This document shows, one piece after another, positions 1 to 64,000 of a stretch of DNA of 64,000 nt. Origin of the DNA: Synechococcus sp. MW101C3 (GTDB lineage Bacteria > Cyanobacteriota > Cyanobacteriia > PCC-6307 > Cyanobiaceae). The position numbers and the translations under genes are program-made. Below the pieces are notes generated by a model, which saw only the letters and a program-made list of their open reading frames with translations, did no database searches and was not told the origin of the DNA. How positions within the stretch are numbered: the first letter of the stretch is position 1; each line of letters opens with the position of its first letter. The stretch spans positions 1 to 64,000 of the forward strand of contig NZ_NQKX01000009.1 of assembly GCF_002252635.1 (NCBI RefSeq), in the 5' to 3' direction.

Positions 1-1548
1 GAGGCGGGCCCGGGGCCGGCCCAGCGCCGGGCAGGCGCCCTGCTCCTGGCCCGCTGGGGCGCGCGCTGGCCAGGGGCTGAAGGGCTGCTGCGCCAGACCT
101 GCCAGCTGAAGGCGCCACCACTGAGCGCCGCCGAGCGGCGGGGGCTGGCACGGGGGCTGGGGGAACTGGGTGATGGCGCCGCAGCAACGGCCTGCCTGGC
201 GGGGGCGCCGTCTGATGCGGCCACGGAGCTGGTGATCGGCCGGGCGCTGCTGAAGGGCACGGCGGCCCAGAACCAGGCGGGCGAGGCGCGGCTGCTGGCC
301 CTGGCCAGCCGCTGGCCGAAGGCACCGCAAGCGCTGGAGGCCGCCCGCCTGCTGAGCGGCAACGACAGCCCGACGACCCTGGCGCGGCTGGCACGGTTGC
401 CACAGGCGTTGCAGCAGAGCGCGCCGGTGGCAGCCCGCCGCGCCGCCACCAGCGGCAGGGGCTGGCAACAGGTGCTGGGCCGCTGGCCCACCGATCCCGC
501 CAGCTGGGAGCTGCAGTGGGAGCTGGCGCGCGAGGCCCTGCTGAAGCGCCGCTGGGCGGCGGCGGCGGTGCTGCTCTCGGCGCTGGAGCCGCAGCAGTTG
601 CCCAGCCCACTGGCGGCACGGCAACTGTTCTGGCTGGGCTACGCGCAGCAGGAACTGGGCGAGCAGGAGGCCGCACGCCGCTCCTGGAGCCAGCTGCTGG
701 AGCGCAACCCCTGGGGCTACTACGGCTGGCGGGCACGGGTGCGGCTGGGGCTGGATGCCCCGCTCGCCCTGCGCAGCAACGGCAGCAGCGAGGACACCAT
801 GCCGCCCGCCCGCCCGTGGCAGCCGCTGCGCAGCGGCAACGGCAACCTCAACCGCCTGTGGCGGCTAGACCAGCCGCTGGAGAGCTGGGAGCGTTGGCGC
901 ACGGCGCGCCGCAACCAGCCGCCCCAGCAGCCGGCGGACCTCACGGTGGAGGGCCGGCTGCGCCAGGGCGTGGGCGACGACTGGACGAGCCTGGGGCAGC
1001 TGGAACTGGCCAGCCTGCGCTGGGTGGGCGCCAGCTGCCGCGCCAGCCTGCCGCTGGAGCAGGCGCTGCATCCGTTGCGTTTCGGCGCGATCTTCGGGGC
1101 GGCGGCCACGGCGGAGCGGCTCGACCCTGCCCTGCTGCTGGGGGTGGCGAAGCAGGAATCGCGCTTCACGCCGGGGGTGCGCTCGCCGGTCGGCGCCGTG
1201 GGGCTGCTGCAGCTGATGCCGGCCACGGCGGCGGAGCTGGCCGGGGCGCCGGTATCGGATGAACAGCTGCGCCAGCCGGAGGTGAACGTGCCGCTGGGGG
1301 CCCGCTACCTGAACCAGCGGCTGCGCCAGTGGAGCGGCAACCCCTTCCTCACAGCCGCCAGCTACAACGCCGGCCAGGGCTCCGTGGGCTCCTGGCTGGA
1401 GGAGCCGCCCGACCCCAGCCTCTCGCTCAGCCGCGAGCCGGAACTGTGGGTGGAGGCGATCCCGTTCCCCGAAACCCGCCTCTACGTGAAGAAGGTGCTG
1501 GGCAACGTGTGGAGCTACCAGTCGCTGGCGCAACAGCAAGGCTGCTGA
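1..1548 (+). CDS. Lytic transglycosylase, Slt/MltE type (5' end outside window)
   Basis: The reading frame is open from base 1, so the start codon lies upstream and this is the C-terminal ~515 residues. The N-terminal part is Ala/Leu/Arg-rich and helical, as in the solenoid of Slt70-type enzymes. The C-terminal domain carries the SLT signature: VAKQESRF with the catalytic Glu codon at 1156-1158, then GLLQLMPATA and ASYNAGQGSV. The family cleaves the MurNAc-GlcNAc bond of peptidoglycan with 1,6-anhydro ring formation in the periplasm. The end, ETRLYVKKVLGNVWSY, is also family-typical. It faces the convergent membrane-protein gene downstream. Confidence 0.93.
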   Translation, partial: EAGPGPAQRRAGALLLARWGARWPGAEGLLRQTCQLKAPPLSAAERRGLARGLGELGDGAAATACLAGAPSDAATELVIGRALLKGTAAQNQAGEARLLALASRWPKAPQALEAARLLSGNDSPTTLARLARLPQALQQSAPVAARRAATSGRGWQQVLGRWPTDPASWELQWELAREALLKRRWAAAAVLLSALEPQQLPSPLAARQLFWLGYAQQELGEQEAARRSWSQLLERNPWGYYGWRARVRLGLDAPLALRSNGSSEDTMPPARPWQPLRSGNGNLNRLWRLDQPLESWERWRTARRNQPPQQPADLTVEGRLRQGVGDDWTSLGQLELASLRWVGASCRASLPLEQALHPLRFGAIFGAAATAERLDPALLLGVAKQESRFTPGVRSPVGAVGLLQLMPATAAELAGAPVSDEQLRQPEVNVPLGARYLNQRLRQWSGNPFLTAASYNAGQGSVGSWLEEPPDPSLSLSREPELWVEAIPFPETRLYVKKVLGNVWSYQSLAQQQGC

Positions 1549-1584
1549 GCATCAACCGCAAGGCCGCGGCCTCGATCGGCTCAC

Positions 1585-2121
1585 TCACACCTGCAGCGGC
1601 CGCCAGATCCCCTCGAGGAACATCCAGCGCCCCAGGCCGATGCCCATCAGCACGTAGAGGCTGAGCACCAGAGCCAGCTGCGGCGGCGGGGGCACCACCC
1701 GGATGCGGGCGAGGTCGAGGCGGGCCAGGAACACCGAGGAGCCCAGGATCATCACCTCGGCCACCAGGCGGCCCAGATCGATCATGTAGATGGCGAGCAC
1801 GCTCACCACCAGCAGCGAGAACACCAGCGTGAACACCTTGCTGGCGTTCATCAGCCGCGACACCTGGGCCAGCAGATAGCCGGGCATGGTGCAGAGCACC
1901 ACCACCATCAGCGAGTGGAGGCACTCCACCGACAAGAACAACTGCTGGTGGCGCGGTAGGGCCAGCAGCGACACCGCTTCGTGGGGGTAGACCAGCACCC
2001 ACTGCATGCCGAGGTAGGCGCTCACCGCCAGCAGCACCACCAGGAACGGAGCGCGCACGGGGAGCAGCGTGAGCCGCAGCAGGGCCATCACCGGGCCGTT
2101 ACGGGGTTGGGCCTTCACCAT
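1585..2121 (-). CDS. Conserved integral membrane protein of unknown function
   Basis: 178 residues if translation starts at the ATG at 2121; another ATG at 2088 would give 167. Four hydrophobic segments are visible (roughly residues 15-40, 50-75, 90-110 and 150-170), so an inner- or thylakoid-membrane protein is likely. I do not recognise the family. The frame stays open upstream, but that part is a shadow of the NIL-ferredoxin gene, whose stop at 2150 lies 28 bases before this start. The two genes are therefore probably co-transcribed. No clear Shine-Dalgarno sequence separates the start candidates. Confidence 0.75.
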   Translation of the reverse strand: MVKAQPRNGPVMALLRLTLLPVRAPFLVVLLAVSAYLGMQWVLVYPHEAVSLLALPRHQQLFLSVECLHSLMVVVLCTMPGYLLAQVSRLMNASKVFTLVFSLLVVSVLAIYMIDLGRLVAEVMILGSSVFLARLDLARIRVVPPPPQLALVLSLYVLMGIGLGRWMFLEGIWRPLQV

Positions 2122-2149
2122 GGCCGGCGCAGGCGGGGGGCAGGCGCCG

Positions 2150-2563
2150 TCATCGGGGCTCCAGCACCAGCGCGATCGCTTCGAGCGGACAGCTGGGGAT
2201 GCACTGTTCGCAGACCAGGCAGCGTTGGGCATCGAAGCTAAGCCGCCAATCGGGTGGCGCACTGCTAAGGGCGCCACTGGGGCAGACGCTGGAGCAGATG
2301 CCGCAGTCGACGCAGCGGGCTGGGTCGATGCGGATCTCCCCGGGGGCGCGATCGAGCGAGAGGCCAAGGCTTTCCAGCCACAGCTCGGCGGCGTCAAGCT
2401 CGTCGATGTCGCCGGAGAGCTCCACCACCATGGTGCCGCTCTGGTTGGGGGCCACCTGGGCGCGCAGGATCTTGGCGGCGATGTCGAAATCCACCGCCAG
2501 GCGGTAGGTGATCGGCTGATGCACCGCCTGGCGCGGGAAGTGAAGGGTGAGGCGGCGCTTCAA
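2150..2563 (-). CDS. NIL domain plus 2x[4Fe-4S] ferredoxin protein
   Basis: About 137 residues. The N-terminal half (ITYRLAVDFDIAAKILRAQV...MVVELSGD) matches the NIL domain, best known from the C-terminus of methionine ABC ATPases. The C-terminal half has two four-cysteine clusters, CVDCGICSSVC followed by P and CLVCEQCIPSC followed by P, typical of bacterial dicluster ferredoxins. NIL-ferredoxin proteins are widespread in cyanobacteria; their partner is not established here. The start is a TTG at 2563: no ATG or GTG lies in frame near the domain edge, and upstream sequence is low-complexity shadow. It is divergent from the thioredoxin gene at 2668. Confidence 0.85.
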   Translation of the reverse strand: MKRRLTLHFPRQAVHQPITYRLAVDFDIAAKILRAQVAPNQSGTMVVELSGDIDELDAAELWLESLGLSLDRAPGEIRIDPARCVDCGICSSVCPSGALSSAPPDWRLSFDAQRCLVCEQCIPSCPLEAIALVLEPR

Positions 2564-2667
2564 CGGAGGGGTGGGCGCTGCGGGATCCCATGCTGACGCA
2601 GGCAGCCCCGGCCTGCAGCGCGTAGCTGCCAGAGTGCCCCAGCCCGAGGCGAGCCATCCACGCCCCG

Positions 2668-3234
2668 ATGACTGAACCGCCCATCGACCCCATTTCCTCA
2701 CCACCACTGGGGCGCCGCGAACGCATGGTGCTGGCCGGCCTGGCTGCCCTGCTGGCACTGGTGCTGTTCTTCGCGCGCGGGTGGCTGCAACCGCAGGCGC
2801 CGCTGGAGCAGCTGGCGCGGCGGTCGCTGGAGCTGCCGGTGGCGCTGGCGAATGGACGGCCCACGATCCTGGAGTTCTACGCCGATTGGTGTGAGTCGTG
2901 CCGCACGATGGCTCCAGCGATGGAGGCGGTGGAAAGCCAGAACCGCGGGAAGCTGAACGTGGTGCTGCTGAATGTGGACAACCCGCGCTGGGGCCCGGAG
3001 CTGGATTGTTTTGAGGTGAACGGCATCCCACAGCTGGAGCTGTTCAACCGCAAGGGCCAACCGATCGGCCGCTCGCTGGGCCTGCGCAGCCCGGCGGAAC
3101 TGGCCGCGATCACGATCGCCCTGCTCGACGACAAACCGTTGCCGCGCCTGGCCGGCGTCGGCAAGAGCAGTGGACTGGAGCAGGGCCCGCAAAGCAGCGA
3201 CCCCGCCGCCGTCGGCCCACGCAGCCACGGCTGA
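2668..3234 (+). CDS. Membrane-anchored thioredoxin-like protein (TxlA/HCF164 type)
   Basis: 188 residues. A single hydrophobic helix at about residues 20-38 anchors a thioredoxin fold with the active site WCESC (Cys75 and Cys78) after FYAD, and a cis-proline element GIPQLELF. This is the layout of cyanobacterial TxlA and plant HCF164, thylakoid thioredoxins that pass reductant to the lumen for cytochrome maturation and redox control. The C-terminal ~30 residues are a polar tail. thyX follows after 30 bases on the same strand, so co-transcription is plausible. Confidence 0.88.
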   Translation: MTEPPIDPISSPPLGRRERMVLAGLAALLALVLFFARGWLQPQAPLEQLARRSLELPVALANGRPTILEFYADWCESCRTMAPAMEAVESQNRGKLNVVLLNVDNPRWGPELDCFEVNGIPQLELFNRKGQPIGRSLGLRSPAELAAITIALLDDKPLPRLAGVGKSSGLEQGPQSSDPAAVGPRSHG

Positions 3235-3264
3235 CGACACACCCACCCCTCACCGAGCCTGCCG

Positions 3265-3990
3265 ATGGATCCCCGCTTCCGGGTTGAGCTGATCGCCGCC
3301 ACCCCGAACCCGCAGCAGTGCGTGTACGCCGGCATGCATCAGGACTACAGCGAGGGCTTCGTGGCCGCCGACCGCGCCAACTGGCCCGATGAAACCAAGG
3401 CTGGTGAGATCTGCGTGAAGCGCCTGCTGGCCGGCGAACGCGGCCACTACGGCCCGCTCGAGCACGCCCAGATTGTGCTGAACGTGGGCTGGTTCCCCCA
3501 TTCCGTGATGCAACAGGCGCGCACCCATCGCGTGGGCGTGAGCTTTGATGTGCAGTCGATGAGATACACGGGCGACAGGATTCGCAAGGCCGCTAATGGT
3601 GAAATTGACCTGGAAGAAGTGTTCTACTTAAGGCCCGTGGGCGCCTATAGCGACCGCCAAGGCAAGAAATACATCTACGACGAAACGCAGCGGGGCATCG
3701 ATCTGGAGCTCTGCCGTGCTGCAGCGGGGCGTTACCGCGATCTGCTGGATGCCGGCTATGCGGAAGAGCACGCCCGCGGCATCCTGCCGTTCGACTACCG
3801 CCAACACTTTGTGGTGAGCTTCACCCTGCGCGCGTTCCTGCACTTCCTCGATCTACGCGCCAAGCTCGATGCCCAGCAGGAGATCCGCGAACTCTGCGAT
3901 CTGATGTGGCCCCACCTGCAGGATTGGGTGCCGCAGTTTGCGGAGTGGTACGAGAAGAGCCGGCTGCATAAGGCGCGGTTGGCGCCTTGA
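3265..3990 (+). CDS. thyX: FAD-dependent thymidylate synthase ThyX
   Basis: 241 residues, normal length. ThyX makes dTMP from dUMP using methylene-tetrahydrofolate, FAD and NADPH. The signature region THRVGVSFDVQSMRY (residues 87-101) is the ThyX motif with one extra residue between HR and the first Ser compared with the textbook form. Downstream on the chromosome, the other dUMP-supply gene, dcd, is now 9.6 kb away because the cassette island lies between them. The last codons run into an 86-base spacer before the glycosyltransferase stop. Confidence 0.96.
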   Translation: MDPRFRVELIAATPNPQQCVYAGMHQDYSEGFVAADRANWPDETKAGEICVKRLLAGERGHYGPLEHAQIVLNVGWFPHSVMQQARTHRVGVSFDVQSMRYTGDRIRKAANGEIDLEEVFYLRPVGAYSDRQGKKYIYDETQRGIDLELCRAAAGRYRDLLDAGYAEEHARGILPFDYRQHFVVSFTLRAFLHFLDLRAKLDAQQEIRELCDLMWPHLQDWVPQFAEWYEKSRLHKARLAP

Positions 3991-4077
3991 GGACGAGAGT
4001 CTGACGTGGACGAAAAGCCTGAGGCACAGAATGGGCCCAAGGCCTTAGCGAGACAGGCCTTCCAAATGCTCGACGTC

Positions 4078-5343
4078 TTACCCAGCCCTCTCAACCCACC
4101 GCTCGATCAGCTCGACAGCCGTTGAAACTCCATCCTCCGCCCGAATCCGCTCACCGAGCGTGGTTGCCTTGGCGCGGATCGTGTCATCACTGACAGCAAC
4201 CTCGATGGCCTCACTCAGACGTTCAACAGTGAGCTTGCGCCGAGGTACGCACGTCGGCCCGACTCCCAGGTCGCTGACACGCCTGGCCCAGAAGCCCTGA
4301 TCGCCCAGCACAGGCGTGACGATGGACGGCACGCCAGCCGACAAGGCTGCGGCTGTGGTGCCGGCGCCGCCGTGGTGCACGATGGCCGCCATGCGCGGGA
4401 ACAACCAAGCGTGTGGGATTGACCCCACCATGCACACGGAATCGGGCAGATCGTTCGTTGTGAGCCCGCCCCAGCCGGAGGAGAGCACACCACGCTGGCC
4501 GGTCCGCTGCAGCGACTCCAGCACCAGCTCTGCCGTCGCCTCCGGGTTCGTGCTTCCCATGCTTCCGAACCCGACGTACACCGGAGCTGGCCTCCCATCC
4601 AGGAAGGCCACCAGCTCTGCCGGCGGATGCCAATCCTCTGAAGGCTCAAGGAACCAGTAGCCCGTGACATGGTTCCGGGACGGCCAATCCTGCGGCACCG
4701 GGATCACGTGCGCGCTGTATCCATACAGGCACCAGTGGCCCGCGCCAGCCAGCGCAGCGAACGGCCCCCAGAAGCCCGACGGCTTGAGACCCAGAACCTT
4801 CACCCGAACGGTGGCGTCCGCCGATCGCGACGATTGCCACAGCATCTGCTGGGTGACGCGATGGGAGGGAGCGTTCGCCCAGGACGTGAGCGGCGTCTGA
4901 GGGACTGGCGTGAGCACGCCCGGAAACGCGCTGGTTGGCGAAAACGGGTACAGGTAGGCCTGCACGAACGGAACAGCAAGCTTCTCTGCGAGCGCCTGTG
5001 CAACAAACAGCCCACCCAGACCACTCAGGATCACGTCGACGCCGTCGCAGGCGGCGAGACCATTCGTGGCCGCCTGGACCGCCACCCGTTCTGCCGACAC
5101 CCCCATCGCGGCCATGATCTTCAGAAAGTTGCCCGCTTCCAGGAGGTCATGCATCTCGCTGGCGATCGCCTCGGTGCTCACCCCCGTGTCGCAGAACTCC
5201 AGCCCATGAGCCCGCACGAGCTCGCCAAAGTCGCTGGATGTGACAACGCGAACGGAATGCCCCGACCGCTTGAGCCCCACCCCGAGCGCAACGTGCGGCT
5301 GCACATCGCCTCGACTACCCAGCCCAATGATTGCGATTCGCAC
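4078..5343 (-). CDS. GT1-family glycosyltransferase (UDP-glucosyl/sterol glucosyltransferase-like)
   Basis: 421 residues. N-terminal GSRGDVQPHVALG is the acceptor-domain signature of GT1/GT28 enzymes such as fungal sterol glucosyltransferases and antibiotic glycosyltransferases. The C-terminal donor-binding region has VGFGSMGS and HHGGAGTTAAALSAGVP (His-Gly-Gly box), then GDQGFWARRV. It should transfer a sugar from a nucleotide donor to a small hydrophobic acceptor; the acceptor cannot be predicted. It starts 6 bases after the GNAT stop, so the two form one transcription unit. It is the distal gene of the island, and no recognisable attC site follows it. Confidence 0.9.
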   Translation of the reverse strand: MRIAIIGLGSRGDVQPHVALGVGLKRSGHSVRVVTSSDFGELVRAHGLEFCDTGVSTEAIASEMHDLLEAGNFLKIMAAMGVSAERVAVQAATNGLAACDGVDVILSGLGGLFVAQALAEKLAVPFVQAYLYPFSPTSAFPGVLTPVPQTPLTSWANAPSHRVTQQMLWQSSRSADATVRVKVLGLKPSGFWGPFAALAGAGHWCLYGYSAHVIPVPQDWPSRNHVTGYWFLEPSEDWHPPAELVAFLDGRPAPVYVGFGSMGSTNPEATAELVLESLQRTGQRGVLSSGWGGLTTNDLPDSVCMVGSIPHAWLFPRMAAIVHHGGAGTTAAALSAGVPSIVTPVLGDQGFWARRVSDLGVGPTCVPRRKLTVERLSEAIEVAVSDDTIRAKATTLGERIRAEDGVSTAVELIERWVERAG

Positions 5344-5349
5344 GTGGCC

Positions 5350-5871
5350 TCAATCCCTTGGTTGATCTTTCCAACGCTGGCTGTCAAGACTATCCAGATC
5401 CTTCGTGAAAATGACACGGTCTTCACCTTCACCGTCGTAGCCCACAGCCACGGGCACGCCGCCGACCTTGTGGTCGGAGTCGAGGAGAGAGAAGCCAAGG
5501 CGACGATGGAAGGCAATCGAGTTGCGATTGACAGGAGCGGTGACGCATCGAGCAGTGCGACAGCCAAGCGAGGCGGCCGTGGCAAAGAAATGCTCGTAGA
5601 GGCGGCGTCCTAACCCTTCTCCACGTCGCGCGGGGTGCACGCCAATGAAGTGGATGTAGGCCTGGTCGGGAAAGGTCTGCGAAACGAACCCGATGAGGAA
5701 CCCAACGATCTGTCCATCCGCTACGGCGGTGAAGCTGGTGGAGCGGAAGTGAACGAAGAAGAGCTTGGGGAGCATGGCGGCCATCGGCCGACCACCCCAC
5801 CATTCATCAACGATCAAGATGATCGGTTGGTAGTCGTCCTGCTCTACATGTCTGATGGCTATGTCCGCCAC
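5350..5871 (-). CDS. GNAT-family N-acetyltransferase
   Basis: 173 residues from the GTG at 5871, chosen because GAGGAGG lies 4-5 bases upstream and the protein then starts ADIAIRHVEQDDY, a typical GNAT beginning. Longer frames run back into the attC site. The acetyl-CoA loop is GVHPARRGEGLGRRLYEHF (Q/RxxGxG/A), followed by NRNSIAFHRRLGF. Substrate unknown; GNATs are frequent integron-cassette cargo and may acetylate drugs, proteins or polyamines. It is the first gene of a likely two-gene cassette with the glycosyltransferase. Confidence 0.9.
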   Translation of the reverse strand: MADIAIRHVEQDDYQPIILIVDEWWGGRPMAAMLPKLFFVHFRSTSFTAVADGQIVGFLIGFVSQTFPDQAYIHFIGVHPARRGEGLGRRLYEHFFATAASLGCRTARCVTAPVNRNSIAFHRRLGFSLLDSDHKVGGVPVAVGYDGEGEDRVIFTKDLDSLDSQRWKDQPRD

Positions 5872-5895
5872 AGCCTCCTCCCTAGCAAACAGCAC

Positions 5896-5979
5896 GCCCA
5901 ACGCCAAGATCAGAAGCGGGCTGATTCTTAAGCAGAGCGATAATCTGCCGCTTCCGTCTTCTGTATCTTGATGTTAGGA
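5896..5979 (-). other. attC-like recombination site g (type B, 84 bp)
   Basis: Read on the minus strand it begins TCCTAAC (5979-5973) and ends GTTGGGC (5902-5896). Inside, CAAGAT-a-CAGAAG-a-CGG pairs with CCG-CTTCTG-ATCTTG, leaving two single unpaired A residues in the 5' arm, the extrahelical bases expected of attC. The first core departs from RYYYAAC at its outermost base (T). The site lies directly after the SIR2-like gene and before the GNAT gene. Its stem is closely related in sequence to the site at 12145-12230. Confidence 0.85.
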
Positions 5980-5988
5980 GGAAATAGT

Positions 5989-7104
5989 TCATTTGCCTAG
6001 CATTCTACTCAAAGCCATCTCGACGTCATCCCAGTCATCCAGCCAGACAATGCGGATTCCGAGATGAGAGACAGAGGATTCAATCCAGCTCTCAGCATGC
6101 TTTCGATCTCCTGGTGTCGTGCGAGGGCGAGTTCGTAGCCACCAATGTCGCGTAGAATCTCCTCTGTGATTTGAATCAATCGCAAGCAATTCACTTTGTC
6201 GAACTGAGTGTGCCCACGAAAGCCATCGTCTCATATTTGGATCCGAAAGAGAGACTCCAATGAAGACCAAGTGAGATGTAGTTGCTGCTGACAAAAAAGT
6301 GGATGACTGCCATGAATACGCTTGATTCGACAGTGCTAGGTACTGCGACTCAGAAAAAACAAGCTTGTCCTCGCTAGTAAACGGCTGGCGGGGACCTTGC
6401 AAGATACCTGGAACCGGGAGTAAACCATGGCAATAGACGTAGGGAATTCTCGTTGGGCGGATGTTGGATGTAGATCGTGTCACAACATCCATGGTTTTAC
6501 GGAGAGCCCCTGGCTCAGGGCTTGCACCGAGAAGCAATCGAGTCGAATGATTGATCAGCCCAAACAGCAGCGGCTCTGCGTTGAACGACAATACGCTGGA
6601 GGGTGCCAATTCTGTCCCAAAGAGGGGAGATACCACATTTGCAATTGCCGACGCTGAACATGCACTAAAATGAGCAGCTCGGATGGGTGTAAATTCATTC
6701 CAGCAATCAAAGTCGATTTCCCCAGGGTTTTTTGCACTTAGGATTCTCGAGGTGGTTGACCATTCCCGATCACTGAGTTTCGATCTCAAGTTTCGGTAGA
6801 GTTCCTCAGCAAGCCACAGAGCAAAGCTATTATCATCCAATAGCAATCGATCCTGAGCGGCCTGAATTAATGCATCTGCTGCAGACTCCTTGCGCAGAAT
6901 CGATATCAGCTTCGCTGGCTCTTCCACTGGATTAGTTCCAGGAGAGTGAACCCATGCTTCAAATAATGTCTCGACCAGACCATCCCAAGTTGGGAAGGCA
7001 CCACGGGAAGTACCTGCGCCTACACAAAGGCTCCATCCAGCTGTACTTGCAGCCGAGCGAAGCACAGAGGCAATGTCCGTTGCGGTCAAGCCAGGTTTCG
7101 CCAT
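5989..7104 (-). CDS. SIR2-like domain protein
   Basis: 371 residues, ATG start. The N-terminus carries the SIR2 NAD-binding signature LCVGAGTSRG (residues 27-36). Further along are LSFNAEPLL (Asn175), YCHGLLP (His226, in the position of the sirtuin catalytic His), and FIGVSLSDPNMRRWL (281-295), the usual end of SIR2-like proteins in defence systems. Several anti-phage systems use SIR2 domains to hydrolyse NAD+; whether this one does is inference. There is no second effector or sensor domain that I recognise in the middle region. It is a single-gene cassette lying between attC sites f and g. Confidence 0.82.
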   Translation of the reverse strand: MAKPGLTATDIASVLRSAASTAGWSLCVGAGTSRGAFPTWDGLVETLFEAWVHSPGTNPVEEPAKLISILRKESAADALIQAAQDRLLLDDNSFALWLAEELYRNLRSKLSDREWSTTSRILSAKNPGEIDFDCWNEFTPIRAAHFSACSASAIANVVSPLFGTELAPSSVLSFNAEPLLFGLINHSTRLLLGASPEPGALRKTMDVVTRSTSNIRPTRIPYVYCHGLLPVPGILQGPRQPFTSEDKLVFSESQYLALSNQAYSWQSSTFLSAATTSHLVFIGVSLSDPNMRRWLSWAHSVRQSELLAIDSNHRGDSTRHWWLRTRPRTTPGDRKHAESWIESSVSHLGIRIVWLDDWDDVEMALSRMLGK

Positions 7105-7133
7105 AGTCGCTCGCTTTGATTGATTTTATATCC

Positions 7134-7223
7134 TCCAGACGCTGCCCCTGAGTGGCAGGCTAGAAGTGTAGAGCGCAGGAAGGAAATCGTTGGCGGCCTG
7201 TCCACTCGAGGGGCTTGTTAGCC
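7134..7223 (-). other. attC-like site f (type A, 90 bp) with mutated core
   Basis: Minus strand: begins GGCTAAC (7223-7217) and ends GTCTGGA (7140-7134) instead of GTTRRRY. The stem is intact: CCCCT-c-G-AGTGG-a-CAGGC pairs with GCCTG-CCACT-C-AGGGG, with extrahelical C and A. It is nearly identical to sites c and e. The wHTH gene stop (7229-7231) lies 5 bases before it. The altered core removes the GTT at the cleavage position, so the junction with the SIR2 cassette is probably no longer a good integrase substrate. Confidence 0.85.
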
Positions 7224-7228
7224 ATGTT

Positions 7229-8263
7229 CTATGCATCATGATGCATTGCACGTAGAATCATCTTCATCACTTCTTTATTGGCATTAAGATGTTGCAAGGC
7301 AATATTGGGATGGGCAAGGGGAAAAACTCGGAAGATCTCGTCAGCGAATGCTTGACCGATAGACCTAACCCCTTCAAAATCAAATACCACGACTTTAAAC
7401 TTATCAACTCGAGCAAGCAATCTTTTGGCTTGAGATCTTGAGACGAGATTGTTATCACCGTACTGAGCCAACTCCACTGGAACAACTGTCTTTGTAAATC
7501 CGTAGTCTTCGCCAGTGGAAAAACGGTCAAACACTTTCTTGGTAGTTCGCGACGTGTGGTTATTCAGTTTCATGGTTACGAATGTTCCTGCGCCGTCTTG
7601 CTTTGCCTGAAAGATCCAGTCTTCCTTCTTTCCAAAGTGATGCGAGAAGATGACTTCTCCTGATAGAATTGCAAAATCATCAAACATTCTAGAGCTAAAA
7701 AAGATTCCTTCTCCCGAGTGGCGCGATGGATCTGTTGTCAGCTTTCCCTTGGCAAGCTCAAGAACTGCATGTCGTTCGTCGAGAAGCCCTAGAGCGTGCT
7801 GAATCTTTTTAAAGATTCCAACTCCATTATCGAGAATCGCGATCTCTGTTTCGGCAGCGGTCTTTGAGATATGCACACTAATATGTGTGCCGCTGGAATG
7901 GTCGATGGCGTTGTTAAAAATCTCGGTGAAGCCGTAATACCAGATTGATTTCACATTTTCAGCCATAGGCCCAAGCTTGGGAGCGACTTCCCTATCCCAG
8001 ACGATATCCTCAGCTAGCTGTGTGTCTATTTCGAAGCTCAAGTCACATTCTACAAGTGGCGCAAGTGCATAGCGCTTGTTACGAGTGGTTCCAGTTTCCG
8101 TAACTGCACCCTCCTCAATTAAATGCTGAATGTGCTTATGGATAGCTTGGCGAGAGCATTCAAACTTTGCCATCGCAATCTTTACGATGTCACTTGGATG
8201 CTCCTTTACGTTGGCAAGGATGAAGTTTCTTACCGCTTCCCCGCGGCCGCGGATTTTCGACAC
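7229..8263 (-). CDS. wHTH - GHKL ATPase - STAS-like (DUF4325) regulator
   Basis: 344 residues from a GTG at 8263. Residues 1-70 form a winged helix (CSRQAIHKHIQHLIEEGAV). Residues 75-235 are a GHKL ATPase: N box EIFNNAIDHS (114-123), G1 box LDNGVGIF (144-151), and SGEGIFFSS (183-191) as the lid/G2 element. Residues about 255-335 are an STAS-like DUF4325 domain (VVVFDFEGVRSIGQAFADEIFRV). Combining an anti-sigma-type kinase fold, its STAS partner and a DNA-binding domain in one chain suggests a self-contained transcription switch. Direct repeats lie just upstream. It is a single-gene cassette. Confidence 0.85.
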   Translation of the reverse strand: MSKIRGRGEAVRNFILANVKEHPSDIVKIAMAKFECSRQAIHKHIQHLIEEGAVTETGTTRNKRYALAPLVECDLSFEIDTQLAEDIVWDREVAPKLGPMAENVKSIWYYGFTEIFNNAIDHSSGTHISVHISKTAAETEIAILDNGVGIFKKIQHALGLLDERHAVLELAKGKLTTDPSRHSGEGIFFSSRMFDDFAILSGEVIFSHHFGKKEDWIFQAKQDGAGTFVTMKLNNHTSRTTKKVFDRFSTGEDYGFTKTVVPVELAQYGDNNLVSRSQAKRLLARVDKFKVVVFDFEGVRSIGQAFADEIFRVFPLAHPNIALQHLNANKEVMKMILRAMHHDA

Positions 8264-8269
8264 GAACCT

Positions 8270-8321
8270 TTGTCAACCAGCTCAACTCCTATTGTCAACC
8301 TAGGCATGCCCTTTGTCAACC
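8270..8321 (-). repeat. Three tandem GGTTGACAA repeats upstream of the wHTH gene
   Basis: On the minus strand GGTTGACAA occurs at 8321-8313, 8300-8292 and 8278-8270, start-to-start spacings of 21 and 22 bases, about two helical turns. The last copy ends 6 bases before the GTG start. They fill the whole space between attC site e and the gene. The pattern suits an operator bound by a dimeric or oligomeric winged-helix protein, possibly the product of the adjacent gene. TTGACA inside each repeat could also serve as a -35 box. Confidence 0.75.
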
Positions 8322-8330
8322 CTGCGATCT

Positions 8331-8422
8331 GGCTAACGCTGCCCCTGAGTGGCAGGCATGGAGCATGTGGTGGCGCAGCTGAGGGTAAAAGGTGGCCTGC
8401 CCACTCGAGGGGCTTGTTAGAC
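8331..8422 (-). other. attC-like site e (type A, 92 bp)
   Basis: Minus strand: GTCTAAC (8422-8416) to GTTAGCC (8337-8331). Stem CCCCT-c-G-AGTGG-g-CAGGC with GCCTG-CCACT-C-AGGGG; extrahelical C and G sit at the same two places as in sites c and f. The TAA stop of the PIN gene (8419-8417) lies inside the first core, a common feature of integron cassettes. Confidence 0.9.
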
Positions 8423-9427
8423 GGGCCTGCGCGGCACAGGCGCTCTTATGCTAAATGGTATCGTCGGAGTGCCAGTAGTAAATGTGCAGCCTTTAAGGAA
8501 AACTGCTCCACCCTTCATGCGGTCACCTTCCGCAGTGTAGAGTCGAATTGTATTCAGAGCCAACTCACTAATATTCAGATCCCCTGACAACATACACTCG
8601 CCCGATACTCTGGCCACACCTTCATCAACACTCCTCCCTTGCAGGTCCTCTCCACCAAGAACCTTAAACTCCAGAGTGAAGACGGCTGCAGTGGCATTTG
8701 GACGCTCCGTTGCATAAAGCTCCACGGATGAGCCAATTCGATGACATGCTTGCCATCCTTGATCAGAAGTAATCGATTCCATTTCAGGCACAACAGCTTC
8801 GGTAAGGGCTTGAGCAATCTCCTCATCATCGACGTGAGGAAGCTGCGATTGAATCGACCTAAGAACGTCTGAGATAGTTGAAAACAGCCGAACTCTTCCA
8901 CCACCTTCCTCTGCCAGTTCGGGTGCAAGAATTGGGCGCTTAGCCTGCCTGTCTTGAAAGTCTCCATCATCTGTGATAAGCAGACAATTCTGATTTACAT
9001 CCAAGATGCACTCCCATAGAATGCAGTCTCTAAACTGCTCAGACGTCCTTGCTGGAGGGCGATGATCAAGAACTCGATCTAGTGCATTCCTCAGATGCTT
9101 CTCAAGGACCTCGACTCGAAGGACTAAATCGCTGATTTCACTCAGCCTGGCCTCGGCAGATTGTCGAAAGGAATCCTCAGAAGGGAAAGAAATGCCTGGC
9201 CGACTCCCAGTAAGTTGCTGGACTATTCCCATGCTTCGCTCAATATTTCTCACTGCATCAGTACCTGCCCGTTCCACACCAGCCAGAATCTCTCTATATG
9301 TAGTTTCAGGAAGCAGGAGTTTTCCGCCAACTTGTCGAACTGCATATAGAAAGGCAACTCCTGAAGCAGTTCTTAAGAGCCGCTCCTTGATCCAAACGTT
9401 CGTGTCTAGTGCAAAGATCATGGTCAT
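8417..9427 (-). CDS. PIN-domain nuclease-like protein (DUF4935 type)
   Basis: 336 residues. The N-terminal ~165 residues form a PIN domain: FALDTNVW (Asp8), LLPETTYREIL (Glu41/Glu46), EQFRDCILWECIL (Asp134) and LLITDDGDF (Asp153/Asp154), giving a full acidic set for a Mg-dependent RNase. The rest (about 170-336) is an extra C-terminal domain I do not recognise; it looks beta-rich (ELYATERPNATAAVFTLEFKVLG). No antitoxin-sized gene accompanies it in the cassette, unlike VapC pairs. The start is the ATG at 9427, just after attC site d; MTMIFALD leaves almost no leader before the catalytic Asp. Confidence 0.85.
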   Translation of the reverse strand: MTMIFALDTNVWIKERLLRTASGVAFLYAVRQVGGKLLLPETTYREILAGVERAGTDAVRNIERSMGIVQQLTGSRPGISFPSEDSFRQSAEARLSEISDLVLRVEVLEKHLRNALDRVLDHRPPARTSEQFRDCILWECILDVNQNCLLITDDGDFQDRQAKRPILAPELAEEGGGRVRLFSTISDVLRSIQSQLPHVDDEEIAQALTEAVVPEMESITSDQGWQACHRIGSSVELYATERPNATAAVFTLEFKVLGGEDLQGRSVDEGVARVSGECMLSGDLNISELALNTIRLYTAEGDRMKGGAVFLKGCTFTTGTPTIPFSIRAPVPRRPV

Positions 9428-9431
9428 CTCC

Positions 9432-9494
9432 GTCTAACGCCAAGTTGACCTGCATGTTGCGAAGCAGCTTGTCAGGTTGAAGTTGATGTTAGGT
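9432..9494 (-). other. attC-like site d (type C, 63 bp)
   Basis: Minus strand: ACCTAAC (9494-9488) to GTTAGAC (9438-9432). It is the shortest site. The arms CAACTT-c-AACCTG-a-CA and TGCAGGTCAACTTG pair with two mismatches and again two single extrahelical bases. The sequence is unrelated to types A and B except for the ends and fold. The 3' end of the PD-(D/E)XK gene (stop at 9472-9474) overlaps it. Confidence 0.8.
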
Positions 9495-10590
9495 GCTCTT
9501 CAACCTGCCTAAATAGCTTGATACATTCTTCAGTAGACTCTCTGACGGCGATTAATGCATCTTTAAACGTACAGTCGGCGAAACCCTGACTGCCAGGAGG
9601 AAATTCGATCTTTTTTGAAAATGAATAGTAGGCAGAGGTTGTAGTTCGTGGCGGATTCAGTCGCCAGCCAAAGTGCTTTAACTGAAGCAGCTCAAAGAGA
9701 CGTGGAATGCTGCCATCAAGCGCCATTCGTGCTGTAGCGGACTGCTGCTTGCGACGTCCTGATTCATCATATCCACTTTCGAATTGTGCCTTTATTGTGG
9801 CGCCTTGAACTTGAATTCCCAAGTCAATGATTTCGCTCTCGATGGTTAGCTTCGGGATTTTACAAGGATTCTTGATATCAATAAGTGCAATACCTCTCGT
9901 TTCAGTTATAAGGCAGTGAGCGCATTCGAAATTCAGGCTTTCGGCAATACGCTGGAAGAAGGCCTTTTGCAGGATCGTTTCCAGCCCATTTTGCGCAATA
10001 TATAATGCTGATTTAGACTGTCCGACAGATTTTTGCTTTGCTAACTTTGATGAACTCCCATCAGAGAAGACTTTCGGAAACATTGTGTGATCAGAGAGAA
10101 ACTCGTTTTTTATAGTTACTAGCTTGTCTAGATTTTCAATGTAGTCCAGAATAATCTCACTCTTGGTTTGAACTCGCTTCAAGGAACTGAGGACACTGTC
10201 GTATTCAAGCATCATCCAATCCTGTCTTGAAGGCGCTTCGCCTAATAGACTCAGGAATAGTTTCATGATCTTACGATCAGGAAACATTTCTGTCAACATA
10301 GTTGAATACTTGCTCAGCTGATCGCTATGCTCCGAAATTTTTATCTTGTTTTCGATTGCAATAACCGCATCATCATATTCAAGTAAGATGTCAATGCCAT
10401 TGCATTCGGCAACACTTGCGCGCAGTTGCCCTCTAACATTAACTTGGGTCCAGCTAGAAATGATCTGCAGTTTGTCACTCTCTGAGATGTACTGATTTGA
10501 ATCGGAAAAGAGCCAAGCCAATGCAGCTGAGTGACACTTCTCAATTGCGGCTTGCTGGAGAAACGAAAAAAAACTCATTGCTTCAGACAT
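9472..10590 (-). CDS. PD-(D/E)XK nuclease superfamily protein
   Basis: 372 residues from the ATG at 10590, 13 bases after attC site c; a longer GTG start at 10605 would lie inside the site. The start of the domain has EKCHSAALAWLF (17-28), like the E-x-x-H-S-x-x-x-x-W-L motif of PDDEXK_4-type nucleases. The catalytic core is GIDILLEYDDAVIAIENKI with Asp68, Glu80 and Lys82. These proteins cut DNA and occur in restriction and other defence settings. No methylase or helicase partner is present. The C-terminal 200 residues have no motif I can name. Codon use is clearly AT-rich. Confidence 0.85.
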   Translation of the reverse strand: MSEAMSFFSFLQQAAIEKCHSAALAWLFSDSNQYISESDKLQIISSWTQVNVRGQLRASVAECNGIDILLEYDDAVIAIENKIKISEHSDQLSKYSTMLTEMFPDRKIMKLFLSLLGEAPSRQDWMMLEYDSVLSSLKRVQTKSEIILDYIENLDKLVTIKNEFLSDHTMFPKVFSDGSSSKLAKQKSVGQSKSALYIAQNGLETILQKAFFQRIAESLNFECAHCLITETRGIALIDIKNPCKIPKLTIESEIIDLGIQVQGATIKAQFESGYDESGRRKQQSATARMALDGSIPRLFELLQLKHFGWRLNPPRTTTSAYYSFSKKIEFPPGSQGFADCTFKDALIAVRESTEECIKLFRQVEEHLTSTST

Positions 10591-10603
10591 GTAAAGACTG
10601 TCC

Positions 10604-10695
10604 ACCTAACGCTGCCCCTGAGTGGCAGGCAGGGAGCCTGTGGTTGCCGTTCGAAACTATTATGGCGGCCTGTCCACTCCAGGGGCTTGTTAGGC
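10604..10695 (-). other. attC-like site c (type A, 92 bp)
   Basis: Minus strand: GCCTAAC (10695-10689) to GTTAGGT (10610-10604). The stem CCCCT-g-G-AGTGG-a-CAGGC pairs with GCCTG-CCACT-C-AGGGG: 16 base pairs with two extrahelical bases. The HNH-nucleotidyltransferase gene ends 18 bases before it. Confidence 0.9.
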
Positions 10696-10712
10696 CTCGC
10701 TGCGCGATGCTG

Positions 10713-12113
10713 CTATGGATAGGCCTGCGTAAGGTTGTCATGTTTCAGCCTCAACGCTGCGAACTCGCGTTCGGAGGCAACGCCTATGTGCGGCTCGCCG
10801 TACCTTTTGCGAGTCTTCTGCTCGACTGATGACTCAAATAGCCTAAGCTTTGCGGCATCGATGGGCTCTTCGTATACGACTAGAATGTCGATATCTCGAT
10901 ACGATTTTCTCCTAATGAATGAGCCAAAGACGAACACTCGGACTCGGTGTGGAGGAACTGACTCTTGCACTATCCGCTTGATTCCCAATAGCCGAGACTC
11001 GCGGTCGGCTCTGAGCAGAAAGTTCAAATACTGATCGCCCTTGTGATTAATGGCACCCATAAACTCGCCGAGCATGAAGAGGCCAATGCCGCGATCGACG
11101 CACTGATGCTTTGCTGAGTCGGAGTATTTCCCAGCAGGACTGGAGCAAATGATCACATCAACAGCAGGATCAACTTCCAGGACTCGATCTAGGGTGTAGT
11201 CTGTAAAGTAGTATGTATTCGTTACAAATACCTTGAGTGTTCTGCCGTCGCGGAGTTCAACAAGCATTGTGCCGCGATTCAACTCTTGCAGAGTTGCGAT
11301 TGCACTGTGGTCGGAAAGAAATCTCTCGATGTATGTCTTGACTGTGTTGTAGCGGAACTCAAGTTCCTCTTGTGCAACTACCTCGGGCGCCTTCGACTCA
11401 ATGCCAAGTCGAGTCTTGACAAAGTGATCAAAGCTTCTAGGAAATAGCTTGTAGTCATTGACTTTCTGATCGGTCAGGCAGTTGTCTTGAAATGCATCGG
11501 CATGGATCTTGTACTCAAGCATCTTCCGGTAAACATCCCATGGGTACGTGAAGTTCTGCTTGTTACTCTCGATGAGGGCAATGATTCTTTGGTTGTTTGG
11601 CAGAATAGTATCCAGGCAACGCTTCTTCCAAATCTTGACTCCATCGCCGCCGAGGCCGCCCAAGACATTGGCAGAGTAAGGGCCGCATTCGCGAAAGAGT
11701 GCTGCGTTCTCTTCAAGCAGGTCATTTACCTCCGCAAGAAGAGCCTTTTCATCTCGGATAGTTGGAATAGAGAAGAGAGATCTGATCTTTCCAGCATGAG
11801 TAGATTTCCAGCTTTGCATTTCCTCCACGGAGAAGACCTTCTCAAGTTCGTCGACTACCTTGTGACATTCAAGGCAAAGCATTATGAGGTTGGTTATCCC
11901 TTCTTTGTCGATGTAACCCGCGAGTTCGTGGTCGCTTCGAGGGCCGGAAGTGCCGTGTCCAATTATGTGGGCGACGTTTGCGATGCTGACGGATTCATCT
12001 GCAACGGCGATAAAGAGGGGCTTATTGCAGTTTGGGTTCTGGCAGAACCCGCCACACTGCGCCCAAAGTTGGCGCGCGGTGTTGAGTGGGACTGATTTTC
12101 TGGTATTGGACAT
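10713..12113 (-). CDS. HNH endonuclease - nucleotidyltransferase fusion protein
   Basis: 466 residues from the ATG at 12113 (a TTG at 12143 is possible but adjoins attC site b). Residues 15-90 are an HNH domain with Cys24, Cys29, AHI (His49), Asn75 and LCLECH (Cys80, Cys83, His84). Residues about 250-370 contain DVIICSSPAGKYSDSAKHQC and GIGLFMLGEFMGAIN, loosely like the second half of an Mrr-type restriction fold. Residues 390-466 are a MNT/Pol-beta-type nucleotidyltransferase: FVFGSFIRRKS and RDIDILVVY (Asp407, Asp409). A nuclease joined to a nucleotidyltransferase suggests a defence or toxin role; the activity is unknown. Confidence 0.82.
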   Translation of the reverse strand: MSNTRKSVPLNTARQLWAQCGGFCQNPNCNKPLFIAVADESVSIANVAHIIGHGTSGPRSDHELAGYIDKEGITNLIMLCLECHKVVDELEKVFSVEEMQSWKSTHAGKIRSLFSIPTIRDEKALLAEVNDLLEENAALFRECGPYSANVLGGLGGDGVKIWKKRCLDTILPNNQRIIALIESNKQNFTYPWDVYRKMLEYKIHADAFQDNCLTDQKVNDYKLFPRSFDHFVKTRLGIESKAPEVVAQEELEFRYNTVKTYIERFLSDHSAIATLQELNRGTMLVELRDGRTLKVFVTNTYYFTDYTLDRVLEVDPAVDVIICSSPAGKYSDSAKHQCVDRGIGLFMLGEFMGAINHKGDQYLNFLLRADRESRLLGIKRIVQESVPPHRVRVFVFGSFIRRKSYRDIDILVVYEEPIDAAKLRLFESSVEQKTRKRYGEPHIGVASEREFAALRLKHDNLTQAYP

Positions 12114-12144
12114 TAAGCAGGCAGTAGAAAGCTGTGTTCGCAAG

Positions 12145-12230
12145 GCCTAACGCTCCAAATCAGAAGCGGGCAGGGATCTCGGCGTAGAAACTAACCATTG
12201 CTCCCGTCTTCTGAATTTGGGATGTTAGGC
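12145..12230 (-). other. attC-like site b (type B, 86 bp)
   Basis: Minus strand: GCCTAAC (12230-12224) to GTTAGGC (12151-12145). The stem CCAAAT-t-CAGAAG-a-CGGG pairs with CCCG-CTTCTG-ATTTGG, with extrahelical T and A. The HEPN gene ends 25 bases before it. Confidence 0.9.
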
Positions 12231-12255
12231 GTCGTCAAGCAATATAACCAATAAA

Positions 12256-13230
12256 TCAGAAAGAATCCTCTAAGAGCTGGCGCTTGGGCAGCGAGGTAAT
12301 TCGATATATGAGAAGATTCTTTAGGACCGTATCAAGATCGTTCACTTCTTCTTGAGTTACGGCTTGGCCGCCGTGAACTATTCGGTGCCTCTGCTTTAAT
12401 GACCGTTGGACTATCTCAATAGACCGACAACCCTCTTCACTATCTTGGTAGACTTGCGTGATTTCTTGTCTAATATTTTGCCATATCGATTTGGTCTTTA
12501 GCCTGTCTAACCCTCCAATTAAAGCATACTTTTTTTCATTTACTTTATCAGGCAAATCTGTTGACCCTGACGGAGGATTGTAGGTTTTTACCTCGCCAAT
12601 AAACTTATTAATTAGATGAATTTCCCATTCATCTCTCATTTCAGTGGGGCTCAAGCATTCGATCGAAGTAATTAGCATTGTGAATCGTGACTTAAGGTTA
12701 GCCTGGAGTGTTGAGCTACGGTAGAGATCTAATGAAAGACTAAGCCTCTTATCTGATTCTGGAATGATTCTAGTGGCAATATCGAGACCTGCCCGAAGCC
12801 CATCTAGAACGATCGGAGCGCCCACAATTGATTCACCGCCCAGCATTCTTGTATGAATAAACCCATATGGAATTTTGTAAATGTGACTAGATGGCTTTCC
12901 CGCAATGCTTTTAAAACTGCAACCATCCATAACATTGGAGTGGCGTTGGATCTCATCAATCCTTAGCTCCGCTTCAGTTGTTATACCTCTATCAAGCATT
13001 AGCCAGTGAAATGCAGTCTTTAGCTTGTCTAGATAGGCAATAGCCTCCTCTTCTGTTGAAAAACCAGATACTGTCAAGATATTGAGATTATCCTTCTCAC
13101 ATTTAAGCTCAACCTCAAATTCCCAGAATTCTATACTGGCTACACCTTCAAACTCTGTATAGGTTAGAGAATGAAATAGAAGGACCAGCCTACAGGCGTA
13201 CATCGGATTTTGGCCGAAGCGGGTCTTCAC
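12256..13230 (-). CDS. ApeA-like HEPN domain protein
   Basis: 324 residues from a GTG at 13230, with GGGAG about 10 bases upstream and within 26 bases of the cassette's first core. The C-terminal third fits an ApeA-like HEPN domain: a long helix YRSSTLQANLKSRFTMLITS with IECLSP, then the motif RHRIVHGG (Arg281...His286), which matches the HEPN RNase signature R-x(4-6)-H. The N-terminal ~200 residues are of the kind that precede HEPN in such proteins but I cannot name a domain. HEPN proteins often act as RNases in phage defence and toxin systems. It is the promoter-proximal gene of the array. Confidence 0.8.
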   Translation of the reverse strand: MKTRFGQNPMYACRLVLLFHSLTYTEFEGVASIEFWEFEVELKCEKDNLNILTVSGFSTEEEAIAYLDKLKTAFHWLMLDRGITTEAELRIDEIQRHSNVMDGCSFKSIAGKPSSHIYKIPYGFIHTRMLGGESIVGAPIVLDGLRAGLDIATRIIPESDKRLSLSLDLYRSSTLQANLKSRFTMLITSIECLSPTEMRDEWEIHLINKFIGEVKTYNPPSGSTDLPDKVNEKKYALIGGLDRLKTKSIWQNIRQEITQVYQDSEEGCRSIEIVQRSLKQRHRIVHGGQAVTQEEVNDLDTVLKNLLIYRITSLPKRQLLEDSF

Positions 13231-13249
13231 CGTAGCTTGTCTCCCGTAC

Positions 13250-13256
13250 GCCTAAC
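13250..13256 (-). other. Proximal core site of the cassette array
   Basis: GTTAGGC on the minus strand, 20 bases before the HEPN start. It matches the far core of the HEPN cassette at 12230-12224 (GCCTAAC) by exact complementarity, so it marks the insertion edge of the first cassette. No palindrome like the other attC sites precedes it, so the flank could be an attI remnant or a non-attC target. Confidence 0.7.
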
Positions 13257-13568
13257 TTGTTCTTGGACAGTTCCGCAAACCACGCCGCATTGCCGTTCCT
13301 CTTCTGCAAACCACCGAAAGGAGGCCTCCAGGGGCATCCGGCAAGCCTGATCCCGCATAGGTTTTGAACAGTCTGCTGAGAGGAGACAGCGTGGTTCGCA
13401 GGTCAGATAACCACTGTTCGTTGGGATACAGAGCGTGCTGGCTTCTTCCAGAGGTGCCGGCTTCTTGAACCACACCCTTGCCAAGCCAAGAAATCGCACC
13501 ATCTCTTTCAGCCTCTAAACCCATCACAAAAAAACAGCTCCCAGCACCCGCACTCCCCGAATCCCTCA
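13257..13568. other. Spacer between cassette array and dcd, no convincing gene
   Basis: 312 bases. Short open frames exist on the minus strand (for example 13227-13502), but they have no recognisable motif, and one runs across the cassette boundary into HEPN. There is a run of seven T on the minus strand just past the dcd stop (around 13528-13534), without a good stem. If an attI site or a cassette promoter exists, it should be here; I see no clear -35/-10 pair and no integrase remnant. Confidence 0.5.
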
Positions 13569-14162
13569 TCAAACCTTCGCCAACGTCACCCGCTCCGGCT
13601 GGTGCTGGTACTTCCCGGCGCGGTCGCTGTAGGTGGTCTGGCAGGGTTCGCCTTCGAAGAACAGCAGCTGGCAGATGCCTTCGCTGGCGTAGATGCGGCA
13701 ATCGGCGCCGGAGGAGTTGCTGAATTCCAGGGTGAGGTGGCCCTCCCAGCTGGCTTCAGCGGGGGTGGTGTTCACGATGATGCCGAGGCGGGCATAGGTG
13801 CTCTTGCCCAGGCAGATCACGGTGATGTTGGCTGGCACCCGCAGCAGCTCCAGGGCCACCCCCAGCCCGTAGGAATGGGCGGGCAGGATGAAGTAGTCAC
13901 CGTCGTCGTCGTGGTGCAGCGGCGCCGGCTCCAGGTTGGCCGGGTTGAACCGCTTCGGGTTCATCACCGTGCCCGGCACGTGCCGGAAGATCAGGAACTC
14001 CTTCGGTGACAGCCGCAGGTCGTAGCCGTAGGAGGAGCAGCCGTAGCTCAGCACCGGCGCCGTGCGGTTCTCGGCATCGAGATGGCGCACCAGCGTGGCC
14101 TGGAACGGCTCGAGCATGCCCGCCGCGGCCTGTTCGTTGATCCAGCGGTCGCACTTGAGCAT
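13569..14162 (-). CDS. dcd: dCTP deaminase
   Basis: 197 residues, ATG start. Deaminates dCTP to dUTP, feeding dUMP to thymidylate synthase. Trimeric Dcd/DUT-fold motifs are visible: SSYGYDLRLS, LGKSTYARLG(II)VNTTPAEASWEG with the catalytic Glu in PAEASWEG, and LEFSNSSG. It starts 4 bases after the cobO-like stop, so the two are co-transcribed. Its functional partner thyX lies on the other side of the cassette island. Confidence 0.96.
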   Translation of the reverse strand: MLKCDRWINEQAAAGMLEPFQATLVRHLDAENRTAPVLSYGCSSYGYDLRLSPKEFLIFRHVPGTVMNPKRFNPANLEPAPLHHDDDGDYFILPAHSYGLGVALELLRVPANITVICLGKSTYARLGIIVNTTPAEASWEGHLTLEFSNSSGADCRIYASEGICQLLFFEGEPCQTTYSDRAGKYQHQPERVTLAKV

Positions 14163-14166
14163 GGGG

Positions 14167-14838
14167 TCAGCAGTTGCGGCGGAGCTGGGTCACCTGGTCG
14201 GCCATCGCCAGCAGCGCGGGCGGCATCGATGGCCCCGTGAGGATCACATCGAGATGAGCGGGCCGTTGCTCCAACGTGGCCTCCACCTCCGCCGCCGGCA
14301 GGTAGCCCAGCGCGATCGCCAGCCCCAGCTCGTCGAGCACCATCAGATCCACCGCCCCGTCGAGCAGCTGGCACCGCGTGTAGCCCCAGACCTCCAGCAC
14401 CGCCTCTTGCTCCTGGGCACCGGACCCCTCGGGCTCCGCGGCGGCCGGTTCGGTCAGGCAGGCGGGCATGGCGGGCCGCAGCCACTGCAGCCGGCCGCAC
14501 AGCCACAGGCTGCGCTCCAGCCCCTGGTCCACGCCGCCCTTGAGGAACTGGCTGATCAGCACCCGGCTGCCCAGCCCCGCGCTGCGCAACGCCTGGCTGA
14601 ACACGCCGGAGAAACTGCCGCGAAACGGCGCCGTGTGCACCTGCAGCTGGCCTTCGGTCTGGGCCGGGGGCACCAGGGCCAGCGGACGCGGTGCCGTGGG
14701 TGCCACAGGGGCCACGGGCGCAGCCGCTGCCGCGCCATGGGGGCGGCCCGGGCCGTGGGAGCGGGGGCCACCGGCAGGGCCAGCACCAGAAGGCACACCA
14801 CCGCTGGGCGTGGAGGGGTTGAGCAGGCTGGCCGTCAT
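14167..14838 (-). CDS. CobO/BtuR-like P-loop protein with degenerate Walker A
   Basis: 223 residues from the ATG at 14838, preferred over GTG/TTG two codons earlier. From about residue 65 it resembles corrinoid adenosyltransferases of the CobO type: VHTAPFRGSFSGVFSQALRSAGLG then RVLISQFLKGG, and VLDELGLAIALGYL. The expected Walker A GxGKGKT is replaced by FRGSFSG, lacking the Lys, so ATP binding and adenosyltransferase activity are doubtful. The first ~55 residues are Pro/Ala/Gly-rich. It is divergent from ntcA. Confidence 0.8.
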   Translation of the reverse strand: MTASLLNPSTPSGGVPSGAGPAGGPRSHGPGRPHGAAAAAPVAPVAPTAPRPLALVPPAQTEGQLQVHTAPFRGSFSGVFSQALRSAGLGSRVLISQFLKGGVDQGLERSLWLCGRLQWLRPAMPACLTEPAAAEPEGSGAQEQEAVLEVWGYTRCQLLDGAVDLMVLDELGLAIALGYLPAAEVEATLEQRPAHLDVILTGPSMPPALLAMADQVTQLRRNC

Positions 14839-14995
14839 CAACACCCCGGTGGCTTCGCGAAACCGAATGTAGCGGCGCCAGACCCGGAATCAAGGATCGG
14901 ACACCACCCCTAGCGCATACGTTTGTACTACTTTGCGGAAATCCCGTCGACACTGGGATTCTGCAGACGGATGTCCACAGGGAACCGTCCAGTTA

Positions 14996-15037
14996 GTGTG
15001 ATCGGCTACATGGAGCACGGAAGTCGATCCGTAGCTT
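14996..15037 (+). promoter_or_regulatory. Candidate NtcA-activated promoter of ntcA
   Basis: GTG-N8-TAC at 14996-15009 differs by one base from the NtcA consensus GTA-N8-TAC. Exactly 22 bases further is TAGCTT (15032-15037), a match to the TAN3T -10 box, the spacing known for NtcA-activated cyanobacterial promoters. The ntcA ATG follows at 15059. This fits the known positive autoregulation of ntcA. Evidence is by pattern only. Confidence 0.55.
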
Positions 15038-15058
15038 CCAACCACTTGTCCAACCGTC

Positions 15059-15787
15059 ATGGTCGGCGCGATGCGCGGATTCAGCCGCACCAGCACCACC
15101 CCCGCGCCCGTCACCAGCGGCTTGGCCTCCTCCGCCAGTGGCTCCAGCACCCTGCTGGACGTCATGCGTGGGCTGAGCGGCTGCACCAGCGAAACGGTGG
15201 AGCGCGGCAAAACGATCTTTTTCCCCGGCGACCCGGCCGAGCGCGTCTACCTGCTGCGCCGTGGCGCCGTGCGGCTTTCGCGCGTTTATGAGAGCGGCGA
15301 GGAGATCACCGTGGCCCTGCTGCGCGAGAACAGCCTCTTCGGCGTGCTCTCCCTCCTCACCGGCCAGCGCTCCGATCGCTTCTATCACGCTGTCGCCTTC
15401 ACCCGCGTCGAGCTGGTTGCCGCCCCGGCCAGCTCCGTGCGGCGTGCCATCGAGCAGGACGCCAGCGTGGGTCTGCTGCTGCTCCAGGGCCTCTCTTCCC
15501 GCATCCTGCAGACGGAGACCATGATCGAGACCCTCACCCACCGGGACATGTCCTCGCGGCTGGTGAGCTTCCTGCTGGTGCTCTGCCGCGATTTCGGTGT
15601 CCCCGGCACCGAGGGCATCACCATCGATCTGCGCCTGTCGCACCAGGCGATCGCCGAAGCGATCGGCTCCACCCGCGTCACCATCACCCGCCTGCTCGGC
15701 GACCTGCGTCAGGCCGGCCTCGTGCAGGTGGACCGCAAGAAGATCACCGTGTTCGATCCGGTGGCGCTGGCCAAACGCTTCAGCTGA
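15059..15787 (+). CDS. ntcA: Global nitrogen regulator NtcA
   Basis: 242 residues. CRP/FNR family: a cyclic-nucleotide-binding-like fold that senses 2-oxoglutarate ([23 protein letters not shown]...[10 protein letters not shown]), a dimer helix ([23 protein letters not shown]) and an HTH domain ([24 protein letters not shown]) that reads GTA-N8-TAC. The core is highly conserved in cyanobacteria; the first ~30 residues are a variable Ser/Thr/Ala-rich extension. It controls ammonium, nitrate and glutamine-synthetase genes; an ammonium transporter gene lies at 36 kb in this window. Confidence 0.97.
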
Positions 15788-15825
15788 AGGCCCGCGGCCG
15801 ATACTGGACCCCCTCGCCCTGAATC

Positions 15826-17061
15826 GTGTCCGGCTGGCTGCTGATCCTGGCCCTGCTGACCCTCGGGGGGGTGCTCGCCACCCTCGGCGATCGCCTCGGC
15901 AGCCGCGTCGGCAAGGCCCGGCTCAGCCTCTTCAACCTCCGCCCGCGCAACACCGCGGTGCTGATCACGGTGCTCACCGGCAGCCTGATCAGTGCCGTCT
16001 CGCTCGGCCTGATGCTGGCCGTCAGCCAGCGGCTGCGCACCGGCCTGTTCGAGCTCGACAGCCTCGAGCAGAAGCTGCGGGACAGCCGCGACGCCGTGCA
16101 ACGCAGCGATGCCGCCCTGAAGCGCAGCCTCTCGGCCCAGCGCGACGCCCAGCAGGCGGTGGGCCGGGCCGAACGGGGCCGCCAGCAGGCGCGCCGCCAG
16201 TTGGTGGCGGTGGAGCAGCAGGCGGGCCGCCTGCGCCGTGAGCTGCAGCCGCTGCAGAACCAGCAGCAGCAGCTGCTGCGCCAGCGCGATCGGCTCAACA
16301 GCGACATCCGCGCCCGCGACCAGGACATCCGCCGCACTGAAGCGGAGCTGGCCCGCGTGAAGGGGCAGATCGCCTCCGGCCAGGCCGAACTCAAAGATCT
16401 GGAAACCAAGCTGATCGCCCTGCGCCGCGGCGATGTGGTGATCAGCAGCGGCCAGCCGCTGGCCACGGCCAAGGTGAGCGTCAAGCAGCCGGGCCAGGCC
16501 CGTGCCGCCATCGATGCCCTGCTGCGCCAGGCCAACCAGTCGGCCTTTCAGCGGGTGCTGCCGGGGGAACCGGTCAACCGGCCGATCCTGCTGGTGCCCC
16601 GCGAAGACATCGCCAAGCTGGAGGCCCTGATCCAGAAAGGTGGCAACTGGGTGGTGAGCATCCTCTCGGCCGCCAACGTGCTGCGCGGCGAGCAACAGGT
16701 GCTCGGCTTCCCCGACCTGCGGCCCAACAAGCAGGTGATCCGCCAGGGCGAGGTGATGGCCACCACGCGGCTGGAAGGCAACGAGATCTCGCCCGAGCAG
16801 GTGCGCAACCGGCTCAACCTGCTGCTGGCCGCCTCCTTCGCCAAGGCGCAGCGTCAGGGGTCGCTGGTGGATGGGGTGCAGTTCGATGTGGCCAGCTTCA
16901 ACCAGCTGGGGCGGGAGCTGAGTGAGCGGCCGGCCGGGCAGGCGGTCAGCCTGGAGGCCGTGGCCGTGCGCGAGGCCGAAACACCCGATCCGGTGGTGCT
17001 GGAGATTCGCCGCCTCGATGGCGGCCCCACGCCCCCCTCCTCGCCGAAGCGCCCCTCATGA
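15826..17061 (+). CDS. DUF3084 coiled-coil membrane protein
   Basis: 411 residues from a GTG. Two N-terminal hydrophobic segments (residues 3-20 and about 42-65) are followed by a long Gln/Arg/Leu-rich coiled coil (about 75-205) and a conserved C-terminal part (VLGFPDLRPNKQVIRQGEVMATT). This is the layout of DUF3084, a cyanobacterial family of unknown function. The stop overlaps the start of the next gene by 4 bases (ATGA), indicating translational coupling with the YqgF-like gene. Confidence 0.88.
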   Translation: MSGWLLILALLTLGGVLATLGDRLGSRVGKARLSLFNLRPRNTAVLITVLTGSLISAVSLGLMLAVSQRLRTGLFELDSLEQKLRDSRDAVQRSDAALKRSLSAQRDAQQAVGRAERGRQQARRQLVAVEQQAGRLRRELQPLQNQQQQLLRQRDRLNSDIRARDQDIRRTEAELARVKGQIASGQAELKDLETKLIALRRGDVVISSGQPLATAKVSVKQPGQARAAIDALLRQANQSAFQRVLPGEPVNRPILLVPREDIAKLEALIQKGGNWVVSILSAANVLRGEQQVLGFPDLRPNKQVIRQGEVMATTRLEGNEISPEQVRNRLNLLLAASFAKAQRQGSLVDGVQFDVASFNQLGRELSERPAGQAVSLEAVAVREAETPDPVVLEIRRLDGGPTPPSSPKRPS

Positions 17062-17570
17062 GCCCTACGCCGGCGGCCGCCGCCTCACCACCACCAGAGC
17101 CACCACCAGAGCCACAGCCAAAGGCCCTGCCGCTCCCCGCCCATGGCCCCCTCGCCGCGCTCGATCCAGGCCGCTGCAAGTGCGGCCTGGTGCGCTGCGA
17201 CCCGGCGCGGCAGCAGGTGCTGGCTGCCTTGATCCTGGAGCCGGAGCAGGCGCTGGCGCAGCTGCGCGCCTGGCAGGCCGAGGGCGCGGTGGCCGGCGTG
17301 GTGCTCGGCGATGGCACCGGCAGCCGCCACTGGCGTCAGCGCCTGGCGCCGCTGCTGCCCCTGCAGCTGGTGGATGAGCGCAGCACCACCCTGGAGGCAC
17401 GGCGGCGCTTCTGGCAGCTGTTCCCGCCACGCGGCTGGCGGCGCCTGTTGCCCGCAGGCCTGCGCCAGCCGCCCGGCCCCTGGGACGATGTCGTCGCCCA
17501 GCTGCTGCTCGAACGCCACCTCGGCCATCCGCTGACGCGGCCCCCATCCCTGCCGCCGGCCGCCTTCTAG
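17058..17570 (+). CDS. RuvX/YqgF-like RNase H-fold protein
   Basis: 170 residues. After a Pro-rich leader (~25 residues) comes AALDPGRCKCGLVRCD, the first strand of the YqgF/RuvX resolvase-like RNase H fold with its Asp, and later GVVLGDGTGSRHW. The C-terminus has WDDVVAQLLLERHLG, where the last acidic pair of the fold is expected. It is a divergent cyanobacterial member; nuclease activity is not certain. Translation is coupled to DUF3084 by a 4-base overlap. The 3' end overlaps the convergent DUF3146 gene by 4 bases. Confidence 0.75.
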   Translation: MSPTPAAAASPPPEPPPEPQPKALPLPAHGPLAALDPGRCKCGLVRCDPARQQVLAALILEPEQALAQLRAWQAEGAVAGVVLGDGTGSRHWRQRLAPLLPLQLVDERSTTLEARRRFWQLFPPRGWRRLLPAGLRQPPGPWDDVVAQLLLERHLGHPLTRPPSLPPAAF

Positions 17571-17824
17571 AAGCGCGCCCGCACCGTGAAGGCGTAGTCG
17601 CCGCCAGGCTCCAGCTGGTAGTCGGCCTTGAGCAGAAAGCGCAGCAGTGCGTCCTGGATCAGGGCACGACCCAGCGAGGGCTCCACGGTCAGCTCACCGC
17701 GATCGAACGCCCAGCGGAAGGTCCAGGCGAAGCCGCCGGCCACCACCTCGCCCTCCAGCAACTTCTGGGTGAAGCTCTGGTGCAGCACCCGCAGCTGGGC
17801 GGTGGTGGCGGGAAGACGGCTCAC
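17567..17824 (-). CDS. DUF3146 family protein
   Basis: 85 residues. Compact and soluble, with GEVVAGGFAWTFRWAFDRGELTVEPSLGRALIQ and ending YQLEPGGDYAFTVRARF. This fits the small cyanobacterial family DUF3146 as I remember it; the function is unknown. It lies downstream of pth on the same strand after a 99-base gap and converges on the YqgF-like gene. Confidence 0.8.
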   Translation of the reverse strand: MSRLPATTAQLRVLHQSFTQKLLEGEVVAGGFAWTFRWAFDRGELTVEPSLGRALIQDALLRFLLKADYQLEPGGDYAFTVRARF

Positions 17825-17923
17825 GGAGGAAGGAAACGCACGGAGTCAGACGGGAGGCGGAGCATCGACAGGCAGATGGAGCCAGACGAAAGCGGGACCA
17901 CGATGAAGCTGCTGGAAGCAGCC

Positions 17924-18565
17924 TCAGGCCGTTGTGGGCTGAAAACTGTTCAGGCGATTACCGGCCCGTTCATAGCCCAGCCGCTGGATCACCCCCAGCC
18001 CCGCCAGCACCTCGTCGAGCACCGCCTCCACGCAGGCCTGCTCGCTGGGCTCGAAGCGGCCCAGCACGTGGGAAATCGTGCGGGCCTTGCGCGTGACCGG
18101 GTCATCGGCCGGGGCGCTGATGCCGATGCGCAGGCGGGGAAACTCCTGGCTGCCGAGATGGCTGATCGTGCTGCGCAGGCCGTTGTGGCCGCCGGCACTG
18201 CCGGCCAGGCGCAGCCGCAGGCGGCCCAGCGGCAGGTCCATGTCATCGACGAGCACAAGCATCTGGTCAGGACGCAGGCCGAACCAGTCGAGCGTGGCAC
18301 GGATCGACCGGCCGCTCTCGTTCATGTAGGTGGTGGGCATCAGCAGCCGCAGGCGCTGGGCCCCCTGGCCCACATCCGCCAGCAGGCCCTGCAGGCGCGC
18401 ATTGGCGCGAAAGCTCACCCGCTCGCGCGCCGCCAGCCGCTCCAGGGCCATGAAGCCCACGTTGTGGCGCGTGCGGGCGTACTTGTCGCCGGGATTGCCC
18501 AGGCCCACAACCAGCTGGAGGTCGCCCGTGCGGGCCTCACCGCCCGGCGTGGAAGAGGCGGTCAT
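17924..18565 (-). CDS. pth: Peptidyl-tRNA hydrolase
   Basis: 213 residues. Releases tRNA from prematurely dropped peptidyl-tRNA. The Pth signatures are present: LVVGLGNPGDKYARTRHNVGF with catalytic His, PTTYMNESGRS, VLVDDMDLPLGRLRLR with the Asp of the active site, and GSAGGHNGLRS. A ~15-residue N-terminal extension is low complexity. It lies 54 bases after the tatA stop, same strand, as in other picocyanobacteria. Confidence 0.96.
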   Translation of the reverse strand: MTASSTPGGEARTGDLQLVVGLGNPGDKYARTRHNVGFMALERLAARERVSFRANARLQGLLADVGQGAQRLRLLMPTTYMNESGRSIRATLDWFGLRPDQMLVLVDDMDLPLGRLRLRLAGSAGGHNGLRSTISHLGSQEFPRLRIGISAPADDPVTRKARTISHVLGRFEPSEQACVEAVLDEVLAGLGVIQRLGYERAGNRLNSFQPTTA

Positions 18566-18619
18566 GGCCGTGGCGGAACGAAGCGGCGGAAGCAGAGTGG
18601 CAGAAGTGAAGCGTTGAAC

Positions 18620-18964
18620 TCAGGCAGCCGCCGCAGGCGGTTCGCTGGCAGCAGGGGGTTCAGCCGCTGCGGCGGAGCTGGCTGCTGGAACGGGAGAAGC
18701 AGTGGTGGTGGCCTGTGCAGGCGCAACAGTCTCAGGGGCGGGAGCCTCTTTGATCGCCACGCTGTTGGCGGTCACCACCGTGTCGGCTTCGGAGTCGATC
18801 GCCTTGCGGAACTCCTGCTCGAAGTTGCTGGAAGCCGACTGGAAGCCCTTGAGCGTGCGCCCCAGGGTGCGCCCCAGCTCGGGCAAACGCTTCGGGCCGA
18901 ACACCAGCAGGCCGATGGCCGCGATGACCGCCATTTCCGGCAGCCCGATCCCGAAGATGTTCAT
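18620..18964 (-). CDS. tatA: Twin-arginine translocase subunit TatA/E
   Basis: 114 residues. Short N-terminal membrane helix (MNIFGIGLPEMAVIAAIGLLVFGPKRLPELGR) with the FGPKRLPELG hinge, then an amphipathic helix and a long Ala/Pro-rich tail. TatA forms the pore complex that moves folded proteins across thylakoid and plasma membranes. It sits between psbH and pth, same strand. Confidence 0.95.
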   Translation of the reverse strand: MNIFGIGLPEMAVIAAIGLLVFGPKRLPELGRTLGRTLKGFQSASSNFEQEFRKAIDSEADTVVTANSVAIKEAPAPETVAPAQATTTASPVPAASSAAAAEPPAASEPPAAAA

Positions 18965-19067
18965 GCAGCGGAGCCTGGGTCAGGAACTGAGGCGAAAACA
19001 GGCGGCAAAGCGGCAGGCCCGGCAGCCTGTGCCGCCGGACTCTTAGGCCGGAGGATTCAGAGGCAGA

Positions 19068-19268
19068 TCAGCCGAGGCCGTTCCAGTTCACGGTGATGCC
19101 GTCAAGCAGCAGCGACTTGTTGTACAGCTGCAGGATCACGAGCAGGAACACCAGGAACAGCACCATGAAGATGCCCATCACCGGCGTGGTGCCCCAACCG
19201 GGCACCACCTTGCCGTACTCGGAGTTGAGCGGGCGGAGCAGGTTTCCCAGTGGGGTGCGTTGCGCCAT
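19068..19268 (-). CDS. psbH: Photosystem II protein PsbH
   Basis: 66 residues from the ATG at 19268 ([19 protein letters not shown]), the standard cyanobacterial start; the longer frame is shadow. One transmembrane helix ([19 protein letters not shown]), then [15 protein letters not shown]. It helps assemble and stabilise photosystem II near the QB site. Divergent from psbN; the 122-base gap holds both promoters. Confidence 0.97.
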
Positions 19269-19390
19269 GGCGGGTGAGCCTCTCGGACACATGGATGGGG
19301 ATCGTTACTGTAAGGGTCGAGGCGGAGACCGGCGCGGTCACTGTCGAGAGTTGTGATCCACCTCCGCCACCCCCAGCAGCCGCCCCTTCC

Positions 19391-19534
19391 TTGACCGAAA
19401 CCTCCTCCCCCGCCCTGTCGATCGCGATCACCGTGCTGGTGGCGCTGCTCGCCCTCACCGGCTTCGGGGTCTACCTCGCCTTCGGCCCGCCGTCCAAGGG
19501 CCTCACCGATCCGTTCGACGATCACGACGACTGA
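19391..19534 (+). CDS. psbN: PsbN
   Basis: 47 residues. One N-terminal transmembrane helix (SIAITVLVALLALTGFGVYLAFGPPS) and the conserved end LTDPFDDHDD. The start must be the TTG at 19391, giving MTETSSPALS, since the family begins METSSPA and no ATG or GTG fits. PsbN aids early photosystem II assembly rather than being a subunit. Its last 13 bases overlap the 3' end of the convergent mannosidase gene. Confidence 0.92.
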   Translation: MTETSSPALSIAITVLVALLALTGFGVYLAFGPPSKGLTDPFDDHDD

Positions 19535-22500
19535 TCCTGAGCGCGCGCCAACCGCCGCACCCGCAGCTGGCGCAGCTCCCAGGGCCTCAGCAGCGGTCCT
19601 GCAGACCCGTCGTCCACGACTCCATCCATCCGCGCCTGAGCGCCACCCTCCACCGGCCCGATCACCTGCCACCCCGCTGACAAACCGAGCGGCTGCCGGC
19701 AGGGCGAGAGGTTCTGCACCATGAGCCGCACCACGCCCGGCTCCGCATCCGGCGCGATCACCACCGGATCGAGCTGGGCCGAGCCCAGGGCGAGCGCCGC
19801 TGCTGGTGGCGTGGCTGGCTCGGCCGCCGGATGGCACCAGGTGGGGGCGCGAAACGCGCGGGCCGCCGCCGGAACCGCCGCCTGACGCCACCCATCCGCG
19901 CAGGGCATCAGCGCGAGCCGCAGGCGCTGCAGGCCGTTGTCGGCGCCGGGATCGGGCCAGGTGGGGCCGCGCAGCAGCGATACGCCAAGGCGGTCCGCCG
20001 TGCCCGACACGCCCTGTGGCCCATCCAGCAGCAGCGCCAGGCCGCCGCGCTCCGCCTGGCTGCAGGTCCAGGCGATCGCCGGCACCTCCCAACGGGCCTG
20101 TTCGCGGGCGGTGCAGGGCACGGCAGGACGCTCCAGCACGCCCGCCGCGGTGTCCGCCGCCCAGCGGCAGGCCCGCTGTTGCAGCGGCACCTCCAGTTGC
20201 AGCAGCTCATGGCGCTGGCGCCAGTGCACCCGCAGCACCAGCTCGAGCCAGGGGCTGCCCGCCAGCAGGCGCAGATCCAGCCGCAACGGGCTGGCCCTGC
20301 ACTGCCCCCGTGCCACCAGGCGCACGCACAGGGGCCCCTGCTCCACCAGCTCCAGCGCCGGCTCCCACTCCAGCGGCAGCGGGTGCTCGCGGTGGTCCGC
20401 CGCCAGATCCCAGGCATCCCAGAACTCACCGCTGTCGCGCCAGCGGCGCCACTGCAGCGGTGCCGCCAGCTGGGGCTGCCCGTCGGCGCCGCAGAGCTGC
20501 TCCAGCCCGCCCGCCCCCAGTTCCGCCGTCAGCAGGCCGTTGCCGATCCGCCAGCGCCCCTCCCCGAGCGACGCGCTCCACACCGGCGCCTGCACCTCCT
20601 GCGGCGGCGCGGCTGGCGCCACTGCCGGCAGCGGCCGGCGCTCCAGGGCCAGGGGTGTCAGCCCGGCCGCAGGCGGTAGCTGCACCCAGCAGCCGCCTCC
20701 CGGTGCCTCCTGCTGGGGCAGGGGCCGCTGCGCGAGTGTCCAGCAGCCCGCCGGCAGCCGCAGCGTCAGCGCCGCCGCCGGCAGGGGCTGCAGCCGCATC
20801 ACCCACCAGGGCTGGCCGGCCGGCAGGGCCTCAGCCGCCGGCGCCCCTCCCTGCAGCCAGGCCAGCAGCAGGCGATCGCGGCGCTGCCGCGCCTCACGGC
20901 GGGCCCGGCGCCACTGCGGCTCCGCCTGCTCGAACACCTCCGCCACCGACGTGCCCGGCAGGATGTCGTGGAACTGCTGAAACAGCAGCGTGCGCCACCC
21001 GGCGCGGGCCGAACCAGCTGCCTGCGTGTCGCCCTCCGGCGCCGTGACTCCCGCCGCATCAGCCCACAGCAGCGCCGCCGCCAGGTCGGCTTCGCGCAGC
21101 AGCCGCTCCAGGGTGCGGTTGTGGCGTTTCTGGTCGGGACGGCTGGTGGGGCAGGCGCGGTGCAGCTCCAGGTAGAGCTCGTCGCGCCACACCGGCAGCT
21201 GGGCGCGGCAGGGCTCCAGCCGTGCCAGGTAGGGGCGCACACCGCCATGCACCTGCGGGGCGGCGGCGGGCTGCTGCTGCCACAGCGCCAGTTGCTCGTA
21301 CATCTCCGCTGTCGGGCCGCCGCCGTGGTCGCCCACACCCGGCAGCCAGAGAGCTTCCTCGTGGCCGGTGGCCCGCTGCCACTCCAGCCGGTAACGCTCC
21401 ATCGCCAGCGGATCGCCGCCGGTGCCGATCGGGGCGGTCATCAGCGCCAGCACTTCGGCGCCGCAGCGGCCCCGCCAGCGGAACAGCCGGTGCGGGAACG
21501 GATTCGTGGCATTCCAGGCCAGCTTGTGGGTGCAGAACCAGCGCACCCCGGTGGCCGCCGCCACCACCGGCAGACCGGCGCCGAAGCCGAAGCTGTCGGG
21601 CAGCCAGGCGAGCGGGTGCTCCCACTCCGGGAAGGTGGCGCGGCTGTACTCCTGGCCTTCCTCGAACTGGCGCAGCAGCGACGCGGTGCCGATCAGCACG
21701 GCATCGGTTTCCACCCAGGGACCATTGAGCGGTTCCCAGCGCCCTTCCCGCATGCGGGCGCGGATCGCGGCAAAAAGCTGGGGGCGGTGCTGCTCCAGCC
21801 AGGCGTAGAGCGCCGGGGTGGAATGACCGAAATGGAGGGACGGGTCGCGCTCCATCAGCGCCAGCGTCGAGCGGAAGGTGCGCTCGGCCGCCTGCCAGGT
21901 GTCGGCCACCGGCCACAACCAGGCCAGATCCAGATGGGCATGGCCCGCCACCTGAAAACCACCCGGCGGCGCCAGCACCGCCCGGGCCCGCGCCGCCGCC
22001 ACCTCCAGGCTCAGCGCCGCCGGGTCATCGCCTGGCGCAGGGCTGACGGGAGCCGGGCTGCCGGCCGTTTCGCGCAGGGCGGCGAGCTCCAGGGCCGTGG
22101 CCAGCAGCAGGCCGCCGGGATCGCGGCGATCGAGGGGTTCGGCCTCGATCCGGCTGTGGATCAGCGCGCCATCGTCGTGCAGCGGGCTGCGCAGCTCCAG
22201 CTCCAGCTGCAGCGGCTCCCCGCGCCACCAGCGCTCCGGCAGCCGCCAGCGGCAGGCCGCGTCAAACAGGTCACCGCGATGCACCGGCTGCCCATCGACG
22301 CGCAGCTCGGCCTCAGCGGCCCACCAGCTGAGCACCAACCGGGCCAGGCCCGACGGGTCAGGCTCGCCGCGCCACAGCTCGGGACACACCAGCGTGGTCC
22401 GCAGCAGCAACTCCTGGCCACCGCGGGGCCAGAGGATCAGGCCTCGGGCGTGCCAATCGGGCCGGTACCGCCGTCCCCAGGCCTCACCGAGGGCCACACG

Positions 22501-22635
22501 CCACTCCCCATCAGGGAAGCGGCGGCACCAGCGGGGCTGCAGGTCGAGGCAGGAACGTGATCGAAACGTTTCAATCCAGGGGCGAAGCTCGGGATCGAGG
22601 CCCTGCGTCATCGTTTCCGGTCGGGTGCGACCCAT
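19522..22635 (-). CDS. Alpha-mannosidase, glycoside hydrolase family 38
   Basis: 1037 residues from the ATG at 22635; a second ATG at 22611 is equally possible. The GH38 catalytic domain is clear: GHAHLDLAWLWP (zinc ligands His232/His234-x-Asp236), AWLPDSFGFG with the nucleophile Asp347, and LLFQQFHDILPGTS. The C-terminal half is the beta-sandwich part of the family. There is no signal peptide, so it is probably cytoplasmic and acts on imported or stored alpha-mannosides. It is inserted between psbN and psbI on the opposite strand, with very high GC. Confidence 0.93.
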   Translation of the reverse strand: MGRTRPETMTQGLDPELRPWIETFRSRSCLDLQPRWCRRFPDGEWRVALGEAWGRRYRPDWHARGLILWPRGGQELLLRTTLVCPELWRGEPDPSGLARLVLSWWAAEAELRVDGQPVHRGDLFDAACRWRLPERWWRGEPLQLELELRSPLHDDGALIHSRIEAEPLDRRDPGGLLLATALELAALRETAGSPAPVSPAPGDDPAALSLEVAAARARAVLAPPGGFQVAGHAHLDLAWLWPVADTWQAAERTFRSTLALMERDPSLHFGHSTPALYAWLEQHRPQLFAAIRARMREGRWEPLNGPWVETDAVLIGTASLLRQFEEGQEYSRATFPEWEHPLAWLPDSFGFGAGLPVVAAATGVRWFCTHKLAWNATNPFPHRLFRWRGRCGAEVLALMTAPIGTGGDPLAMERYRLEWQRATGHEEALWLPGVGDHGGGPTAEMYEQLALWQQQPAAAPQVHGGVRPYLARLEPCRAQLPVWRDELYLELHRACPTSRPDQKRHNRTLERLLREADLAAALLWADAAGVTAPEGDTQAAGSARAGWRTLLFQQFHDILPGTSVAEVFEQAEPQWRRARREARQRRDRLLLAWLQGGAPAAEALPAGQPWWVMRLQPLPAAALTLRLPAGCWTLAQRPLPQQEAPGGGCWVQLPPAAGLTPLALERRPLPAVAPAAPPQEVQAPVWSASLGEGRWRIGNGLLTAELGAGGLEQLCGADGQPQLAAPLQWRRWRDSGEFWDAWDLAADHREHPLPLEWEPALELVEQGPLCVRLVARGQCRASPLRLDLRLLAGSPWLELVLRVHWRQRHELLQLEVPLQQRACRWAADTAAGVLERPAVPCTAREQARWEVPAIAWTCSQAERGGLALLLDGPQGVSGTADRLGVSLLRGPTWPDPGADNGLQRLRLALMPCADGWRQAAVPAAARAFRAPTWCHPAAEPATPPAAALALGSAQLDPVVIAPDAEPGVVRLMVQNLSPCRQPLGLSAGWQVIGPVEGGAQARMDGVVDDGSAGPLLRPWELRQLRVRRLARAQDQSS

Positions 22636-22712
22636 AGGATGATGCCGCTGCCGAAGGGTCGTTCAGGGCCCGCCTGGCGCCTGTCACTCCCTGTCACCCG
22701 CCGGACCGGACC

Positions 22713-22832
22713 ATGCTCGCTCTCAAGATTTCGGTTTACTCGGTCGTTTTCTTCTTCATCGGCATCTTCGTCTTCGGCTTCCTGGCCAGCGATCCCAGCC
22801 GCACCCCCAGCCGCAAGGACCTCGAAGACTGA
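22713..22832 (+). CDS. psbI: Photosystem II protein PsbI
   Basis: 39 residues: [19 protein letters not shown] then [20 protein letters not shown], an almost textbook PsbI with one transmembrane helix and the DPSR(T/N)P turn. It binds the photosystem II reaction centre beside D1. ATG start at 22713; 77 bases separate it from the divergent mannosidase gene. Confidence 0.97.
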
Positions 22833-22839
22833 ATCCCCC

Positions 22840-22880
22840 GGCCCAGCGCACCGCGTCCCGCTTCGGGCCGGCGCTGGGCC
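22840..22880 (+). terminator. Stem-loop after psbI
   Basis: GGCCCAGCGC (22840-22849) is the exact reverse complement of GCGCTGGGCC (22871-22880), and the loop contains a second small stem (CCCG/CGGG). It begins 8 bases after the psbI stop. No U-tract follows, so it may be an mRNA-end stabiliser as well as a terminator. Confidence 0.45.
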
Positions 22881-22954
22881 AGTGCTCGCCCTGCCCGACA
22901 GCGGCCTCTGACCACGGCCGTCGTGGCAGGATCAGCCGCTGATTGGGAAATCGC

Positions 22955-25900
22955 GTGCCCTCAGCCAACCCACTCAGCTGGGCCATTGGGGTTGCAGGCG
23001 TGCTCGTGGCCTGGTCGGGTGCTCCCAGTGTGGAGGCCCGCAACCTTCCCCCATCCCCCCAGCCCCTGGAAGCCGCCGGCGTCACGCCGGGCACCGAGTC
23101 TGCTGGGGATGAGGGCGCACTCAGCCCCTTGGCACTCGGCGACGCCAGCGCTGCGGCCGCGGCCACCCCATCGAGCAATCCCGGCAATCCCGCCTCCCTG
23201 CCCGCCCCGCCGGTGCCACCCCCGGCCGCTGGCACCGGCAACGCCAACGCCACAACCCCAGAGAACGGCCGCCCGGATTCCTTTCCCAGCCAGGGCCAGG
23301 ACCCCAGCCCGGTGCCGCTGCCCGGTGGTGGCCCAGCGGCTGATCTGGCTCCCGCGCCGGCGGCCGCGGCGGCCTCCCCGCCGCCCCTGCTGCTCGACAT
23401 CACCGCCGATCAGCAGGGCTTCGATCTGGTGATCAACCGCTATGTGGCCACCGGCAATGTGTCGGCCCAGATGGCGGGTGGCCGCCTGATGGCCGACCGG
23501 CTCGAATACGACACCGTGAGCCGGACCGTCTACGCCACTGGCAGCGTGCGGTTCCAGCGCGGCAACCAGTTCCTGCAGGCCAGCAAGCTGCGTTTCAACC
23601 TGATCGAAGGTCGTGGCGAGATGGAGGACGTCTACGGCGTGCTCGACCTCACCACTGCCGCTGTGGATCTCAATCCGGAGGTGCCCCCGGCCGAGCCCCT
23701 TGGCCCACCACCATCGCTGGCTTGCCCCACCGAGCTGCCGCCGGTCCCGGACTGGCACCCCTATCCCTGGGCTGCTACGGCATGGGCCGGTCAGACCACC
23801 AACGCCGGCTTCGGCGAAACCTTTGTGTTCCAGGGGTCCCTGCGCAACGACTACCTGCTGGGCGCAGGCCTGCAGCGGCGCCTGCTCCAGGCCGGACCCT
23901 TCGCCCTCGAACTCGACCTCAACCTGCTGGGGCACAAGGCCGCCGCTGAGAACAGCGCCGGCATCGCCGCCCAGAGCTTCGGGGAAATCACCGCCGGCAT
24001 CGGGCTGCGGGCCTGGCTGCAGCCCTGGCTCAGCCTGGGCATCGTGCAGGGGGTGAGCCTCAACACCAGCTTGAGCAACTTCGAATGCAGCACCCGCGAG
24101 GATTGCGCGCAGTTTCTCAACTATCTCGCCTTCGAGGTGGAGGGGGCGTTCTCGCCGCAGTGGTCGGTGGTGGGCCGGATTCATCACCGCTCGGGCGCCT
24201 TCGGGGTCTACAGCGGTGTACGGGAAGGAAGCAACGCCTACCTGGTCGGGCTCCGGCACCGCTTCGGCAACCCGCCGGCCCGCACGGCGAACCCGCAGGC
24301 TGAGCTGCTGCCGCCCAAGGGCTGCCCCAACCGCGGCGCCGAGCCGCCCGAGCGGCCCCGCTCGCTGGCCGAAGCGCTGGAGCAGGTCGCGATGGGCGGC
24401 ACCACCCCCGCCGAGCCCCAGCCCCCCGCCCGGCCCCCGGTCGGCACCGGTGCCGGTGCAGCGAACGGCACTGGCACTGGCACCAACGCGGGTACCACCA
24501 GCGCCGACCCGACGACTGAGCGGCCCAGCTTCCGCGCCCTGCGCGCCCAGGAGGCGGAACGCCGCAAGGCGATCGCCGCCCTCACCGATCAACGCATCAG
24601 CGATGTGCAGGTGCGCGCCGGCCTGGCCTCCGAGCGCCGCTTCGGCATTCCAGGTGGCGGCAACGCCAATACCGATGACGGGGATAACACCAACAACGAC
24701 TTCGGGCCCGCCAGGCCGCCCCAGGTGCGGCAGCTGGAGAGCAACCGCAACCCGAAACTGGTGGACGGCACCCTCACCCGGCTGCGCTTTCAAGCCGCCC
24801 GCGCCGTGCTCACCGCCGAAGGCTGGCGGGCCGATCGGGCCAGCTTCACCAACGATCCATTCACGCCCGCCCAGTCGTGGATGGATGCCGACGACGTGCT
24901 GGCCGTGCAGGACAAGAACGGCGACACGGTGATCACCTCCCGTCGCAACCGGCTGATCCTGGAAGATCGCCTGCCGATCAATGTCACCAGCCGCACCCGC
25001 ATCCGCAAGGAGCAGGAGGTGCAGAACCGCTGGGTGCTGGGCGTCGACAACGAAGACCGCGACGGCTTCTACGTGGGCCGCCGCCTCAAGCCGATCGGCA
25101 TCGGCCAGCGCGGCACCCTGCAACTCGAGCCCCAGTTCCTGCTGCAGCGGGCCTACGAGGGCACCACCAGCAGCTATCCACTGCCCGGACAATCCGCCGG
25201 AGCGGATCCTCAGTCGCAACCGAGCACCCTCGGCGATCTGTTCGGCCTTGAAGCGCGCCTGCAGGCACCGCTGTTCGGCTTCGACGCCGACCTCAACCTC
25301 GACATCTCCACCTTCGAACCCGCCAACTTCGCCAACGGCACCCGGAGCTGGGGCGAACTGGTGCGCCCGCTCAAGTTGCCGCTGCTGGGCACGGTGAAGT
25401 CGCGCATCTTCGGCGCCTATCGCTTCCGCATCTGGAACGGAACGCTCGGCGAGCAGGACGTCTATTCCGCCTACGGCACCTCGATCGAACAGCGTGGCGA
25501 GCTGCCGCCTGTTGGCAACTTCAGCAACAGCTACTTCTGGCGGCTGGGTATTGGCAACTATCAGAGCAACGAGTTCTTCGAGAACGGCGGCGAATCGCAG
25601 AACTTTGCCCAGCTGTGGCGCGGGAATGCCTTCGGCGCCATCAACAGCTCCCTCACCCTCTGGCGAGGCAAGCCGCTGCCCTCCACCCCGGAAGGGGCAC
25701 TGCGCTATTCGCCGGTGCCGATTGTGCCGGGGCTCACCTTCAACACCAACATCTCTGCCAGCCTGGCCTACTTCGGAGATGGCACCCGCCAGAACGTGTT
25801 CTCGCTCTCCGGCGGGCCCACGCTCACCCTGGGCCACTTCAGCAGGTCCTTCCTCGATTACACCCAGCTCACCATCACCGGTGGCATCAGCTTGCGTGAT

Positions 25901-26230
25901 GGCCTCAGCCCGTTTGCCTTCGATGCCGCCGTGGATCTGGGCACCGTGGGCATCGGCCTCACCCAGCAGCTGGTGGGCCCCCTGGTGCTCAATGGCGGCA
26001 TCGGCCTGAACGTGGATGCCAGCTCACCCAACTACGGCGAGATCACCGGTTCGTACGTGGAGCTGCGCTGGCAGCGCCGCTCCTACGCCTTCAGCGTCTA
26101 CTACAGCCCCTATGAAGGGATCGGTGGCGTGCGCGTGCGGCTGAACGATTTCGGCTTCAAGGGCACCGGCGTGCCCTTCGTGCCGTATGAGCAGCGCATG
26201 CGCGGACAGACCGGCGATGGCCTGTTCTGA
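22955..26230 (+). CDS. DUF3769 outer-membrane-type protein with OstA/LptA-like domain
   Basis: 1091 residues from the GTG at 22955, which gives a good signal peptide (WAIGVAGVLVAWSGAPSVEA); a TTG at 22943 is the alternative. Residues about 35-140 are a Pro/Ala-rich linker. Around 145-230 is an OstA-like stretch with short beta repeats (VATGNVSAQMAG, RLEYDTVSRTVYATGSV). Another low-complexity Gly/Thr/Pro segment lies near 480-530, then the long DUF3769 region, beta-rich and ending in an amphipathic strand pattern. By analogy with LptD it may take part in lipopolysaccharide transport or another envelope role. Confidence 0.85.
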   Translation: MPSANPLSWAIGVAGVLVAWSGAPSVEARNLPPSPQPLEAAGVTPGTESAGDEGALSPLALGDASAAAAATPSSNPGNPASLPAPPVPPPAAGTGNANATTPENGRPDSFPSQGQDPSPVPLPGGGPAADLAPAPAAAAASPPPLLLDITADQQGFDLVINRYVATGNVSAQMAGGRLMADRLEYDTVSRTVYATGSVRFQRGNQFLQASKLRFNLIEGRGEMEDVYGVLDLTTAAVDLNPEVPPAEPLGPPPSLACPTELPPVPDWHPYPWAATAWAGQTTNAGFGETFVFQGSLRNDYLLGAGLQRRLLQAGPFALELDLNLLGHKAAAENSAGIAAQSFGEITAGIGLRAWLQPWLSLGIVQGVSLNTSLSNFECSTREDCAQFLNYLAFEVEGAFSPQWSVVGRIHHRSGAFGVYSGVREGSNAYLVGLRHRFGNPPARTANPQAELLPPKGCPNRGAEPPERPRSLAEALEQVAMGGTTPAEPQPPARPPVGTGAGAANGTGTGTNAGTTSADPTTERPSFRALRAQEAERRKAIAALTDQRISDVQVRAGLASERRFGIPGGGNANTDDGDNTNNDFGPARPPQVRQLESNRNPKLVDGTLTRLRFQAARAVLTAEGWRADRASFTNDPFTPAQSWMDADDVLAVQDKNGDTVITSRRNRLILEDRLPINVTSRTRIRKEQEVQNRWVLGVDNEDRDGFYVGRRLKPIGIGQRGTLQLEPQFLLQRAYEGTTSSYPLPGQSAGADPQSQPSTLGDLFGLEARLQAPLFGFDADLNLDISTFEPANFANGTRSWGELVRPLKLPLLGTVKSRIFGAYRFRIWNGTLGEQDVYSAYGTSIEQRGELPPVGNFSNSYFWRLGIGNYQSNEFFENGGESQNFAQLWRGNAFGAINSSLTLWRGKPLPSTPEGALRYSPVPIVPGLTFNTNISASLAYFGDGTRQNVFSLSGGPTLTLGHFSRSFLDYTQLTITGGISLRDGLSPFAFDAAVDLGTVGIGLTQQLVGPLVLNGGIGLNVDASSPNYGEITGSYVELRWQRRSYAFSVYYSPYEGIGGVRVRLNDFGFKGTGVPFVPYEQRMRGQTGDGLF

Positions 26231-26233
26231 GCG

Positions 26234-26249
26234 AGCAGGCGCCCCTGCT
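26234..26249. terminator. Small hairpin between convergent DUF3769 and leuD genes
   Basis: AGCAGG (26234-26239) and CCTGCT (26244-26249) form a 6-bp stem with a 4-base loop in the 21-base gap between two convergent stops. There is no T-run on either side, so bidirectional termination is only a possibility. Confidence 0.3.
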
Positions 26250-26251
26250 GC

Positions 26252-26902
26252 TCAGAACCCGTTCAGGTAAGGCAGACGGGCAACAGTGGCCACCAGCGCG
26301 TCGTCGTTGGCAAGCAGCTGGCCGGTGGCGTCCCATTGACCGGTGGTGAGCATCTGCCGCGGCCCGGGCGCCAGCTCAAGGGCCCACACCTGATCGCCGC
26401 AACGCAGCTCGGCGGCCTGCACATCCAGCAGGAAGGAGGCGGAAGGGTGGGCGCTGGCATGGGCCTGGATGGCCAGCATCTGCTCGTGGCCGCTGGTGAG
26501 ACAAGGCAAACCGAGCGCCAGGCCATTGCCGTGGAAGATCTCAGCGAAGCTCTCGCCGATCACCGCCCGGATGCCCCAGCGCATCAGCGCCTGTGGCGCA
26601 TGCTCCCGGCTCGATCCACAGCCGAAGTTGCGGTTCACCAGCAGCAGCCGGGCACCGCTGTGCTCGGGGCGGTCGAAGGGATGGCTGCCGCCCAGCTCAC
26701 TGCGGTCGTCAGCGAACACCTGTTCCCCCAGGCCTTCGAAGGTGACGCACTTGAGGAAGCGGGCCGGGATGATCCGGTCGGTGTCGATGTCGTCGCCGGC
26801 GAGCACCATCGCACGGCCTTCGACTCTGGGGATCGGGCCGATCGGGAAGCTGCTGGCGCTCACCGCATCGGTGAGGGGGGGCAGGGAAGGGGAAGCGATC
26901 AC
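26252..26902 (-). CDS. leuD: 3-isopropylmalate dehydratase small subunit
   Basis: 216 residues, GTG start. Motifs: DDIDTDRIIPARFLK and VNRNFGCGSSREHAPQAL, the swivelling-domain loop that holds substrate. With LeuC it isomerises 2- to 3-isopropylmalate in leucine synthesis. It starts 4 bases after the leuC stop, so the pair is one operon. Confidence 0.96.
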   Translation of the reverse strand: MIASPSLPPLTDAVSASSFPIGPIPRVEGRAMVLAGDDIDTDRIIPARFLKCVTFEGLGEQVFADDRSELGGSHPFDRPEHSGARLLLVNRNFGCGSSREHAPQALMRWGIRAVIGESFAEIFHGNGLALGLPCLTSGHEQMLAIQAHASAHPSASFLLDVQAAELRCGDQVWALELAPGPRQMLTTGQWDATGQLLANDDALVATVARLPYLNGF

Positions 26903-26906
26903 GGCG

Positions 26907-28388
26907 TCAGGCGGTGAGAGAAGGCTGGCGGGAGGCGGTGGTGCTGGGGCCGGCTTCGGCGAGCAGTTCGCGCACGTCGGTGACGTGGCCGCGGACGGCG
27001 GCGGCGGCCACCATCGCCGGGCTCATCAGCAGGGTGCGGCCGCTGGCGGAACCCTGCCGGCCCTTGAAGTTGCGGTTGCTGGAACTGGCGCTGATCTGGC
27101 GCCCCTCCAGGCGGTCGGGGTTCATCGCCAGGCACATTGAGCAGCCGGGTTCGCGCCACTCGAACCCAGCCGCGCGGAACAGCTGGTCGAGGCCTTCAGC
27201 TTCGGCGGCGCGGGCCACCTGCTCGGAACCCGGCACCACGAACGCCCGGATGCCATCGGCCACGTGGCGGCCACGGGCCACCAGGGCGGCGGCACGCAGG
27301 TCGCTGAGCCGGCCGTTGGTGCAGCTGCCGATGAAGCAGACATCCACCGGCAGACCGGCGATCGCTGCGCCGGGGCTGAGGTTCATGTAGCGGTAGGCCT
27401 CCTCGGCGATGGGCCGCTCCTGTGGATCGAGCTGCTCAGGGGTGGGCACCGCTTCATCCACACCGATGCCCTGGGCCGGGGTGATGCCCCAGGTGACCGT
27501 GGGCGACAGCGTGGAGGCATCGAAGCGCACCTCGTCGTCATAGCTGGCGTCGGCATCGCTGGCCAGGCTCGACCACCAGGCCACCGCCCGCTCCCAGGCA
27601 GCGCCGGAGGGGGCCATCGGCCGCCCCTCCAGGTAGGCGAAGGTGGTGGCATCGGGATTGACGTAGCCGCAGCGGGCGCCGCCCTCGATCGCCATGTTGC
27701 AGAGGGTCATGCGCTCCTCCATCGACAGGGCCGCCACGGCGGGGCCGGCGAACTCATAGGCATGACCGACGCCTCCTTTGACCCCCAGCACCCGGATCAC
27801 GTGCAGGATCAGATCCTTGGCATAAACGCCGGAGGGCAGGGCGCCATCCACCCAGATGCGGCGCACCCGCAGCTTGTTCAACGCCAGGCTCTGGGTGGCG
27901 AGCACGTCGCGCACCTGGCTGGTGCCGATGCCGAAGGCGATCGCCCCGAAGGCGCCGTGGGTGGAGGTGTGGGAATCGCCGCAGGCCACGGTCATGCCGG
28001 GCTGGGTGAGGCCAAGCTCAGGGGCGATCACGTGCACGATTCCCTGCCGGCCGCTGCCGATCCCGTGCAGGGGAATGCCGTGGGCGGCGCAGTTGCGCTC
28101 CAGATTCACCAGCATCTCCTCGGCCAGGGGATCGGCGAAGGGGCGGGCCTGGGAGGTGGTGGGCACGATGTGGTCCACCGTGGCGACGGTGCGCTCCGGG
28201 TGGCGCACCCCCAGGCCGAGATCCCTCAGGGCGGCGAACGCCTGCGGGCTGGTGACCTCGTGGATCAGATGAAGGCCGATGAACAACTGGGTGGAGCCAC
28301 CCGGCAGTTCCGCCACGCGGTGGAGATCCCACACTTTGTCGTAGAGGGTGCCGGCGCTCACCGTTTGTCCCCAGGGGTCTGACGACAC
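26907..28388 (-). CDS. leuC: 3-isopropylmalate dehydratase large subunit
   Basis: 493 residues, GTG start. Aconitase-family [4Fe-4S] enzyme; cluster cysteines are in [13 protein letters not shown] and in [11 protein letters not shown], and the substrate region [15 protein letters not shown] is intact. It adds about 15-20 residues at each end relative to the usual ~470. cinA is upstream on the same strand with a 30-base gap. Confidence 0.96.
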
Positions 28389-28418
28389 CCTAAAACCGAG
28401 CCGTGCGGGCGGTCGGAA

Positions 28419-29747
28419 TCAGGCGGGCGCGATGAGCTGCAGCCGCAGGCGGTTGAGCGCCTCCCCGGCGGTGACGGCCTGGATCCAGGCGCGGCCCCGG
28501 GAGCTGCCGAAACGCACCGCCTCACTGCGGCTGCCCTGCGGGCCCGCCAGGCCGATGTGCACCAGGCCCACCGGCTTCTCGTCGCTGCCACCGCCCGGGC
28601 CGGCGATGCCAGTCACCGACACCGCCCAGGTGGCGCCGGTGCTGCGGCGCACCCCTTCCGCCATGGCCAGGGCCACCGGATCGCTCACCGCGCCATGGCG
28701 CTCAAGGGCGGCGGCGGTCACCCCGAGCAGGTGCTCCTTGATCGTGTTGGCATAAGCGATCACCCCACCGAGGAACACATCGGAGGCGCCGGGCACGGCC
28801 GCCAGAGCAGCGCCGATGCCGCCGCCGGTGCAGCTCTCCGCCACCGCCAGGGTTTCCCCACGGGCCCGCAGCAGCGCCAGCACCACCGAGGCCAGCGATT
28901 CCTCGTCGGCGCCGAAGCAGAGGGTGCCGGTGCGGGCGCGCAGCTCCGCCTCCAGCGGCGCGAGCAACGCCGCCGCCTCGGCGGTGCTCGCGGCCCGGGC
29001 CGTGAGGCGCAGCTTCACCTCACCGGTGCCGGCATAGGGGGCCACAGTCGGGTTCTCGAGGGCCAGCAGATCGGCCACCTGCTCGGCCAGTGTGGATTCG
29101 CCGATGCCCCAGAAACGCAGCAGCCGGCTCTGGAAACAGGCCCCCGCCAACCCCTGCTCCCGCAGCCAGGGCACGGCGCTCTGCTGCCACATCGGCCTCA
29201 GTTCGCTCGGCACCCCCGGGAAGGTGAGCACGGTGAAACCCGGCTGGATGTGGCCGTCTGGCAGGGAGGTGGCCGGCGGACTCCAGAGCATCCCCGGCGC
29301 GGTACCGGTGGGGTTCGGCACCACGCGGGCGCCCTCGGGCAGCAGCGCCTGGCGGCGGTTGCTGGCGGCCAGCGGCCGACCCCGGCCGGCCAGCTTGGCC
29401 TGGATGTCTTCCCACACCTGCGGCACCTCCACCAGCGGCGTGCCGAAAGCGGCGGCGATCGCCTCCGTGGTGAGGTCGTCGGGGGTGGGGCCGAGGCCAC
29501 CGGTGCAGATCAGCAGACGGCTGCGGGCCGCGGCCTCCCTCACCACCTCGATCAGCCGCTCGCGGTTGTCCCCCACCACGGTCTGGCGGAAATGCGGAAG
29601 GCCGAGGGCAGCGAACTCTTCGGCCAGCCAGCGGGCATTGCTGTTGAGGATGTTGCCGAGCAGCAGCTCGGTGCCGATGCAGAGCACCTCGGCCGCGGCC
29701 CTGTCACCGTCGCCCATCTGCGCACCGCCCACTGGCTGAGAGCTCAT
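28419..29747 (-). CDS. cinA: CinA family protein (MoaB-like plus NMN amidohydrolase-like)
   Basis: 442 residues. N-terminal molybdopterin-binding-like domain: [22 protein letters not shown] and [19 protein letters not shown]-terminal CinA/PncC domain from about 290: [15 protein letters not shown] with the Ser/Thr pocket, then [17 protein letters not shown] and [17 protein letters not shown]. The family is linked to pyridine-nucleotide salvage and, historically, competence. The start choice is uncertain by about 10 residues (a second ATG lies at codon 11). Confidence 0.93.
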
Positions 29748-29792
29748 CGGTTCAGCATCATCCCGGCCAACCCAGGCTGGCGGCGCCGGCGC

Positions 29793-30914
29793 TCAGCTGG
29801 GTCGGTTGCCGCCGCCGTCGCAGGGGGGAGCGGGCAGCTGGGCCGCGAGGTGGCTGCGCGACCCCATCACGGCGCCGATCAGGATGGCGGTGGCGATCGC
29901 CAGCCAGAGGAAGCGCATCTCCACGTTGGCGGCTACCAGCGCCAGGGTGGCCAGCCATTGGGTGAAGGCATAGATCAGCAGCACCGTGCGGCGATGGCTG
30001 AAGCCGGCCCGCAGCAAGCGGTGGTGCAGGTGGCGCCGGTCGGGATAGAAGGGGGAATGGCCCTCGCTGAGCCGGCCCATGATCACCGCCGACATGTCCG
30101 CCAGGGGCAGCGACAGGATCAGCAGCGGAAACAGCAGGCTCACGGTGGTGAGCCCCTTGGCCGGCCCCACGATGCTGATCGCCGCCAGAGCGAAGCCGAG
30201 GAAGTAGGAGCCGCCATCGCCCATGAAGATGCGGGCGGGGTTGAAGTTGTGGCGCAGAAAACCGAAGCAGGCCCCCGCCAGCGCGGCGGCCAGCAGCCCG
30301 GCGGCGCTCTGCTGCAGGCTGAAACTCACCGACAACAGACCGATCGCGGCAATGCCGCCCACGCCCGCGGCCAGCCCGTCGAGGCCGTCGATCCAGTTGA
30401 TCGCATTGGTGATGCCCACCAGCCAGATCAGCGTGGCCAGCAGGCTCAGCGCATCGGGAAGCACGAGGCTCGCCGGCGGCTGGCCGAACAGGCCGAACGG
30501 CAGATCGATCGCGCCGATGCGCACGCCCTGGCTCCAGACCACCATGGCCACGGCCACCTGACCCGCAAGCCGGGGCAGGGGCGGCAGGGCGAACAGGTCG
30601 TCCGCCAGGCCGATCACGAAGAAACAGAGCGAGCCCGCCAGCGTCGTCCAGATCAGCTGGTCTTTCGCGGGCGAGAGGGTGCCGAAGCCCCCCAGCGCCC
30701 AGATGCAGGTGAGCGCCAGCGAGAACCCGAGCACCATGCCCACCCCGCCCAGCCGCACCATCGGGATGCTGTGCTGCTTGCGTGAATCGGGCGGGTCGAA
30801 CAGACCTAACCGCAACCCGAGCCGCCGCACCAGCGGCACCACCAACGCCGTAAGCAGGGACGCGACACCGAAGGTGACGAAGGCCGCGATGACCGGGTTG
30901 CGGAGAAGACTCAC
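29793..30914 (-). CDS. MraY/WecA-family polyprenyl-phosphate sugar-1-phosphate transferase
   Basis: 373 residues, GTG start, ten or so membrane helices. Conserved cytoplasmic loops: HSIPMVRLGGVGM, VIGLADDLFALPPLPRL (Mg-binding Asp-Asp), TNAINWIDGLDGLAAG, FMGDGGSYFLGF, and PDRRHLHHRLLRAGFSHRR, whose HHRL motif points to WecA/TagO type rather than MraY. It should attach GlcNAc-1-P or a similar sugar to undecaprenyl phosphate to start polysaccharide or O-antigen synthesis. A WecG/TagA enzyme that could act next in such a pathway is encoded at 46.9 kb. Confidence 0.9.
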   Translation of the reverse strand: MSLLRNPVIAAFVTFGVASLLTALVVPLVRRLGLRLGLFDPPDSRKQHSIPMVRLGGVGMVLGFSLALTCIWALGGFGTLSPAKDQLIWTTLAGSLCFFVIGLADDLFALPPLPRLAGQVAVAMVVWSQGVRIGAIDLPFGLFGQPPASLVLPDALSLLATLIWLVGITNAINWIDGLDGLAAGVGGIAAIGLLSVSFSLQQSAAGLLAAALAGACFGFLRHNFNPARIFMGDGGSYFLGFALAAISIVGPAKGLTTVSLLFPLLILSLPLADMSAVIMGRLSEGHSPFYPDRRHLHHRLLRAGFSHRRTVLLIYAFTQWLATLALVAANVEMRFLWLAIATAILIGAVMGSRSHLAAQLPAPPCDGGGNRPS

Positions 30915-31061
30915 GACTGCGAAAGGCTTCTCAGCTGAAGGCTCAGGGCGTGGCTGGGGGGATGGAACGCCGACAGCGCACAGGCCAAGGCGGGATGGTT
31001 CATCACAGGGTGAGCCATGGGCCTGGTTGTCCTGGCGAGCAGCTTAGGGAGGAGGGGCAGC

Positions 31062-32351
31062 TCAGACCGGCTGGGCCACGCGGACCGGGCCGTACAGGGG
31101 GAAACGCGAGCACAGCGCCCGGACCCGCTCGCGGCAGCGCAGTTCCACCACGGCGTCCTCGGGATGGAGCAGGCGATCCGCGATCACATCGGCCACTTCC
31201 ACGAACGCCTCGGCATCGAAGCCACGGGTGGTGAGCGCTGCGCTGCCAACGCGCAGGCCGCTGGTGACGAAAGGCGATTCGGGGTCGAACGGCACCGTGT
31301 TCTTGTTGGCGGTGATGTTCACATCGCTCACAAGCAGGTCGGCGACCTTGCCGGTGAGGCCCACCGAGCGCAGATCGAGCAGCACCAGGTGGTTGTCGGT
31401 GCCTCCCGACACCACCCGGATGCCGCGTTCCATCAACCGGGCCGCCATCGCCTTGGCATTGACCACCACCTGCTGGCTGTAGGCGCGGAAGGCCGGCTGG
31501 AGGGCTTCGCCGAAGGCCACGGCCTTGGCGGCCACCACATGCTCCAGGGGGCCGCCCTGGCTACCGGGGAACACGGCCTTGTCGAACTGCCGACCGAAGG
31601 CGGCATCACCGGTGAGGATCAGGCCACCGCGAGGGCCGCGCAGGGTCTTGTGGGTGGTGGTGGTGACCACATGGCAGTGGGGGACAGGGCTGGGGTGCAC
31701 ACCTGCGGCCACCAAACCGGCGATGTGGGCCATGTCGGCCAGCAGATAGGCGCCCACCTCATCGGCGATGGCGCGGAAAGCGGCGAAATCGATCGTGCGG
31801 GGGTAAGCGGAATAACCGCAGATGATGAGCTTGGGCCGGTGCTCGAGCGCCAGCTCGCGGATGTGGGCGAAATCGAGCTGTTCGGTGTCGGGGGAAACGC
31901 CGTAGTGCACGGCCTTGAACCACTTGCCCGACACGTTCACAGGAGAGCCGTGGGTGAGGTGGCCGCCGTGGGAGAGGTCCATGCCCAGGATCGTGTCGCC
32001 CGGCTGCAGCAGAGCCAGGAACACGGCGAAGTTGGCCTGGGCGCCGCTGTGGGGCTGCACGTTCGCCCAGTCGGCGCCGAACAGCTGGCGGGCGCGGGCG
32101 ATGGCCAGCTCCTCGATCGCATCAACGTGCTCGCAGCCGCCGTAGTAGCGCTTGTGGGGCAGGCCCTCGGCGTACTTGTTGGTCAGCACCGAGCCCTGGG
32201 CTTCCATCACGGCCCGGGACGTGAAGTTCTCGCTGGCGATCAGCTCGAGATGGTGCTGCTGACGCTCCTGCTCCTTGCCGATCAGGGCGGCGATGGCGGG
32301 ATCGCCGCTCGCCAGGGAATGGTTGAGGGCCTCGCCGCTGGAGTCCGTCAT
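31062..32351 (-). CDS. glyA: Serine hydroxymethyltransferase
   Basis: 429 residues from the ATG at 32351 ([10 protein letters not shown]); upstream in-frame sequence includes a terminator hairpin, so the longer frame is rejected. PLP enzyme that converts serine and tetrahydrofolate to glycine and methylene-THF, the cofactor ThyX uses. Motifs: [31 protein letters not shown], and [16 protein letters not shown] with the PLP lysine. Confidence 0.97.
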
Positions 32352-32424
32352 CGATCGGTACGTCGCCTGATGGAACGGATCGTAGGAAATCGACCCACCC
32401 GCAGGGCTGCTGGCACGGAAGCGC

Positions 32425-32448
32425 AAAAAAAACCGCCCGGGTGGGCGG
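32425..32448 (-). terminator. Rho-independent terminator of tRNA-Arg
   Basis: On the minus strand CCGCCC-ACCC-GGGCGG (stem arms at 32448-32443 and 32438-32433) is followed directly by eight T (32432-32425). It lies between the tRNA-Arg gene and glyA, both minus strand, so it should end the tRNA transcript before glyA. Confidence 0.88.
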
Positions 32449-32480
32449 TGAGAGGAAACGAAAACGGGAAACGTTGAAAG

Positions 32481-32554
32481 CGCGCCTGGAGAGATTCGAA
32501 CTCCCGACCCTCTGATCCGTAGTCAGATGCTCTAATCCGCTGAGCTACAAGCGC
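32481..32554 (-). tRNA. tRNA-Arg (anticodon ACG)
   Basis: 74 nt on the minus strand, no encoded CCA. The acceptor stem GCGCTTG pairs with CAGGCGC (one G-T pair). The D arm GCTC...GAGC, anticodon stem TCTGA/TCAGA around loop CTACGGA (anticodon ACG, read as ICG), and T arm with GTTCGAATC are all intact. Reads CGN Arg codons after A-to-I editing. Confidence 0.96.
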
Positions 32555-32658
32555 TTGCCCACACATTCTCACCGCACGGAGGGCCCTTCCGTCAACAGGC
32601 CCAGGCCCTGGGGCCACAATCGAGGCAGCTTCCTGCGGCGGCTCACCGCGCAACAACC

Positions 32659-32910
32659 ATGCCGATCCGCTGGTACGGCCCCGCCGATCCCACCGACCCC
32701 ACCTACCGCCACTTCGAGCGGATCGTGAACCTCACCCTGCACGGCATGGCCTTCGCCGCCATCAACAGCGGGCTCTGGGTGGTGCAGGGTCTGCGCCACC
32801 CCTGGAACCATCTGGGCTGGCTGAGCCTGGGCTGGGGGGGGCTGTGGCTGGTGCATCTGTGCGTGGTGCTGAGCCGGCGACCGCCCGCTTCCGATGGGGC
32901 TACACCATGA
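32659..32910 (+). CDS. Small conserved protein with one or two hydrophobic helices
   Basis: 83 residues, ATG start. Begins MPIRWYGPADPTDPTYRHFERI and has hydrophobic stretches at about 27-45 and 52-70 (WLSLGWGGLWLVHLCVVL), so it is probably membrane-associated. I do not recognise a family. It ends 25 bases before the DUF3181 start, same strand, so these two are likely co-transcribed. Confidence 0.7.
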   Translation: MPIRWYGPADPTDPTYRHFERIVNLTLHGMAFAAINSGLWVVQGLRHPWNHLGWLSLGWGGLWLVHLCVVLSRRPPASDGATP

Positions 32911-32935
32911 GCAGTTCCCCTTGCCCCCTGCGGCC

Positions 32936-33226
32936 ATGACGCTCTCGGCCACCGAGATCGAAGACCTCCGCCAGGCCCTCGCCGAGCGGCTCTACCTGCA
33001 GATCGCCGGCTGGCATCTCTATCTGGGCGATGCGGGCCTCGATGGCCCGTTGGCGATCGAATGTGCCGCCCGGCTGGACCAGGGGGCCGGGGTGTGCGCC
33101 CGCCAGGCGCTGGAGGCGGTGCAGGTGCCGATCGGTGGCGGCTCCAGCCGCCTGCCGCTGGCGCGGCTGATCCCCCCTGGGCAACTGCGCGACCTCGAAG
33201 ATGTGCTCGACGGCTTCAGCCACTGA
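32936..33226 (+). CDS. DUF3181 family protein
   Basis: 96 residues from the ATG at 32936 (MTLSATEIEDLRQALAERLY); an earlier ATG at 32894 overlaps the preceding gene and is less likely. Conserved text LYLQIAGWHLYLGDAGL, LAIECAARLDQG and VQVPIGGGSSRLPLARL fits DUF3181, a small soluble cyanobacterial family of unknown function. Confidence 0.82.
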   Translation: MTLSATEIEDLRQALAERLYLQIAGWHLYLGDAGLDGPLAIECAARLDQGAGVCARQALEAVQVPIGGGSSRLPLARLIPPGQLRDLEDVLDGFSH

Positions 33227-33292
33227 AGTTCGGCGACAAGCCGGGCGCAAAGGCAAGGCTGCGCATAAGGTTGCTGCCACCGCAGGCGCCGG

Positions 33293-33559
33293 ATGCTGGT
33301 CATCGAGGTCACCAACGCCCGCGAGGTGGTCCGTCAGCGCATCGGCCGTCTGGGTGGGCGGCTGATCGGCAAGGTGGTCGACGCTGAAGCCCAGGTGGAG
33401 AAGGCCTTGATCCAGGAGCTGGAAACCGCCTTCCGCGAGTTCGGCATCGAAGCCCGCATCTTCTCGATCGACGGGCCCACGATGGTGGGCCGCAGCCACA
33501 TCGAGGTGCCCGTTCAGGTGCGGGAGGAACGGCAGGTGCGGCTCAAGAGCGGCGCCTGA
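33293..33559 (+). CDS. Small conserved protein of unknown function
   Basis: 88 residues. LVIEVTNAREVVRQRIGRLGGRLIGKVVDAEAQVEKALIQEL then FGIEARIFSIDGPTMVGRSHIEVPVQVREERQVRL: an alpha/beta protein with no cysteine cluster, membrane span or motif that I can assign. It follows the DUF3181 gene by 66 bases. Its last 17 bases overlap the 3' end of convergent murJ. Confidence 0.72.
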   Translation: MLVIEVTNAREVVRQRIGRLGGRLIGKVVDAEAQVEKALIQELETAFREFGIEARIFSIDGPTMVGRSHIEVPVQVREERQVRLKSGA

Positions 33560-35156
33560 GCCGCTGCAGCACCTGCTGGCTGAGCTGGCGCGCTTCCGGC
33601 ACCCCGGCCGAGGTGGCCAGCACCCCGTAGACCACGAAGGCCAGGGAAGCACTGAGCCCGCACTCCAGCAACTGGCCGATCAGGCCGGCCGGCCAGGGCA
33701 CGCCGATTGAGAGCAGCCAGGCAACAAGACCGGCCCCCACTGCCGCCAGCAGCAACAGCAGGCTGTCGCGGCCCCACTGACGCAGGGGCAGCTGGCCGAG
33801 GCGATTCTGGAGGGCGAGCAGCAACCCCAGGCAGGTGAGCACGTTGACAGCGACGGTGGCCATCACCAGCCCAGCAGCGCCGGAGTTGATCGCCGGCAAC
33901 TGCAGGCCCCAGGGAGTGGGCCCTCCGACGAACAACCAGCAGAAGACCACGTTGAAGCCGATCCCGGCCAGGGAGAAACGGAACGGTGTGGTGCCATCAC
34001 CAAGGGCATAGAAGACGCGCACGATCACGTCGCGGCCGAGGTAAGCGGGCATGCCCACCCCATAGGCGATCAGCAGGCTGGTCACCAGCTGGGCCGCCTC
34101 CACGTCGAAGGCTCCCCGCTTGTAGATCAAGGCCACGATCGGGCCGGCCAAGCCCACCATCAAGGCCCCCAACGGCAACATGCTGGCGTTGGAGAGCATC
34201 AACCCCTGACGGATGCGGCCCACCAGGGCTGGCCGGTCGGCCGGGTCTGTGAGCCTGGAGAGCACCGGCAGCAACGGCACCAGCAAGGCGTTCGAGATCA
34301 AGCCCAGCGGTGTCTGCACCAGGAGGTTGGCGTAGCCCAGACCGGCCGCCGCACCCACCATCCCCGAAGCGAAGAACAGGCTGGTGAACACATTGATCTG
34401 CAACATCCCGGAGGAGAGCGTGGCCGGCGCCATCACCTGCAACACCTCCTGCACACCGGGGTGGTGCCAGTCCCACACAAGCTGGAAGCGATGCAGCCCC
34501 TGCTTCGCCAGGGCCGGCAGCTGGATCAGCCACTGCAGTACGGCACCGAGTGTGGTGGTGCCCGCCAGCACCACCCCGCCGAGCACGGCCGTGGCCGGCA
34601 GGCCGATCTCCGGGCCTACCAGCCACCAGAGCGCGCCGATGCCGCCGATCATCGCCACGCTGGAAACAAGTGGGCTCACCGAGGGCAGCCAGAAGACATC
34701 GGCGGCGTTGAGAGCCCCGAAACCCAGGCCAATCAAGCCAGCGAACAGAGCCATCGGCGCCATCCAACGCAACTGGAGCACGGCGATCGCGTGGCGCTCC
34801 CCCTCCAGGCCCGGGCCCACCAGGCTGATCAGCGGATCGGCAGCCAGCACCAGCAGCACGGTCACGCCCAGCAGACCCACTCCCACGAGCGTGTTGATCG
34901 CCGCCAGCACGTGGGCCCCCTCCTGGCGCGGCCGCCGGGCCAGCACGCTCACCATGGCGCTGTGAAACGGCCCGTTGATCCCTCCCAGCAGGATCAGCAG
35001 AAATCCCGGCAGCACGTAGGCGTAGTTGTAGGCGTCGTAGGCGGCCCCCACGCCGAAGGCGGCGGCGATCACCAGCTGGCGCAGCAGACCTGCCACCTTG
35101 CTCAACGCAGTGGCAAGGCCCACGATCAAGGCGATGCGCCGCAGGGATTTCACCAT
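33543..35156 (-). CDS. murJ: Lipid II flippase MurJ
   Basis: 537 residues from the ATG at 35156 (MVKSLRRIALIVGLATALSKVAGLLRQLVIAAAFG). A MATE-like MOP-family membrane protein with about 14 helices; GGINGPFHSAMVSV and YKRGAFDVEA are family-typical. It flips the peptidoglycan precursor lipid II across the plasma membrane. Upstream frame to 35216 is shadow. Divergent from sfsA with a 58-base gap. Confidence 0.94.
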   Translation of the reverse strand: MVKSLRRIALIVGLATALSKVAGLLRQLVIAAAFGVGAAYDAYNYAYVLPGFLLILLGGINGPFHSAMVSVLARRPRQEGAHVLAAINTLVGVGLLGVTVLLVLAADPLISLVGPGLEGERHAIAVLQLRWMAPMALFAGLIGLGFGALNAADVFWLPSVSPLVSSVAMIGGIGALWWLVGPEIGLPATAVLGGVVLAGTTTLGAVLQWLIQLPALAKQGLHRFQLVWDWHHPGVQEVLQVMAPATLSSGMLQINVFTSLFFASGMVGAAAGLGYANLLVQTPLGLISNALLVPLLPVLSRLTDPADRPALVGRIRQGLMLSNASMLPLGALMVGLAGPIVALIYKRGAFDVEAAQLVTSLLIAYGVGMPAYLGRDVIVRVFYALGDGTTPFRFSLAGIGFNVVFCWLFVGGPTPWGLQLPAINSGAAGLVMATVAVNVLTCLGLLLALQNRLGQLPLRQWGRDSLLLLLAAVGAGLVAWLLSIGVPWPAGLIGQLLECGLSASLAFVVYGVLATSAGVPEARQLSQQVLQRLRRRS

Positions 35157-35214
35157 CCGGTATCGACCGCAGGCCCATTCGTTCGGCTGATTCTCCACCG
35201 CGTCCCCCCACCCC

Positions 35215-36033
35215 ATGCCACCAGCCCCCAGAGACGCGGCATCGGCCCCCCAAGCGGCCGCCCCCGTACTGCGCTTCGAGCCCTTGGTGGAGGGGCTGCT
35301 GCTGCGGCGCTACAAGCGCTTCCTGGCCGATGTGGAGCTCAGCGATGGCGCGGTGGTGACGGCCCACTGCGCCAACACCGGCCCGATGACCGGGGTGCTG
35401 ATTCCCGGCGGCCGCGTGCGGCTGCGCCACGATCCCCGGCCCGAGCGCAAGCTGGCCTGGACGTGGGAGCAGGCGGAAGTGCCCAGCGCCGACGGCTCCC
35501 TCTGCTGGGTGGGCATCAACACCGCCTTGCCGAACCGGCTGGTGCGCGCCACGATTGAAGCCGGTCTGCTGGAGCCCTGGCTGGGGCCGATCGGAGCGAT
35601 CCGCGCGGAGGTTCCCTACGGCCGCGGGCGCCGCAGCCGCATCGATCTGCTGCTCACGCCCGCCGAGGGAGCGGCCGATTCCCGCCTGATTTATGTGGAA
35701 ATCAAGAACACCACCTGGAGCCGCGGCACCCTGGCGCTCTTCCCCGACACGGTCACCGAACGGGGCCAGAAGCACCTGGAGGAACTGACCGACCTGCTGC
35801 CCGAGGCCCGTGCGGTGCTGGTTCCCTGCCTGAGCCGCGGGGACGTGGACCGCTTCGCACCGGGCGACTCCGCCGATCCCCGCTATGGAGGGCTCTTCCG
35901 TACGGCGCTGGGGGCGGGCGTGGAGGTGCTGCCCTGCCGCTACGCCTTTGGGGAGGACGCAGTGACATGGCTGGGCACCACACCGGTGCAGACACATGAA
36001 ATCTCAGACGCTGTATGCCACTACCGTCTTTGA
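35215..36033 (+). CDS. sfsA: SfsA family sugar-fermentation stimulation protein
   Basis: 272 residues, about 30 longer than the E. coli protein because of an Ala/Pro-rich N-terminus. SfsA motifs: YKRFLADVEL, AHCANTGPMTGVL, GRRSRIDLLL and YVEIKNTTWSRG..ALFPDTVTERGQKHLEEL. It has an OB-fold plus a PD-(D/E)XK-like nuclease fold (Asp in SRID, E-x-K in EIK). Its function is poorly defined; DNA binding is reported for the family. Confidence 0.94.
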   Translation: MPPAPRDAASAPQAAAPVLRFEPLVEGLLLRRYKRFLADVELSDGAVVTAHCANTGPMTGVLIPGGRVRLRHDPRPERKLAWTWEQAEVPSADGSLCWVGINTALPNRLVRATIEAGLLEPWLGPIGAIRAEVPYGRGRRSRIDLLLTPAEGAADSRLIYVEIKNTTWSRGTLALFPDTVTERGQKHLEELTDLLPEARAVLVPCLSRGDVDRFAPGDSADPRYGGLFRTALGAGVEVLPCRYAFGEDAVTWLGTTPVQTHEISDAVCHYRL

Positions 36034-36146
36034 GCGATCTGTAGCCTTCGACACCACAGGAACACGCATCAGAAAGGAAGTTTGGCGGCCAGGGACGCGC
36101 TTCCGAGCGTCATCCACTTCCGACAACCCTCCTGGTCTTTTCTTAC

Positions 36147-37607
<1,461 letters not shown>

Positions 37608-37649
37608 ACTGCTCTCACCAAGGTGAGGCAGCTTGCCTGCCCGCTCTCA

Positions 37650-37675
37650 CCCACGGCTCACCCCGTGGGTTTTTT
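37650..37675 (+). terminator. Rho-independent terminator of amt
   Basis: CCCACGG (37650-37656), loop CTCACC, CCGTGGG (37663-37669), then six T (37670-37675). It lies 43 bases after the amt stop and before ispH. Confidence 0.9.
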
Positions 37676-37729
37676 GTCGTCAATGGCTCGGGTCCGCCCA
37701 TAGAGTCGTCAGCGATGTGGGGCGATGCC

Positions 37730-38926
37730 GTGGACACCCGTGCCTTCAAGCGCTCGCTGCACCATTCGGAGCGCTACAACCGCCGCGGCTTCGGCCGGGC
37801 CGAAGAGGTGGCCGGCAGCCTCGAGCAGGCCTATCAGAGCGCGTTGATCGCCACGATCCGCGAGCAGGGCTATGAGCTGCGCCATGGGCGCCTCACGATC
37901 AAGCTGGCCGAAGCCTTCGGCTTCTGCTGGGGCGTGGAGCGGGCGGTGGCGATGGCCTACGAAACGCGGCGTCACTACCCGAGCGAGCGGATCTGGATCA
38001 CCAACGAGATCATCCACAACCCGTCGGTGAACGACCACCTGCGCCAGATGAACGTGCAGTTCATTCAGGTGGAGGAAGGCGTCAAGGATTTCTCTGAGGT
38101 AGGCACCGGCGATGTGGTGATCCTGCCGGCCTTCGGCGCCACGGTGCAGGAGATGCAGCTGCTCAATGAGCGGGGCTGCCACATCGTCGACACCACCTGC
38201 CCCTGGGTGTCGAAGGTGTGGAACACGGTGGAGAAGCACAAGAAGCAGGCCTTCACCTCGATCATTCACGGCAAGGTGAAGCACGAGGAAACCCTTGCCA
38301 CCAGCTCCTTCGCCGGCACCTACCTGGTGGTGCTCGACACCGCCGAAGCCCAGATGGTCTGCGACTACATCCTCGGCCGCGGCGATCGCGAGGCCTTCAT
38401 GGAACGGTTCGCCAAGGCCTGCTCGCCTGGCTTCGACCCCGACCGCGACCTCGATCGGGTGGGGGTGGCCAACCAGACCACCATGCTCAAGAGCGAAACC
38501 GAGGACATCGGACGCATGTTTGAGCGCACGATGCTGGCCCGCTACGGCCCCACCGCCCTCAACGATCACTTCCTGGCCTTCAACACGATCTGCGACGCCA
38601 CCCAGGAGCGGCAGGACGCCATGTTCTCGCTGGTGGACGAACCACTGGATCTGCTGGTGGTGATCGGCGGCTACAACTCCTCGAACACCACCCACCTGCA
38701 GGAGATCGCCATCAGCCGCGGCATCCGCTCCTTCCACATCGACACGCCCGAGCGGATCGGCCCCGGCAATCAGATTGAGCACAAGCCCCTGGGCGGCGAA
38801 CTGGAGAGCGTGTCCCCCTTCCTGCCGGAGGGGCCGCTGAAAGTGGGAATCACCTCCGGAGCCTCCACCCCCGACCGGGTGGTGGAGGATGTGATCCGTC
38901 ACCTGATGGAGCTGTGCGAGCCCTGA
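37730..38926 (+). CDS. ispH: 4-hydroxy-3-methylbut-2-enyl diphosphate reductase
   Basis: 398 residues from the GTG at 37730, giving [22 protein letters not shown] as in other cyanobacteria; an ATG at 37715 adds five residues. Last step of the MEP isoprenoid pathway, making IPP and DMAPP. The three [4Fe-4S] ligands are visible in [21 protein letters not shown] and NTICDAT. Cyanobacterial IspH receives electrons from ferredoxin and supplies carotenoid, chlorophyll and quinone synthesis. Confidence 0.95.
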
Positions 38927-39101
38927 GCACCCTTGACGGCCTCCCTGCCGCCTTGCACCGTGCCACCCGCACCCGTGCCAGCGGCGTCAGCGCCAGGAAC
39001 GGCAGCACCCAGGAACGTGCCCTTCTCCATGACACGGAGGCATCCCAGCTTGCTGTCACATCGGCTGCGTATCAGCCGGACGCTGCGATTTACGGTTGCC
39101 T

Positions 39102-39794
39102 GTGACAACCAGAAACAGTTCATCCACTCCGGCCTCCGGTAGGTCCAATCCTTTGACCTTCACCCAGCCCCGCCATCTGTCCGACGCTGTCGCGCCCGTT
39201 TCCCAGTTACGCAACGGGGACGATGCACGCATCCGGTGCTACACGAGCGTCTTCGCCGACCTGATGGAAATGCGTGCGGAGCCACGCACCGTTGCCACCT
39301 ACCTCGACCATCACGACGGCTGGTTCCGCCGCTGCGCGGCTCCGATGCAGGTGTTGCCGCTCGGGCACAACGGCTATGCGCTCACCCTGGGCCGCTTCGG
39401 CAACTTCGGCTTCGAAGTGGAGCCCACGATCGGGCTGGAGCTGCTGCCACAGAGCGAAGGGGTCTACCGGATCGTGACGATCCCTCTGCCGGAAGGCGAC
39501 CCCGCCCTGCAGCAGATCTACGACGTGGCCTTCAACGCCTCGCTGCAGCTTGAGCGCGGCGAAGGCGATCAGGCGCTCGCCACCATGGTGCGCTGGACCC
39601 TGGATCTGAGCGTGTGGATCCGGCTGCCCGCCGTGATCGGCCTGCTGCCTGAAGGGCTGGTGCAATCCAGCGGCGATCACCTGTTGCGCCAGATCGTGCG
39701 GCAGATCTCGCGCAAGCTCACCTGGAAGGTGCAGGAGGATTTCCACGCCACCCATGAGCTCACCTGCCCGCCACGGCGTCAGGCGCGTTTCTGA
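39102..39794 (+). CDS. DUF1997 family protein
   Basis: About 230 residues from the GTG at 39102; TTG codons at 39096 and 39153 are other candidates, and conserved text starts only near residue 45. DUF1997 features: MQVLPLGHNGYALTLGRFGNFGFEVEPTIGLELLP and LIRQ-type C-terminus QIVRQISRKLTWKVQEDFH. Found in cyanobacteria and chloroplasts with no settled function; a lipid-binding START-like fold is suspected by pattern. Confidence 0.82.
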   Translation: MTTRNSSSTPASGRSNPLTFTQPRHLSDAVAPVSQLRNGDDARIRCYTSVFADLMEMRAEPRTVATYLDHHDGWFRRCAAPMQVLPLGHNGYALTLGRFGNFGFEVEPTIGLELLPQSEGVYRIVTIPLPEGDPALQQIYDVAFNASLQLERGEGDQALATMVRWTLDLSVWIRLPAVIGLLPEGLVQSSGDHLLRQIVRQISRKLTWKVQEDFHATHELTCPPRRQARF

Positions 39795-39854
39795 GCGCCT
39801 GGCATTGCGGCCGGAGAGGCCCACAGCGGCTCAGGGCTCAGAATCCGTGTGCCC

Positions 39855-40313
39855 TCAGCGGCTTGTCCAGATCTTGTTGACGATCTGCATGCCGCTGACC
39901 GCTTGCCACAGGAACAGCGACATGACGGTCATGTTCAGGCCCACATGCGCCTTGCGGGCGAGCATGTTGCCCTTCTGCATGGCGGGAGCGAAGGCGGCGG
40001 CCACGGCGATCAGGCTCACCATGGAGATGCCCGCCAGCAGGTGCGGCCCCACGAACAGCTTGCCGTTGTTGATGTAGGTGACGGCCATGCCGCCGAAGCT
40101 GCCGAGCACCATCAAGGCCAGCACCAGGCTGCCGATCTGGAAGTGGCGCTGGGCGAACTTGCCCTTGATCAACTCCTTGCGCTGTTCCGGTTCAGCGGTG
40201 CGGGTCTTCTTAGCCTTCACCCCCAGATAGAGGGCGTAGCCGAAGAGTGCCAGCAGCGCCCACATCAGCAGGGGATGCAGGAAGTTGAGATTGAAAGCCA
40301 GGGCGTCCGGCAT
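39855..40313 (-). CDS. DUF4079 membrane protein
   Basis: 152 residues with four hydrophobic helices (about 10-30, 60-80, 90-112, 125-145). HPLLMWALLALFGYALYLG at the N-terminus and KAHVGLNMTVMSLFLWQAVSGMQIV at the C-terminus are typical of DUF4079, whose paired His residues suggest haem or quinone contact. Function unknown; confined to photosynthetic bacteria and plastids. Downstream of purH on the same strand (55-base gap). Confidence 0.85.
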   Translation of the reverse strand: MPDALAFNLNFLHPLLMWALLALFGYALYLGVKAKKTRTAEPEQRKELIKGKFAQRHFQIGSLVLALMVLGSFGGMAVTYINNGKLFVGPHLLAGISMVSLIAVAAAFAPAMQKGNMLARKAHVGLNMTVMSLFLWQAVSGMQIVNKIWTSR

Positions 40314-40368
40314 CGCAGTGAGAACGGTGACGTTGCGAAGCTACAACTCACGGTGTCGTCCCGTCCGT

Positions 40369-41934
40369 TCAGTGGAGGAAGTGGCGACGTCCGGTGGTGA
40401 CCATCGCCAGACCGAGCTCCTCGCAGGCCCGGATCGAATCGCCATCGCGCAGGCTGCCGCCCGGCTGGATCACCGCCGTGATGCCATGGCGGGCAGCCAG
40501 GCGCACGGTGTCGTCGAAGGGGAAGAAGCCATCGCTGGCCAGCACCGCCCCCCGGGCCGCCTCTGCCGCCGCCTCCAGCGCGAGCCGCGCCGATCCCACC
40601 CGATTCATCTGGCCCGCACCGATGCCGAGGCTGGCCCCATCGCTGGCCACCACAATCGCGTTGGAGCGCACATGACGCACCAACCGCCAGGCGAAGCGCA
40701 GGTCGTCCAGCTCGGCGGCCGTCGGCGCCCTGCCCGTCACCACCTGCCACTCGGCTTCGTCCACCGGTTGATCGTCAAGGTCCTGCTGGAGCAGCCCACC
40801 CAGCACGCTGCGCCACTGGTGGCGGGGGGCCCGGGCGATCGCGGCTGCATCGAGCTCCAGCAGGCGCAGATTGGCCTTGGTGCCCAGCTGCTCGCGGGCC
40901 TCCGGGCTGTAGCCCGGTGCCACCACACACTCCAGGAACAGGCCGGTGAGCAGCTCGGCGGCCGCCTGATCCACCGGTGTGTTGAGCGCCACGATGCCGC
41001 CGAAGGCCGAGGTGCGATCGGCGTCGAGGGCCCGCCGCAGGGCCATCGCCCCATCGGCGGCGACCGCCACGCCGCAGGGATTGGTGTGCTTCACCACCAC
41101 GGCGGCCGGCGTCTCAGCGGCCGTGCCCTGGGCCAGGTCGGTGTAGCCGAACTCCCGCACGGTGGCGAGGGCGGCTTCGAGATCCAGCAGGTTGTTCATG
41201 CTCAGCTCCTTGCCCTGCAGCTGGCGCGCCGCGCCCCAGCCGGCGGCGGGAGCGGAGAACCAGGACGCCTGCTGGTGGGGGTTCTCCCCGTAACGAAGGG
41301 TCTGCTGGAGGGGCAGCTCGATGGCCAGCGACTGGGGCGGCGCAGCGGCCTCCAGGCGGCTTTCCAGCCAGGCGCTGATGGCCGCGTCATAGGCGGCGGT
41401 GTGGCGGAAGGCCTCCAGAGCGAGGCGCTGGCGCAGCGCGTCGTCGAGCGCGCCGGCCGCCAGGGCGGCGAGGAACGGTTCGTACTGGGCTGGACTGGTG
41501 AGCACGGCCACGGCCGCGTGGTTCTTGGCAGCGGCTCGCACCATCGCCGGACCGCCGATGTCGATCGTTTCCACGGCCGTTTCCCAGCTCACGGCTGGGT
41601 CGGCCACCGTTTCACGGAACGGGTAGAGGTTCACCACCACCACATCGATCGGGGGGATGCCCTGCGCCTCGAGATCGGCCTGATGGGCGGGGTCATCGCG
41701 GCGGGCCAGGATGCCGCCATGGATGCGGGGGTGAAGGGTCTTGACCCGGCCGCCAAGGATCTCCGGAGAGCCGGTGTGCTCCGCCACCCGGGTGACCGGC
41801 AGGCCGGCCGCCGCCAGCACCGCGGCGGTGCCGCCGCTGGAGAGCAGTCGGAAGCCGTGGGTGTGGTGGAGGGTGTGGGCCAGCGCCACCACGCCCTGTT
41901 TGTCCGACACACTCAGAAGCGCCGTGGGTGCCAT
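40369..41934 (-). CDS. purH: Bifunctional AICAR transformylase/IMP cyclohydrolase
   Basis: 521 residues, full length. The N-terminal IMP cyclohydrolase ([32 protein letters not shown]) and C-terminal AICAR transformylase ([24 protein letters not shown] with the catalytic Lys-His, [11 protein letters not shown]) domains are both intact. It does the last two steps of purine synthesis. ATG at 41934; divergent from the esterase gene. Confidence 0.97.
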
Positions 41935-42002
41935 GTCGATCGAGACGCGATTGCCACAACCTACGCAGCAACTCCCCGTTTGTTTCCGCCGCCACCCCTC
42001 CG

Positions 42003-42611
42003 ATGCCTACCGATCAGCGTGTCCATGGACCGGCCGAGGCGAAGCGGCGGCTGGTACTGCTGCACGGCTGGGGCGCCGATGCGGATGATCTGATCGATCT
42101 CGGCCAGGAGCTGGCCGGCCCTGCCATTGGCCTGGTGGGGCTGCGGGCCCCCGAGCCCCACCCACAGGGCATGGGCCGCCAGTGGTACGACCTGCAGAAT
42201 CCCCTCTGGCCCGAGCTGGTGGCGGCGGCGAGGCAAGCGCTGCAGCTGCGCCTTCTGCAACTGGGCGAGCAGGTGCCGCTGGAGAACACGGTGCTGCTGG
42301 GCTTCTCCCAGGGCGCCGCGATGGCGGTGGATGTGGCCAGCACCCTGCCACTGGCGGGCGTGATCGGCTGCAGTGGCTATCCCCACCCCGACTGGCTGCC
42401 CCGAGGCCCCCTGCCCCGGGTGCTGCTCACCCATGGGCGCGAGGATCCGGTGGTGCCCTTTGCCGCCAGCGAGCGGCTGCAGTTGCTGCTGCAGGGCGCA
42501 GGCGGGAAGGCTGAGCTGTTGGGTTTCAGCGGCGGGCACAGCATCGATCCGGCGCTGTTTCCGCAGCTCAGAACGTTTCTCCAGGATCAACTCGGCGCTG
42601 CACCGGCCTGA
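42003..42611 (+). CDS. Alpha/beta hydrolase, carboxylesterase/phospholipase type
   Basis: 202 residues from the ATG at 42003. [19 protein letters not shown] is the oxyanion region, [13 protein letters not shown] holds the nucleophile Ser, [10 protein letters not shown] the acid, and FSGGHSIDP the His. Catalytic triad complete. This is the YpfH/acyl-protein thioesterase-like group; the substrate is not predictable. It lies between purH and DUF3155, as I recall for marine Synechococcus. Confidence 0.9.
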
Positions 42612-42692
42612 GCAGATCCTGGGATCGGGGCCTTGCGGCGGTTATCGCGGGAAGGCCCGCCCCCTGGAGGGCGGCCTTCCCGCAGGGGAAAG

Positions 42693-43064
42693 TCAGACGA
42701 AGGCGTATTCGTACTCTTCCATTTCCTCCCAGTCGTCGGCGGCGCTGGATTCGATGCCGGCAAACAGGTTTTCTTCGCCGATCTCATCGACGATCAGGCG
42801 AAGGGAGGGGAACAGGAAGTGGTTCTCCTCGGCGTACTGCGCGCTGAACAGGCCTTTTTCACCCCAGAAGAAGCGGTCGGTGGTGTGCTCGTTGCGGCGC
42901 ACGTTGAGCAGGGCCGGCGGCACCAGCGCGGATTCGGCGATGAAGCGCCGGGCGGCCGTGACCGGTTTGTGCTCACCGGTTTCGAGGTTGTGGGTGGGCA
43001 CATGGGCCAACACACGCTGACCGGCAAGACGACGGCGGCTGATCCGCTTGCGCTTCTTCGACAT
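42693..43064 (-). CDS. DUF3155 family protein
   Basis: 123 residues. Very basic N-terminus (MSKKRKRISRRRLAGQRVLAHVPTH) and acidic C-terminus (DDWEEMEEYEYAFV). GGGAG-like GGGAG lies 7 bases before the ATG. Conserved in cyanobacteria with no known function; the charge pattern suggests nucleic-acid or ribosome contact, which is inference only. Confidence 0.85.
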   Translation of the reverse strand: MSKKRKRISRRRLAGQRVLAHVPTHNLETGEHKPVTAARRFIAESALVPPALLNVRRNEHTTDRFFWGEKGLFSAQYAEENHFLFPSLRLIVDEIGEENLFAGIESSAADDWEEMEEYEYAFV

Positions 43065-43453
43065 GGAACGACTCCCGAGGGGGAGGAAAGGAGGATGGGT
43101 TTTGTGGCGTGCCGAGGCGAGCCACGGCGAATGCGCACCCGGGATGGATGCAGCAAACGGCCAATCAGGGCTGGGCGGGAGCGGTGGTGCACGGGGTGGC
43201 CTGCTGGCAGATCACGCCCGAACACGACACGGATAACGGCGCGGCGGACCCGAGCGGGTCGCCGAACGGCAGAGGAACGATTCAGCCTCTGCTGTAGCCT
43301 CGGTCGCAAGGGAAATGCAACCGCTGCCGCCGATACCTCCGCAGTGCCATCCGCTCCCGGACAGCGAAGTATTGGTCGATACGTAAATCTTAAGCCTTTT
43401 TCCGAAATCCGGATCATCGGATCGCAATTTCTTTCGGCAACCCGTCCGTTTCA
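43065..43453. other. Divergent intergenic region, DUF3155 / histidine kinase
   Basis: 389 bases with no supportable gene. The first two thirds are GC-rich like the rest; bases 43365-43450 are clearly AT-richer, suggesting the kinase promoter. A perfect GTA-N8-TAC is present (separate entry). Confidence 0.6.
43369..43382. promoter_or_regulatory. Possible NtcA site upstream of the histidine kinase
   Basis: GTA-TTGGTCGA-TAC is a perfect NtcA consensus 72 bases before the kinase start. No TAN3T box sits 20-24 bases downstream on either strand, and six fixed bases recur by chance in a window this size, so it may be fortuitous. Confidence 0.3.
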
Positions 43454-44626
43454 GTGCTGATGGAGGTTTCTGCGCGCTTCACCGCCTTCCTGACCCATCA
43501 GCTGGATCAGTTTTCCGATCGCCCCGACCTCCACTCCCTGGTCGTCTACCTCGCCATGACGCGCCAGGGCGGCAAGCCGGGCCTGGTGCCGGTGGGCCAG
43601 TGGCCACGCCGTTCCACCGCCCTGCCTGCCGTCGATGAAGACCGCAGCCTGCAGCTGCCCTGCCCGGAGCGACGCTGGCTGCCGCTGCGCCGCGAGCAGC
43701 TCCTGCTCGGTGCCATCCGGGTGGAAACGGCCTCCCTGCCGTGGTCGCCCACGCTCACGCCCCGGCTGCAGGCCACGGCCCAGGCGGTCACCGAAGTGCT
43801 CTGCCTCGATCTGGAGGAGCAACGGCTCACGCGCCAGCTGAAGCGGAACCAGGAGGATCTGCGGCTGCTGGTGCACCAGCTGCGCAACCCGCTCGCCGCC
43901 CTGCGCACCTTCGGCAAGCTGCTGCTGCGGCGCCTGGAGAGCGACCCCGACAACCGCTCCCTGGTGGAGAACCTGCTGGCGGAAGAGCAGCAGCTCAACC
44001 GTTACGTGGAGGCGATCGATGGGCTGATCGAGCGGCCCCTGATCGGCCCCGGCAGCCAGGATCCCCAGCCCCTGCTGCTGCCGCCCTCCCTGAGTTCGGG
44101 CCAGCCACAGGCGCTGGCGGAGCGCCTCGATCCCCTGCTGAAACGGGCCGCCGCCACAGCTTTGCTGCAGGGCCGTCGCTGGCTGGGCGGCGAGGTCCTG
44201 CCCCAGTGGTTCGGTGACAGCGGTGCGGTGGCCGAGATCGTTGCCAACCTGCTGGAGAACGCCTTTCGCTACTGCCCGCCCGGCGCACCGATCGGCCTGG
44301 AGGTGGCCCACGCCCCCGGCGACGCCGAGCGGCCCCGGTTGATCGTCTGGGACGGTGGAGCACCGATCGCCGCGGCCGAGCGGGAGGCGATCTTCGAGCG
44401 CGGCATGCGGGGAGCGCAGGCCGCCGGCACAGCCGGTACGGGCCTCGGGCTCACCCTGGCCCGGGCGCTGGCCCGCAGCCTGGGTGGTGATCTCACCCTG
44501 CACATCCCGCCGCAGGAGCTGGATCCGGCGCTGCCCGGCACCGGCAATGCCTTCTGCCTGCAGCTGCCCGCCAGCAGCGCACCTGCCGTGGGCCGGCTCA
44601 GGCCAGCGCCACCATCCACGCCATGA
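43454..44626 (+). CDS. Sensor histidine kinase
   Basis: 390 residues from a GTG (an ATG two codons later is possible). Residues 1-120 form a GAF-like input region without membrane helices, so it is soluble. H box LLVHQLRNPLAAL (His141), N box EIVANLLENAFRYCPP, G1 LIVWDGGAPI, and G2 GTAGTGLGLTLARALARSLGG. No response regulator gene lies nearby. The last 29 bases overlap the 3' end of convergent cobS. Possible nitrogen control is discussed under the GTA-N8-TAC entry. Confidence 0.9.
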   Translation: MLMEVSARFTAFLTHQLDQFSDRPDLHSLVVYLAMTRQGGKPGLVPVGQWPRRSTALPAVDEDRSLQLPCPERRWLPLRREQLLLGAIRVETASLPWSPTLTPRLQATAQAVTEVLCLDLEEQRLTRQLKRNQEDLRLLVHQLRNPLAALRTFGKLLLRRLESDPDNRSLVENLLAEEQQLNRYVEAIDGLIERPLIGPGSQDPQPLLLPPSLSSGQPQALAERLDPLLKRAAATALLQGRRWLGGEVLPQWFGDSGAVAEIVANLLENAFRYCPPGAPIGLEVAHAPGDAERPRLIVWDGGAPIAAAEREAIFERGMRGAQAAGTAGTGLGLTLARALARSLGGDLTLHIPPQELDPALPGTGNAFCLQLPASSAPAVGRLRPAPPSTP

Positions 44627-45416
44627 GGGCCAGCGCCAGGGCTTCACACCACTCCACACAGGCGCCGTAGGTGTCGCCGCTGTGCCCACCCAGGCGGCGC
44701 CCCAGCAGCCAGGGGATCACCAGCGCGGGCACCAGGCCAAGCGCGCCCAGACCGCCCAGGCCCACCGAGCCGGACGCCAGGGCCAGCAGCACGAGCAGAG
44801 GCAGGGAGGGCAGCAATTCGCGGCCAAGGCCGCGCCAGTGCTGGCGATGAAAGCCGGCGCTGCCGCCGCTGGTCTGCCGCAGATACGGAAACCATTGGAT
44901 GGCGACCAAAGGGGCGAGGCGCCCCCACACCGCCGCCCAGATCAGGGCCAGCGCCACCAACGGCGCCGGGGCCACCTCCGCAAGGGTGAGCAGGGCGGCG
45001 GCGCGCACCAGCAGCACCTGCGCGAACGCGACCACGCCACTGGCTCCCACCCGGCTGTCGTCCATCGCCTCCAGCGCCCGCTCGCCTGCCGCGAGGCCGT
45101 CGGCGGTGTCCATCACCCCATCAATGTGAATCCCGCCGCTGAGGCTGAGGCCACAGGCCAGCACCAGCGCCACCTGGGCCGCGGGCGGCAGCCCGCCATC
45201 GCTGAGGATCCAGAGCAGGCCCTGCAGGCTGCCAAGCACGGCGCCGATCCAGGGGCCGAAGCGGGCGATGCGCTCAAAGCGAGGCTGCACCCGCGGCCAG
45301 GCCGGCAGCACGCTGTAGAAGATCCAGGCACCGGCGAGCTCCTGCCACCAGGCCGGCGGGGCGGACGGGGATGGCGGACGGGAAGACACGAACCGCAGCG
45401 CATCGGAAGGGAGCAC
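44598..45416 (-). CDS. cobS: Adenosylcobinamide-GDP ribazoletransferase
   Basis: 272 residues, mostly hydrophobic with about six helices. [19 protein letters not shown] is the CobS signature (DGxxDxxDG), and [10 protein letters not shown] follows. It joins the lower ligand to adenosylcobinamide-GDP in the last part of cobalamin synthesis, at the membrane. Picocyanobacteria make pseudocobalamin by this route. Divergent from tgt, and the two starts are 32 bases apart. Confidence 0.95.
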
Positions 45417-45448
45417 CTAGGTTCGTCGACCGTGCGCGCGCTGATGCC

Positions 45449-46612
45449 GTGAATCGCTCCGCCCCCGAGGCTGCCGGGCCTGAGGCCGCGGCGCCATTCC
45501 GTTTTCAGGTGTCCCACCGCTGCAGCCACAGCCATGCCCGCTGCGGCAGCTTCCACACCCCTCACGGGGTGGTGGACACGCCGCGCTTCATGCCGGTGGG
45601 CACCCTGGCCACGGTGAAAGGGGTCACCCCCGAGCAACTGCGCGCCACCAAGGCCCAGATGGTGCTGGCCAACACCTATCACCTGCATCTCCAACCAGGC
45701 GAACAGGTGGTGGCGGAAGCGGGCGGCCTGCATCGCTTCATGGGCTGGAGCGGCCCGCTGCTCACCGATTCCGGTGGCTTCCAGGTGTTCAGCCTCGGGG
45801 CGATCAACACGATCAACGACGACGGCGTGGTCTTCCGCTCCCCCCGTGACGGCGCCCGCATCACGCTCACGCCGGAGCGGTCGATGGAGATCCAGATGGC
45901 GCTCGGTGCGGATGTGGCCATGGCCTTCGACCAGTGCCCCCCTTATCCGGCCAGCGAAACCGATGTGGCGGAAGCCAACCGGCGCACGCACCGCTGGCTG
46001 GAACGCTGCATCGCCCACCACAGCCGGCCCGATCAGGCCCTGTTCGGCATCGTGCAGGGGGGCACCCATGCCCACCTGCGCGAAGAATCGGCGCGGGCGG
46101 TGGCGGCGATGGGCCTGCCCGGCATCGCCATCGGTGGGGTGAGCGTGGGCGAACCGGTGGAGGCGATGCATCGCATCGTGCGCCAGGTGACGCCGCTGCT
46201 GCCGGACGACCGGCCGCGTTATCTGATGGGGGTGGGCAGCTACCGCGAAATGGCGATCGCGGTAGCGCAGGGGATTGATCTGTTCGACTGCGTGCTGCCG
46301 ACCCGGCTGGGCCGGCACGGCACCGCACTGGTGGGAGGCGAGCGCTGGAACCTGCGCAATGCCCGCTTCCGCCACGACCACACCCCGCTCGATCCCAGCT
46401 GCCCCTGCCCGGCCTGCGCCCACCACAGCCGCGCCTACCTCCACCACCTGATCCGCAGCGAGGAACTGCTGGGGCGCATCCTGCTCAGCCTCCACAACCT
46501 CACCCAGCTGCTGCGCTTCACCAGCGCCATGGCACAAGCGATCCGCGAGGGGTGTTTTTCAGAGGATTTCGCTCCGTGGGAGCAGGGATCTCCGGCGGCG
46601 CACACGTGGTAG
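45449..46612 (+). CDS. tgt: tRNA-guanine transglycosylase
   Basis: 387 residues from the GTG at 45449; the longer frame to 45371 overlaps the cobS start and is not needed. It exchanges G34 for preQ1 in tRNAs with GUN anticodons. [13 protein letters not shown] has the catalytic base Asp, and [20 protein letters not shown] has the nucleophile Asp. The zinc site [18 protein letters not shown] is complete. psbK follows 32 bases later on the same strand. Confidence 0.96.
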
Positions 46613-46644
46613 CGTCCGAGCCACACAGGTTTCCAAGGCCCGCG

Positions 46645-46821
46645 ATGCCTTTCTCCATGCTGTTCGCCCTCGCGACTGCCAACGCCGCGCCGGGCTCCAC
46701 CCTGGCCCAGCTTCCCGAGGCCTATCAGGCGTTCGGTCCTCTGGTGGACATCCTGCCGATCATCCCCCTCTTCTTCCTGCTGCTGGCCTTCGTGTGGCAG
46801 GCCTCGGTGGGCTTCCGCTGA
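46645..46821 (+). CDS. psbK: Photosystem II protein PsbK precursor
   Basis: 58 residues from the ATG at 46645. A short removable leader ([21 protein letters not shown]) is followed by [20 protein letters not shown] and one transmembrane helix ([17 protein letters not shown]), the standard PsbK body. It stabilises photosystem II near CP43. Confidence 0.97.
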
Positions 46822-46932
46822 TCTCCTTGTCTGGATCGCGCTCCGCTGATCGCATCCTCTCCGACTTGGTCTTCCGCCGCTAGCGGCAGCTGATCGCCGT
46901 GGCAAATGGCTGTGTGGCGATGGCGGGGTGCT

Positions 46933-47667
46933 TCAGCGCGGTTCCCGGATCACCGCCCAGGCAAAGGCCGGCAAGGCCAGCATCCGCTGCCAGCGGGCCG
47001 GTTCCTGAATCAGCCGGAACAACCATTCCAATTGCAGGGCGCCCATCCACCGGGGCGCCCTTTTTTTGACGCCGGCCCAGACATCAAAGCTGCCGCCCAC
47101 CCCCATCCACAGCCCGCGGCGGCCGTGGTGGACGCGTTGAATCCAGGTTTCCTGGCGGGGCACCCCCAGCGCCACCAGCACCAGATCCAGCTGGGCGCTC
47201 TGCAGGGCGTGCTCCAGGCCTGGCCAGGCTTCCGGCGCCTGGTAGCCGTGGATCGTCATCACCAGCTGGAGGGCGGGCAGGCGCCGGCGCAGTTGCTCGC
47301 TCAGTGAGGCCATCACCTGCGGGCTGGCCCCCACCAAGGCCACGCGCCAGCCGGCCTCGGCGGCCTGCTGCAGCAGCCGATCCGCCAGCTCGATGCCGGG
47401 CGTGCGCCGCACCCGATGCCCCTGCCGGCGCAGGGCCCACACCACGCCGGCGCCATCGGGAATCACCAGCTCGGCGGCATGGATCACCGCGCCCAGCTCC
47501 GGCTGCTCCAGGGCGGCCATGGTCATCTCGGCATTGAGGGTGACGATCTGGCCGCCGCCGGCACCATGGAGATCCAGCGCTGCCGCGAACACATCCGGGC
47601 AGACATCCACCGGCAGGCCGAGCACCAGGGAACGCCGGCCAGCCAACGGGGTGGATTGTGTGGCCAT
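46933..47667 (-). CDS. WecG/TagA/CpsF-family glycosyltransferase
   Basis: 244 residues from the ATG at 47667. GT26 family: IVTLNAEMTMAALEQPEL, LVIPDGAGVVWALR, IELADRLL, VALVGASPQVM and LVLVALGVPRQETWI, ending MGVGGSFDVWAGVKKRAPRWM. It adds ManNAc-like or other sugars to a polyprenyl-linked intermediate in surface polysaccharide or teichoic-type synthesis. It could act after the WecA-like enzyme encoded at 29.8 kb. Confidence 0.93.
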   Translation of the reverse strand: MATQSTPLAGRRSLVLGLPVDVCPDVFAAALDLHGAGGGQIVTLNAEMTMAALEQPELGAVIHAAELVIPDGAGVVWALRRQGHRVRRTPGIELADRLLQQAAEAGWRVALVGASPQVMASLSEQLRRRLPALQLVMTIHGYQAPEAWPGLEHALQSAQLDLVLVALGVPRQETWIQRVHHGRRGLWMGVGGSFDVWAGVKKRAPRWMGALQLEWLFRLIQEPARWQRMLALPAFAWAVIREPR

Positions 47668-47762
47668 CGCTGCCTGAGGGCCGTGGGGCCGCGGGAGAGA
47701 ATGAGTGGAGAGTACCGGTGCCGGTGGCGCCGCGATTCCCGTCGCACGGAGCCGGAGCAGGA

Positions 47763-50700
47763 ATGACAGAGAGCTGGGCGGCGGACACCTGGAGCAGCGG
47801 CGATGCCTCCCATGGCCTGCCCGCACCTGAAGCGCCGGTGATGCAGGGTCCCCTGCGGCTGGAGCGGTCCGAGGCCGAAGCGCTGCTTGAGCGGCTCCAC
47901 GCCCAGATCGACCATGTGGTGCTGGTGCGCCAGCACCCGATCAGCGGCCTGCTGCCCGCCAGCACCGCCCACACCGTGCACGGCAACTACGGCGACGCCT
48001 GGGTGCGGGACGGGGTGTATTCGATTCAGTGCGTCTGGGGGCTGGCCATCGCCCAGCGGCGCCTGCACGGAGCCGGCACACGCGTGTATGAGCTGGAACA
48101 GCGGGTGCTGCAGCTGATGCGCGGCCTGCTCACGGCGATGATGCGCCAGGCCCACAAGGTGGAGCGCTTCAAGCGCAGCCTCGACCGCCTCGATGCCATT
48201 CACGCCAAGTTCGAGACCTCCAGCGGCGATCCAGTGGTGCCGGATGACGGCTGGGGCCACCTGCAGCTCGATGCCACGGCGCTCTACCTGCTGCAGCTGG
48301 CGCAGCTCACCCGGGCGGGGCTGGTGGTGGTGCGCAGCCATCACGAGCGGGATTTCCTGCAGAACCTCGTGTACTACGTGGCCCGCGCCTACCGGGTGGC
48401 CGATTACGGCATCTGGGAGCGGGGTGACAAAGGCAACCACGGCGAACCGGAGCGGAATGCCAGTTCGATCGGCCTGGTGAAGGCGGCGCTCGAGGCGCTC
48501 GAAGGGCTGGATCTCTACGGCCCCCATGGCGACGGCCACTGCCTTCTGCACATTCCCCACGACGCGATCGTGCGGCTGCGGCGGGCCCTGCAGGCTCTGC
48601 TGCCCCGGGAATCGGCCAGCAAGGAGGTGGACAGCGCCTGCCTGGCGGTGATCGGCTACCCGGCCTGGGCGGTGGACACGCAAGAGCTGGTGGAGCGCAC
48701 CCGCACCAAGATCCGCCGCGAGCTCGGCGGCGCCTACGGCTACAAGCGCTTTCGCCGCGATGGCCACCAGACCCTGATCGAAGACCACAACCGCCTCCAC
48801 TACGAACGGGAGGAGCTGGCGCAGTTCGAGAGCATCGAGTGCGAATGGCCGCTGTTCCTGGGCTACGAGCTGGTCACCGCCTGCTGCGAGCAGCGCTGGG
48901 AGGAAGCCTGGCGCTGGCGCCGGCGGCTCGAATCCGTGAGCGTGCTGGTGGAGGGCGTGCCGCTGCTGCCTGAGCTCTACCTGGTGCCGGAGGAGGCGAT
49001 TGCCGCAGAGCGGCGCCAGCCCGGCAGCCAGGCCCGGGTGCCAAACGCGAACGTGCCGCTGCTGTGGACCCAGAGCCTCACCTGGCTGGGGGATCTGCTG
49101 CTGCACGGCCTGATCGAGCCCGAGGACATCGACCCCTGCGGGCGGCGGCTGCCACGGCCGCTGGGGGCGGAGCAGGTGCTGGTGGCCCTGGCGCCGGCCA
49201 CAGCCGAGATCGCCGACGCCCTGGAGCAGAAAGGCCTGCCGGTGAGCCGGCCGGATGGCGCCGTGCGCATCGCCAGCTCCCAGCAGCTGGCACGGCGCAA
49301 GGCGCAGGTGGGCGCCAACGCCCGGCTCGGTCTCAGCGGCCACCCGCCCGTGCGGATGGAAACCATGGCCACGGCGCGTCTCTACCGCTGCCCGGGCGCC
49401 GACGGCGAGGACCCCATCGCCTTCCTGCCCGCCGTGCTGGAGGAGGGCACCTTCTACCTGGCCGACGACCCTGAACAGCTCGCCGACACGGTGGTGAGCG
49501 AGCTGCGGGTGCTGATGCGCCAGTGGCGCGGGCCGGGGCTGCCGCTGCTGGTGATTCCCCTCGCCGTGGTGCCCTTCGGCAGGGATCCCGGCGCCTTGCT
49601 GCGGCTGGGTGAAAGGCTGCAGGAAGGGCTGGTGGAGGGGGTACCGGTGCGGCTCGACCGCCTCGAAGCCTTCACCGAGCTGGCCGGCTGGGAAACCCTG
49701 CCGCCGCTGCCGGCCGCCACCGCGCCGGCGGCCAACAGCCGCCCCCCACTCCTTCAGCAGAGCACGAGCCAGCAACCGCTCACGATCCAGCAGGAGCAGG
49801 AACTGGATGACGCGCCCCTGCCGGTCCTCGCGGACCGGCTCTGGAGCAGCACCTCCCTGCCCGAACAGGCCGAGGTGCTGGAGCAGCTGGTGCGGCGGCT
49901 CGGCCCCAACGCCATCCTGCAGGGGCCGTTCAGCAGCGGACCGGTGACCCTGCGGGGTCTGGTGGAGGAGGTCTACCGCCGCGGACTGATGACGGGCGAC
50001 TGGAACGTGGTGCGACGCTGCGGCGGGCTGATGCAACTGGTGCACCCCCAGCTGGAGGATGCGCTCACCGATCTGCTGGTGCACCAGAAGCAGCTGGTGG
50101 TGGGCCGCAACTACACCCGCGACTCGCTGATCACCGAACCGCAGGGCAGCGTGGCGATCGCGGCAATGATCCAGCGCTTCAGCGGCGAGGACGGCCGTGA
50201 ATGGATGCTGCAGCAGGAGCTGCTGCTTGCCCTCGATGGCCTGGCGCGGCTGGAGCCGAAACTGCTGCAGGGCAGCCTCACCCTGCAGTTGGGCCAGCTG
50301 CTGCTGCTGCTCACCGGCGAGCTGGCCGCCGAGCAGGATCTCACCCCCGACGAAGCCTTCGAAACGCTCTGCAGCCTCCCGCCCCATGCCATCCGGCGGC
50401 GGTTGCGGGCCGTGCTCGCCGACGTGGATCACGCCCGCGAGGCGCTGCTGGCCAAGGAGCAGCTCCACCTGCAGGGGCGGGTGCAGTGGGAAGTGCCGGA
50501 TCCGATGGAAGATCTCCCCCCCGGCGGTACCAGCTGGCTGCAGCATCGCCAGCGGCTGGGGGCCCTGCAGCGGGTCCCGCGCGATTTTTACGCCGGCATC
50601 TGGGACCTGCTGCACCATTGCCGCGGCCTGGTGATCGGCGACAAGCTGGAACGCCGCAACCGCCTCGAGAGCGAACCGCTGCTGTCGGAGAAGACCCGGG

Positions 50701-51080
50701 GCGAACGCAACTTCGCCGCGCTGGTGGAGCACCTGCTGATCAAGATCGAAGCGCCGGAATACCGGCAGCTCTGCACGGAAACACTGCTGTCGCTAGTGGC
50801 CTTCGTGGGGGCCAACCCCCAGGTGCGCTTCGACGACTACCTGGCCCTCGATGTGGTGATCGGCTACGCGGTGCGGGCCGGCTGGGCCCAGACCCATCCG
50901 CACCAGCCGATCGAGAGCTACCCACAGCAGAAGGCGTCGGCCTGGGATCTCTTCTACCGCTCCTCACCGGCCACCTGCCGCCGCTGGCAGATGCTGGCCC
51001 TGCGCGACCTGGCGGTGATCCCCCGGGCACCGGCCCCGGCTCAGATGGGCGCGTCGAGGGCCATGCAGAGCGCCGGCTGA
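47763..51080 (+). CDS. GH15 / phosphorylase-kinase-alpha-like protein
   Basis: 1105 residues from the ATG at 47763. The N-terminal half is an (alpha/alpha)6 glucoamylase-like domain: GNYGDAWVRDGVYSIQCVWGLA, WGHLQLDATALYLLQL and IWERGDKGNHGEPERNASSIGLVKAALEAL, with acidic residues in catalytic positions (Glu in IWERG). The C-terminal half resembles the remainder of phosphorylase kinase alpha subunits. Cyanobacterial members probably act in glycogen metabolism; enzymatic activity is unproven. The last 40 bases overlap the 3' end of the convergent Gfo/Idh gene. Confidence 0.88.
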   Translation: MTESWAADTWSSGDASHGLPAPEAPVMQGPLRLERSEAEALLERLHAQIDHVVLVRQHPISGLLPASTAHTVHGNYGDAWVRDGVYSIQCVWGLAIAQRRLHGAGTRVYELEQRVLQLMRGLLTAMMRQAHKVERFKRSLDRLDAIHAKFETSSGDPVVPDDGWGHLQLDATALYLLQLAQLTRAGLVVVRSHHERDFLQNLVYYVARAYRVADYGIWERGDKGNHGEPERNASSIGLVKAALEALEGLDLYGPHGDGHCLLHIPHDAIVRLRRALQALLPRESASKEVDSACLAVIGYPAWAVDTQELVERTRTKIRRELGGAYGYKRFRRDGHQTLIEDHNRLHYEREELAQFESIECEWPLFLGYELVTACCEQRWEEAWRWRRRLESVSVLVEGVPLLPELYLVPEEAIAAERRQPGSQARVPNANVPLLWTQSLTWLGDLLLHGLIEPEDIDPCGRRLPRPLGAEQVLVALAPATAEIADALEQKGLPVSRPDGAVRIASSQQLARRKAQVGANARLGLSGHPPVRMETMATARLYRCPGADGEDPIAFLPAVLEEGTFYLADDPEQLADTVVSELRVLMRQWRGPGLPLLVIPLAVVPFGRDPGALLRLGERLQEGLVEGVPVRLDRLEAFTELAGWETLPPLPAATAPAANSRPPLLQQSTSQQPLTIQQEQELDDAPLPVLADRLWSSTSLPEQAEVLEQLVRRLGPNAILQGPFSSGPVTLRGLVEEVYRRGLMTGDWNVVRRCGGLMQLVHPQLEDALTDLLVHQKQLVVGRNYTRDSLITEPQGSVAIAAMIQRFSGEDGREWMLQQELLLALDGLARLEPKLLQGSLTLQLGQLLLLLTGELAAEQDLTPDEAFETLCSLPPHAIRRRLRAVLADVDHAREALLAKEQLHLQGRVQWEVPDPMEDLPPGGTSWLQHRQRLGALQRVPRDFYAGIWDLLHHCRGLVIGDKLERRNRLESEPLLSEKTRGERNFAALVEHLLIKIEAPEYRQLCTETLLSLVAFVGANPQVRFDDYLALDVVIGYAVRAGWAQTHPHQPIESYPQQKASAWDLFYRSSPATCRRWQMLALRDLAVIPRAPAPAQMGASRAMQSAG

Positions 51081-52048
51081 TCCACCGCCCGCTCGATCAG
51101 GTTGGCCAGCAGCAGGGCGCGGGAGGCCTGCTGGCCATCCACCGCCGGGGTTTCCCGGCCACGCACGCACTGCAGGAAGTGCTCCAGCTCGGCGTAGAGC
51201 GGCTCGATCGAGGTGGTGCTCACCTCCTCGATGAAGCCATCGTTGCGGTAGAGCAATTCGCCGTGATCGGCCGACACCCACTCGTGGGCGCGGCGGTGGA
51301 TGTGCAGGCTGCGGTTGAGGAAATCGGTTTCCACCAGGCTGGCGCGGCAGTGAGCGCTGAGGCTGCGGATCTTGCGGTGGGCCATCTTGCTGGCCGTGAG
51401 GCTCGCCACCACGCCGTTCTCGAAGCCGAGCGTGGCGTTGACGTAGTCGATCGGGCCTTCGCCGCTGCGCCCGCCGGCCGCCGCCAGCCGCACCACCGGC
51501 GCCTGGGCGAGCTCCAGCACCAGGTCGATGTCGTGGATCATCAGATCGAGCACCACCGACACATCGTTGGCCCGATCGGCATGGGGGCTATGGCGGCGGG
51601 CTTCCAGCACCACCACTTCCTCATTGGCCACCACCTTGCGCAGTTCGCGGAAGGCGGGGTTGAAGCGCTCGATGTGGCCCACCTGCAGCTGGCGGGCGCT
51701 GGCTTCGGCGGCTTGAATCAGGGCGCTGGCCTCCTCCTGGGTGGCGGCGATCGGCTTCTCGATCAGCACGTGCAGGCCGGCCTGCAGGCAGGCCATGCCG
51801 ACCCGGTGGTGCAGGAGGGTGGGAACGGCGATGCAGACCGCCTCCACCTCACTCAGCAGCGGGCCGTAGTCGGGGAACCAGCGGCAGCCGAACTGCTCGA
51901 CCGCCAGGCGGCCGCGCTGGGCGTCGGGGTCGGCCACCCCCACCAGCTCCGCATCGCGCAGGAGGCTCAGCACCCGGGCGTGGTGCCAACCCATGTTGCC
52001 GATGCCAATGACCCCTACCTTCACCGGCGTGATGGGATCCGTCGTCAT
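51041..52048 (-). CDS. Gfo/Idh/MocA-family oxidoreductase
   Basis: 335 residues. N-terminal Rossmann fold VGVIGIGNMGWHHARVLS (GxGxxG), then VLIEKPIAATQEEA (conserved EKP with the Lys). The C-terminal half is the alpha/beta substrate domain with DLMIHDIDLVLEL. NAD(P)-dependent oxidation or reduction of a sugar is expected; the substrate is unknown. Its upstream neighbours are the CNNM protein and glmS on the same strand. Confidence 0.92.
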   Translation of the reverse strand: MTTDPITPVKVGVIGIGNMGWHHARVLSLLRDAELVGVADPDAQRGRLAVEQFGCRWFPDYGPLLSEVEAVCIAVPTLLHHRVGMACLQAGLHVLIEKPIAATQEEASALIQAAEASARQLQVGHIERFNPAFRELRKVVANEEVVVLEARRHSPHADRANDVSVVLDLMIHDIDLVLELAQAPVVRLAAAGGRSGEGPIDYVNATLGFENGVVASLTASKMAHRKIRSLSAHCRASLVETDFLNRSLHIHRRAHEWVSADHGELLYRNDGFIEEVSTTSIEPLYAELEHFLQCVRGRETPAVDGQQASRALLLANLIERAVDQPALCMALDAPI

Positions 52049-52102
52049 CGCGTCACATGCTCACGCGTCAACGGCCCAGACCTCGTTCCTGAGACGGCAT
52101 TA

Positions 52103-53433
52103 TCAACGATCACCCTGCGCTGCGGGGCCCCGTTCATCGGCAGACCGGCAGGTGATGTGAACCCGCTCAATGCGGGGGCCGTCCATGGCGGTGATCTCGA
52201 AGTGGTGGCCCTTCCAGCGCAGGCTCTCTCCGGGCGCCGGGATGTGCTGCAGCCGCTCCAGCAGGAAGCCGGCCAGGGTGTGGTGGCCATCGGCTTCGGG
52301 CAGACGCAGGCCCAGCTGCCGGTTCAGCTCGAAGATTTCCAGCTCGCCGGCCACCAGCCAGCTGTCGTCCGGCAGCTGCTGAAGATCGTCGCCACCCTCG
52401 TGCTGATCGTCTTCCTCGCCGACGATCTCGCCGGTGAGATCGGCCACCGTGACCAGCCCCTCGGTGCCCCCGTGCTCATCAACCACCACCAGCAGCGGCT
52501 GGCCGCTGCGGATCAGCGGCAGCAGCTCCGCCAGCGAGGCGGTTTCCTGCACGCGAGCCACCGGTGAGATGAAGGGGGCCAATGGGGTGTCCCCCTGCAA
52601 CTGGCCGCGGGCGATCGGTTCGGCGAGGCGGCGCAGGTCGAGCATGCCGCGCACGTCGTCCAACGACTGGCCGATCACCGGGAAGCGGGCGTGATGGGTC
52701 TGGTGGACCGCATCCATCAGTTCGGCGAAGCAGGCATCAAGCGGCAGGGTGACCATGCCGGAGCGGGGCACCATCACCTCACGCACCTGCGTGTCCCGCA
52801 GGGAGAACACCCCTTCGAGGATGTTGCGCTCATCCGGCATCAGGCCCGTGACGCTGTTCGATTCGATCAGGGTTTCCAGCTCCCCGGCTGACAGTGCCGG
52901 CACCAGCGCATCCCAGTTGCGGGGCAGCCCCAGCAGGCGCAACAGCGTGACGGTGACGCGCTCGAACGCCGTGAGCAGTGGCGCCAGGGTGCGGCTCACC
53001 GACTCCAGCACCGGTGCCAGCCGCAGGGCGGAGGCCTCCGGGCGATGCAGCACCCAGGCCTTCGGGATCAGGCCGCCCAGCAGGGTGGCCAGGCTCACGA
53101 TCACGGCGAACACCAGCAGGTCGATCCAGGGGCTCTCACCCTCGGGATCGAGGTTGGTCGCCAGGCCTTGCCCCGACCAGCCCAGCGCCACCACCGCCAG
53201 CGTGGCGCCCAGCTGGGTGGCCAGCAACGTGCGGCGCAGCCGCTTCTGCAACCGCTCCACCGCCTTGGCGCCCGGCGTGCCCCCGCTGGCGAGCACCTGC
53301 ACCCGGCTGGGGCGCAGGCGGATCAGGGCAAATTCGGCGGCGGCGAAGAAGCCCAGCAGGGCCACCAGGGCCACCAGCAGGAGACTCAGGCGCAGGACCA
53401 GCACGATCGGAGCGTCAGGGGCGAAGGGAAGGG

Positions 53434-53437
<4 letters not shown>
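52103..53437 (-). CDS. CNNM/CorC (HlyC) transporter-like protein with CBS domains
   Basis: 444 residues. N-terminal CNNM membrane domain (LLVALVALLGFFAAAEFALIRLRPSRV, three to four helices, about 10-195), a CBS pair (VMVPRSGMVTLPLDACFAELMDAV...; LLVVVDEHGGTEGLVTVADLTGEIVGE) and a C-terminal CorC_HlyC domain (ELEIFELNRQLGLRLPEADGHHTLAGFLLERL). It is probably linked to Mg/Co efflux; the haemolysin name is historic. It starts 4 bases inside the glmS stop (ATGA overlap), so translation is coupled. Confidence 0.93.
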
Positions 53438-55371
<1,934 letters not shown>

Positions 55372-55533
55372 GGGCGATGGGCCGGAATTGGGGTGGTTCT
55401 ACAGGATCGCCGCTGCCTGGCAACAGTGCCAGGTGCCAGCTGCTGCGAGCTGACAGGTGCCAGGTGCAGGGCCGCCGGCACCCAGGCCGAAGCTTCTTGC
55501 GGCAGGCACGCACAGCGGGCAGGGCCCGACATG

Positions 55534-55557
55534 CAAAAGCCCGGCGTGCGCCGGGCT
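55534..55557 (-). terminator. Terminator of psaC
   Basis: On the minus strand AGCCCGGCG (55557-55549), loop CA, CGCCGGGCT (55546-55538), followed by TTT. It lies 30 bases past the psaC stop and before glmS, which is on the same strand and must have its own promoter. Confidence 0.8.
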
Positions 55558-55586
55558 GGAAGCGCTGCAGAAGGCTGCGCCTGACT

Positions 55587-56222
<636 letters not shown>

Positions 56223-56230
56223 GGGTGTTG

Positions 56231-57478
56231 ATGGTGGAGGGACTCCACCGCGTCGTGGTCACAGGCCTGGGCGCGGTCACACCGATCGGCAACACCGTTA
56301 CCGATTACTGGGAAGGCCTGGCCTCGGGGCGCAATGGCGTGGCCGCGATCACCCTGTTCGACGCCTCGCGCCATGCCTGCCGTTTTGCGGCGGAAGTGAA
56401 GGATTTCGATCCCGTCGGCATGATCGACCGCAAGGAAGCCAAGCGCTGGGATCGCTTCTGCAAGTTCGGCGTGGTGGCCGCCAAGCAAGCCGTGCTGGAT
56501 GCCGGTCTCACGATCGACGACACCAACGCCGACCGGGTGGGTGTGTCGATCGGCTCTGGTGTGGGCGGACTGCTGATGATGGAGAGCCAGGCCCATGTGC
56601 TGGCCGACCGCGGGCCGGACCGGGTCAGCCCGTTCTGCGTGCCGATGATGATTCCCAACATGGCCGCCGGCCTGGCCGCCATCGCCCTGGGGGCCAAAGG
56701 TCCGAGCAGCGCCGTGGCCACCGCCTGTGCCGCCGGCTCCAACGCCATCGGCGACGCCTTCCGCCTGATCCAGATGGGCCTGGCCGACGCCATGGTGTGC
56801 GGCGGCGCCGAATCGGCGATCACTCCACTCGGGGTGGCGGGTTTCGCCAGTGCCAAGGCACTGTCGTTCCGCAACGACGACCCCGCCACCGCCAGTCGCC
56901 CCTTCGATGCGGAGCGCAACGGCTTCGTGATCGGCGAAGGGGCCGGGATTCTGGTGCTGGAAAGCCTGGATCACGCCACCCGGCGCGGCGCCGAGGTGCT
57001 GGCGGAGATCGTCGGCTACGGCATGACCTGCGATGCCCACCACATCACCTCCCCCACACCCGGTGGGGTGGGTGGTGCCGAAGCGATGCGGCTGGCCCTG
57101 CGTGATGCCCGCCTCGACGCCGAAGCTGTGGATTACGTGAATGCGCACGGCACCAGCACCCAGGCCAACGACAGCAACGAAACGGCCGCCATCAAGGCCG
57201 CGCTCGGTCCGCACGCGCTGCGCACACCGATCAGCTCCACCAAATCCATGACCGGCCACCTGCTCGGCGGCAGCGGCGGCATCGAAGCCGTCGCCGTGGT
57301 CAAGGCGATGGAGCACAACCTCATACCCCCTACGATCAACTTCCAGAATCCGGATCCGGCTTGTGATCTGGATGTCGTGCCGAACCAGGCGCGGGAACAG
57401 AAACTGAACGTCGTGCTCTCGAACTCCTTCGGGTTTGGTGGTCACAACGTCTGCCTCGCATTCCGCAGGAAGCCCTGA
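56231..57478 (+). CDS. fabF: Beta-ketoacyl-ACP synthase II
   Basis: 415 residues from the ATG at 56231, with GTG/TTG two codons earlier as alternatives. [16 protein letters not shown] at the start; catalytic Cys in ATACAAGSNAIGDA, His in VNAHGTSTQANDS, Lys in SSTKSMTGHLLGGSGG and His at its GH. It elongates acyl-ACP chains, including palmitoleate to vaccenate. Co-transcribed with acpP. Confidence 0.97.
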   Translation: MVEGLHRVVVTGLGAVTPIGNTVTDYWEGLASGRNGVAAITLFDASRHACRFAAEVKDFDPVGMIDRKEAKRWDRFCKFGVVAAKQAVLDAGLTIDDTNADRVGVSIGSGVGGLLMMESQAHVLADRGPDRVSPFCVPMMIPNMAAGLAAIALGAKGPSSAVATACAAGSNAIGDAFRLIQMGLADAMVCGGAESAITPLGVAGFASAKALSFRNDDPATASRPFDAERNGFVIGEGAGILVLESLDHATRRGAEVLAEIVGYGMTCDAHHITSPTPGGVGGAEAMRLALRDARLDAEAVDYVNAHGTSTQANDSNETAAIKAALGPHALRTPISSTKSMTGHLLGGSGGIEAVAVVKAMEHNLIPPTINFQNPDPACDLDVVPNQAREQKLNVVLSNSFGFGGHNVCLAFRRKP

Positions 57479-57535
57479 ACGCCCCCGTTCAGCCGTCCTT
57501 CAGGAAGCCCTCACACCACCCCCCTCCTCTTCGCC

Positions 57536-59551
<2,016 letters not shown>

Positions 59552-59562
59552 GCCGTTCCGCC

Positions 59563-60330
59563 ATGCCGATGGAGATGCTCGAGCTGTTTCCGCGTTACGT
59601 GCTCACGGGCACGTTGCCGGTCGGCACGCTGGAGCCTCTCCTTTCACTGGCGGAGCGGGTGCTGGCCGATACCGGCCTCACCAGCGATGCCTCCGCGAAG
59701 CTCGCCGGCCAGTTGCAGCAGCAGCGCGAACTGGGTCCGCAGTTTCCGGAGATCACGGCCCTGTGCAGCGAGGTGGTGCTGCCCGCCTGCGAGCGCTGGC
59801 TGCGCCACGTGATGGAGCGGCAACCGCCCCAGGGTCGCGGCCCCTGGCATCCGGGCCGCTACGGCCTGCAGATGATCGACATCTGGCTCAACAGCCAGCA
59901 GGCCGGTGACTACAACCCGGTGCACACCCATGGCGGCTCGTTTTCCGGCGTGCTGTTCCTGAAGGTGCCACCGCAGATCAACGGCACCAGCTTCGACGGC
60001 CAGCTCTGCTTCCACGGCCCGGAGGAGTGGCACATCCAGAGCTTCCGTACCGGTATGGCGCACTACGTGCAGCCCGTGCCGGGCACCTTCTATGTGTTCC
60101 CGGCCTGGCAGCCCCATTCCGTGCCGCCCTTCCGTGGCGAAGGCGAGCGCTGGTCGCTGGCCTTCAACGTGCAGGCGGTTCCCGCGCCGCCAGGGGGGCA
60201 AGGAGTCCCGACCGCTGCGGCCGTGCCCCGCGGCCGCCTGGAGGTGGGCCCGACCATGCCAGTGCCGCCCCAGGCCAGCGGCAACGTGTCGCTGTCCTCC
60301 ACCCGGAAGCGGCCCGGCGGCTTTGCCTGA
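59563..60330 (+). CDS. Putative 2OG-Fe(II) oxygenase (2OG-FeII_Oxy_5-like)
   Basis: 255 residues from the ATG at 59563, 11 bases after tktA. The jelly-roll core is indicated by [22 protein letters not shown] (His-x-His, where the family has metal ligands), [14 protein letters not shown] (distal His) and RWSLAFNVQ (Arg for 2-oxoglutarate). The C-terminal ~45 residues are Pro/Gly/Ser-rich. The substrate is unknown; relatives are phage- and cyanophage-associated as well as cyanobacterial. Possibly co-transcribed with tktA. Confidence 0.8.
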
Positions 60331-60390
60331 GCGGAGCGGGGGCGGCGTGCAGCTGACCCAAGGTCTTGCGCGGCCAGGCCTGTCGCCGAG

Positions 60391-61170
60391 CTAACCGCGG
60401 CGCTGGCGGGGCGGTGAGGCGAGCACCAGCAGCACGGCGCTGACGAGCAGCACCAGGGTGGAGAGCACCTGGATCTGGGGCGAGATCTCGCGCTGAAAGG
60501 CACCGGCCAGGTAGAGCGGCAGGGTGACGATCTCGCCGGCAGTGAAGCTGCTGATCACGTAGTCGTCGAAGGAGAGAGAAAAGGAGAGCAGGGTGGCCGC
60601 CAGCAGGCCAGGCGCCAGCAGCGGCAGGGTGACCCGGCGGAAGGCCGCCAGCGGTGGAGCGCCCAGGTCCTGCGCAGCGAGCTCGAGCGTGGGGTCGAAC
60701 CCTGCCAGCCGTGCCTTGAGGGTGAGCGCCGCGTAGCTGAGGCAGAACAGGCTGTGGGACAGCAACAAGGTGAGCGGTCCACGGGGCAGATCGACGCGCA
60801 CGAACAGGGTGAACAGGGCCGTAGCCAGCACGATCTCCGGGTTGGTGAGCGGCAGGGCCAGCAGCAGCTCGATCCAGCGCCCCGCCCGCAGGCGGGCGCG
60901 GCTGAGCGCCAGAGCCATCAACCCGCCCAGCAGCACCGCCAGCAGCGCAGCCGCCAGGGCAAGACCGAGGCTGGTGAGGAAGGCCTGGGTGAGGGCGACG
61001 TTACGCAGCGGATGCCGCCAGTTCTCCAGGGTGAAGCCCTGCCACAACAGGTTGAAGCGCCCGCGGGGGGCGTTGAAGCTGAACAGCACGGTGACAACCA
61101 CCGGCGCATACAGCAGGCCATAGGCCAGCGCACTCCATACACCCAGCAGCAGCGCACCGGTTCGGTTCAT
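60391..61170 (-). CDS. potC: ABC transporter permease, PotC type
   Basis: 259 residues with six membrane helices. The cytoplasmic EAA-type loop is ELAAQDLGAPPLAAFRRVTLPLLAPGL. This is the spermidine/putrescine-type second permease, ending the potA-potD-potB-potC order here. It starts inside the potB stop (4-base ATGA overlap). Gene name by family and context; the actual solute has not been shown. Confidence 0.88.
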   Translation of the reverse strand: MNRTGALLLGVWSALAYGLLYAPVVVTVLFSFNAPRGRFNLLWQGFTLENWRHPLRNVALTQAFLTSLGLALAAALLAVLLGGLMALALSRARLRAGRWIELLLALPLTNPEIVLATALFTLFVRVDLPRGPLTLLLSHSLFCLSYAALTLKARLAGFDPTLELAAQDLGAPPLAAFRRVTLPLLAPGLLAATLLSFSLSFDDYVISSFTAGEIVTLPLYLAGAFQREISPQIQVLSTLVLLVSAVLLVLASPPRQRRG

Positions 61171-62063
61171 GGCAGCGGCAGATCCTCCACGCCACGGCTG
61201 CGCAGCTGCAGCACCACTGCCACCGAGATCAGCGCCATCAGCATGAGCGTCAGGGCCGCCGCCCGGGGCGCCTGCAGTTGCACCAGCAGCAGGTTGTCGA
61301 TCGTGTTGGCGATCATCCGCTCATTGGGGCCGCCGAGGAACAGCGGATTCACGACATCACCGGCCGCCGGGATCAGGCTCAGCAGCAGGCCAGCTCCCAG
61401 CCCCGGCAGCGACAGGGGCCACACCACCCGAACGAAGGAGCGCAGCGGACCGGCATGCAGATCAGCGGCGGCCTCCAGCAGGCGGGGATCGATCCGCTCC
61501 ATCGCCACCACCAGCGGCAGCACCAGAAACGGCAGCACCCCATTGGTGAGGCCCAGGATCACCGAAGTAGGCGTGTTCAACAGCCGTCCTTCACGCAGCA
61601 CCCCCAGCCCATTGAGCAGCTCGGTGAGCCCAAGGGTGTCCAGCGCGCCGAGCACCGGACCGTTGTCCCCGAGCAGGCTGGTCCAGGCAATCGCCCGCAC
61701 CAGAAAGGACGTGAGCGAGGGCAGCACCACGAGGCCGATCAGCAGCGGTTGCCAGCGGCCGCCATGGAAGCGGATCGCGAAGGCCAGCGGATAGGCCAAC
61801 ACCAGGCCCACGGCCGTGGCCACCAGTGCGTAGCTGAAGGAACGCACCAGGATCGGGCCGTAGGCCTGCAGCACCTCCAGATAGTTCGCCACCCGGCCGG
61901 TGAACACCGTGTCGAGGCCGAAGCGGCTGAGCGGCTCCGACAACGACAGGGGCACCAGACCGAGCAGCGGCAGCACATACAGGGCCAGCAGCCACAGCAG
62001 GCCCGGGGTCAGCAGCAGCCACGGCCAGTGGCGCCGGAGTTCAGCCCTCGGTGATACGGGCAA
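61167..62063 (-). CDS. potB: ABC transporter permease, PotB type
   Basis: 298 residues from the TTG at 62063, overlapping the potD stop by 23 bases. Longer frames with ATG starts (for example 62114) lie inside potD and have no extra conserved sequence. Six helices and the EAA loop EAAADLHAGPLRSFVRVVWPLSLPGLGAG are visible. Pairs with PotC to form the membrane channel. Confidence 0.87.
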   Translation of the reverse strand: MPVSPRAELRRHWPWLLLTPGLLWLLALYVLPLLGLVPLSLSEPLSRFGLDTVFTGRVANYLEVLQAYGPILVRSFSYALVATAVGLVLAYPLAFAIRFHGGRWQPLLIGLVVLPSLTSFLVRAIAWTSLLGDNGPVLGALDTLGLTELLNGLGVLREGRLLNTPTSVILGLTNGVLPFLVLPLVVAMERIDPRLLEAAADLHAGPLRSFVRVVWPLSLPGLGAGLLLSLIPAAGDVVNPLFLGGPNERMIANTIDNLLLVQLQAPRAAALTLMLMALISVAVVLQLRSRGVEDLPLP

Positions 62064-63252
62064 AGCGTTCCTCCCAGCGGGCTTCCTCCTGATCGCTGAG
62101 CGGCCCGAAGACATGCAGCTTCTTCTGCATGGCCGCATCCGGGAACATCAGCGGGTTGTTTGCCAACGGGGCGGTGGCGGGATCCTTCGCCAGCACCTCG
62201 CGCACCCCTTCCACCGGGGAGATGTACTGCACCGCAGCGGCGATGCGTGCCGCTTCCACCGGCTCGTAGACCCAGTTGAGCCAGCGGGCCACCTCCTGCG
62301 GGTGGCGGGCGCCCTTGGGCATCAGCATCACGTCGGCCCAGAGCACACCGCCGCTGTCCGGCACCAGGAAGCGCAGATCGGGCTGCTCCATGGAGAGCTG
62401 CGCCACATCCCCCGACCAGCCGATGCAGGCGGCCAGGTTTCCGGCCAGCAAATCGGTCTGGTAGTCGTTGCCGGTGAAGCGACGGATCTGGCCGTCCTTG
62501 CGGGCCTGCTCCAACCGGTCGAAGGAGGGCTGGGCTGCGGCCCAGGTGGGGCGGGTGATGTCCTGGCCGTCGGCCAGCATCAGCAGGCCCATGGTGTCGC
62601 GCATCTCCAGCAGCGCCGACACGCGGCCCTTGAGCTTTGGATCGAACAGATCATCGATGCCGCGCAGTTCCCGGCCCGTGGCCTTGATGTTGTAAGCAAT
62701 GCCAGCGATCCCCGACTGCCAGGGCAGGCTGAAGCGCTGCTCCGGATCCCAGGAAGGCTTGCGCAGGGAGGGGACAAGATTGCGGGCGTTGGGCACCTCC
62801 GCCAGCGGCAGCGGTTCCATCCAGCCCAGCCGGATCAGCCGTTCGGCCATCCAGCCGGTGAGCACGATCAGGTCCTGGGCGAGCGGCCGGCCGGCAGCCA
62901 GCTGGGGCTGGATGCGGGCGAAGAACTGGCGCACATCATTCACGTCCTCGACGTAGCGCACCTGGATGCCGGTGTCCTTCTGGAAGCGCGCCACACTGCC
63001 GGGGGCGCCAGGGGCGTCCACATCGATATAGAGGGGGAAGTTGGAGATCACCAGCTCCCTGTCCTTGCCGCCGCCGTCGCCGCCCTCGCTCTGGCCGCCG
63101 GTGCCGCCGCCACCCCCACCGCCACAGGCCTGCAGCAGCGGCGGTGTGAGCGCCACCCCCGCAGCCGCCAGCCCCAGCTGGCGCAGAAAGACCCGGCGGC
63201 TGCGGGGGGATGGGGCGGAGCCGGAGCGGGAGGGGGTGAACGGACGGGTCAT
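62041..63252 (-). CDS. potD: Spermidine/putrescine-type substrate-binding lipoprotein PotD
   Basis: 403 residues from the ATG at 63252. The signal has a twin-arginine-like [14 protein letters not shown] followed by the lipobox-like LLQAC and a poly-Gly spacer, suggesting Tat export and lipid anchoring. The mature part begins [16 protein letters not shown] and has the PotD-like fold text ([31 protein letters not shown]). Overlaps potA by 4 bases (ATGA). Confidence 0.9.
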
Positions 63253-64000
63253 GGGCGGCTGGGCGGCTGGAGGGCGTGGCTGTCGGCGGGGTTCCACCGG
63301 CACCAGAGCTCGGTGCCGATGGAGAGATCGTCCGGCAGGCCGGCGCTGGTATCGATCGCGATCAGCGGCAGATCATTGGCACAGCGCAGACGCACCTCCA
63401 CCGTGGCTCCCTGAAAGGCGAGTTCGCGCACCCGCGCCCGCAGTCCCCGCTCCCCTTCCCCCGGCGGGGAGGCGCTGAGCCGCAGGCGCTCGGGCCGCAG
63501 CAGCCGCACACCCTCCCCGGCACCGTTGGGCAGCAGGTTGGCGGCGCCCAGGAAGGTGGCCACCACGGCGCTGGTGGGGCGTTCATAGAGCTCCCGCGGC
63601 GTGCCCACCTGCTCGAGCCGGCCGCGGTGCAGCACCGCCAGCCGGTCGCTCAGGCTGAGGGCTTCTTCCCGGTCGTGGGTGACCAGCAGGAAGGTGATGC
63701 CCACCTCCCGCTGGATGCGCTTGAGCTCGGAGCGCATGGTGCGACGCAGATCGGGATCGAGTGCCGCCAGCGGTTCGTCCAGCAGCAGGGCAGCCGGGGC
63801 GTTCACCAGCGCCCGCGCCAGCGCCACCCGCTGCTGCTGGCCGCCGGAGAGCTGGTGAGGCCGGCGCCGGGCCAGCTCCGTGAGCCGCACCACCTCAAGC
63901 GCTTCGCCCACCCGGCGGCGGATCTCCGGCTCCGGCCGGCGCAGCGAACGGGGCCCGAAAGCCACGTTGTCCCAGACGCTGAGGTGCGGGAACAGGGCGT
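63249..64000 (-). CDS. potA: ABC transporter ATPase, PotA type (5' end outside window)
   Basis: About 250 residues visible; the frame runs off the window, and the Walker A motif is beyond the edge. Signature [15 protein letters not shown], Walker [12 protein letters not shown] and H-loop [11 protein letters not shown] are present. The C-terminal TOBE-like domain ([12 protein letters not shown]) is typical of polyamine, thiosulfate or iron importers. First gene of the four-gene operon. Confidence 0.94.

Follow-up and report, generated by a model that had tools for sequence, protein, structure and literature searches.

A single-chain wHTH-GHKL-STAS regulator on a Synechococcus integron cassette, with a repeat array embedded in its own predicted promoter

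Bacterial immunity has co-opted GHKL-STAS pairs in the form of systems with two or three genes (EMBO J 2026, PMC13373217). In the CapKS system the modules are divided between two proteins, CapK (HTH-STAS-GHKL) and CapS (STAS-wHTH) (Chambers et al. 2026, EMBO J, PMC13373217). The phosphorylated Ser54 of CapS is absolutely conserved, the TTAA half-sites of CapS lie across promoter elements, a -10 among them, and the assembly on DNA is cooperative (PMC13373217). Both CapK/CapS and VapKSC, the latter built from a GHKL kinase, a small STAS protein and the VapC toxin as effector, detect ssDNA and regulate immune operons (PMC13373217). We found no literature on a single-polypeptide wHTH-GHKL-DUF4325 regulator, and, among the titles listed, no publication linking a TTGACAA repeat to a DUF4325-type gene.

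Such a regulator is encoded in the 64,000-nucleotide stretch of the Synechococcus sp. MW101C3 genome analysed here (the window). The minus-strand gene at 7229..8263 starts with GTG (8263-8261), and its 344-aa product, as delineated by the open reading frame, Pfam, AlphaFold2 (AF2), Foldseek and homologues, joins a winged HTH, a GHKL ATPase and a STAS-like DUF4325 domain in one chain. The N-terminal winged HTH (aa 1-70; 8054..8263, minus strand), with the recognition-helix region SRQAIHKHI, was assigned from the AF2 secondary structure, MarR/ArsR profile matches and the alignment; the Pfam match of the HTH was weak and under the curated cut-off. The GHKL ATPase (aa ~85-234; 7562..8011, minus strand) was assigned from the alignment, a structural match to SpoIIAB and Pfam, where HATPase_c and HATPase_c_2 matched aa 112-232 with E values of 3e-6 and 1e-5, respectively. 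The STAS-like domain with its IGQAFADE motif (aa 278-332; 7268..7432, minus strand) was evident from the alignment and from Pfam (DUF4325, PF14213; E 1e-13, 51.2 bits against a curated cut-off of 23). The AF2 model, computed with 46 homologues as input, had a pLDDT of 82 and displayed the three modules as expected, and Foldseek matched it to SpoIIAB, RsbS, RsbV/RsbW and MarR-type wHTH structures, the partner-switch entries being 1l0o, 1th8, 6jhk and 6m36. The nucleotide-binding residues of the GHKL fold, namely E114, N117, N118 and H122 of the N-box, D145-x-G-x-G149 of G1 (G147, G149), K172-G-K..H182 of the lid, G184-x-G186 of G2, and T227, were invariant across the 46 homologues, giving the signature of a GHKL anti-sigma-type ATPase/kinase. 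An earlier note on this DNA had proposed that one polypeptide combines a DNA-binding domain, an anti-sigma-like ATPase and a STAS-like domain, and the Pfam, AF2 and Foldseek results bear this out.

The same note had equated these domains with the modules of partner switching. The GHKL and STAS modules are indeed present, but the phosphorylatable serine of classic STAS proteins is replaced by Gln-Ala. At the phospho-serine position the protein carries Gln304/Ala305, with Gln304 conserved in 44 and Ala305 in 43 of the 46 homologues (Ser in 2), and the serine of VapS-like small proteins aligns with Gln304. Because the target serine of CapK-type kinases is thus replaced, phosphorylation of the STAS domain is not expected; the binding or hydrolysis of ATP, together with conformation, would probably drive the switch. 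The regulator shares the GHKL and STAS folds with SpoIIAB/SpoIIAA and RsbW/RsbV, as detected by Foldseek, but differs from them in having no known sigma factor partner, a fused DNA-binding domain and no phospho-serine. VapKSC likewise comprises a GHKL kinase and a small STAS protein (PMC13373217), whereas its components are separate chains, it has no wHTH and its effector is the VapC toxin. In four cyanobacterial loci (L136, L139, L141 and L143) a GHKL-type or unannotated gene, a standalone DUF4325 gene and a PIN gene occur together, resembling vapKSC toxin-antitoxin operons.

VapKSC and CapKS are the closest known systems. As in CapKS, the regulator possesses an HTH, a SpoIIAB-like GHKL domain, a STAS domain and putative sites overlapping the predicted promoter, and it would likewise form an autoregulated switch that assembles cooperatively on DNA. 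However, CapKS consists of two genes beside an immune operon while the regulator is a single gene with no conserved partner; CapS has the phosphorylated Ser54 where the regulator has Gln/Ala; and CapS recognises single narrow or wide palindromes, in contrast to a phased direct array of 2-5 copies. Judged by its sequence the regulator looks like a fused CapKS, but it lacks two defining CapKS features and is therefore not classed as CapKS.

The array lies directly in front of the gene. Exact copies of GGTTGACAA occur on the minus strand at 8313-8321, 8292-8300 and 8270-8278, with start-to-start spacings of 21 bp (8313 to 8292) and 22 bp (8292 to 8270), and 6 bp separate the last copy from the GTG start; an exact-match search found no further copy without mismatch in the window. 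A generic promoter scan identified TTGACA-17-GACAAT as the sole promoter-like site in the scanned region (10 of 12 matches; 0.0 in shuffles). Its two hexamers fall within the repeats: TTGACA (8319-8314), the predicted -35, belongs to putative operator copy 1 (GGTTGACAA, 8313..8321), and GACAAT (8296-8291), the predicted -10, which is a weak one, belongs to putative operator copy 2 (GGTTGACAAT, 8291..8300), with a 17-bp spacer between them. From the position of the -10 we infer a transcript start at about 8284, which would place putative operator copy 3 (GGTTGACAA, 8270..8278) at approximately +7 to +15. The repeats thus look like promoter elements and putative operators at once, beyond mere upstream operators. 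Since the putative sites overlap the -35, the -10 and +7, repression, not activation, is the most likely mode of autoregulation. The copy number, the 21-22 spacing and the 6-base distance given in the earlier note were reproduced when re-measured at exact positions. Its proposal of an autoregulated cassette promoter can be made more specific, in that the gene is an integron cassette and the repeats appear to supply the -35 and -10, while the autoregulation itself is strongly suggested by the sequence.

Homologues were collected from whole genomes, GTDB contigs and IMG/VR; most shared 55-66% protein identity and they came from many phyla. At least two copies of TTKWCAA within 130 bp were present in 83 of 84 homologous upstream regions and in 42 of 31,924 control windows taken from these loci, where the motif was derived from the very upstream regions counted, the control windows and a motif-free offset test (below) are independent of it, and close relatives are over-represented because the genome contig scan took the best 80 of 258 relatives. 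The earlier note had made its proposal depend on close homologues also having the repeats, and they do, in the same phase. The arrays contained 2-5 copies, and 133 of 157 gaps between copies were 21 or 22 bp long, with near random bases and almost no information in between. In the three-copy arrays having only 21/22-bp gaps, the 5' gap was 21 bp in 36 of 40 and the 3' gap 22 bp in 39 of 40 (Fisher P 9e-17); a 21-bp gap leaves exactly 17 bp between the TTGACA in copy 1 and the GACAAT that follows in copy 2. Moreover, among 47 (21,22) triples the central base was A in all 47 at copy 1 and at copy 2 but in only 35 at copy 3, a pattern that fits copies 1 and 2 doubling as the -35 and -10; the eighth base was T in 43 of 47 at copy 2 and in 23 of 47 at copy 3. 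A cyanobacterial subgroup (L027, L028, L048, L056 and L057) displayed a 12,22 spacing instead of 21,22; in these arrays the promoter would fall on copies 2 and 3 and have an 18-bp spacer.

TTGACA matches the -35 consensus and was picked up by the promoter scan, so the repeats could be no more than a multi-start or strong constitutive promoter for RNA polymerase, the protein regulating something else. We consider this very unlikely. The consensus of the repeat, approximately AAGGTTGACAATA, carries information past the promoter hexamers (AAGG before, T after). In addition, the repeat is near-palindromic (GGTTGACAATA), with the core TTG-A/T-CAA in which TTG-A-CAA forms an odd palindrome, and copy 3, which is conserved although it lies downstream, is sometimes TTGTCAA; this fits a palindromic operator but not a -35. 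Divergent homologues, too, keep the spacing with other repeat sequences. When 22 of them (≤50% identity) were analysed by the motif-free test, requiring 8 of 9 matches, an offset of 21 was recorded in 6 loci and of 22 in 9, while every other offset from 12 to 45 was seen in at most 2 loci. The repeat is GTTTACAAAA in L162, TTTAKGTTAC in L167, AGTAGCAAGT in L175, ATGTTTACAT in L168 and TATAGTTAAA/TAAAGTTAAA in L172/L173; L172, L173 and L179 retain the geometry with a different repeat. In L172 a promoter read by eye (TTTACA-17-TATAGT) has its -10 overlapping the first copy. The recognition helices vary in the loci with altered repeats according to the alignment, and such a joint change of repeat and helix would look like co-evolution of a protein and its operator.

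Direct repeats of 21-22 bp near a wHTH gene are also the geometry of plasmid iterons, and an array of this kind immediately upstream of such a gene could in principle be an origin or partition site for a wHTH initiator. That reading is scarcely credible here, as Pfam detected no Rep-type domain in the protein, a tblastn search of 72,556 plasmid records recovered no homologue, the loci reside in chromosomal contigs beside housekeeping genes and the overlap of the repeats with the promoter is strict. A tblastn search of phage records and an Rfam search also gave no match, and viral scans in which individual distant proteins served as queries recovered nothing beyond the queries.

The regulator gene is an integron cassette, since it is flanked by attC sites and the homology to two related units ends at the attC crossovers. 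Its 5' boundary is the core GTTAGCC (8337-8331) of the attC of the preceding cassette (8331..8422, minus strand; hairpin z -3.3, break of homology), and its own attC (7134..7223, minus strand; hairpin) has the R' core GTCTGG, which is GTTAGG in L006, whose homology ends at 7139; this 3' boundary looks decayed. The L006 unit aligns to 8337-7139 with 97% identical DNA and the L007 unit to 8341-7135 with 77%; the homology runs from crossover to crossover, and outside it only attC copies are common with the window. Because of the decayed R' core, the regulator and the adjacent SIR2-like gene may now be mobile as one cassette. Further attC sites folding as hairpins were located at 5896-5979, 10604-10695 and 12145-12230; the strict RYYYAAC/GTTRRRY consensus retrieved one site only and relaxed cores were needed. 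The integron-like array extends over 5350-13230 and comprises GNAT, SIR2-like, regulator, PIN, PD-(D/E)XK (PDC-S26-like) and HNH + nucleotidyltransferase genes and a weak HEPN-like gene, a set with a flavour of defence. No intact integron integrase scored over the cut-off (TIGR02249) in the genome of the window, fragments or interrupted pieces being present on other contigs. Four of these broken integrase-like pieces (L131, L132, L133 and L134, on contigs C4 and C2) miss the middle or contain in-frame stops, which suggests that the cassette array was left by a decayed integron.

As for the other homologues, 10 of 83 carried a GTTAG core that precedes the array by 8-44 nt, with 1.1 expected, and therefore a minority is recognisable as cassettes; a structural attC search up- and downstream of the homologues gave results near chance. 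The protein tree required 15 phylum changes against a minimum of 7 and grouped the window protein with two close cyanobacterial relatives, the next nearest being proteobacterial proteins, a pattern consistent with horizontal transfer. Like other integron cassettes, the regulator cassette is a discrete mobile unit of one ORF and an attC. Integron cassettes are generally promoterless (PMC11014356), whereas the regulator cassette seems to carry an autoregulated promoter with it.

We looked for other targets of the regulator. Beyond the regulator gene, a spaced repeat pair was almost absent from 28 genomes, and off-target pairs turned up twice, at L104 in G100 and in G122:C136, and were judged incidental; L104, on contig C32, is a second TTGACAA array, which is unlinked to a homologue and overlaps an unrelated ORF at its end. 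Single AGGTTGACAAT copies in 61 genomes were at background level, with no enrichment elsewhere. Since the array is practically unique per genome, we infer pure autoregulation of the regulator gene.

An alternative is that the protein acts as a single-chain CapKS which represses its own promoter together with a read-through SIR2-like cassette (5989-7104) and releases both upon DNA damage. The ssDNA-sensing CapK/CapS and VapKSC have the same domains; in the window, the gene that follows in the same orientation is SIR2-like according to Pfam, with a decayed attC in between, and the adjoining cassettes encode PIN, PD-(D/E)XK and HNH-type proteins, of which the last two match defence models. However, an all-against-all comparison of the flanking ORFs revealed no neighbour or operon partner conserved beyond groups of 3-4 loci, and the gene downstream of the homologues had the opposite orientation in 60 cases against 35 with the same one. 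In addition, 75 neighbouring ORFs were mostly unrelated housekeeping genes with few and scattered PADLOC defence matches. We therefore regard control of a defence cassette as unlikely; the reading of the homologue loci as defence islands was rejected owing to the few PADLOC matches in these neighbours.

The reading we favour, and consider likely, is that of a self-contained, horizontally spread autoregulator whose wHTH acts on the promoter-embedded array under the gating of GHKL and STAS. The wHTH would bind the phased near-palindromic sites, which, being two helical turns apart, would lie on one face of the DNA; on account of this, a cooperative protein assembly could span the entire promoter and silence the regulator gene. 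The GHKL and C-terminal STAS-like domains would form the switch, with an ATP- or ligand-dependent contact between them, in cis or between protomers, stabilising or breaking the DNA-bound assembly, comparable to CapK and CapS acting in trans. A regulator having itself as the only target brings no obvious benefit, and an output is thus missing from this account. More tentatively, with the odds somewhat against it, the homologues could make up a widespread kind of solitary mobile regulator not described before. In such a regulator a single chain would unite the DNA-binding repressor, the GHKL ATPase and the STAS antagonist, would act on its own promoter alone via the -35/-10 array and without STAS serine phosphorylation, and would serve as sensor, switch and perhaps effector.

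The regulator very probably controls itself. It adds to the GHKL-STAS proteins a relative that consists of one polypeptide and occurs in at least 7 phyla, for which a likely DNA target site has been identified family-wide. The absence of the phospho-serine raises the question of whether a partner switch can operate on the ATP state alone, and a cassette with what appears to be its own regulated promoter bears on how distal integron cassettes are expressed.
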